Positions 1 to 36,116 of a stretch of DNA of 36,116 nucleotides are shown here, in pieces (within the stretch, counting starts at the first letter, position 1; each line of letters opens with the position of its first letter). A program made the position numbers and the translations under genes. Location of the stretch: NCBI GenBank assembly GCA_902523435.1, contig CABYZM010000014.1:1-36116 (forward strand), given 5' to 3'. The notes below the pieces were generated by a model. That model was not told the DNA's origin. It searched no databases and saw nothing but the letters and a program-made list of their open reading frames with translations. This DNA comes from an uncultured SAR116 cluster alpha proteobacterium. GTDB taxonomy: Bacteria > Pseudomonadota > Alphaproteobacteria > Puniceispirillales > Puniceispirillaceae.

Positions 1-986
1 GCAGCGTCAGCCTCAACATATTTTCTGTATTCATCCAGGGTTGTTGCTCCAATACAATGCAGTTTACCCCGGGCGAGGGCTGGCTTTAATAGATTTGAAG
101 CGTCCATCGCACCATCTGTTTTACCTGCGCCTACAAGTTGGTGCATTTCATCAATGAATACAATTATATCACCTTCTGCTGCTTCTATTTCATCCAGAAC
201 TGCTTTTAGCCTTTCTTCAAATTCACCGCGGTATTTTGCACCAGCAACAAGGGCTCCCATATCTAGAGACAAAAGAGTTTTATCTGCTAGGGCTTCAGGC
301 ACATCTTTATTAATAATACGCTGTGCCAACCCCTCTGCAATTGCTGTTTTGCCGACACCTGGTGCCCCGATCAGAACAGGGTTATTCTTTGTGCGCCGTG
401 CCAGTATCTGGATTGTGCGCCGAACTTCTTCGTCCCGACCTATAACAGGATCAAGGTTACCCTGAAGAGCCAGGGCCGTTAGATCAGTTGCATATTTAGA
501 CAGGCTTTCCATCATTTCATCGCCAACATCGCTGTCTATTGTCCGGCCCTTTCTTGTGCTGGCAATCGTCTGTTTCAGCATGTCTGCTTCTAGCCCCGCA
601 TCACTAAGCAGTTTTGCTGCCTTTGTGTCTGATGCGGACAATGCAACCAGAATAGCATCTAGCGAGACGAATCTGTCCCCTTGAGCCTTTGCCCAGTCTT
701 CAGCAACAGCGAGGATTCGTCCAAGTTTCGTATCTATTTGCAGATTATCTGCACCGCTCCCTGTCACTTCAGGAAGCTTATCCATTTCATGCGACAGGCT
801 TTGTTTCAGGCTTTGTAGGTTTGTGCCTGCACGAGCTAGTAATTTGCTTGCCAGTTGCTGTTCATCATCAAGCAGTGCAGATAACAAATGCAGGTCCGTC
901 ATTTTCTGATGATGGCGGCGAAGTGCAACTTTTTGTGCATCGCCAATCACTTGGCGCACGGAAGCTGTAAACTGCTCTATATCCAT
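1..986 (-). CDS. clpB: ATP-dependent chaperone ClpB (N-terminal part, cut by window edge)
   Basis: ClpB is a hexameric AAA+ disaggregase that works with DnaK to rescue aggregated proteins in the cytoplasm. About 328 residues are present. Residues 1-145 form the Clp N domain (starts [10 protein letters not shown]), followed by the first AAA+ module. The Walker A motif GAPGVGKT lies at residues 207-214, and Walker B (IIVFIDEMH) has its glutamate at residue 280; both sit within one residue of the E. coli ClpB positions. The start codon at 986 follows an AGGAGTG ribosome site. The middle coiled-coil domain and second AAA+ module lie beyond base 1. An RpoH-like promoter is visible upstream. ClpA and ClpC have similar AAA+ modules, but the N-domain sequence and motif positions favour ClpB. 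Confidence 0.95.
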
Positions 987-1040
987 ATTTCACTCCTGTT
1001 GCTTATTTTAGTAATCTGCAACACTCCTGGTCTAATTTGT

Positions 1041-1068
1041 ATGTGGGGAGCTGTTTCGTTTAATCAAG
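1041..1068 (-). promoter_or_regulatory. RpoH (sigma-32)-like heat-shock promoter of clpB
   Basis: Read on the minus strand, CTTGATT (1068-1062) is followed after 13 bases by CCCCACAT (1048-1041). This is close to the enterobacterial sigma-32 pattern CTTGAAA-N13-17-CCCCATnT. It would start transcription roughly 45-50 bases before the clpB start codon. ClpB is a classic heat-shock gene, so position and sequence agree. The assignment is by pattern only. Confidence 0.62.
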
Positions 1069-1148
1069 AGAGTTGCCAGCCTGTCAGACTTGGGGCTAAT
1101 CTGAAATGTTAAGTGAACTTATTCTTAGAAGGCAGGCAGGGGAATGTG

Positions 1149-2810
1149 ATGGGCGCAGAAAAAAGGACAGGTGGACAGCTTCTGGTGTCTTGTTTGAAAA
1201 ATTTGGGTGTGGAGACAAGTTTTGGTGTGCCGGGGGAATCTTATCTTGCTGTGCTGGACGCGCTTTATGATGTGGATATCCAATTCGTTTTATGTCGTCA
1301 GGAAGGTGCAGCAGGATTTGCATCCGCTGCGTGGGGTAAATTAACGGGACAGCCCGGCGTCTGTTTTGTGACGCGTGGCCCGGGGGCAACCAATGCGTCT
1401 ATTGGCGTGCATACAGCAATGCAGGATTCCAGCCCTATGCTTTTATTTGTGGGTCAGATCGGTGTTGGGCATAAAGAACGCGAGGCTTTTCAGGAAGTTG
1501 ACTACAGAGCCTTTTTTGGCTCAATGGCAAAATGGGCGACTGAAATTGATGATGCAGATCGGATACCTGAGATTGTTGGCCGGGCATGGCGAGTTGCCTT
1601 GTCTGGGCGGCCAGGCCCGGTTGTCATTGCCCTGCCGGAAGACATGCTGACAACCCTGACATCTGTTCAGCCCTGCAAAAAAATAGCGGTTGCCGAAGCT
1701 GGCGTGGACACCAAATCTCAAACAGATGTAGCAACTATATTATCAGCAGCAGAACGGCCATTGGTGCTTGCTGGGGGTGGCGGCTGGACAAAACAGGGTA
1801 AGGCAGATGTGAAAGCATTCTGTGAACGTGAAAACTTGCCTTTCGTCGCTCTGTTCCGTTATCACGATATTATTGATAATCACAGCCGTTGTTATGTTGG
1901 GGACGCTGGTGTTGGTATGGCGCCACACATCACCAAGGCAATCGAAGATGCAGATGTGATTTTAGCGGTAAATGCCCGTTTTGGAGAGGCAACAACGCAA
2001 GCCTGGACCTTGTTGGATGTGCCTTATCCAAAGCAGCGCATTATCCAGACACATGCTTCTGATGCCGAGATTGGTAAAATTTATCAACCGGAGCTGGCGA
2101 TACATGCTGGTCCAAATCGATTTTCTGCAGCCCTGTTGGAAATGACTTTAGATGGTTCAAATTTAGCTCAGCGTGCAGACTGGCTGGCTGGCCTTAAAAC
2201 AGCTTATCAGGCATCACTGAGACCACCTGCACAGAACAGTCCAGTAGATATGGCGGCTGTTATGGCTTGGCTGCAGGACAATTTACCAGATGATGTGATC
2301 ATCACAAACGGGGCAGGTAATTTTGCACTCTGGCCAAATAAGGTGTTTTGTTATGGTCAGGGCCAGTCTCTGCTTGCGCCACAGAGCGGGGCAATGGGTT
2401 ATGGTCTTCCGGCGGCAATTGCGGCCAGCATTGCTTATCCTGACAGGCAGGTTGTGTGTTTTGCTGGTGACGGTGATATCCAGATGGGACTTGCTGAATT
2501 AGGAACCGCTGTGCAAAGCGGCGCACGGCCTGTAATAGTGCTTCTGAATAACGGATCATATGGCACGATCCGAATGCATCAGGAACGGGATTATCCGGAC
2601 CGTATATCTGGCACAACTCTTGTTAATCCTGATTTTACTGCAGTTGCACAGGCCTACGGGATGTTTGGTATTCGGGTGGACAGAACAGAGGAGTTTGCGG
2701 AAGCGTTTTCAGCAGCTGTTGCGTCTGCAACAGGAGGCATTATTGAGTTGGATATTTCTGTTGAGGCGATTACTCCCCGCACGACACTCTCAGCCCTGAA
2801 AGCAAAGTGA
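1149..2810 (+). CDS. Thiamine diphosphate-dependent enzyme, acetolactate synthase-like
   Basis: A 553-residue member of the acetolactate synthase/pyruvate oxidase superfamily with all three domains. The N-terminal Pyr domain has FGVPGES and the cofactor-activating glutamate in RQEGAA (E52). A central Rossmann-like domain follows. The C-terminal PP domain has GDGD at 440-443 and NN at 467-468, the Mg-diphosphate site. Its substrate cannot be told from sequence. It is distinct from the true biosynthetic enzyme at 32.7 kb, has no regulatory subunit beside it, and its thiamine motif is GDGD where that enzyme has GEAS. Likely roles include decarboxylation or carboligation of a 2-oxo acid. I chose the ATG at 1149, behind a GGCAGGCAGGGG ribosome site; an in-frame GTG at 1113 would add 12 residues. 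It converges on the mutase gene with a 7-base gap. Confidence 0.85.
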   Translation: MGAEKRTGGQLLVSCLKNLGVETSFGVPGESYLAVLDALYDVDIQFVLCRQEGAAGFASAAWGKLTGQPGVCFVTRGPGATNASIGVHTAMQDSSPMLLFVGQIGVGHKEREAFQEVDYRAFFGSMAKWATEIDDADRIPEIVGRAWRVALSGRPGPVVIALPEDMLTTLTSVQPCKKIAVAEAGVDTKSQTDVATILSAAERPLVLAGGGGWTKQGKADVKAFCERENLPFVALFRYHDIIDNHSRCYVGDAGVGMAPHITKAIEDADVILAVNARFGEATTQAWTLLDVPYPKQRIIQTHASDAEIGKIYQPELAIHAGPNRFSAALLEMTLDGSNLAQRADWLAGLKTAYQASLRPPAQNSPVDMAAVMAWLQDNLPDDVIITNGAGNFALWPNKVFCYGQGQSLLAPQSGAMGYGLPAAIAASIAYPDRQVVCFAGDGDIQMGLAELGTAVQSGARPVIVLLNNGSYGTIRMHQERDYPDRISGTTLVNPDFTAVAQAYGMFGIRVDRTEEFAEAFSAAVASATGGIIELDISVEAITPRTTLSALKAK

Positions 2811-2817
2811 TAGAGTC

Positions 2818-5004
2818 TTAGGCGCGGCGCGTAACCAGCCTGTCTTGGCGATAATTATGCATCCGCTTTAGGTGGTCTGTTGCTTTATTAAGGGTCTCAC
2901 GGGCCGCATCCGGAACAGGTGTACCGGGACCAAATATTGCGGCAACGCCGGCATCATATAAAAACTGGTAATCCTGCTGCGGAATAATGCCACCGCAGAT
3001 TACCAGAATATCTTCTGCACCCTTATCTTTAAGCGCAGCTATCAATTCTGGCAATAGTGTCTTGTGACCTGCTGCCAGTGAAGATACTCCAATAATATGG
3101 GCGCCCATTGCAATGGCTGTATCTGCAGCTTCTTCAGGAGTTTGGAACAAATCTCCGACTCTGACGTCCAGACCAAAATCGCCAAATGCTGAAGCAATGA
3201 CCTTTGCACCGCGGTCATGACCATCCTGTCCCAGCTTGGCCATGTATAAAACAGGCGTTTCAGATGTTGTGTTAATAAACGCATTTAATGAGGCCTTAAT
3301 ATTATCTATCTCCTCTGCTGCGCCATAGGTGTTTTTATAAATGTCCTTCACCGTTTCAGTCTGTCCAGCAAATCGGCCAAAGATCTCTTCTAAAGCATCT
3401 GATACTTCGCCCACGCTTGCGCGTGCACGCATCGCATCAATCGTTGCGGCTAGTAGATTCTTATCTTCATCCTTGGCAGCTAATTTAAGCTTGCCAAGCG
3501 CATCAGAGACAGCATCTTCATCTCGTCTTTTTCGGATTTCATTTAGGCGTTCTGTCTGTCGTGCACGCACTGCATCATTGTCTATATCAAGAATATCAAT
3601 TGGCTCTTCATCACTCAGCTTAAATTTATTGACGCCAACAATGACGTCTTGTCCTGAATCGACTCGAGCTTGGCGGGCAGTTGCCATTTTTTCGATCTCA
3701 CGCTTTGGTAGCCCGTCCTGAACAGCTTTTGTCATTCCGCCCATGTCCTGGATTTCAGAAATAAGTGCATTGGCTTTTTGGATCAGATCAGCTGTCAGAT
3801 TTTCGACATAGTAAGACCCCGCAAGGGGGTCAACAGTGTCTGTTATGCCGGTTTCATGCTGCAAAATCAGCTGTGTATTGCGTGCAATTCTAGCTGAAAA
3901 ATCTGTCGGCAGGCTAATCGCCTCATCAAATGAATTTGTATGCAGGGACTGCGTGCCGCCCAAGGTTGCGGCCATTGCTTCAATCGTGGTGCGGATAATA
4001 TTATTATACGGATCCTGCTCTGCCAGACTGGCCCCTGAGGTTTGGCAATGCGTTCGCAACATCAAAGAGCGTTCATCACTTGGGTTGAAAAGCTTTTCCA
4101 TCCAACGGGCCCATAATGTCCGCGCGGCACGTAATTTGGCAGCTTCCATGAAGAAATTCATCCCAATACAAAAGAAAAACGACAGGCGGGGTGCGAATTT
4201 GTCGACATCCAGTCCTTTTTCTGTAGCCGCTTTCACATATTCAAGGCCGTCAGCCAGGGTAAAAGCCAGCTCCTGAACAAGGTTTGCGCCTGCTTCTTGC
4301 ATATGATAGCCGGAAATGGAGATAGAGTTGAATTTGGGCATATGCTCAGCTGTATGGCCGATAATATCTGAAATAATCCGCATTGAAGGATCTGGAGGGA
4401 AGATATAGGTGTTGCGAACCATAAATTCTTTTAAAATGTCATTCTGTATTGTTCCGGATAATCGATCCTGCGAAACGCCCTGTTCCTCACCAGCAACAAT
4501 GAACGAGGCCAAAACTGGCAAAACAGCACCATTCATTGTCATTGACACGCTCATCTGATCGAGCGGGATGTCCTCAAACAAACGCTTCATATCCTCAACC
4601 GTATCTATCGCTACACCAGCTTTGCCAACATCACCTTTGACACGCGGATGATCTGAATCAAAACCGCGATGTGTGGCTAAATCAAAGGCAACTGACAGGC
4701 CTTTTTGTCCGGCAGAAAGAGCCTTTTTGAAAAAGGCATTTGTTTCCTCGGCTGTGGAAAAGCCCGCATATTGCCGGATTGTCCATGGCCGGTTTGTATA
4801 CATTGTCGCCCGGATCCCCCTTGTAAACGGCGCTTGTCCGGGGTTGCTGTTTAAATGATCCAGCCCTGCCAAATCAGCTGCTGTATAAAGTGGCTCTACA
4901 TCAATTTGTTCTGGCGTTTGCCGCGTCAAGTCCTGAAGCGGTTTGCCGCACAGTTCATTAGCCGCTGTTGAGGCCCAGTCTGCTTTTGTTTCGTCTTTAC
5001 TCAT
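2818..5004 (-). CDS. Methylmalonyl-CoA mutase, single-chain (large-subunit type)
   Basis: Adenosylcobalamin enzyme that interconverts (R)-methylmalonyl-CoA and succinyl-CoA, feeding propionyl-CoA carbon into the TCA cycle. The 728-residue chain has the catalytic barrel with [16 protein letters not shown] (Y69 onward) and [10 protein letters not shown] (Y233, H234). The C-terminal cobalamin domain has the DxHxxG motif as DGHDRG, with the cobalt-ligating H596. The domain also carries [16 protein letters not shown] and the GGIIPQQDY strand. Both domains are intact, so it could act as a homodimer like the human enzyme; no partner subunit, epimerase or MeaB GTPase gene is in the window. Start ATG at 5004. 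It is divergent from the acyl-CoA dehydrogenase gene. Substrate-shifted mutases (ethylmalonyl, isobutyryl) exist, but the sequence looks like the methylmalonyl type. Symbols in use include mutA, scpA and mcm. Confidence 0.93.
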
Positions 5005-5198
5005 CTGTCTTCAGGTAAACTGTCTTGTAATGCCAATAAAAATCTGCAAATAACAACTGTGTAACATGGCGGATTATAGACGATGGCAGGTTAAAAAACG
5101 AGAGGGAAACTGAAACCAGCGTTTAGCTGGCTATAGCTGTGATATTCTTTCAGGTAAAAAAGTGACTTTTATTTGCCGTCACACCGTACTACTTTCGA

Positions 5199-5212
5199 AC
5201 AGCGAAGGCTGT
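5199..5212. other. Small hairpin in the mutase/acyl-CoA dehydrogenase intergenic region
   Basis: ACAGC-GAAG-GCTGT forms a 5-bp stem with a four-base loop, about 50 bases before the start codon at 5261. The rest of the 256-base divergent spacer (5005-5260) should hold both promoters, but I could not pick convincing -35/-10 pairs. Confidence 0.3.
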
Positions 5213-5260
5213 TGTAAGATTTTTAAATTCATCAGCGATTATTGAAAAAGGATAAAGAAA

Positions 5261-6484
5261 ATGGACAGCGTTATTCCCTCTGCGCCGGTAAAATCGACAA
5301 AAGTAGATTTTGACTGGGCAGATCCATTTGGTCTTGAGAACCAGTTATCTTCAGAGGATAGGCTGGTTCGTGATACCGCAAAAGCCTATGCAGAAGACAA
5401 GTTAGCCCCTCGTGTCATTGAAGCTTTTCGCGAAGAAAAGACGGACATCGCCATCTTTAGTGAAATGGGTGAACTGGGGCTGCTAGGTATAACAGTTGAT
5501 GAAAAGTATGGAGGCGTCGGCGCCAGCCACGTCACATATGGTCTTGTTGCCCGTGAGATAGAAAAAATAGACTCAGGGTACAGATCAATGTTGTCCGTTC
5601 AGTCCTCTCTAGTGATGCATCCGATTGAAACGTTTGGATCTGAAGAACAGAAACAGACTTATCTGCCGCGTCTGGCAACTGGCGAGCTAATCGGTTGTTT
5701 TGGCCTTACAGAAGCAGATGCTGGCTCAGATCCGGGCGCAATGCGCACAATTGCTCGAAAAACCGCGTCTGGGTTCAGCCTGACAGGCTCAAAGATGTGG
5801 ATATCTAATGCTCCGATAGCAGATCTATTTGTGATTTGGGCGAAGTCAGAAGCCCATGATGGAAAGATTAAGGGATTTCTTGTTGAAAAAGGTACAGCTG
5901 GTCTGAATGCGGATGTGATAAAGGGTAAATTATCCCTACGAGCATCTACGACCGGGTCGATATCTCTTGATGATGTTCAGGTCGGTGAAGACGCCTTGTT
6001 GCCGCATGTAGAGGGCCTCAAAGGTCCGTTCAGCTGTCTGAACAAGGCACGTTACGGGATAAGTTGGGGCACATTGGGGGCTGCTGAATTCTGCTGGCAC
6101 GCTGCGCGCAGCTACACACTTGAGCGCAAACAGTTCAACCGCCCGCTTGCTGCCAATCAGCTCATCCAGCTGAAATTGGCAGATATGCAGACAGAAATTG
6201 GTCTTGGGCTGCAATCTGTACTGCAGGTTGGCCGACTGCTGGATGAGGGAGCCTGCGCGCCGGAGCTTATTTCACTTGTAAAGCGCAACAGCTGTGGTAA
6301 GGCGCTTGAAATTGCCCGCAAGGCTCGCGATATGCATGGCGGAAACGGGATCTCAGAAGATTATCATGTGATGCGTCATTTGATGAATTTAGAAACCGTG
6401 AATACATATGAAGGTACTCATGATGTGCATGCGCTTATCCTTGGGCGCGCACAAACGGGCCTGCAGGCCTTTACAGGCGCTTAA
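5261..6484 (+). CDS. gcdH: Acyl-CoA dehydrogenase, glutaryl-CoA dehydrogenase type
   Basis: FAD enzyme expected to oxidise and decarboxylate glutaryl-CoA to crotonyl-CoA in lysine, tryptophan and glutarate breakdown, passing electrons to ETF. The 407-residue protein starts with an acidic segment containing [14 protein letters not shown], a GCDH hallmark. It has the FAD-binding stretch [15 protein letters not shown] and [19 protein letters not shown]. The catalytic glutamate is E384 in the C-terminal YEGTHDVH motif. The start ATG at 5261 is preceded by AAAGGA. No glutaconyl or lysine-pathway gene lies beside it, so the substrate rests on family resemblance. A general acyl-CoA dehydrogenase is the alternative. 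Confidence 0.88.
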
Positions 6485-6515
6485 TCGCACCTTTGACACG
6501 ATCGTGAAAGATGCG

Positions 6516-6533
6516 GGCTCTGGCCTAAGAGCC
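6516..6533 (+). other. Perfect 6-bp hairpin downstream of gcdH
   Basis: GGCTCT-ggccta-AGAGCC lies 32 bases after the gcdH stop. There is no T-run directly after it, so it is not a standard intrinsic terminator. It could protect the mRNA 3' end or be a weak terminator. Confidence 0.35.
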
Positions 6534-6541
6534 GTCAGTGA

Positions 6542-6570
6542 TTGACATTTTCGCCATATAACCACATTTA
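6542..6570 (+). promoter_or_regulatory. Possible promoter of the ferredoxin-NADP reductase gene
   Basis: A consensus -35 hexamer TTGACA (6542-6547) is followed after 17 bases by CATTTA (6565-6570), a poor -10. The position, about 60 bases before the start codon, is sensible. Only the -35 is convincing. Confidence 0.25.
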
Positions 6571-6631
6571 AAGGCGGTCGACAGACCAATAGGGCTCTGC
6601 GGCAATTATTGATGACCATCAGGTAAATGAG

Positions 6632-7453
6632 ATGGATAGTGTAAACACCGCATCTGCTGCTGAATTTCCGGCTGTAACATCTGATACAGCAGACGCCGTT
6701 CGTGTGCTGGATGTGCGTCACTGGACAGACAGGCTGTTCTCGTTTTCGGTAGAACGGCCTGCCAGTTTCCGGTTCCGGTCAGGTGAGTTTGTAATGATTG
6801 GATTGCTGAATGAAGCAGCACGCCCCCTAGTCAGAGCCTATTCCATCGCCTCACCTTTCTGGGACGAAACATTATCCTTTTATTCCATAAAGGTTGAAAA
6901 CGGGCCGCTCACATCGCGTCTTCAGCATATTTCAGCTGGGGACTATATTATTATGAGAACAAAGCCTGTCGGCACACTGGTGCTTGATGCGTTGTTGCCT
7001 GGCGAGCGTCTGTATTTGATCTCTACTGGGACAGGAGTTGCTCCTTTCGCCTCATTGCTACGTGATCCTGAACTCTATGATCAGTTTGATGACATCATAC
7101 TGACCCACACATGCCGCGAGGTAGATGAATTAGCGTTTAGCGCTGATCTAGTTCAGCGTGCCAAGATGGACCCACTTGTTGGAGAGTCAGCAAAAAAGAA
7201 GCTGATTTATTTTCCAACCACGACTAGAGAGCCGTCAAACCGGATGGGACGGGTGACAAATCTAATTGAAAGTGGAAACTTGTTCGATGATTTAAACCTG
7301 CCTGCTTTCCAACCTGAAACAGATAGGGTAATGATTTGTGGTTCAATGAATATGAATAAAGATATGAAAGACCTGTGTCTCTCTGCTGGCTTGTCAGAGG
7401 GAGCAAATTCTGAGCCTGGTCACTTTGTCGTGGAAAAAGCCTTTGTAGGCTAG
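6632..7453 (+). CDS. fpr: Ferredoxin/flavodoxin-NADP(+) reductase
   Basis: FAD enzyme moving electrons between NADPH and ferredoxin or flavodoxin, often linked to oxidative-stress defence and Fe-S cluster assembly. The 273-residue protein has the FAD-binding motif RAYSIASP at 68-75. Its NADP-binding loop is ISTGTGVAPFASLLRD (about 130-145), and it ends in VVEKAFVG, a tail typical of bacterial (subclass II) reductases in alphaproteobacteria. About 20 residues precede the barrel domain, so a later start is possible, but the ATG at 6632 is the first good candidate. The stop overlaps the convergent HAD gene by four bases. The window also holds a small flavodoxin-like protein that could be a partner, but nothing links them directly. 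Confidence 0.9.
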   Translation: MDSVNTASAAEFPAVTSDTADAVRVLDVRHWTDRLFSFSVERPASFRFRSGEFVMIGLLNEAARPLVRAYSIASPFWDETLSFYSIKVENGPLTSRLQHISAGDYIIMRTKPVGTLVLDALLPGERLYLISTGTGVAPFASLLRDPELYDQFDDIILTHTCREVDELAFSADLVQRAKMDPLVGESAKKKLIYFPTTTREPSNRMGRVTNLIESGNLFDDLNLPAFQPETDRVMICGSMNMNKDMKDLCLSAGLSEGANSEPGHFVVEKAFVG

Positions 7454-8193
7454 GCAGCGCGCTTAGCGAGCAAAGAAGGCAGACCAGATAAGTCAGGAAG
7501 TAAGTGTGCCGCTCCTTTCAGGGCATCCGGACAGTCTGGGTAAATATTGGAAATGCCAATAAAGAGCCCTGCCCCTGCTGCCTTCGCAGCTCCAAAATCG
7601 GCATAAGTGTCACCGACCATGGCGGCTTCGTTTGGTGTGATATTCAGCTTTTCACATATTGCGATCAGGCCCTTTGGTCCAGGCTTGCTGCCAAACCCGC
7701 TGTCAAAACCCACAATCATATTTATATAGGGCAGTATGCCGATGTCATCACAGCTTTGGCGAGCAGAGTTTTCACTGTCATTTGTCAGAATTGCTAGTTG
7801 ATATCCCGCTTTATGTAGGCTTTTCAGAGGAGTTTTAACGTCCCCATTCGGCACAGAACCAACAGCTTCAAATGTCGCATTTCGTGTTTCCAGAAAGATG
7901 GCTCTTATCTGTCTCCGGATCTCAGCATCATGCAGCAATAAGGGTTCAAGTGCCGGTTCAAAGCGGACAAATTCACGGAACTGGTCCGCGGAACTGCCAG
8001 CGGCAAAAAGGCCGTTTGCATCAATTTGACGAGTTTCCTCATCAATTCCAATTATTGCCTGAAACGCCTTCGGCTTGTGCCGGCCATCTGTCAGTTCAGA
8101 GACAAAATGTGTCATCGCAATGGCACTGTTCAGCCATGTTGCCTCGAGATCAAGTAGCACCCCATCTTTGTCAAAAATGACTGCTTTTATCAC
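7450..8193 (-). CDS. HAD-superfamily phosphatase, phosphoglycolate phosphatase-like
   Basis: A 247-residue haloacid dehalogenase hydrolase with all four motifs: I, FDKDG with nucleophile D8 and acid D10; II, LTND (T137); III, SKPGPKG (K170); IV, VGDTYADFGAA (D195, D199). The helical cap after motif I is the kind seen in phosphoglycolate phosphatases and Gph/YjjG proteins. Dephosphorylating 2-phosphoglycolate would fit the glycolate oxidase genes nearby, but the substrate is inferred. I chose the GTG at 8193 because AAAGGA lies 7 bases before it and the protein then begins just before the first HAD strand. An in-frame ATG at 8235 lacks a ribosome site and would add 14 residues. It diverges from the hydroxyacid dehydrogenase across a symmetric inverted repeat. 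Confidence 0.82.
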   Translation of the reverse strand: MIKAVIFDKDGVLLDLEATWLNSAIAMTHFVSELTDGRHKPKAFQAIIGIDEETRQIDANGLFAAGSSADQFREFVRFEPALEPLLLHDAEIRRQIRAIFLETRNATFEAVGSVPNGDVKTPLKSLHKAGYQLAILTNDSENSARQSCDDIGILPYINMIVGFDSGFGSKPGPKGLIAICEKLNITPNEAAMVGDTYADFGAAKAAGAGLFIGISNIYPDCPDALKGAAHLLPDLSGLPSLLAKRAA

Positions 8194-8241
8194 CTGCTTG
8201 TCCTTTTCATGTGTATTTGCTGAAAGCACCTTCATTTTTTT

Positions 8242-8271
8242 CTTATAACAGTCTGGCAGTGCTGTTATAAG
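8242..8271. promoter_or_regulatory. 30-bp perfect inverted repeat: symmetric divergent promoter or operator
   Basis: CTTATAACAG (8242-8251) and CTGTTATAAG (8262-8271) are perfect 10-bp inverted copies separated by 10 bases. Each arm, read outward, contains an extended -10 element, TGTTATAAG. One points to the hydroxyacid dehydrogenase (TATAAG 8266-8271) and the other to the HAD gene (8247-8242). The -35 region of each promoter would overlap the -10 of the other. The 20-base centre-to-centre spacing also suits a dimeric repressor. Confidence 0.5.
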
Positions 8272-8393
8272 GCTGTCATAGCTGATTTATGTAAGTGATA
8301 AAGACATGGCCCAGCTGCGCTGTAAAGGCAAGCGGATAACAGATATTTGTTTACCTTTGCTGGTTTTTCAAACTGAATAAGGCTGATTGAACA

Positions 8394-9338
8394 ATGAAAA
8401 TAGCATTGCTTGATGACTGGCAGAATAATGCCCTTACTTTTGCTGAGTTTGAACGCCTGAAACCAGAACATCAGCTAGATGTCTTTACGGACACAGTTGA
8501 TGGCGCTCTTTTGGTAGAGCGGCTGCAGCCCTATGAAATCATTCTGGCGATGCGTGAACGCACTGGTTTACGGGTCGATATATTGTCTCAATTGCCGCAC
8601 CTGCAAGCGGTTATCACTTGTGGCATGCGCAATGCCGCAATCGATTTGAATTATTGTAAAGCCAAAAATATTATGGTCTGTGGAACAGAATCGCCTGGTC
8701 ATGCCACATCAGAGCTAGCTATGATGCTGATAGGCATGCTTGCCCGTGATTTGTACACGTCTGTGCACTCTATGGCATCAGGGGGATGGCAGGTGAGTAC
8801 AGGGCGGGATTTGCGTGGTGCAACACTCGGTATTTTAGGATTGGGGCGCCTCGGCAGTCAGGTTGCTCAGCTTGGCATGGCGTTTGGGATGTCTGTCCAG
8901 GCCTGGTCTCAGAACCTGACGCCAGACAGATGCTCTGAAGAAGGCGTGTCCTATGCTTTAAAAGATGATTTTTTCTCAACTTCTGATTTCATATCCATTC
9001 ACCTTAAATTATCTGACAGGGTCAAAGGTCTGATTGGTGTTAACGAGTTGGCGTTAATGAAGCCTGATGCCTGCATCGTCAACACATCTCGTGCACCAAT
9101 CATTGACCAGCGAGCCTTGCTTGCAGCTCTTCAGGAAAAGCGTATAGGCGGGGCAGCTTTGGATGTTTATGATCAAGAGCCACTCCCGACAGATAATCCG
9201 TTCAGGGGTCTGCCGAATGTTATTCTGACTCCCCATATTGGCTATGTCACAGCGCAAACGATGGCTGTCTTTTATGGCGGGATGCTGGAAGCACTTGAAG
9301 CCTATCTGGCAGGCCAGCCTATCCGTTGCCTTGTCTGA
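8394..9338 (+). CDS. D-2-hydroxyacid dehydrogenase family protein (NAD(P)-dependent)
   Basis: Rossmann-fold reductase or dehydrogenase interconverting a D-2-hydroxyacid and its 2-oxo acid. The 314-residue protein has the dinucleotide loop LGLGRLGSQVA (G149-G154) and the full catalytic set: R233 in NTSRAP, E262 in YDQEPL and H281 in TPHIGY. It lacks the C-terminal ACT/ASB extension of biosynthetic SerA, so it is more like a glyoxylate/hydroxypyruvate reductase or an uncharacterised family member. The exact substrate is not readable. The start at 8394 has only a weak, distant AAGG. Its context of a phosphoglycolate-phosphatase-like neighbour and two FMN/FAD hydroxyacid oxidation systems suggests glyoxylate metabolism. 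Confidence 0.86.
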   Translation: MKIALLDDWQNNALTFAEFERLKPEHQLDVFTDTVDGALLVERLQPYEIILAMRERTGLRVDILSQLPHLQAVITCGMRNAAIDLNYCKAKNIMVCGTESPGHATSELAMMLIGMLARDLYTSVHSMASGGWQVSTGRDLRGATLGILGLGRLGSQVAQLGMAFGMSVQAWSQNLTPDRCSEEGVSYALKDDFFSTSDFISIHLKLSDRVKGLIGVNELALMKPDACIVNTSRAPIIDQRALLAALQEKRIGGAALDVYDQEPLPTDNPFRGLPNVILTPHIGYVTAQTMAVFYGGMLEALEAYLAGQPIRCLV

Positions 9339-9661
9339 TGATGTCTTTGTTTGGATTGAAGGTACGCTAGGTAAATGCAAAGCTAAATTTAAGGTTTAAA
9401 AGTATTAAGCTGAGCAGAAAGCGTCCAGACCTAATCGTCATGATATGCGACCTGTTCTTTGTTTGTGTAGGTGGTCACTATCAATAATCTTCCTGACAGT
9501 TAATGATTTCAGTGAGGGCTTAACAGGACGAAGGACGGAGGTCAAATTGTCGCGGAAACATCATGCCATGCAGAAAATAGATGAAAATCAGAAGCCTCTC
9601 AGTTAATCTGGCATCATTTGCAATTCATTATCAGATAGAAAGCAAAATTAGCGGGGACAAA
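9339..9661. other. 323-base intergenic region, no gene seen
   Basis: This spacer separates the hydroxyacid dehydrogenase from the cytochrome c gene. It holds no tRNA-like fold, no strong terminator and no convincing reading frame; a frame open from 9581 only extends the cytochrome with non-signal-like sequence. It presumably carries the cytochrome c promoter, but I could not assign -35/-10 elements. Confidence 0.5.
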
Positions 9662-10042
9662 ATGAGAAAATTAGCTGTGATTATAGGTACAACTGCCTTT
9701 TTTGCCTTATCCAGTACCCAGGTTTTCGCCGCAGGCGACGTCGCGGCAGGCGAGAAAGTATTTAAAAAATGTAAGGCCTGCCATGTTGTAAACAAAGAGC
9801 AGAACCGGACAGGCCCTCATCTTGTCAATCTCTTTGGCAGGGCGGCCGGCTCTTTAGAAGGTTATAAAAAATATTCAAAGGCGATGAAGAGCAGTGGTAT
9901 TGTCTGGGATGAAGAAACACTTGATGCTTATTTAAAGGCTCCCAAAAAATATGTTAAAGGCACACGCATGGCGTTCGCCGGGTTGAAGAAAGATGCAGAC
10001 CGCGCCAACGTCATTGCGTATATGAAAACGTTTTCAAAGTAA
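9662..10042 (+). CDS. Periplasmic class I cytochrome c (c2-like)
   Basis: A 126-residue monohaem cytochrome c. The start (MRKLAVIIG) is a signal peptide with likely cleavage after VFA (residue 23), giving a mature protein of about 103 residues beginning AGDVAAG. Haem attaches at C37 and C40, with axial H41 (CKACH). The sixth ligand is probably M103 in GTRMAFAGL, a typical class I arrangement. It should be a soluble periplasmic electron carrier. I chose the ATG at 9662, behind GGGGAC, because it gives a proper signal sequence. The next gene, an FMN hydroxyacid dehydrogenase, begins 26 bases after the stop, suggesting one transcript and an electron donor-acceptor pair. Confidence 0.92.
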   Translation: MRKLAVIIGTTAFFALSSTQVFAAGDVAAGEKVFKKCKACHVVNKEQNRTGPHLVNLFGRAAGSLEGYKKYSKAMKSSGIVWDEETLDAYLKAPKKYVKGTRMAFAGLKKDADRANVIAYMKTFSK

Positions 10043-10068
10043 GCATAGAGGCAACACAGGGATCGGTC

Positions 10069-11223
10069 ATGTCCGCTTTGCAGAAATATCCCCGCATCAG
10101 TGATATGGTGATGCCTGCAGCGCGGCGCTTGCCTGCCTTTGTTCATGCTTATCTTGCTGCAGGGACCGGCCAGGGCCAGGCTATGGCGCGCAATGAAGCT
10201 GCTTATGCAGATATTCATTTGATGCCGAGGTTTTTGCGGGGGCGGGTGACACCGGATACACATTGCTCTGTTTTTGGAAAAACCTATTCCGCTCCATTTG
10301 GTGTATCTCCTATTGGGTTACAGTCCCTTATCTGGCCGGGCGCTGAAAAAATTCTGTGCCGTGCAGCTGCTGAGGCAGGAATTCCCTATACCCTAAGTAC
10401 GGTTGCTGGTGAGGATGTTGAGACGATTGGTCCGATCAGTGACGGGCATGGCTGGTTCCAGCTTTATGCGCCAAATGATCATGGAGTTATGCGTGACCTT
10501 CTGGCAAGGGCAAAAAAGGCTGGCTTTACAACGCTAGTGCTAACTGCTGATGTCCCCGGTCCCAGCCGTCGTGAGGATATGCGGCTTGCAGGAGCTCCTA
10601 TTGGGTCACGCAACCCCATGTCCATAACACCTCGTGTTTTCTGGCAGTGTATTACACATCCGGCTTGGTCCTTTGCTGTTTTAGCAAATGGCGGAAAATT
10701 CAGATTCAAAAACCTTGAACCCTATAGTTCTGCATCTGCTCTGGCGAATATTACAGATTATATTGGTAGCCAGCTGAACGGGTCCTTGACTTGGGATTAT
10801 CTGGACGAGATCAGGAAAGTTTGGAAAGGGCCTATGGTGTTGAAAGGTCTTCTTCATGATGAGGATATTGATCGCGCCGTGGGCGCGGGAATGGATGGGC
10901 TGGTCCTATCAAATCATGGTGGCCGCCAGCTTGATGCGATACCGCCATCCATACATCGTTTGGCGGATATAAGAGCCAGATTAGGTGACGATTACACGCT
11001 GATGGTCGATTCAGGGGTGCGGTCTGGCCTCGATATTGCACGTGCAATCGCCTGCGGGGCTGATTTTGTGCTTCTTGGGCGTGCATTCATGTTTGGTGTT
11101 GCTGCTCTGGGAAGTCAGGGCGGTAACCATGTCGTCTCTGTTTTGAGAGATGAGCTAGAAAATACAATGGTTCAATTAGGAATTGAGAACCTTACAGAGT
11201 TGCGAAAAGTCCAGAGTAGGTGA
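10069..11223 (+). CDS. FMN-dependent alpha-hydroxyacid dehydrogenase (L-lactate dehydrogenase/glycolate oxidase family)
   Basis: A 384-residue TIM-barrel flavoprotein that oxidises an L-2-hydroxyacid to the 2-oxo acid. Visible family features are the N-terminal AYADIHLMPR block, WFQLY with the active-site tyrosine Y133, VLTADVPGPSRRED, VLKG with K259, and the signature SNHGGRQLD, where H283 is the catalytic base and R286 binds substrate. FMN phosphate-binding sequence follows (VDSGVRSGLDIARA, LLGRAFMFG). L-lactate is the most likely substrate, with glycolate or mandelate as alternatives. It starts 26 bases after the cytochrome c gene, with an AGGGAT ribosome site, so the cytochrome may take its electrons directly or through quinone. 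It converges on a TPR gene. Confidence 0.9.
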   Translation: MSALQKYPRISDMVMPAARRLPAFVHAYLAAGTGQGQAMARNEAAYADIHLMPRFLRGRVTPDTHCSVFGKTYSAPFGVSPIGLQSLIWPGAEKILCRAAAEAGIPYTLSTVAGEDVETIGPISDGHGWFQLYAPNDHGVMRDLLARAKKAGFTTLVLTADVPGPSRREDMRLAGAPIGSRNPMSITPRVFWQCITHPAWSFAVLANGGKFRFKNLEPYSSASALANITDYIGSQLNGSLTWDYLDEIRKVWKGPMVLKGLLHDEDIDRAVGAGMDGLVLSNHGGRQLDAIPPSIHRLADIRARLGDDYTLMVDSGVRSGLDIARAIACGADFVLLGRAFMFGVAALGSQGGNHVVSVLRDELENTMVQLGIENLTELRKVQSR

Positions 11224-11267
11224 ATATCAATTTGATATCACTGATGTTTCATCCACTTATCGATCTT

Positions 11268-11750
11268 TCAAGAACTAGTTGCTTTATATTTTTTAATCGC
11301 CGACCTCAATAAGTCTCTATCTTTACAATTGTAAGAACATAATTTTTCAAGTCGTGAGAGAAGTTCTTCCGCTTTTGCTGGCTGATTTAAGCTCAAGTAC
11401 ATCTCCCCCATATACTCCATTGCCCGAGTGTGTTTTGGGTTTATTGATAAGGCTTTAGTGTATGCAGTTTTAGCAGTTTTAAAATCGCCAGATTTGCGAG
11501 CAGAAAACCCTAATAAATTCCATGCATCTGCGTGATTAGGTTTTTCAGCTAAAATTTTATTAAGTTCAACTATAGCTTTTTTGTATTCCTTGCGGTTAAT
11601 CGCTGATTCAGCTGCTTTTAGTTCAATGTTTTCTGATGTCACGGAATAACTTGAATTATTTCCAGAGTCACTGGAACTGCTTCCCGCAGAAAACCCTTGG
11701 GTGGGAATGATTAAGATTAGAAAAATGGTAAAAATAAGTGGGCGCCTCAT
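11268..11750 (-). CDS. Exported TPR-repeat protein
   Basis: A 160-residue protein of unknown specific role. It begins with a signal peptide (MRRPLIFTIFLILIIPTQGFSA), then a Ser/Gly/Asn-rich linker. Two to three tetratricopeptide repeats follow at about residues 40-140, with the clearest being HADAWNLLGFSARKSGDFKTA followed by the NPKHTRAMEYMGEMYLSL unit. A C-terminal helical segment carries two cysteines (CSYNC). TPR folds mediate protein-protein contacts, so it is probably a periplasmic adaptor. I chose the ATG at 11750 because GGAGAG precedes it and it gives a clean signal peptide. It lies 40 bases downstream of ispZ on the same strand and may be co-transcribed. It is more A+T-rich than its neighbours. 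Confidence 0.82.
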   Translation of the reverse strand: MRRPLIFTIFLILIIPTQGFSAGSSSSDSGNNSSYSVTSENIELKAAESAINRKEYKKAIVELNKILAEKPNHADAWNLLGFSARKSGDFKTAKTAYTKALSINPKHTRAMEYMGEMYLSLNQPAKAEELLSRLEKLCSYNCKDRDLLRSAIKKYKATSS

Positions 11751-11790
11751 GGAACTCTCCAAAAAATATTCTCTTCGACGAATTGTTACG

Positions 11791-12345
11791 TCATATGTTC
11801 TGTTCTGGTTCAATGCGTCCACGCAAAGTAGCGGGGAGTTGTGCTAGCATAAACAAGCCTGTTGCTGGAGCGACAAACAACACTTTGAAAGTGACCCAGC
11901 CGTCATCATCCAGGGTCCGCCAAGCGATTTCATTTGCAATTACAAGGCCCAAAAAAAACAGCCCCCATCTGAAAGAAAGAAGTCGCCACGTGTCTTCCCT
12001 TAATGAAAATTGCGCGCCAAAAAACAATTTCATAACGGCTTTTCCACGCAGCCAGCCACCAAGAAGCAGAGACGAAAACATCGCATTGAACAAGGTAGGC
12101 TGAATCTTTATAAACAAGCTGTCTTCTGTAACCAGCGCAGCAAAGGCAAATACAGCTGAGACCACAACAGAAAAGACAGCAAAATTTGCCCATCTATGTT
12201 CGACTATACGGTTATAAAAGACAACGCCAGCAGCAAGGCAAACGGCCGCCAAAGCGCCAATAAATATGTCTGCTAGCGCATTACCGATAAATAACCCAGC
12301 AAGTGGCAGGATTTCACCGGCCATTGACACTAGACGCATTTTCAT
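11791..12345 (-). CDS. ispZ: Inner membrane septation-protein family (IspZ/YciB)
   Basis: A 184-residue polytopic membrane protein of the IspZ/YciB family, linked in enterobacteria and Shigella to cell envelope and septum integrity. Five hydrophobic segments are visible. The family core includes FIKIQPTLFNAMFSSLLLGG, then a conserved W in the EDTWRLLSFRWGLFF region, a NEIAWRTLDDDGWVTFKV block, and a final hydrophobic segment ending LAQLPATL. Length matches the family (about 180). Its ATG overlaps the stop of the flavodoxin-like gene as TGATG, so translation is probably coupled. The molecular function remains poorly defined even in the named homologues. Confidence 0.88.
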   Translation of the reverse strand: MKMRLVSMAGEILPLAGLFIGNALADIFIGALAAVCLAAGVVFYNRIVEHRWANFAVFSVVVSAVFAFAALVTEDSLFIKIQPTLFNAMFSSLLLGGWLRGKAVMKLFFGAQFSLREDTWRLLSFRWGLFFLGLVIANEIAWRTLDDDGWVTFKVLFVAPATGLFMLAQLPATLRGRIEPEQNI

Positions 12346-12803
12346 CAGAAGAGCCCAGTTTCTAGGCCAGCAGAAAAGGCTCCACCTAGTTCTGCCACGT
12401 CCTCTTCAAATTGCTGTGTGTAATCACCCCTTAATATTAGGGGCGGTCGGATAAGCCGCCAACTCAGCCCGGCTGCAATCTGGCTTATTGCTCTGCTGGT
12501 GGCTGTGCCATCAAGCCCAGCACGTATATAGACCGCTGCTGGCAGTCCATCTGTGTTGCCCATCCATTCATTATAACATCTGTCAAATAGATCTTTGGTC
12601 AAGCCGGCCATATAGCCGATATTCTCTGTGGTTGCCAATAACAGCCCATCGCAGGTCAAAACATCCTCGCTGACCACATCAACTGAAGATTTGTGAAAGA
12701 TTATCAGGTCATCAGTAATGTCATCTATTGCTGCCATGCAGCTATTGGCGAGTTTGGCAGTGTTTTCTGATGGTGTATGAGAGACAAATAACAGCGTTTT
12801 CAG
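12345..12803 (-). CDS. Flavodoxin/FMN reductase-like protein, apparent CTG start
   Basis: A 152-residue flavodoxin-fold protein. The FMN phosphate-binding loop is seen at the very N-terminus (LLFVSHTPSENTAKLA), followed by a central LLLATTENIGYMAGLTKDLFDR segment typical of flavodoxin-like NADPH-dependent FMN reductases. The only in-frame ATG (12737) would cut away the first strand and FMN loop. Upstream there is no ATG, GTG or TTG before the in-frame TAA at 12836-12834. A CTG at 12803-12801 lies 6 bases after AGGAG and is the best start. Its stop overlaps the ispZ ATG. It diverges from the pterin dehydratase gene. The redox partner is unknown. Confidence 0.75.
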   Translation of the reverse strand: MKTLLFVSHTPSENTAKLANSCMAAIDDITDDLIIFHKSSVDVVSEDVLTCDGLLLATTENIGYMAGLTKDLFDRCYNEWMGNTDGLPAAVYIRAGLDGTATSRAISQIAAGLSWRLIRPPLILRGDYTQQFEEDVAELGGAFSAGLETGLF

Positions 12804-12877
12804 TTGTATCTCCTGTCTGTACAGTCCGCTCGTTTATCTCTACCTTGTACGATGAAAAAGCAAAAGGAGACCTTAAA

Positions 12878-13177
12878 ATGCAGACTATTGATGAGGCAAG
12901 GATTGATGAGTTCATTGCTGCGCACCCGCACTGGAAAGCAGACCGCAATAAGGTTGCATTAACTGCTGAATTTAAACTGCCTGGCTTTGCAGCAGCAATG
13001 GGCTTCATTATGGAAATTGCTGTTCATGCTGACAAAATGAATCACCATCCTGAATGGTCAAATGTATACAACCGGGTAACCATTACCCTAACCACACATG
13101 ATGCTGGCGGACTGACAGAGCTTGATTTACAACTGGCTGAAAAAATTAATCTCATTTCTGCCAGAGTAGGGGCTTGA
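12878..13177 (+). CDS. phhB: Pterin-4a-carbinolamine dehydratase
   Basis: A 99-residue single-domain enzyme that dehydrates 4a-hydroxytetrahydrobiopterin during pterin cofactor recycling; in some bacteria it serves phenylalanine hydroxylase or molybdopterin-related chemistry. The active-site block is clear: HADKMNHHPEW followed by SNVYNRVTITLTTHDAGGLT, which carries the catalytic histidines. The start at 12878 follows AAAGGAGA. No aromatic amino acid hydroxylase is in the window, so the cellular role is open. Its stop overlaps the start of the TauE/SafE permease. Confidence 0.93.
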   Translation: MQTIDEARIDEFIAAHPHWKADRNKVALTAEFKLPGFAAAMGFIMEIAVHADKMNHHPEWSNVYNRVTITLTTHDAGGLTELDLQLAEKINLISARVGA

Positions 13178-13920
13178 TGCCAGATCAGTTTCTGTTCAGT
13201 CTAACGATTGCTGGGATTTATCTTCTTGCTGGAAGTGTAAAAGGTGTGTTTGGGATTGGCTTGCCCACAACCTCAATTACATTGATGACACTGTTTATAG
13301 CGCCGCTTGAGGCAATTGCCATTAACTTGTTACCTATGTTTGTCACAAATGGTTATCAGTTTTACAAAGCTGAAAATCATCGTCGAACTTTAATCACTTA
13401 CTGGCCATTTGCCTTAGTTTTACTGTTTTTCCTTTCTATTTTTTCAGCAGTAACAGCTAAACTTGGTAACAATGTTATTGGTTTATTAATTGCATTCTCC
13501 GTAATAAGCTTTGCGATTACCAATTTATTTATTACGAAACTGTCAATTAAAGCGGAGCATGACCGCATCTGGCAATTTTCTCTTGGAGGTGTCGCAGGAA
13601 TATTAGGTGGACTAACGTCATTATGGGGTGTGCCGATAACAATTTATCTTATTATCAAACAGGTAAAACCTCGCCAGTTTATTGACGCTAGCGGCTTTCT
13701 TATATTCATTGGTTGTATTCCATTAGCAATTGGTTACTCAACGACTGGTCTGCTTAGTCCAGATATTTTATTTCCTGCTCTTGCAGGCACAGCAACAGGT
13801 ATTATTGGTTTTAAAGTTGGAGAGATTTTTCGTCCAATGTTAGCACCAGATTTATTTCAAAAACTGCTATTATGGCTATTTTTATTAATGGGCTTAAGGA
13901 TGCTCTATACGAGCCTATAG
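13177..13920 (+). CDS. TauE/SafE-family membrane permease
   Basis: A 247-residue integral membrane protein of the TauE/SafE (sulfite/organosulfonate exporter) family, often of unknown substrate. It has about seven to eight hydrophobic helices in two halves. The first half carries the family motif GSVKGVFGIGLP, and the second the matching GGVAGILGGLTSLWGVP repeat. The start is the ATG at 13177 in the overlap TGATG with phhB; an in-frame TTG lies one codon earlier. The gene is notably A+T-rich: bases 13321-13380 hold 17 G/C of 60, against 24 of 60 in a phhB stretch (13021-13080). This may mark different ancestry or just membrane-protein codon use. No sulfur gene lies nearby. Confidence 0.85.
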   Translation: MPDQFLFSLTIAGIYLLAGSVKGVFGIGLPTTSITLMTLFIAPLEAIAINLLPMFVTNGYQFYKAENHRRTLITYWPFALVLLFFLSIFSAVTAKLGNNVIGLLIAFSVISFAITNLFITKLSIKAEHDRIWQFSLGGVAGILGGLTSLWGVPITIYLIIKQVKPRQFIDASGFLIFIGCIPLAIGYSTTGLLSPDILFPALAGTATGIIGFKVGEIFRPMLAPDLFQKLLLWLFLLMGLRMLYTSL

Positions 13921-14009
13921 GTTAATACTTGAAAATTAAATTTATAGCTGCTTACAATCTGGTTCAGCAAATTTTGGTATTTTTGCAAACGGATAAATCT
14001 ATTGTAGTA

Positions 14010-14330
14010 TTAAAAAAGATATTCCATAGCCCACAGGCTGGCCATGCCTACCACTATTGTGACTATCACACGCCCAGTCACCACAGTGGCAACCAGGGCG
14101 AGCAGGGCTGCCGGAATACGCATATTATTGAAAAGAGCCACTTCCTCGGTAGGCAGAAACACGCTGTAGATGATTATTGGTGTCAGAACAGCAACGGGCA
14201 CATAATGCATCGCCTGCTCAATTATTGGAGGTAATTTTTCTGGCAATAGACCTGCCAAGGGCAGAAACCGCGTTAGGAAGGTGAAAAGGCCACAGGTAAG
14301 AATAAGGCCCCATAACATCATACTATCCAT
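14010..14330 (-). CDS. azlD: Branched-chain amino acid exporter small subunit AzlD
   Basis: A 106-residue membrane protein of the AzlD family, the small partner of AzlC (in E. coli YgaH with YgaZ exports valine). It has four hydrophobic helices, with the conserved start LWGLILTCGLFTFLTRFLPL and a VPVAVLTPIIIYSVFL segment. The ATG at 14330 overlaps the azlC stop as TGATG, supporting coupled synthesis of the two subunits. A longer frame exists, but only this start gives a helix at the N-terminus. It converges on the TauE-family gene across an 89-base spacer with no clear terminator. Confidence 0.88.
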   Translation of the reverse strand: MDSMMLWGLILTCGLFTFLTRFLPLAGLLPEKLPPIIEQAMHYVPVAVLTPIIIYSVFLPTEEVALFNNMRIPAALLALVATVVTGRVIVTIVVGMASLWAMEYLF

Positions 14331-15052
14331 CAACCTGCCCGTCCTTTCTCCTTTAACTTCTCTGCAATGAGACCACCTGCAATGCCGCTGAGGGCTGCCA
14401 GTATCAGCCATAAATTCCAGGGCAGTTCATAGGTGAGGAACACAGTCGCTGTGGCACAGCCAGCCGCGATAAGTTCAGATTGCCGCTTTATAATAGGTGT
14501 GATGATGGCAATGAACGTCAGCGGGATGACAAACCCTAAAGACAGCATGTCAGGCAGATTCTGGCCGATCAATACGCCGATAATCGTTGAGGCTTGCCAA
14601 AACAGATGTAGGGTTAGTCCTGTGCCGAGTAAGTGGAAATGCATATAGCGTGAGGGGGGCTGCTGTGAAAACCGTCTGATGGATACGGCATAGGCCTCAT
14701 CCGTCAATAGATAGGCAAGCAGAACACGCCAATATAGGGGTAATTTATGAAGATAGCTGGCCATGGACAGACCATAGAGAAGATGGCGCAGATTGATCAT
14801 AGTCACAGAGGAAAGGATTATGCCAAAAGGTGTCGTAGCAGCAATCAACTGGGCAAATACAATTTGGCTGGCTCCGCCAAACAGAATTAACGACAAACAG
14901 ATTGTCTGAATGGGGCTAAGGCCGCTTTCTATGCCTAAAATACCAAAGACAAGACCAAAAGGAGCAACGCCAAGCTGTAGCGGCAATTCTTCAAGCACGC
15001 CAGCTATAAACTCCTGTTTCCCTGTTCTGCTCCGTGGAATTCTTGTGTTCAT
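14330..15052 (-). CDS. azlC: Branched-chain amino acid exporter large subunit AzlC
   Basis: A 240-residue polytopic protein of the AzlC/YgaZ family. The signatures are the early LPLQLGVAPFGLVFG segment, the glycine-rich LILFGGASQIVFAQLIA helix, NLRHLLYGLSMA and LLTDEAYAV. With AzlD it should export branched-chain amino acids or analogues, preventing toxic accumulation. The same window carries the ilv biosynthesis genes 17 kb away, an understandable partner in homeostasis but not an operon. The start at 15052 has no strong ribosome site. It diverges from pgk across 92 bases. Confidence 0.9.
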   Translation of the reverse strand: MNTRIPRSRTGKQEFIAGVLEELPLQLGVAPFGLVFGILGIESGLSPIQTICLSLILFGGASQIVFAQLIAATTPFGIILSSVTMINLRHLLYGLSMASYLHKLPLYWRVLLAYLLTDEAYAVSIRRFSQQPPSRYMHFHLLGTGLTLHLFWQASTIIGVLIGQNLPDMLSLGFVIPLTFIAIITPIIKRQSELIAAGCATATVFLTYELPWNLWLILAALSGIAGGLIAEKLKEKGRAG

Positions 15053-15116
15053 TTGTATGGCGTTGCTTTTTGAGCCTCGAAACGGTAGACAGAAGTTTTA
15101 AGCACAAAGGTGTTTT

Positions 15117-15173
15117 ATGACAACAAGAATCCGGGGCGGGTTCAATGGCTATACCAATCACAGGATGTCTTGA
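15117..15173 (+). CDS. Possible 18-codon upstream reading frame overlapping the pgk start
   Basis: An ATG at 15117, preceded by AAAGGTG at good spacing, opens an 18-residue frame (MTTRIRGGFNGYTNHRMS) that ends at TGA 15171-15173. It runs in a different frame from pgk and overlaps the pgk start by 29 bases. It could be a leader that modulates pgk translation, or chance. There is no similarity to a known peptide that I recognise. Confidence 0.25.
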   Translation: MTTRIRGGFNGYTNHRMS

Positions 15174-16320
15174 GCAGCTGGCAGGTAAAACCTGTCTTAT
15201 TCGTGTGGATTTTAATTGTCCTTTGGCTGATGGCAGAGTTGCGGACGGCACTCGGATTGAACGTGTTCTGCCAGGCTTGAAACAGCTTGCTAAGGCTGGA
15301 GCAGGTCTTGTCCTGATCAGTCATCTTGGCCGGCCAAAAGGGGAAGTGATTCCGGAATTTAGTCTTGCCCCGGTCTGTGACTATCTCAGCGAAGCACTCG
15401 GATATGTGGTGCCGTTGGTGCCGCTGGATAATACTGGACAAGGACCTGCGGCAGGTCAGATCGTAATGCTTGAAAATCTTAGGTTCTGGCCTGAAGAAGA
15501 AGCTAATGACGAACAGTTTGCAAAAAAGCTAGCCGGATTGGCTGATGTCTATGTTAATGATGCTTTTTCCTGTGCGCATCGGGCACATGCCTCAACATAT
15601 GCGGTGGCGCAGCAACTGCCTAGTTTTTCCGGACCTGTGATGGCGGCTGAATTGGATGCTCTAAGCGCTGCTTTGGAAAAGCCACAACGACCTGTTGCTG
15701 CGGTTGTTGGTGGGGCGAAGGTGTCAACTAAATTGGCTGTGCTGGAAAATCTTATTGAAAAGGTCGATATCCTGTTTCTGGGTGGTGGCATGGCAAATAC
15801 ATTTCTGGTTGCTAAAGGCGAGGATATGGGCGCCTCTTTGATGGAGCGTGATCTTACAGGAACAGCTGCTGATATCCTATTAAAGGCTAAGCAATCCGGG
15901 TGTCGGATCATGCTGCCTCAAGATGGTCTAGCTGCAACCGCGTTCAGCGCAGACGTTGCTTACAGGGAAATTCCCAATAAGGATATTTTAGCCACAGAAA
16001 TGATGTTGGACATTGGTCCGAAGGCGATTGACAGTTATCAGCAGGCACTGAAAGAGGTGCGCACAGTGTTGTGGAATGGGCCCATGGGCGCATTTGAAGT
16101 CAGTCCGTTCGATACCGCGACGGTGACTTTGGCACAGATGGTAGCTGAAGCAACTGAGGCAGGCCGCATCTTATCTGTGGCGGGAGGTGGTGATACTGTC
16201 GCGGCACTTAACCACGCAGGGGTTGCGGAAAAATTCAGCTATGTCTCGCTAGCCGGTGGAGCGTTTCTTGAATATATAGAAGGAAAGACATTGCCGGGTG
16301 TTGCGGTTCTGTCAGCTTGA
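15145..16320 (+). CDS. pgk: Phosphoglycerate kinase
   Basis: A 391-residue glycolytic and gluconeogenic enzyme that transfers phosphate between 1,3-bisphosphoglycerate and ADP. Family motifs in order are RVDFN at 20-24, SHLGRPKG at 59-66, VNDAFSCAHRAHAS, GGAKVSTKLAVL, LFLGGGMANTFL, WNGPMGAFE and the nucleotide-binding GGGDT at 347-351. The length is normal for a bacterial PGK. The start at 15145 is preceded by GGGGCGGG. It is not beside gap or fba here. The msrA gene follows after 49 bases. A short overlapping upstream frame is noted separately. Confidence 0.97.
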   Translation: MAIPITGCLEQLAGKTCLIRVDFNCPLADGRVADGTRIERVLPGLKQLAKAGAGLVLISHLGRPKGEVIPEFSLAPVCDYLSEALGYVVPLVPLDNTGQGPAAGQIVMLENLRFWPEEEANDEQFAKKLAGLADVYVNDAFSCAHRAHASTYAVAQQLPSFSGPVMAAELDALSAALEKPQRPVAAVVGGAKVSTKLAVLENLIEKVDILFLGGGMANTFLVAKGEDMGASLMERDLTGTAADILLKAKQSGCRIMLPQDGLAATAFSADVAYREIPNKDILATEMMLDIGPKAIDSYQQALKEVRTVLWNGPMGAFEVSPFDTATVTLAQMVAEATEAGRILSVAGGGDTVAALNHAGVAEKFSYVSLAGGAFLEYIEGKTLPGVAVLSA

Positions 16321-16369
16321 CATATCTATATTTGTATAAGAGGGATATCTGCGAAAAGGAATGTAGGCT

Positions 16370-17023
16370 TTGTTTTTTACCAATCCTTTCAAATCACGTC
16401 TGCCGGCCCCAGAAGAAGCCTTAGCTGGACGTTCAACGCCAATTGCTGTACTTCACCCACATGCTGTTAGTGGACAACCTTTGTTGCCGCCTTTTCCAAA
16501 GGGATACAAGCAAATCTATCTAGGGTTAGGCTGCTTTTGGGGCGCAGAGCGCTTGTTCTGGCAAATGGATGGTGTCTGGACTACTGCGGTAGGCTATATG
16601 GGCGGCTTGACTAAAAATCCAACCTATGAGGAGGTGTGTTCAGGGCAGACAGGTCATACTGAAGCTGTGCTTGTAGTCTACGACCCAGCTGTTGTCAGCC
16701 TAACGCAGATATTGACTGTGTTCTGGCAGTCCCATGATCCGACCCAAGGCAACCGTCAAGGTAATGATATAGGCACTCAGTACCGCTCGGCTATCTACAC
16801 TGTTGATGACAACAGCCTTGATGCTGCGCGTGAGAGCTGTAAGAGATATGGTCTTGCTTTAAACCGGTCCGGTTTTGGACCCATCACTACTGAGATAGGA
16901 CAAGCTGGTGATTTCTTTTATGCAGAGGATTATCATCAGCAATATCTGTATAAAGTCCCAAACGGATATTGTGGGCTTGCCGGCTGTAATGTGCGGTTTC
17001 CAGATGTAGCCGACCTAACCTAA
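16370..17023 (+). CDS. msrA: Peptide methionine sulfoxide reductase A
   Basis: A 217-residue enzyme that reduces methionine-S-sulfoxide in proteins using thioredoxin. The catalytic cysteine is C55 in GCFWGAE, with further motifs [14 protein letters not shown] and [13 protein letters not shown]. Two resolving cysteines lie near the end (C201 and C206 in GYCGLAGC). The architecture is the longer E. coli type, with about 50 residues before the catalytic motif, including LAGRSTP. The start is TTG at 16370, with AAAAGGA upstream; no in-frame ATG precedes the core, so TTG is well supported. Confidence 0.94.
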
Positions 17024-17050
17024 GGCCGAACAGTTGAAGTAGATAAGCAC

Positions 17051-17079
17051 TTGATCTTTCAGCTCTGACTGTCTATTGT
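17051..17079 (+). promoter_or_regulatory. Predicted sigma-70-type promoter for rpmJ
   Basis: TTGATC (17051-17056) and TATTGT (17074-17079) are separated by exactly 17 bases and lie about 55 bases before the rpmJ ATG. The pattern is close to the housekeeping consensus. Confidence 0.45.
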
Positions 17080-17134
17080 ACGGCACGTTTTGAGATTGGT
17101 GGAACAAGCCGAGACAAACGATAGGAATAGAGAA

Positions 17135-17260
17135 ATGAAAGTTGCAAGCTCATTAAAGACCTTGAAGGCGCGCGATCGCAACTGCCAAGTTGTGCGCCGC
17201 CGCGGTCGTTTATACGTCATTAACAAAAAGAACCCGCGTTTTAAGGCACGCCAAGGCTAA
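17135..17260 (+). CDS. rpmJ: 50S ribosomal protein L36
   Basis: A 41-residue basic protein of the large ribosomal subunit ([20 protein letters not shown], then [20 protein letters not shown] and a final G). It matches the alphaproteobacterial form of L36, with KARDRN, RRRGR and the FKARQG end. It has only one cysteine, so the zinc ribbon (three Cys plus His) of the zinc-binding form is lost. It is a monocistronic gene away from the ribosomal protein operons, with a plausible promoter and an intrinsic terminator of its own. Confidence 0.93.
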
Positions 17261-17309
17261 CCACAAAAAGCGCCTGATTATTTGGGTTCACATGATGAAA
17301 ATAGAGAGA

Positions 17310-17338
17310 CTGCATGTTAACTAGCGTGCAGTTTTTTT
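17310..17338 (+). terminator. Intrinsic terminator after rpmJ
   Basis: CTGCATG (17310-17316) pairs with CGTGCAG (17325-17331), seven pairs with one G-U, around an 8-base loop. Seven T residues (17332-17338) follow directly. It lies 49 bases after the rpmJ stop. Confidence 0.8.
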
Positions 17339-17383
17339 GTTTCACATGTTGGAATAAGAGCCAGATGCTGACCTGACTTATGA

Positions 17384-17411
17384 TTTACCCTGGTAAGTAA
17401 TGTCGTATAGA
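17384..17411 (+). promoter_or_regulatory. Predicted glcDEF promoter with overlapping palindrome
   Basis: TTTACC (17384-17389) and TATAGA (17406-17411) form a -35/-10 pair with a 16-base spacer, 35 bases before glcD. The palindrome TTACC-CT-GGTAA (17385-17396) covers the -35 element, where a repressor would block polymerase. Confidence 0.4.
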
Positions 17412-17446
17412 ATAACAAGATAGAACTAAAATTAGAAGGGCTTTTC

Positions 17447-18934
17447 ATGCTTCTTCCTGAACCAGACCAGACTATACTATGCCGCCGTGATGAAATTATT
17501 TCGGCCTTGAAGCGCTTTGTGCCTGCGGGTGCTGTCATTGATGATGATACGACAATGGCTGCCTATGACTCGGATGGACTGTCTGCTTATCGAAACCAGC
17601 CTCTGGTGGTTGTTCTTCCGGAAACCACGCAACAAGTCGCAGCTGTGATGAAATGGTGCCTTGACAATGATGTAAAGATCGTACCCCGCGGGGCTGGTAC
17701 ATCTTTGTCTGGTGGGGCAATTCCTCTCGCAGATGGCGTCCTTCTAGGATTGGGAAAATTCAATCAGATCTTAGATATTGATTTCAGCAACCGCACCGTC
17801 ACGGCTCAGCCAGGGGTAACGAATTTAGGTATTACACAGGCTGTCCAGGATGAAGGATTTTACTATGCGCCTGACCCGTCCAGTCAAATTGCCTGTTCCA
17901 TTGGTGGCAATATCGCTGAAAATTCTGGTGGTGTCCACTGTTTGAAATATGGCCTGACTACAAACAATGTTCTGGGCATTGAGATGGTTACGATGAATGG
18001 TGAGATCCTGCGTCTTGGTGGGAAGCATCTTGATTCAGGTCATCTGGACGTTCTTGGTGTTATGACAGGCTCTGAGGGTCTCCTTGGTGTGGTTACAGAA
18101 GTGACGGTCCGCATTTTGCGTAAACCGGCAACCCAGCGCGCCCTTCTCGTTGGTTTTGACACAGTCCAGGAAGGCGGACAGGCCGTCAGTGACGTGATCG
18201 CCGCCGGCATAATTCCTGCGGGCATGGAAATGATGGATAATCCTGCCATCAATGCGGCCGAGGATTTTGTCAATGCAGGCTATCCGCGTGAGGCTGCAGC
18301 ATTGCTTATTATTGAGCTTGATGGCCCAGAAGCCGAAGTTGATGTGCTCATTAATAAGGTCTCTAAAATTGTCAAAACCTCAGGAGCCAGCTCTATCCGT
18401 ATCAGCCAGTCTGAAGAGGAACGAAACCAGTTTTGGGCAGGCCGAAAATCCGCATTTCCGGCTGTAGGGCGGATATCGCCCGACTATTTATGTATGGATG
18501 GAACAATTCCACGAAAGGCTTTGCCTGAGATGCTGACTCGTATGTCAGCCATGTCACAGAAATTTGGATTGCGCGTTGCAAATGTGTTTCATGCTGGTGA
18601 TGGCAATCTGCATCCTCTTATTTTGTTTGATGCGAATGCCGATGGGGAGTTACACCGAGCTGAAGAATTTGGAGCAGAAATTCTGCGCACCTGCGTTAAA
18701 TTAGGCGGGGTTCTGACGGGTGAGCATGGTGTGGGTGTTGAAAAACGTGACCTAATGACTGAGATGTTTACAGAAGATGATCTCAAACAGCAACAGCGTC
18801 TAAAATGCGCATTTGATCCGCAGCATCTGCTGAACCCAGGTAAGGTATTTCCAGTGTTGCACAGATGTGCTGAACTTGGTCGCCTGCATGTTCATCAGGG
18901 AAAATTGCCGCATCCTGATATACCGCGTTTTTGA
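17447..18934 (+). CDS. glcD: Glycolate oxidase FAD subunit GlcD
   Basis: A 495-residue flavoprotein, the catalytic subunit of membrane-associated glycolate dehydrogenase, which makes glyoxylate. The PCMH-type FAD domain is seen in the first half (VPRGAGTSLSGGAIP, then SIGGNIAENSGGVHCLKYG). The C-terminal FAD-linked oxidase domain has FHAGDGNLHP, GVLTGEHGVGVEK and the closing NPGKVFP. Length matches the E. coli protein (499). The start follows AGAAGGG. It heads a tight three-gene operon: the stop overlaps the first possible glcE start. D-lactate dehydrogenases share this fold, but the following GlcE and GlcF subunits make glycolate the best call. Confidence 0.95.
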   Translation: MLLPEPDQTILCRRDEIISALKRFVPAGAVIDDDTTMAAYDSDGLSAYRNQPLVVVLPETTQQVAAVMKWCLDNDVKIVPRGAGTSLSGGAIPLADGVLLGLGKFNQILDIDFSNRTVTAQPGVTNLGITQAVQDEGFYYAPDPSSQIACSIGGNIAENSGGVHCLKYGLTTNNVLGIEMVTMNGEILRLGGKHLDSGHLDVLGVMTGSEGLLGVVTEVTVRILRKPATQRALLVGFDTVQEGGQAVSDVIAAGIIPAGMEMMDNPAINAAEDFVNAGYPREAAALLIIELDGPEAEVDVLINKVSKIVKTSGASSIRISQSEEERNQFWAGRKSAFPAVGRISPDYLCMDGTIPRKALPEMLTRMSAMSQKFGLRVANVFHAGDGNLHPLILFDANADGELHRAEEFGAEILRTCVKLGGVLTGEHGVGVEKRDLMTEMFTEDDLKQQQRLKCAFDPQHLLNPGKVFPVLHRCAELGRLHVHQGKLPHPDIPRF

Positions 18935-18939
18935 GTGTC

Positions 18940-20127
18940 ATGAATGGTATGACTGTTTGGCAACCAAAAACGGGTGAACAGGTTACCAATATTGTGCTCT
19001 CAGCTTTGGCTGAACGGCGAAAGCTGTCTGTCAGCGGGCATGAAACAAAGGCTGGGCTTGGTCACCCAGTTGACGCAAAGGAAAGCCTCTCACTGACAAA
19101 TTTGAGCGGTATTGTTGATTATCAGCCAGAAGAGCTTGTTCTGGTCGTCAAGGCAGGGACGCCGCTTGATGAAATAGAGAAAACTCTCTCTGAAAAAAAC
19201 CAGATGCTGGCCTTTGAGCCACCTCATCTTGAACGATTTTACGGAACGGAAGGCACAGGCACGATTGGAGGTCTTGTCGCGACCAACTTGTCTGGCCCGC
19301 GCCGTGTATCAGCTGGTGCTGCGCGTGATTTTCTGCTTGGCTTTGCAGCGGTATCCGGAAGGGGAGATGTGTTTAAATCTGGCAGCCGTGTAATGAAAAA
19401 TGTTACCGGCTATGATCTGTCAAAATTGATGTGCGGATCTTTTGGCACGTTAGCGGTAATGACCGAAATTACATTGAAAGTTTTGCCCTGCCCTGAGACA
19501 TCATCCAGCCTGTCACTTCTTTGTGATACGATTGATTCCGCGCAACTGGCACTTGCGAATGCATTTTGTTCAGACACTGAACCGTCAGGGGGTGCGATTA
19601 GTCGCGCAAATGAAGGATGGCAGGCTGTTATAAGGCTTGAAGGTGTTGATGTTTCTGTTCGTGACAGGATGACAAAGCTGAAATCAACTCTGCAGTCTGC
19701 GAGGACATCGAAAGTTTTGGACAAACAGGCCTCTGAGGCTTTTTGGGAGAACTGGCGGGATATTTCGATGATATCTGATGATGCTGAGCAGGTTTACAGG
19801 TTATCTGTTACGCCGTCTGATGCCCCTAAAATTGCATCGTCTCTCCTGAAGGCATACGATCTGGAGCTTGGTTTTGACTGGATGGGAGGTTTGATTTGGA
19901 TTGGCGGCAAAGGGGCTGGCCTTGGCCAGAAGGTAAGACAAACCATTAAGGATTTTAATGGTCATGCAACCTTGATGCGCGGGACTGAAGGGCATCGTAG
20001 AGATGTGGGGGTGTTTCAGCCGCAAGCTGCGCCGCTTGCTGCACTGGCGCGACGTATAAAGAACGCGTTTGACCCGGAAGATATCCTGAATAGCGGTAAA
20101 ATGGGGACGATCGGAAGAGGGGCTTGA
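18940..20127 (+). CDS. glcE: Glycolate oxidase FAD-binding subunit GlcE
   Basis: The second FAD-binding subunit of glycolate oxidase, 395 residues from the ATG at 18940. It has the shorter PCMH domain with GTEGTGTIGGLVATNLSGPR and TGYDLSKLMCGSFGTLAVMT, and ends with an FDPEDILNSGKM element like GlcD. The start is uncertain: a TTG at 18931 overlaps the glcD TGA stop (TTGA), and ATGs lie at 18940 and 18949, none with a strong ribosome site. Translational coupling with glcD is likely. The stop is one base before the glcF ATG. Confidence 0.92.
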   Translation: MNGMTVWQPKTGEQVTNIVLSALAERRKLSVSGHETKAGLGHPVDAKESLSLTNLSGIVDYQPEELVLVVKAGTPLDEIEKTLSEKNQMLAFEPPHLERFYGTEGTGTIGGLVATNLSGPRRVSAGAARDFLLGFAAVSGRGDVFKSGSRVMKNVTGYDLSKLMCGSFGTLAVMTEITLKVLPCPETSSSLSLLCDTIDSAQLALANAFCSDTEPSGGAISRANEGWQAVIRLEGVDVSVRDRMTKLKSTLQSARTSKVLDKQASEAFWENWRDISMISDDAEQVYRLSVTPSDAPKIASSLLKAYDLELGFDWMGGLIWIGGKGAGLGQKVRQTIKDFNGHATLMRGTEGHRRDVGVFQPQAAPLAALARRIKNAFDPEDILNSGKMGTIGRGA

Positions 20128-20128
20128 T

Positions 20129-21439
20129 ATGCAAACACATTTTGATCTGAACGCTCTCGCTAGACCCGAGATAAGTACCGCAGATGAGATTTTGAGAAAA
20201 TGCGTGCATTGTGGCTTTTGCACCGCTACATGTCCAACCTATATTCTGACAGGTGATGAACGTGACAGTCCACGGGGCCGTATATGGATGATGCGTGATC
20301 TTCTTGGGGGCGGCGATAAACAGACTGAGATCAAGCCTGCAGATGTAAGTTATCATCTTGACAGATGTCTGACTTGCTTGTCTTGCATGACAACCTGCCC
20401 CTCGGGTGTGGATTACATGCATTTGGTGGATATTGGCCGTGCTGAAATTAATAAGAAAATACGCAGAGGATTCGCAGACCATGTCATCAGGACTCTTTTG
20501 TCCATAACCTTACCTTTTGCGCGACGCTTTCATTTAGCATTGCGGTTTGCGCGTCTTGCCAAGCCTTTTTCAGGGCTTTTAACTGGACGATTGAAAGCAA
20601 TGGTCAACCTGTCACCAACCCGTTTACAGGCATTGGATAAGGTGGGCAGTGAGGATCAGCTTTATCCAGCAGAAACATCTGCTGGGACGCGTGTTATGCT
20701 TCTTTCCGGCTGTGCGCAGCGTGCATTAGACCCGGAAATAAACGCATCAACAATACGGCTGTTGAACCGACAGGGCGTGGATGTTGTTGTGCGCAGCCAA
20801 GCCAGTTGCTGCGGGGCATTGGCCCACCATATCAACGCAGAAGATGCCGCGCATAAACAGATGGAAGCTGTTTGCTCAGCTTGGGAGAATGATATTGCCT
20901 CTGGCCAGCTTGATGCGATAATCGTCAATACATCTGGGTGCGGAACAACATTAAAAGATTACGGTAATCTTATGAGCAGGAATTCCCGCCATTCTGAGAC
21001 GGCAAGGAAGATATCTGACTTAACGATGGATATATCTGAATACTTAAACAGCAAGATGGCGCTTCCAACGTTGGCAAAACAGAATATGACCATTGCTTAT
21101 CATGCGGCATGTTCTTTGCAGCATGGTCAGAAAGTTCTGCAAGCCCCGAGGGCGTTGCTTGTGCAAGCGGGTTTTGAGGTGAAAACACCTGCGGAGAGTC
21201 ATTTATGTTGTGGTTCAGCAGGCGTTTATAATGTGTTGCAACCTGAACTGTCGCAGCAGTTAAAAGAGAGAAAGATTCGCAACCTGAACAAGGTTGGTGC
21301 AGATATTATTTGTGCTGGAAATCTGGGGTGTATTCATCAGTTATCAGATGCAAGCAGCCCGATTTGTCATACTATTCAGATCTTGGACTGGGCCTATGGT
21401 GGGCCAAAACCACACAGCTTGCTTAATGGGTTAGGTTAA
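20129..21439 (+). CDS. glcF: Glycolate oxidase iron-sulfur subunit GlcF
   Basis: A 436-residue subunit that carries electrons from the GlcD/GlcE flavins toward quinone. Two 4Fe-4S motifs are near the N-terminus ([12 protein letters not shown] and [12 protein letters not shown]). Cysteine-rich CCG domains follow, with visible [33 protein letters not shown] and [12 protein letters not shown]. Length and order match GlcF. Its ATG begins one base after the glcE stop. Its stop overlaps the 3' end of the convergent fumarase gene by nine bases. Confidence 0.95.
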
Positions 21440-23038
21440 GTCGAAAAAATCATTTCCTTTGTCATCGGTCACAATGAAGGCAGGGAAGTCGCGCACTTCA
21501 ATCCGCCAAACAGCTTCCATACCTAATTCTGGAAATTCCAGAACGTCAACTTTCTTTATGGATTCTAAGGCCAATTTAGCGGCAACACCGCCGATAGAGC
21601 CAAGATAGAATCCCCCATGTTTTTTACAGGCATCCTTGACCAGTTTTGAGCGGTTTCCTTTCGCTAGCATGACAAGCGACCCGCCAGCTTCTTGAAAGCG
21701 GTCAACATAGGAATCCATCCGTCCGGCTGTTGTTGGGCCAAAAGAACCTGAGGCCATGCCATCTGGTGTTTTAGCTGGGCCAGCATAATAGACAGGGTGG
21801 TTTTTGATGTAATCTGGCAGCGTTCCTGTGGTCTCAAGCTGTTCAAGCAGCTTGGCATGTGCAATATCACGAGCAACAATCATTGGCCCGGTTAGCTTCA
21901 CACGTGTCTTAACAGGATATTTTGTTAATTCTGCCTGAATCTCTGACATTGGCTTGGTCAGGTCAATGCTGATAGCGTTATCGTCCTTTGCATCACTTAA
22001 ATCAGGTAGATATTTTGCTGGATCGGTTTCAAGTTGTTCCAGAAACAAACCATCTTTTGTGATTTTAGCTCTGATTTGGCGATCTGCTGAGCAGGATACG
22101 CCAATACCGATAGGACAGCTAGCGCCATGACGGGGCAGGCGGATGACACGTACATCATGGCAGTAATATTTCCCACCGAACTGTGCCCCGATGCCAAGCT
22201 CGCGCGTCATTTTCAGAATTTCATCTTCCCAGTATGTATCGCGCCAACCATGGCCAGTCATAGATCCAGATTTTGGCAAGCTATCTAGATCGCGTATTGA
22301 GGCTTTTTTCACAACTTTCAGATTATATTCTGCAGATGACCCCCCAATGACTACTGCAAGATGATAAGGCGGGCAAGCTGCAGTGCCGAGGCTGACAATG
22401 GCTTCTTTTAAGAACTCTTTCAGTCCCTCTGGGGTCAGAACAGCCTTTGTTTTCTGGTACAAAAATGTCTTATTTGCTGACCCGCCACCTTTCTGAATAA
22501 AGGTGAATTTATATTCATCACCTGCACCAGCAGAGATATCAATTTGTGCAGGCAGATTATTAGCTGTGTTCTTCTCCTCAAACATGCTTAATGGTGCCAG
22601 TTGGGAAAAGCGCAGATTATGAGACTGATAAGTGTTATAAATGCCGCGTGATAGGGCCTCACCATCTGTGCCGCCGGTCAGTACACACTCACCGCGCTCA
22701 CCATTTATCAAAGCTGTCCCTGTGTCCTGACACATAGGCAGGACACGTTCTGCAGAAATCACCGCATTTTTTAGCATTTCAAGTGCAACAAATCGGTCAT
22801 TCTGGGTTGCCTCCGGATCATCAAGGATGGCGCGCAACTGTGCCAGATGTCCGGGCCGAAGCAAATGTGATACATCAGCCATCGCCTGTTCAGCCAAAAA
22901 TGTCAGCCCTGCAGGATCGACCTCGATGAATGTTCTGCCGCCAATTTCTGTGGATTTGACATAGTCGGTTGAAACGCACCTGTATGGGGTATCATCTTTT
23001 CCTGTCGGAAGAAGTGGGCTGTATGTAAATTGAGACAT
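21431..23038 (-). CDS. fumA: Fumarate hydratase class I (iron-sulfur, FumA type)
   Basis: A 535-residue TCA-cycle enzyme that interconverts fumarate and malate with an oxygen-sensitive 4Fe-4S cluster. Cysteine ligands are C103 (PMCQDTG), C222 ([10 protein letters not shown]) and C316 ([10 protein letters not shown]), each two positions below the E. coli FumA ligands. Both the alpha and beta domains are fused in one chain, as in FumA/Fum[14 protein letters not shown] marks the beta domain. The start at 23038 has a weak ribosome site (AGAGC). It lies 79 bases downstream of sspB on the same strand. The product, malate, would link with glyoxylate made by GlcDEF through malate synthase, which is not in the window. 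Confidence 0.95.
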
Positions 23039-23117
23039 TGTTTAGCTCTAATAATTTCAAAATTGACTGCCTAACGTTGCTCTACAGACCCGACAATGAA
23101 AAACCACATAACGCAGA

Positions 23118-23744
23118 TTATGATTTTGGGGCAGGGTCTTTTCGAAAACGATCAAGTGATACAATCTCTGCAGTTTCTGTTTCGTCGCTTTCGGTGTCCT
23201 TCTCATCGCTTGCTTCATCTGGCTCAAAAGTCGAGGAGCTGGTCAGCGCATTTTCGACCTCGTGTTCGGTTTGTTTCTGATCCAGCGCCTCAAGTTTTTT
23301 CTGATCCCCTCGCATGACTTCACGCAAAATCACAGGCTGATCGCTGTTTTCACTATCTGACTGTTTTTGGGGCTCATCAGGATTACTGAACTGAAGGCCA
23401 AACCCAACTGAGGGGTCAGTAAAGTGAGTTACGGCTGAAAAGGGGATTACAAGCTGGTACTGGACACCAGAAAAAGAAAGACCAACAGAAAATTGGTGCT
23501 CCTCAACGGTTAGGTCCCAGAATTGGTGTTGCAGGACAATAGTCATTTCCTGCGGGTTACCTTCTTTCAGAGTATCATCTAACTGAACCCCATCTGCTTG
23601 GGTACGGAAAGTAATGTAGAAGTGGGATTCCCCTAGCAGCCCATATTCCTGAACAATCGCCAGCGCGCCGCGCACAACGGTTCTTAAAGAATCTTCAACA
23701 AGAAGTTCATAATTAATTGAGCTGGTCTGATCCGAATCGCTCAT
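23118..23744 (-). CDS. sspB: ClpXP adaptor SspB (alphaproteobacterial type)
   Basis: A 208-residue homologue of SspB, the adaptor that binds ssrA-tagged proteins and hands them to ClpXP. The N-terminal substrate-binding domain (about residues 8-125) starts INYELLVEDSLRTVVRGAL, with the family pattern SHFYITFRT, LQHQFWDLTV and VPFSAVTHF-like VIPFSAVTHFTDPS. A long acidic, disordered linker follows (about 125-190). The C-terminal EIVSLDRFRK is in the place of the ClpX-binding tail. It lies about 50 bases downstream of the tmRNA gene on the same strand, so adaptor and tagging RNA are adjacent. The ATG is at 23744. Confidence 0.92.
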   Translation of the reverse strand: MSDSDQTSSINYELLVEDSLRTVVRGALAIVQEYGLLGESHFYITFRTQADGVQLDDTLKEGNPQEMTIVLQHQFWDLTVEEHQFSVGLSFSGVQYQLVIPFSAVTHFTDPSVGFGLQFSNPDEPQKQSDSENSDQPVILREVMRGDQKKLEALDQKQTEHEVENALTSSSTFEPDEASDEKDTESDETETAEIVSLDRFRKDPAPKS

Positions 23745-23797
23745 CTGCTAAAATCCATTCATCTCATCCAGCCTGATGGCTTAGGACAACTAATACT

Positions 23798-24129
23798 AGC
23801 GGGACCGCTTCTGTTGCCAGGTGCAGCCCCAAACCCCGCCTGACAGAGCTCAATCCGTCAGGACTTTAAAGTGGTTACGCCTGCTGCATTAAGCAGCGAT
23901 AGCAACCGGAGCAGTGTTGTCGTTTGCAACTACTACATGGCCCGATAACGGCGGGTACCATACCGAACGAAAATAATGCCTTTACCACATGCGTCGATCC
24001 TATTTCGCCCCCAAAATTCCTATTGCCCCTTGGGACGGCAGGTAGATTGGTGGAGGCGCCGGGTACCGCCCCCGGGTCCGCCCTGCTTATTTCACATTAT
24101 GTTTATCGTTATAGCCAGCCGAAGCTTGC
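23798..24129 (-). ncRNA. ssrA: tmRNA, circularly permuted two-piece form
   Basis: tmRNA rescues stalled ribosomes and adds a degradation tag. On the minus strand the acceptor piece comes first, ending in CGCCTCC-A-CCA (3' end at 24048). A 35-base spacer follows, then the coding piece begins GGGGGCGA at 24012. The two pair as a 7-bp acceptor stem with a G3-U70 pair, the alanine identity element. CCGGG-GGCGGTA-CCCGG before it forms the T arm. The tag frame is 23927-23889: GCA AAC GAC AAC ... TAA, encoding ANDNTAPVAIAA, with the first alanine of the finished tag coming from the tmRNA. The coding piece probably ends in the hairpin 23801-23830. The outer ends (23798, 24129) are estimates. Confidence 0.93.
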
Positions 24130-24135
24130 TTGATT

Positions 24136-24144
24136 ATTATAACA
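24136..24144 (-). promoter_or_regulatory. Extended -10 promoter of ssrA
   Basis: On the minus strand TGTTATAAT combines a perfect -10 hexamer TATAAT (24141-24136) with the TGn extension. The -35 region 17 bases upstream reads TTCATT, a weak match, as is usual with extended -10 promoters. Transcription would start near 24129, ahead of the acceptor piece. Confidence 0.6.
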
Positions 24145-24283
24145 GGCAAACAGGTGAAAATGAAAGTTTTTTGCCGCCTTTCACTGTTTTTTAACAAACA
24201 GGTTTATGACAAGCCTGGAAACTCTATCCTTGCTTTGCTAGTTTATTTTGGCAGATTCATCCTTAGGCAAAACAGAGAAACCA

Positions 24284-25081
24284 ATGCAGCAGTATCTTGA
24301 TCTATTACGCCATGTTAAGGACAACGGAACAGTTCGTTCAGACCGAACAGGTACGGGCACAAAATCTGTGTTTGGCTGGCAAATGCGTTTTGATCTTGCT
24401 AATGGTTTTCCTTTGTTGACGACAAAGAAGCTTCATACGCGGTCAATTATCCACGAACTATTGTGGTTTATTAAAGGCGATACAAATATTGACTATCTGC
24501 AGAAAAATGGTGTCTCAATATGGGATGAATGGGCGGATGAGCAAGGCAATCTTGGCCCTGTTTATGGCCAGCAATGGCGGCGCTGGCAAACCCCTGAGAA
24601 TGACCGTGTAATTGATCAGTTGGCAGACGTGGTTGAAGCCATCAAGACATCACCTGATTCCCGTCGTTTGATTGTATCGGCATGGAACCCCTCAGATGTG
24701 CCAGATATGGCGCTGCCACCCTGTCATTGTTTGTTTCAATTTCATGTTGCTGGCGGCAAGCTTTCTTGCCAGCTCTATCAGCGGTCGGCAGATATTTTTC
24801 TGGGTGTACCCTTTAATATCGCATCATATGCGCTTTTGACTCATATGATCGCACATGTCGCGTCCTTAAAAGTTGGTGATTTTGTGCATACGTTGGGAGA
24901 TGCACATCTTTACCTGAATCATATGGAGCAAGCTGAACTTCAGCTGACACGGCAGCCTGGGGCACTGCCCAAATTGATATTGATAGATCCACCTGAAACT
25001 CTTGATGCCTTCACATTTGGTCATTTTAAGATCACAGAATACGATCCTGCGCCGTCGATAGCTGCACCTATCGCAGTATGA
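24284..25081 (+). CDS. thyA: Thymidylate synthase
   Basis: A 265-residue enzyme that methylates dUMP to dTMP with methylenetetrahydrofolate. Motifs are [11 protein letters not shown] near the N-terminus (folate and phosphate site), the catalytic C147 in [23 protein letters not shown] and the C-terminal API-V end. Length and catalytic position match E. coli ThyA (264 residues, C146). The ATG at 24284 begins MQQYLDLL exactly where E. coli begins; a TTG at 24248 would add 12 residues without a ribosome site. Its stop overlaps the folA ATG as ATGA. Confidence 0.97.
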
Positions 25082-25656
25082 AGGCAAGCATGAAAAAACA
25101 AGCCCGTAATTTTCAGATGGCCCAAAGTTTCCACATGGTGTGTGTTGTGGCCATGGCCAAAAATCGGGTTATTGGTGATGGTAATGACTTGCTCTGGCAG
25201 CTTCCAGGTGACCTCAAGCGGGTAAAACAACTGACAATGGGTTGCCCGCTGATAATGGGCAGGCAGACATTTGATTCAATAGGGCGGGCATTGCCAGGCC
25301 GTTTGTCTGTGGTGATGACACGCGACAAGCACTGGCGGGCTGATGGAGCTGTTCCTGTTGCCAGCCTAGCGGCGGCCATTGATGTTGCAAAGGACTGGCT
25401 AATTGAGCAGAAATCAGGTGAGAATCGAATCATTTTATTTGGTGGGGGTCAGATTTATAAGGTTGGCTTGCCCTACTGCAAGACGATAGAGGCAACTTTT
25501 GTTGATGCTGAGCCAAGTGTGGGCGTTAAGTTTCCAGCATTTAATAGCCGGGATTGGGATGACAAGCTGCTGCAGCAGTTCGCCGCTGAGGGTGATATAC
25601 CTAGCTTTTCTTATCATCATTTAACGCGCAAACATGACGCTCTTTCTCTAAACTAA
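25078..25656 (+). CDS. folA: Dihydrofolate reductase
   Basis: A 192-residue NADPH enzyme that regenerates tetrahydrofolate after the thyA reaction. Motifs are [22 protein letters not shown], with the catalytic acid D45 and tryptophan W40, then [16 protein letters not shown] (cofactor loop) and LFGGGQIY. It has about 20 extra residues at the N-terminus compared with E. coli; the ATG at 25078 overlaps the thyA stop by ATGA and supports coupling, but an internal ATG (for example residue 14 or 20) could be used. The thyA-folA pair is a common functional unit. Confidence 0.95.
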
Positions 25657-25665
25657 CCTGTTGGC

Positions 25666-26772
25666 TTAGTCCATAATGATGGCTGGTCCGGTTCGGGTTT
25701 CTTTTTCTAACTGTGCAATGAGCGTCTCTGCAATTTTAACGTAGGCTTGTGCGTGCGGCGACGAAAAGTTTTCTACTACAATGGGTGTGCCTGCATCAGA
25801 AGTAGCTCTTATTTCCATGTCTAAAGGGATGCCACCTAAAAAGGGCAAACCAAGCCGTTCAGCTTCAGTTTTGGCGCCGCCAGTTCCGAAAATATCAGAG
25901 ATCTCGCCGCATGAAGGACATACAAAATAGCTCATATTTTCTACGATTCCAAGAACAGGAACATTGACTCGCCTGAACATGTTCAGACCTTTTCGGGCGT
26001 CAATCAAGGCTAAATCTTGCGGCGTGGATACGATAACCGCTCCGGCCAGATCAGCACGTTGTGACAAGGTTAACTGCGCATCGCCCGTACCAGGTGGCAT
26101 ATCAATTACCAGTATATCCAAATCCCCCCACGCAACATCCCGAAGCATTTGCTGAACTGCGGACATGACCATTGGGCCTCGCCAAATTGTTGGTGCATCC
26201 TCATCTACAAGAAAGCCGATTGACATGGCTTCTAAGCCGAAGGCAAACAGGGGAATCAGTTTGTTGTTTTCGCTGCGCGGCTTTTCGCTCAAGCCAAGAA
26301 GACGGGGCAGGGATGGACCATAAATATCAGCATCCAGAATGCCAGTTTTCAGGCCTTGAGCGGCAAATGCGAGCGCAAGATTAATCGATGTCGTAGATTT
26401 GCCAACACCACCTTTGCCAGAGGCCACAGCGACCACATGGCGAGCTGGTTTCAATAAGTCTTCTCTAGCACCTTCTCCAACTGCCTCTACGGGTGCCTGA
26501 CTTGTAGATGACACCGCTGGTTTATGGGCGGTCAAAATAACAGATACCGAAAGAACACCATTTATCGCGTTGACGGCATTTTCCGCGTCCGCTTTCAATG
26601 CGTTAGCCGCTCCAGCCTGTTCTGGGCTGATTTCAATCGTGAAACCAACATTCCCGTCTTTCACAACAATATTGCTGACCGCCTCGGCGGTTAAAATATC
26701 GCTATTTTGTCCCGGCATTTGCACTGTTTTCAAGGCGTCCAAAATTTTTTGTTCGGTAATTTTTGCTGACAT
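25666..26772 (-). CDS. mrp: Iron-sulfur cluster carrier ATPase (Mrp/ApbC)
   Basis: A 368-residue P-loop ATPase that binds and transfers Fe-S clusters to apoproteins. The N-terminal domain (1-85) is the MIP18/DUF59 type. A linker leads to the deviant Walker A SGKGGVGKS (residues 118-126). Also visible are ILDADIYGPS, VIDMPPGTGD, and the cluster-binding CPSC (C285, C288). The ATG at 26772, after AGGAAA, fits homologues; an open frame up to 26877 reads as non-family sequence and was not used. It converges on folA with a 9-base gap and diverges from hflK. Confidence 0.95.
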   Translation of the reverse strand: MSAKITEQKILDALKTVQMPGQNSDILTAEAVSNIVVKDGNVGFTIEISPEQAGAANALKADAENAVNAINGVLSVSVILTAHKPAVSSTSQAPVEAVGEGAREDLLKPARHVVAVASGKGGVGKSTTSINLALAFAAQGLKTGILDADIYGPSLPRLLGLSEKPRSENNKLIPLFAFGLEAMSIGFLVDEDAPTIWRGPMVMSAVQQMLRDVAWGDLDILVIDMPPGTGDAQLTLSQRADLAGAVIVSTPQDLALIDARKGLNMFRRVNVPVLGIVENMSYFVCPSCGEISDIFGTGGAKTEAERLGLPFLGGIPLDMEIRATSDAGTPIVVENFSSPHAQAYVKIAETLIAQLEKETRTGPAIIMD

Positions 26773-26914
26773 TCTTGAATTTCCTGTCAAACGTCTAAAT
26801 ATAAGTTGTGTGATAGCACTACCATCTAGTCTTGCCAGATAGTTTTTGCAAGTTAAAGCGATAGCGTATATCACCATGCAGATGAAACAAATATGGCAAT
26901 GGAGTGCATTAAAT

Positions 26915-28036
26915 ATGCCCTGGAATAATCAAGGCAATAACCAAGGCGGAAATCAGGGTGGAGGCCCATGGGGCGGTGGCGGAAATAATGGAGGCCCATG
27001 GGGTGGTGGTTCCGGCCGACCACCTGGCCGTCCAACTCCTCCTGAATTTGATAAGATGTTCCGTGATTTCCGCAATCAGTTTGGAGGTGGTATCCCTGGT
27101 GGAGGCAGCCCGATGAAATTTATTTGGTTGCTGTTGATCGTAATTCTGGGATTATGGGTGGCCACAGGCTTCTACCGTGTAAACCCTCAGCAGCAAGGGG
27201 TCGTGCTTCGCTTTGGCGAATGGATAAAGACTACTTCGCCAGGATTGCACTATCATCTGCCCTTTCCGATCGAAAAGGTGCTGAAGCCTGATGTGACTCG
27301 AGATAATCGTTTAGAAATTGGCTTCCGTGATATTTCTGGTCGATCAGCCTCACGCCGGGACATTGCTGATGAAAGTCAAATGATCACTGGGGATGAAAAT
27401 ATTGTTGATATCGATTTTGTTGTCTTTTGGCGGATAGCAGATGCTGGGGCTTATCTGTTTAATTTGGCTGAGCCCGATGACACTATCAAGGTAGCAGCTG
27501 AAGCTGTAATGAGAGAGATTATTGGTCAGACAGCGATTCAGACTGTGCTGACTGAAGGACGGCAGAATGTACAGACATCAGTGCGTCAGAAGCTTCAAGA
27601 ACTGCTTGACGAATACAAGTCTGGTGTTCGGGTACGTGAAGTTCAACTTTTGGCTGTTGATCCGCCTTCCGATGTGATTGACGCCTTCAATGATGTGCAG
27701 CGTGCGCGTCAGGATAGAGACAGGCTGAAAAACGAGGCAGAAGCGTTCCGTAACGACATTGTGCCTCGCGCCCGCGGTGAGGCAGCTCGTCTCGTTGCAG
27801 AGGCAGAGGCTTATCGTGAAGAAGTGGTGAGCAGAGCGCAGGGTGATGCCTCGCGCTTTGATCAGGTTTACTCTGCTTATGAAGTGGACAAAGACGTTAC
27901 ACGCGAGAGAATTTACATAGAAACAATAGAAGAAGTCTTTGGCAATATCGAAAAGATAATCATCGATGAGGACGGTAAATCCGTAGTGCCTTACTTACCG
28001 CTAAAAGAACTGGGCAAAGCCCGGAACGCGAATTGA
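26915..28036 (+). CDS. hflK: FtsH protease modulator HflK
   Basis: A 373-residue inner-membrane SPFH protein that, with HflC, forms a large complex around the FtsH protease. A short cytoplasmic N-terminus rich in Gly, Asn, Gln and Trp (PWNNQGNNQGG, with two GGPWGGG units) is followed by one transmembrane helix (FIWLLLIVILGLWVATGFY). The SPFH/band-7 domain starts at NPQQQGVVLRFGEW, and a long charged helix (about 270-330) precedes the C-terminus. The ATG at 26915 has GGAG 10 bases upstream; an open frame from 26846 is less likely. The hflC start overlaps or follows directly. Confidence 0.95.
   Translation: MPWNNQGNNQGGNQGGGPWGGGGNNGGPWGGGSGRPPGRPTPPEFDKMFRDFRNQFGGGIPGGGSPMKFIWLLLIVILGLWVATGFYRVNPQQQGVVLRFGEWIKTTSPGLHYHLPFPIEKVLKPDVTRDNRLEIGFRDISGRSASRRDIADESQMITGDENIVDIDFVVFWRIADAGAYLFNLAEPDDTIKVAAEAVMREIIGQTAIQTVLTEGRQNVQTSVRQKLQELLDEYKSGVRVREVQLLAVDPPSDVIDAFNDVQRARQDRDRLKNEAEAFRNDIVPRARGEAARLVAEAEAYREEVVSRAQGDASRFDQVYSAYEVDKDVTRERIYIETIEEVFGNIEKIIIDEDGKSVVPYLPLKELGKARNAN
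26960..27009 (+). repeat. Imperfect 20-base direct repeat inside hflK
   Basis: GGAGGCCCATGGGG-Y-GGTGG occurs at 26960-26979 and 26990-27009, a 30-base period encoding two GGPWGGG units of the HflK N-terminal low-complexity region. Such short in-frame repeats may change copy number. Confidence 0.6.
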
Positions 28037-28050
28037 CGGGGGACCAGACA

Positions 28051-28920
28051 ATGAAGTTGACACGTAATATCTCGCTCCTTGCTTTGGGCCTTTTGCTTTT
28101 AGGTCTTTATTCAGCTGCGTTTACTGTAAATCAGACTCAGCAGGCACTTGTACTCCAATTTGGTGAACCCAAACGTATTATTCAAAGCCCTGGTCTTCAG
28201 TTTAAATTTCCGTTTATCCAGGATGCTGTTTACTATGAGAGCCGCGTTTTATCTTTGATTCCTCAGGATGCGGAAGAGGTGATTCTGGCGGATCAAAAAC
28301 GTCTTCAGGTGGATGCTTACGCAAGATATCGGATTATGGACCCTCTTCTGTTCTTTCAAACTGTTAGAAATGAATTCGGTGCCCGGGCTCGTTTAGAATC
28401 CATTATTGACTCATCTGTTCGCCGGGTTCTTGGAAGAGAGACATTGGCCTCTATCCTAACGGGTGAGCGTGAAACCATCAACGGCTCCATTCGGGATGAA
28501 GTTAATCAGTCAGTAGAATCTCTGGGGATCGAAATTATTGATGTGCGTCTGCGACGTGCAGATTATCCAGAAGCCACAAGTCAGAATATTTTCAACAGAA
28601 TGAAATCTGAACGGGAAAGAGAAGCCAAAGAATTTCGGGCAACTGGTGAGGAGGAAGCTCAGAAGATCAGAGCTGACGCTGAGAAGACGAGAACCGTGAT
28701 TGTAGCTGAGGCTAAAAAGCAGGCACAGCAAGTCCGAGGTGAAGGAGACTCCGATGCAATACGCATTTATGCAAATAGTTTTGGACGCGATCCTGAATTT
28801 TTCTCTTTCTATCGCTCTATGGAGGCCTACCGGAAGTCAATCGGTGAGTCTGGCACATCAATGGTGTTGTCACCTAATTCGACATTTTTCCGTTTTTTCA
28901 AGGATAAAGACGGGTCCTAA
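28051..28920 (+). CDS. hflC: FtsH protease modulator HflC
   Basis: A 289-residue partner of HflK. One N-terminal transmembrane segment (ISLLALGLLLLGLYSAAFTV) is followed by the SPFH domain (QTQQALVLQFGEPKRII), then a long charged coiled-coil region (about 185-240, rich in Glu, Arg, Lys and Ala) and a C-terminal SFYRSMEAYRKS block typical of HflC. The ATG at 28051 lies after GGGGGA, 14 bases downstream of the hflK stop; an in-frame TTG at 28033 would overlap that stop. Many alphaproteobacteria have a small DUF2065 gene between hflC and degP; none is visible here. Confidence 0.95.
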   Translation: MKLTRNISLLALGLLLLGLYSAAFTVNQTQQALVLQFGEPKRIIQSPGLQFKFPFIQDAVYYESRVLSLIPQDAEEVILADQKRLQVDAYARYRIMDPLLFFQTVRNEFGARARLESIIDSSVRRVLGRETLASILTGERETINGSIRDEVNQSVESLGIEIIDVRLRRADYPEATSQNIFNRMKSEREREAKEFRATGEEEAQKIRADAEKTRTVIVAEAKKQAQQVRGEGDSDAIRIYANSFGRDPEFFSFYRSMEAYRKSIGESGTSMVLSPNSTFFRFFKDKDGS

Positions 28921-29090
28921 TAGATTATTGTGGGCATAGTTGCGATATGCGCCCCATTATGGCCGCAATACAGTCGAATTGAGAACAAGTACTGATTGTA
29001 ATCTTTTGTGTAAGTAGAACAGCAATGCCATATTGTGCATCTTCTGTTTATCATAACAAACTTTGATGACGTAAAAAGTAACAGGATTAA

Positions 29091-30608
29091 ATGATGCCTA
29101 ATCATCTTTCCCCATTCGTATTAGATAATGTATGCAAAAGTGTAATTGTCCGGCGCGGCATAGATAAAGCGCTGCTATTGCGTTATGCCTTAATGACAGC
29201 ATTCGTGGCCTTATCGGTCGTTCTAGGCGGTCAGAGCGCTGCGTCAGCTGAACGTCCTGATAGTTTTGCTGATTTAGCTGAAAAACTGTCTCCTGCTGTT
29301 GTGAATATTTCAACCACGATGGTTGTAAACGGCAATAATCGCCCCCAAATGCCTCAATTTCCAGAAGGTTCACCCTTTGAAGACTTCTTCAAGGAGTTTC
29401 AGGACAGGGGTGAGCCGTCTAGGCGTGCCCAGTCTCTTGGTTCTGGTTTTATTATAGATGCATCAGGAATTGTTGTGACAAATAATCATGTGATTGAAAA
29501 TGCTGATGAAATCTCTGTAATCTTAGCCAATGATGAGAGTTTTAAGGCGAAAGTCCTTGGCCGTGATGCGAAGACGGATATTGCGGTATTGCAAATAGAT
29601 CCTGGAGATTCAGAGTTAACTGCAGTTTCTTTTGGAAACTCTGACGGGTTACGGGTCGGTGACTGGGTTATGGCTATCGGCAACCCATTTGGTCTTGGCG
29701 GAACGGTGACAGCAGGAATTGTATCTGCACGAGGGCGTGATATTGGTTCTGGACCTTATGATGATTTCATTCAGACTGATGCGTCCATAAATCGCGGAAA
29801 TTCTGGGGGACCTCTCTTCAATCTAGATGGAGAGGTCATAGGTATTAATACAGCCATTTTTTCTCAAACTGGTGGTTCAGTCGGCATAGGTTTTGCTATT
29901 TCAGCCAATCTGGCGACGCAAGTTGTTAGCCAGTTGCAGGACTATGGGCGTACACGCCGCGGGTGGCTAGGCGTTTTCATTCAAGAAGTCACCGAGGATA
30001 TAGCAGACAGCCTTGGCCTTGAATCTGCCAAAGGTGCCTTGATTGCTTCTGTTACGGAAGCTGGTCCTGCTGATGAGGCGGGTCTGCAGGCAGGTGACGT
30101 CATCATCCGTTTCGATGGCAAAGGCGTTGTTAAAAGTCGAGACTTACCACGCATCGTAGCGGAAACGCCTGTTGAAACAACAGTCGATGTTGAGGTTGTA
30201 CGAGGTGGAGAGCGGAAAACTTTATCTGTAACGTTAGGTGAGCTTGAACAAGCGGAAAATGGTGGATTACTGTCACGGTCTCAGTCAAAAGAAAAAACAA
30301 ATGACACTAGCATTGAAAACATTGGTCTTACGGTTGCGCCACTTACTGAAGAGCTTGCTGAAAAATTTGATTTAGACACAGGTCAGACTGGCATTGTAGT
30401 GGTTGATGTTACAGATGGAAGTCCAGCGGCTGACAAAGGGGTGCAACCTGGAGATATAATCCGCCGTCTCAATCAATCTGCTATTACATCAATTGATAAG
30501 TTGATTGAAGGCATTGCTAGCGCGAAAAAAGAAGGCCGCAAAGGTGTACTGATGCTTATTGAAAGTGATGGGCAAACCAGATTTGTGCAAATCAGTTTTG
30601 ATGAGTAA
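29091..30608 (+). CDS. degP: Periplasmic serine protease, DegP/HtrA (Do family)
   Basis: A 505-residue trimeric-type protease and chaperone for misfolded periplasmic proteins. An N-terminal hydrophobic segment ends in AASA (about residue 53), a likely signal peptide with an extended n-region. The trypsin-like domain carries the triad H133 (TNNHVIENA), D163 (KTDIAV) and S238 (GNSGGP). PDZ domain 1 lies at about 285-375 and PDZ domain 2 at about 410-500. The start is the first of two ATGs (29091), after AGGA. The upstream hflKC genes share a membrane and envelope quality-control role. A strong bidirectional terminator follows. Confidence 0.95.
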   Translation: MMPNHLSPFVLDNVCKSVIVRRGIDKALLLRYALMTAFVALSVVLGGQSAASAERPDSFADLAEKLSPAVVNISTTMVVNGNNRPQMPQFPEGSPFEDFFKEFQDRGEPSRRAQSLGSGFIIDASGIVVTNNHVIENADEISVILANDESFKAKVLGRDAKTDIAVLQIDPGDSELTAVSFGNSDGLRVGDWVMAIGNPFGLGGTVTAGIVSARGRDIGSGPYDDFIQTDASINRGNSGGPLFNLDGEVIGINTAIFSQTGGSVGIGFAISANLATQVVSQLQDYGRTRRGWLGVFIQEVTEDIADSLGLESAKGALIASVTEAGPADEAGLQAGDVIIRFDGKGVVKSRDLPRIVAETPVETTVDVEVVRGGERKTLSVTLGELEQAENGGLLSRSQSKEKTNDTSIENIGLTVAPLTEELAEKFDLDTGQTGIVVVDVTDGSPAADKGVQPGDIIRRLNQSAITSIDKLIEGIASAKKEGRKGVLMLIESDGQTRFVQISFDE

Positions 30609-30630
30609 GTCAAGTTTATTCAAAGTTTTG

Positions 30631-30660
30631 AAAAAGCCGGCAACGCGCGCCGGCTTTTTT
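30631..30660. terminator. Bidirectional intrinsic terminator between degP and serB
   Basis: AAAAA-GCCGGC (30631-30641) and GCCGGC-TTTTTT (30649-30660) form a 6-bp G+C stem extended by A-T pairs around a 7-base loop. T-runs on both strands would end both convergent genes. Confidence 0.92.
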
Positions 30661-30674
30661 ATCTTTCAGCAAGT

Positions 30675-31604
30675 CTAGTTGGTTGAAAATTCAGCTGAAT
30701 GATATCCTTGAAGATATAGCAAGCCAGTCAAATCAGTGTGATTGAGTTGCAATTCTACTTTTTCACGAAGCGCACGCTTACCCTGAAACGCCACTCCCAT
30801 TCCTGCATGCTTCAGCATGGCCATATCGTTTGCACCATCGCCGACACAAAGGCAGTCGTCAGGTTTGAGATTAAATTTTTTGATATAGTGCTCCAGAAAT
30901 CTGAGTTTTGCCCGCTGGTCTAAAATTGGGGGAACTGCCTCACCTGTCAGCATGCCATTTGAAACACCCATGATATTGCTGTGATGACCTGTAAACCCCA
31001 ATTGATGTGCGATAACGCTACTTAGAAACGTAAACCCACCTGAAACAAGGTAACAATGTGCGCCATGCGCGCGCATTGTGCCAACCAGTTCATGTGCGCC
31101 ATCTGTTATTTGTGTGTTTTTCACAACCTGATGAAGCAGCGTCTCAGGCTGGCCATTCAGAAAGTTTAAACGGGCGGATAGGGCCTCTTGAAAATCCAAT
31201 TCACCAGCCATCGCTTTTTTAGTAATTGGAATTATTTTATCAGCAATTCCTGCCAAGTCTGCAAGTTCATCAAGCGACTCATCTCTTATGATAGTCGCAT
31301 CCATATCAGCCAAAAGAAGTCTTTTTTTGCGTCTAATGTGCCCCGAAATGATGTTCACATCAATCTGAGCTTGATTTGCTTTTGTTCTGATTTCCATTAT
31401 TGATGGGTGACTATGATAACGGGCTTCAAGGGCAACACTTGATGAGCTATCAGTGCTAAGGACAGTGTAGCTAGCCAAATCTGTTTGCTGTGCAAAATCT
31501 GATAGGGTTTTGATAGAATTTTGGTCTGAATTGAGTGTTGAAAACACAATGATCGATTGCTGACTTAAATCTTGCCTGACTACATCTTGCGTGGCCTTGT
31601 CCAA
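30675..31604 (-). CDS. serB: Phosphoserine phosphatase
   Basis: A 309-residue HAD enzyme that makes L-serine from phosphoserine in the last step of serine synthesis. Motif I is DMDATII (D100, D102), motif II has S188 in LVSGGFT, motif III K233, and motif IV VGDGANDMAML. The N-terminal 80 residues form a poorly conserved ACT-like domain, as in longer SerB proteins. The start is TTG at 31604, with AAAGGA 9 bases upstream; no in-frame ATG or GTG precedes motif I by a suitable distance. It diverges from miaA with a gap of 19 bases. Confidence 0.93.
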   Translation of the reverse strand: MDKATQDVVRQDLSQQSIIVFSTLNSDQNSIKTLSDFAQQTDLASYTVLSTDSSSSVALEARYHSHPSIMEIRTKANQAQIDVNIISGHIRRKKRLLLADMDATIIRDESLDELADLAGIADKIIPITKKAMAGELDFQEALSARLNFLNGQPETLLHQVVKNTQITDGAHELVGTMRAHGAHCYLVSGGFTFLSSVIAHQLGFTGHHSNIMGVSNGMLTGEAVPPILDQRAKLRFLEHYIKKFNLKPDDCLCVGDGANDMAMLKHAGMGVAFQGKRALREKVELQLNHTDLTGLLYLQGYHSAEFSTN

Positions 31605-31623
31605 TCAAGTAAATCCTTTGCTT

Positions 31624-32565
31624 ATGACACAGCTTAATTCCTCAGCAGACTATATTATCTTGGCAGGCCCAACGGCAAGCGGCAAATCAGCAATTGCCCT
31701 TGATTTGGCTGCAGAAATTGATGGCGTCATTATCAATGCTGATTCAATGCAGGTCTATAAAGACCTTCATATTCTTACAGCCAGGCCAACTGCCGCCGAT
31801 GAAGCATTGCGGCCTCACAGGCTATATGGTGTTGTTGATGGGGCTGAACGGTATTCAGTCGGGCATTGGCTGCGCGATGTGCAAGAAATTGTTCAGCAGG
31901 TGCGCACCCAAGGTCGCTGGCCGATACTGGTGGGTGGAACAGGGCTTTATTTGAAAGCAGCAGAATACGGTCTCTCATCAATCCCAGATGTTCCTAGTGT
32001 TGTGCGCGCAGAAGCGACTTCTCTTTATTCTGAGCATGGGGGCGAGGGCTGCCTAGAAAGGCTGCGTGAACAGGATCCTGTGATTGCAGATCGTCTTCAA
32101 CCTGGTGATAAACAGCGTGTTATTCGTGCTCTTGAGGTTGTCATGCATACTGGAAAGCCATTGTCCTATTGGCAAGCACTTCCCCGCCAGGGTGGCTTAA
32201 CAGGCCGTGCCTTTAAGCTGGCTCATATTCCTGATCGTCAAATGATTTATGAATGGATAGATAGACGTTTTGAAAATATGGTAAACGGTGGTGGTCTCCA
32301 AGAGGTTGAAAAACTTGTTTTGCGAGGTCTTTCAGCTGATTTGCCTGTCATGAGAGCTTTAGGTGTACCTGCTCTTTCAGCTTATTTAAGAGGAGATTTC
32401 GACAAACAAAGGGCAATTTATCTCGGCTGCCGGGATACTCGGCGCTATGCGAAGAGACAAATCACATGGTTAAGAAATAATTTTATTTCAAATTATGAGA
32501 ATAACGAGATATATTCAAATAAAATTTGTCAAAAAATCTTTCCAAAAATTTTATTAAATATTTGA
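31624..32565 (+). CDS. miaA: tRNA dimethylallyltransferase
   Basis: A 313-residue enzyme that prenylates A37 in tRNAs reading codons starting with U. The P-loop is AGPTASGKSAIA, followed by INADSMQVYKDL, TARPTAADEALRPH with the YGVVDGAERYSVGHW block, PILVGGTGLY and ALGVPALSAYL. The ATG at 31624 gives the family-standard start just before the P-loop; the ribosome site is weak. The last 30 residues are A+T-rich and Asn/Ile/Lys-rich (NNFISNYENNEIYSNK), a tail not usual in the family. Loss of MiaA alters translation of leader peptides in other bacteria, and ilvB lies just downstream. Confidence 0.94.
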   Translation: MTQLNSSADYIILAGPTASGKSAIALDLAAEIDGVIINADSMQVYKDLHILTARPTAADEALRPHRLYGVVDGAERYSVGHWLRDVQEIVQQVRTQGRWPILVGGTGLYLKAAEYGLSSIPDVPSVVRAEATSLYSEHGGEGCLERLREQDPVIADRLQPGDKQRVIRALEVVMHTGKPLSYWQALPRQGGLTGRAFKLAHIPDRQMIYEWIDRRFENMVNGGGLQEVEKLVLRGLSADLPVMRALGVPALSAYLRGDFDKQRAIYLGCRDTRRYAKRQITWLRNNFISNYENNEIYSNKICQKIFPKILLNI

Positions 32566-32716
32566 CTTTGGCACAGTTTTTGTTGTAAACCCACGCTTTG
32601 TTATATGAGACTATTTTTTGTGCATAGCAAAAACCGAATGCCGAGGACGATCAGTTTAGACTGTTGAACTGTAAATCAGACCGTTTTCTGAAGAATTTGA
32701 TAGGAAATAAAACACA

Positions 32717-34504
32717 ATGAATATGGAACAGACCAAGTCGGTGCCGCAGATGATGGAAGGCGCAGAGCTGATTCTGAAAGTATTGGAAGATCAAGGGGTT
32801 GAGGTAATATTTGGGTATCCTGGTGGGGCTGTCTTACCAATTTATGATGCGTTATTCCGCAACAATTCCATCCGTCATATACTGGTTCGTCATGAACAAG
32901 CAGCTGTTCATGCAGCAGAGGGTTATGCACGCTCTACGGGGAAGGTGGGCGTGGTGCTTGTCACATCTGGCCCCGGCGCAACAAACGCCGTTACAGGGTT
33001 GACAGACGCAATGATGGATTCTGTTCCGATCGTTTGTTTGACAGGGCAAGTTCCCAGCCATCTAATCGGCACAGACGCTTTTCAGGAAGCTGACACATCA
33101 GGTATCACACGCCCATGCACAAAACATAACTATCTGTGTAAATCAAGCGCGAGTTTGCAAGCTAATGTTGAGGAGGCGTTCCATGTTGCGCGTTCAGGTC
33201 GGCCAGGACCTGTTGTCATTGACTTGCCAAAAGATGTCCAATTGCTTGACGCGCCCTTCGTTGAAGGCGGTGTGCTCAATGCAAATAAGCAGCGCTATCA
33301 GCCCCGCATAAAACCTGCGGCTGAGCAGGTTAAAAAGGCTGTAAAATTGATGAAGAAGGCCAAGCAGCCTATAATCTATGGCGGCGGCGGCTTGGTCAAT
33401 TCAGGACCAGAAGCTTCAGAAAAGTTAAGAGAGCTTGTAGCCCTGACGGGTTGGCCCTCAACGCTGACCTTAATGGGGCTTGGCGCGCTGTCTGCAGATG
33501 ACCCGCACTTTCTGGGTATGCTAGGCATGCATGGCACCTATGAAGCAAATATGGCCATGCATCAGTGTGATTTCATGTTAAATATTGGGGCGCGGTTTGA
33601 TGATAGGGTTACGGGCCGCCTAAACGCTTTCTCACCTAGTTCTGTAAAGGTACATGCTGATATTGACCCATCATCGATTGGTAAGGTCGTCCAGGTGGAT
33701 GTTGGGATTATTGGAGATGCAGGCGCGGTTTTGGACGCATTGCTCGCTGAATTAAAGAAGGAGAGCTTTGCGCCAAATGCCAAGGCGCTGTCTGGTTGGT
33801 GGAAACAGATTAATGAATGGCGAGCTCGTGATTGTCTGAAATTTGTACAGTCTGGTCAGGTCATTAAACCACAAAATGCGGTAAAGCGCTTATATGAGCT
33901 CTCGCGCGAGCGCGATATTTATATCACAACTGAGGTCGGCCAGCATCAAATGTGGGCGGCACAGTATTTTGGTTTTCATCAGCCTAACAGATGGATGACT
34001 TCAGGCGGATTGGGTACAATGGGCTACGGTTTGCCTTCAGCAGTGGGAACACAAATTGCGCATCCAGAGGCTACAGTCATTGACATATCTGGTGAAGCCT
34101 CTTTTCTAATGAACATGCAAGAACTGTCAACGATCGCGCAATATAGATTGCCAGTGAAGGTTTTCATTCTCAATAATGAATGGATGGGTATGGTGCGCCA
34201 ATGGCAGGAACTGAATCATGGCTCACGCTATTCGGAGAGTTATAGCGCGTCACTTCCAGATTTTGTCAAATTAGCTGAGACCTTCGGCATGAAAGGATTA
34301 CGTGCCTCGAATATCGACCAACTAGATGATGTGATAACAGCTATGCTAGATTCTGATGGGCCTGTCATTGCAGATATCTGTATAGAGAAAGAAGAAAATT
34401 GTTTTCCGATGATCCCATCAGGTGCTGCACATAACGAAATGATTTTGAGCGCTGCGGATGAAGCGTCAAATCCTGTGTCTGATGAAGGTAAGTTACTTGT
34501 CTGA
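32717..34504 (+). CDS. ilvB: Acetolactate synthase large subunit
   Basis: A 595-residue thiamine diphosphate and FAD enzyme that starts branched-chain amino acid synthesis (2-acetolactate, 2-aceto-2-hydroxybutyrate). The catalytic E60 lies in VRHEQAAVHAAEGYAR. Other motifs are GPGATNAVTG, IGARFDDRVTG (FAD and subunit region) and the thiamine motif GEAS (459-462) with NN at 486-487. The GEAS variant in place of GDGS is what I expect for alphaproteobacterial acetolactate synthases. The start at 32717 follows a weak AGGAAA. The regulatory subunit ilvN follows after 82 bases. Called ilvB here; ilvI is an equal name for this family. Confidence 0.96.
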   Translation: MNMEQTKSVPQMMEGAELILKVLEDQGVEVIFGYPGGAVLPIYDALFRNNSIRHILVRHEQAAVHAAEGYARSTGKVGVVLVTSGPGATNAVTGLTDAMMDSVPIVCLTGQVPSHLIGTDAFQEADTSGITRPCTKHNYLCKSSASLQANVEEAFHVARSGRPGPVVIDLPKDVQLLDAPFVEGGVLNANKQRYQPRIKPAAEQVKKAVKLMKKAKQPIIYGGGGLVNSGPEASEKLRELVALTGWPSTLTLMGLGALSADDPHFLGMLGMHGTYEANMAMHQCDFMLNIGARFDDRVTGRLNAFSPSSVKVHADIDPSSIGKVVQVDVGIIGDAGAVLDALLAELKKESFAPNAKALSGWWKQINEWRARDCLKFVQSGQVIKPQNAVKRLYELSRERDIYITTEVGQHQMWAAQYFGFHQPNRWMTSGGLGTMGYGLPSAVGTQIAHPEATVIDISGEASFLMNMQELSTIAQYRLPVKVFILNNEWMGMVRQWQELNHGSRYSESYSASLPDFVKLAETFGMKGLRASNIDQLDDVITAMLDSDGPVIADICIEKEENCFPMIPSGAAHNEMILSAADEASNPVSDEGKLLV

Positions 34505-34586
34505 ACGAAATGCTGCACTTTCTCTGTTCCACGTCTTTGAAAACAATAATGTTTGATTACTTTCAATAAGAAGGACAAAGTAAGCT

Positions 34587-35105
34587 ATGCTTGATACCTC
34601 TGTTTCAGAGCGACATACATTATCTATATTGGTGGACAATGAACCAGGTGTTCTGGCTAGGGTAGTTGGGTTGTTTTCAGGCCGAGGGTATAATATCGAA
34701 AGTCTGACCGTATCCGAAGTTGATGAAGCCAGACATCAATCGCGCATTTCTGTTGTGACATCAGGCACTCCAATAGTTATTGAACAGATTAAAAAGTTAC
34801 TGGCCCGTCTGGTTCCTGTTCATTCAGTTCAGGATTTGACCATTGGACCAGCTCATGTAGAACGCGAGCTTGCTCTAGTGAAAACTATGAACACGGGTAA
34901 TAAACGTGTTGAGGCTCTTCGTGTAGCTGACAGCTTTCGTGCGCGCACTCTGGACTCAACGCTAAATAGCTTTGTGTTTGAGGTGACTGGTAACTCATCA
35001 AAGGTGACCGCATTCATTGAATTGATGAGCTCGCTTGGCGATGTTGAGGTGGCCCGTACAGGTGTCTGTGGCATGACCAGAGGCAACAAAATTGATATGT
35101 CTTAA
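34587..35105 (+). CDS. ilvN: Acetolactate synthase small (regulatory) subunit
   Basis: A 172-residue regulatory subunit giving valine feedback control. The N-terminal ACT domain (residues 8-80) begins HTLSILVDNEPGVLARVVGLFSGRGYNIESL, whose first 20 residues are the family signature. A second, ALS-specific C-terminal domain (about 90-170) contains RVEALRVADSF and ends TGVCGMTRG. Length suits the long IlvH/IlvN form (about 165). The start follows AAGGACAAAG. It is almost certainly transcribed with ilvB. Confidence 0.96.
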   Translation: MLDTSVSERHTLSILVDNEPGVLARVVGLFSGRGYNIESLTVSEVDEARHQSRISVVTSGTPIVIEQIKKLLARLVPVHSVQDLTIGPAHVERELALVKTMNTGNKRVEALRVADSFRARTLDSTLNSFVFEVTGNSSKVTAFIELMSSLGDVEVARTGVCGMTRGNKIDMS

Positions 35106-35191
35106 TAGCTAGTCATGTGAAACTGAGTTTTTTCTTTTTTTTCTGCGGTTTACAGTTTATTACCTTAGGTCAAAATATAAACGAATTATTA

Positions 35192-36116
<925 letters not shown>

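Follow-up and report, generated by a model that had tools for sequence, protein, structure and literature searches.

tmRNA tags stalled proteins, and proteins of the SspB family bind ssrA tags and deliver the tagged proteins to ClpXP. The tmRNA of Sinorhizobium meliloti consists of two pieces, an acceptor piece measured at 82 nt and a coding piece of 214 nt (PMC2873474), and a 2007 paper proposes that its own stem-loops act as a U-less terminator (PMC2245857). In Orientia, tmRNA accounts for 4.6-13% of bacterial reads (PMC7335160). The classic genomic pairing is that of ssrA with smpB, which form an operon in some bacteria (PMC4131195); the 2007 paper cites this conserved adjacency and places smpB of S. 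meliloti 1.1 Mb away from ssrA (PMC2245857). The same paper describes both tmRNA-flanking genes as conserved in Alphaproteobacteria and calls a functional association uncertain, and a table of 2008 gives the flanks as SMc01449 < ssrA > SMc01450, with SMc01450 left unnamed in the available part of that source (PMC2573895).

Here we analysed a 36,116-nt stretch of DNA from an uncultured SAR116 cluster alphaproteobacterium (contig CABYZM010000014.1; hereafter the window), in which ssrA is followed by sspB. The tmRNA gene resembles those of Caulobacter, S. meliloti and Orientia in its permuted order, its pieces of 82 and about 214 nt, its own sigma-70-type promoter and its ANDN-type tag, but the sequence of the tag differs (ANDNTAPVAIAA). 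As at the rhizobial locus, the upstream gene is divergent and the downstream gene co-oriented, and both are conserved; in the available parts of the two rhizobial sources, however, the downstream gene is not named as sspB (PMC2245857, PMC2573895). The smpB-ssrA neighbours of many bacteria likewise place the tmRNA gene beside that of a protein partner acting in the same pathway, whereas the partner in the window is a degradation adaptor and lies downstream of ssrA. Both parts of the pair belong to known families. Our literature search, which was made without the original Caulobacter SspB paper, found no work joining the conserved tmRNA flanks with sspB, and we claim no priority.

The ssrA-sspB locus

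The Rfam model alpha_tmRNA (RF01849) matched positions 23798-24168 of the minus strand over its full length (model positions 1-355 of 355), with 267.6 bits against a gathering threshold of 50 (E = 5e-77). The promoter region of ssrA takes up the first ~40 positions of the model, which places the 5' start of the tmRNA near 24129. The gene is circularly permuted: the acceptor part, with its CCA at 24048-24050, comes first and is followed by the coding piece from 24012 (Table 1). CGCCUCC of the acceptor piece pairs with GGGGGCG at the start of the coding piece; the third pair is then G-U, a known alanine identity mark. By analogy with known two-piece tmRNAs, the loop between the pieces would be cut out as the permuted precursor matures, and the mature molecule is predicted to consist of two separate paired pieces. 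ARAGORN did not detect the tmRNA at 23798-24129 despite its high Rfam score; permuted tmRNAs of this group can escape this program. A CTTTCA or CTTTTA element, 18-19 nt from the -10 box, is kept 5' of ssrA across the genus and is also present in some other members of the family, differing in others.

Table 1. Features of the ssrA-sspB locus in the window
Feature	Position	Strand	Basis or remarks
Class I fumarase, next gene 3' of sspB; ancestral neighbour	21431..23038	-	family match
sspB, 208 aa	23118..23744	-	Pfam, PDB relatives, conserved core and tail
ssrA-sspB spacer, 53 nt	23745..23797	-	no hairpin with T-run, no promoter above shuffles, weak Shine-Dalgarno
tmRNA coding piece, 215 nt, begins GGGGGCG	23798..24012	-	RF01849 and sequence reading
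Tag reading frame GCA...TAA encoding ANDNTAPVAIAA	23889..23927	-	sequence reading and family comparison
Intervening loop, 35 nt	24013..24047	-	RF01849 and sequence reading
tmRNA acceptor (tRNA-like) piece, 82 nt, ending CCTCCACCA	24048..24129	-	RF01849 and sequence reading; 5' end predicted
-10 hexamer TATAAT, ssrA promoter	24136..24141	-	within 5' part of RF01849 match
-35-like hexamer CTTTCA, ssrA promoter	24161..24166	-	upstream conservation
thyA, divergent from ssrA; ancestral neighbour	24284..25081	+	family match
folA, follows thyA; ancestral neighbour	25120-25656	+	family match

The complete tag is A+ANDNTAPVAIAA; its reading frame ends in small hydrophobic residues (..AA) followed by the stop codon, and an identical or almost identical tag was found throughout the family. 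Across the class, tags differ strongly between lineages in length and in their middle part (for example ANDNEMALAA, ANDNYAEARLAA and ANDNTAPVAIAA), and sspB stays adjacent to ssrA despite this variation.

The protein encoded downstream matched PF04386 (SspB) with 142.8 bits against a cut-off of 27 (E = 1.1e-41), and its PDB relatives 2nys, 2qas and 2qaz, which include Caulobacter SspB, matched at 6e-27 to 1e-30. It consists of a tag-binding domain, a variable acidic linker and a conserved C-terminal EIVSLDRFRKD, a putative ClpX-binding end that aligns with VVSLDxFRKK in eight relatives. The core motifs QHQ[FY]W and DPSVxFGLxF and the C-terminal SLDxFRK tail are shared with SspB-alpha of Caulobacter and Agrobacterium; SspB of the window's genus differs from these in its longer acidic linker, and it is predicted to bind the ANDNTAPVAIAA tag. 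NCBIfam models gave no match to the window protein, as might be expected if the pairing were a product of chance or of annotation and the downstream gene did not encode a tag adaptor. The Pfam and PDB matches and the conservation of both core and tail argue against such an artefact, and chance does not explain linkage across the whole class (see below); we regard this explanation as having a negligible probability.

Along the minus strand, the ssrA promoter is followed by the permuted tmRNA gene, a gap, sspB, a second gap of 79 nt and fumarase. A terminator scan of 22980-24400 on both strands found none, with shuffled sequence averaging 1.9. Promoter scoring in and near the gap gave CTGGCA-16-TAGTAT as the best site, which was equalled by 17% of shuffles; the site spans the tmRNA end, and its CTGGCA is conserved tmRNA sequence. 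The two genes therefore show the sequence features by which operons are recognized, namely a common strand, a short gap (53 nt) and no intervening terminator. These results uphold the initial annotation, which had placed a permuted ssrA at 23798-24129 and an sspB gene starting at 23744 on the same strand, about 50 bases apart and with no strong terminator between them. It had also named a terminator or a separate promoter between 23745 and 23798, combined with a lack of spanning transcripts, as evidence against shared transcription; the gap held no terminator and no promoter scoring above shuffles. SmpB was not found in the window's MAG, as is expected at 64% completeness.

Conservation of the gene pair in Alphaproteobacteria

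Our class-wide survey covered 289 genomes and took the best 150 matches each to SspB and to alphaproteobacterial tmRNA, a limit that favours better-scoring genomes. Both genes were placed in at least 107 genomes among the matches listed, and in at least 99 of them both were on one contig. Among these 99 same-contig genomes, again for the matches listed, 97 have the two genes co-oriented, with ssrA 5' of sspB and no more than 12 kb away; in 76 it directly precedes sspB at a distance of up to 250 nt, counted to where the SspB domain match begins. Linkage was looser in the others, at 250-1500 nt in 8/99 and 1.5-12 kb in 13/99, and only two genomes had the genes unlinked. Counting one genome per family, the two genes were within 250 nt of each other in 38 of 50 families. 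All 55 testable loci of the window's order showed the adjacency (some genomes being counted twice).

A further set of 80 named genomes, chosen by SspB similarity, included Microvirga, Bosea, Mesorhizobium, Bradyrhizobium, Nitrobacter, Rhodopseudomonas, Parvibaculum and Candidatus Puniceispirillum. The tmRNA lay at most 300 nt upstream of sspB in 69 of the 80 and at 1149 nt in one; four were not assessable, and six had no recognisable tmRNA motif upstream of sspB. In four Methylobacterium genomes (L185, L202, L214 and L219), the 3 kb preceding sspB contain no recognisable tmRNA motif, and other Methylobacterium loci of the same set differ from them in this respect.

From the class-wide, order-wide and named-genome counts, we conclude that the ssrA-sspB arrangement goes back to the ancestor of the class, or almost as far. 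The initial annotation had left open how widespread the adjacency is and had proposed comparing the interval across SAR116 and other alphaproteobacterial genomes; the answer is class-wide, and the objection that the arrangement might not be conserved in relatives clearly fails.

In three genomes (G297, G317 and G348), a contig begins ~250 nt away from sspB, and ssrA is either absent or truncated by the end of a contig. These look like assemblies breaking at ssrA, possibly at an inserted element or an assembly repeat. Because tmRNA genes often serve as island sites, we looked for integrases in six loci with separated genes; none was recognised from the starts of the ORFs, and the inserts between ssrA and sspB resemble ordinary genes by the same reading.

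Relation to the flanking genes

The block thyA/thyX - ssrA - sspB - fumarase is itself ancestral in the class. Many relatives carry fumC or thyX instead, and both were therefore added to the fumarase and thymidylate synthase controls. Among 29 tmRNA-anchored class loci, sspB was present in 19, thymidylate synthase in 13 and fumarase in 9, within 1.5-kb flanks that may cut off some fumarase genes. No locus had thyA/thyX without sspB and six had sspB without a thymidylate synthase gene, a 6-to-0 count that modestly favours the ssrA-sspB pair over the thymidylate synthase link. The pair outlasts its links to both thyA/thyX and fumarase.

These counts also bear on the idea that ssrA, sspB and fumarase form a single operon, with selection not acting on the pairing of tag and adaptor. 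The window's fumarase closely follows sspB on the same strand (79 nt), a class I or II fumarase is present in 29/29 loci of the order and 54/80 named loci, and fumC comes directly after ssrA in the sspB-less genomes of one family. Yet fumarase has been lost more often than sspB in the class (9/29 against 19/29 tmRNA-anchored loci), and we consider this larger operon improbable as an explanation of the pair. The sspB-less genomes (G049, G174 and G270; loci L260, L261 and L262) are near-complete, contain no match to sspB anywhere and retain thyA/folA - ssrA - fumC; judging from this order, sspB seems to have been precisely lost from between ssrA and fumC.

Transcription of ssrA and sspB

In 10 of the 32 families that we scored, only 7-42 nt separate the end of the tmRNA from the start of sspB, and in eight members of the window's order the distance is 13-36 nt; these short gaps depend on rule-chosen start codons, and one or two of the shortest look doubtful. 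A spacing of 7-42 nt is too short for sspB to have a promoter of its own after ssrA, and the sspB mRNA must therefore begin inside or upstream of ssrA in those genomes.

The absence of a terminator alone is weak evidence, because 21 of 30 genomes with sspB elsewhere also lack a canonical terminator after ssrA. In the same test, a terminator-like T-run behind the final tmRNA stem was found in 15/77 class genomes with adjacent genes and in 9/30 with separated genes, and we dropped this feature as a marker since it discriminates only weakly.

In two lineages of the window's order, f161 and genus g234 of f159, the tmRNA is closely followed by a strong terminator. The hairpin is GGCGAGAAG..CTTCTCGCC-TTTT in f161 and GGCAGGGG..CCCCTGCC-TTTT in g234. 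Eleven genomes of these lineages passed our terminator criterion, and in a further two the same hairpin carries a weaker tail. Among all genomes scored, the 13 highest promoter scores upstream of sspB belong to precisely these 13 genomes (loci L077, L079, L080, L084-L088, L090, L110, L112, L113 and L116), nearly all with TTGAAA or TTGAAC, 18 nt and a TATAAT-like box. Terminator and sspB promoter thus occur together in f161 and g234, and neither was seen elsewhere, the window included. The association amounts to about two evolutionary events, and both lineages are AT-rich.

The clearly separate signals of these sister lineages could be taken to mean that ssrA and sspB are neighbours by inheritance, the tmRNA ending at its own 3' hairpins and sspB being read from a promoter located within the coding region of the tmRNA. 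Such an ending would agree with the assignment of stems P6/P7 as a V-shaped terminator in S. meliloti (PMC2245857), and the last tmRNA stem-loop of the window is indeed strong. The candidate promoter would be the CTGGCA-16-TAGTAT site across the tmRNA end, but its score is not above chance and its CTGGCA is conserved as part of the tmRNA. No T-run follows the last stem in the window, and the 7-42-nt spacing in many families is as expected of genes read together. We therefore consider separate transcription rather unlikely, while noting that conserved adjacency can partly reflect inherited synteny.

Taken together, ssrA and sspB form an old conserved gene pair and, to judge from these signals, probably one transcription unit. 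Shared transcription, as suggested in the initial annotation, is thus indirectly supported by the missing terminator, the lack of an above-chance promoter in the gap, the short spacings and the joint gain of terminator and promoter in two lineages, and cotranscription is what we infer from them. The annotation had further supposed that the two tmRNA pieces are processed out of a longer precursor. Such processing is established for alphaproteobacterial tmRNAs generally (PMC2873474, PMC7335160), and a precursor reaching sspB would be an extension of it; the available portions of the literature on two-piece alphaproteobacterial tmRNA contained no description of one.

Discussion

The reading that we favour, and hold to be fairly likely, is that the pair is read from the ssrA promoter, at least partly into sspB, and that the RNA is then cut apart. 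Transcription would start at the conserved ssrA promoter and cross the permuted tmRNA gene, and polymerase would read on into sspB, at least in part. Nuclease cleavage of the primary transcript would release both tmRNA pieces, acceptor and coding, together with a downstream RNA, which may be the sspB mRNA with a leader of roughly 50 nt. Nascent proteins that stall would receive the tag (A)ANDNTAPVAIAA from the tmRNA, and SspB is predicted to bind such tags and to pass the tagged proteins to ClpXP through its conserved C-terminal tail. The gene linkage may thereby tie adaptor supply to tagging capacity, with processing or partial termination keeping SspB far below the abundant tmRNA. Partial termination at the tmRNA stem-loops with some read-through would fit both joint and separate transcription, and it would explain how an abundant tmRNA and a modest amount of adaptor can share a promoter.

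A bolder version, which we hold to be slightly short of probable, is that in most Alphaproteobacteria tmRNA maturation yields the sspB mRNA as a by-product, through read-through followed by cleavage at the 3' end of the tmRNA, and that 3'-end processing thereby sets the amount of adaptor. The two SAR116-related lineages would then have escaped this dependence through the joint acquisition of a terminator and a new promoter, and they offer a natural experiment in which related lineages have or lack both elements between the same two genes.

If the genes are cotranscribed, a single transcript would couple the writer and the reader of a degradation tag, with a non-coding RNA gene serving as the leader of a protein gene. 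Knock-outs of ssrA in Alphaproteobacteria would then be ambiguous, because deleting ssrA or its promoter may also lower SspB.
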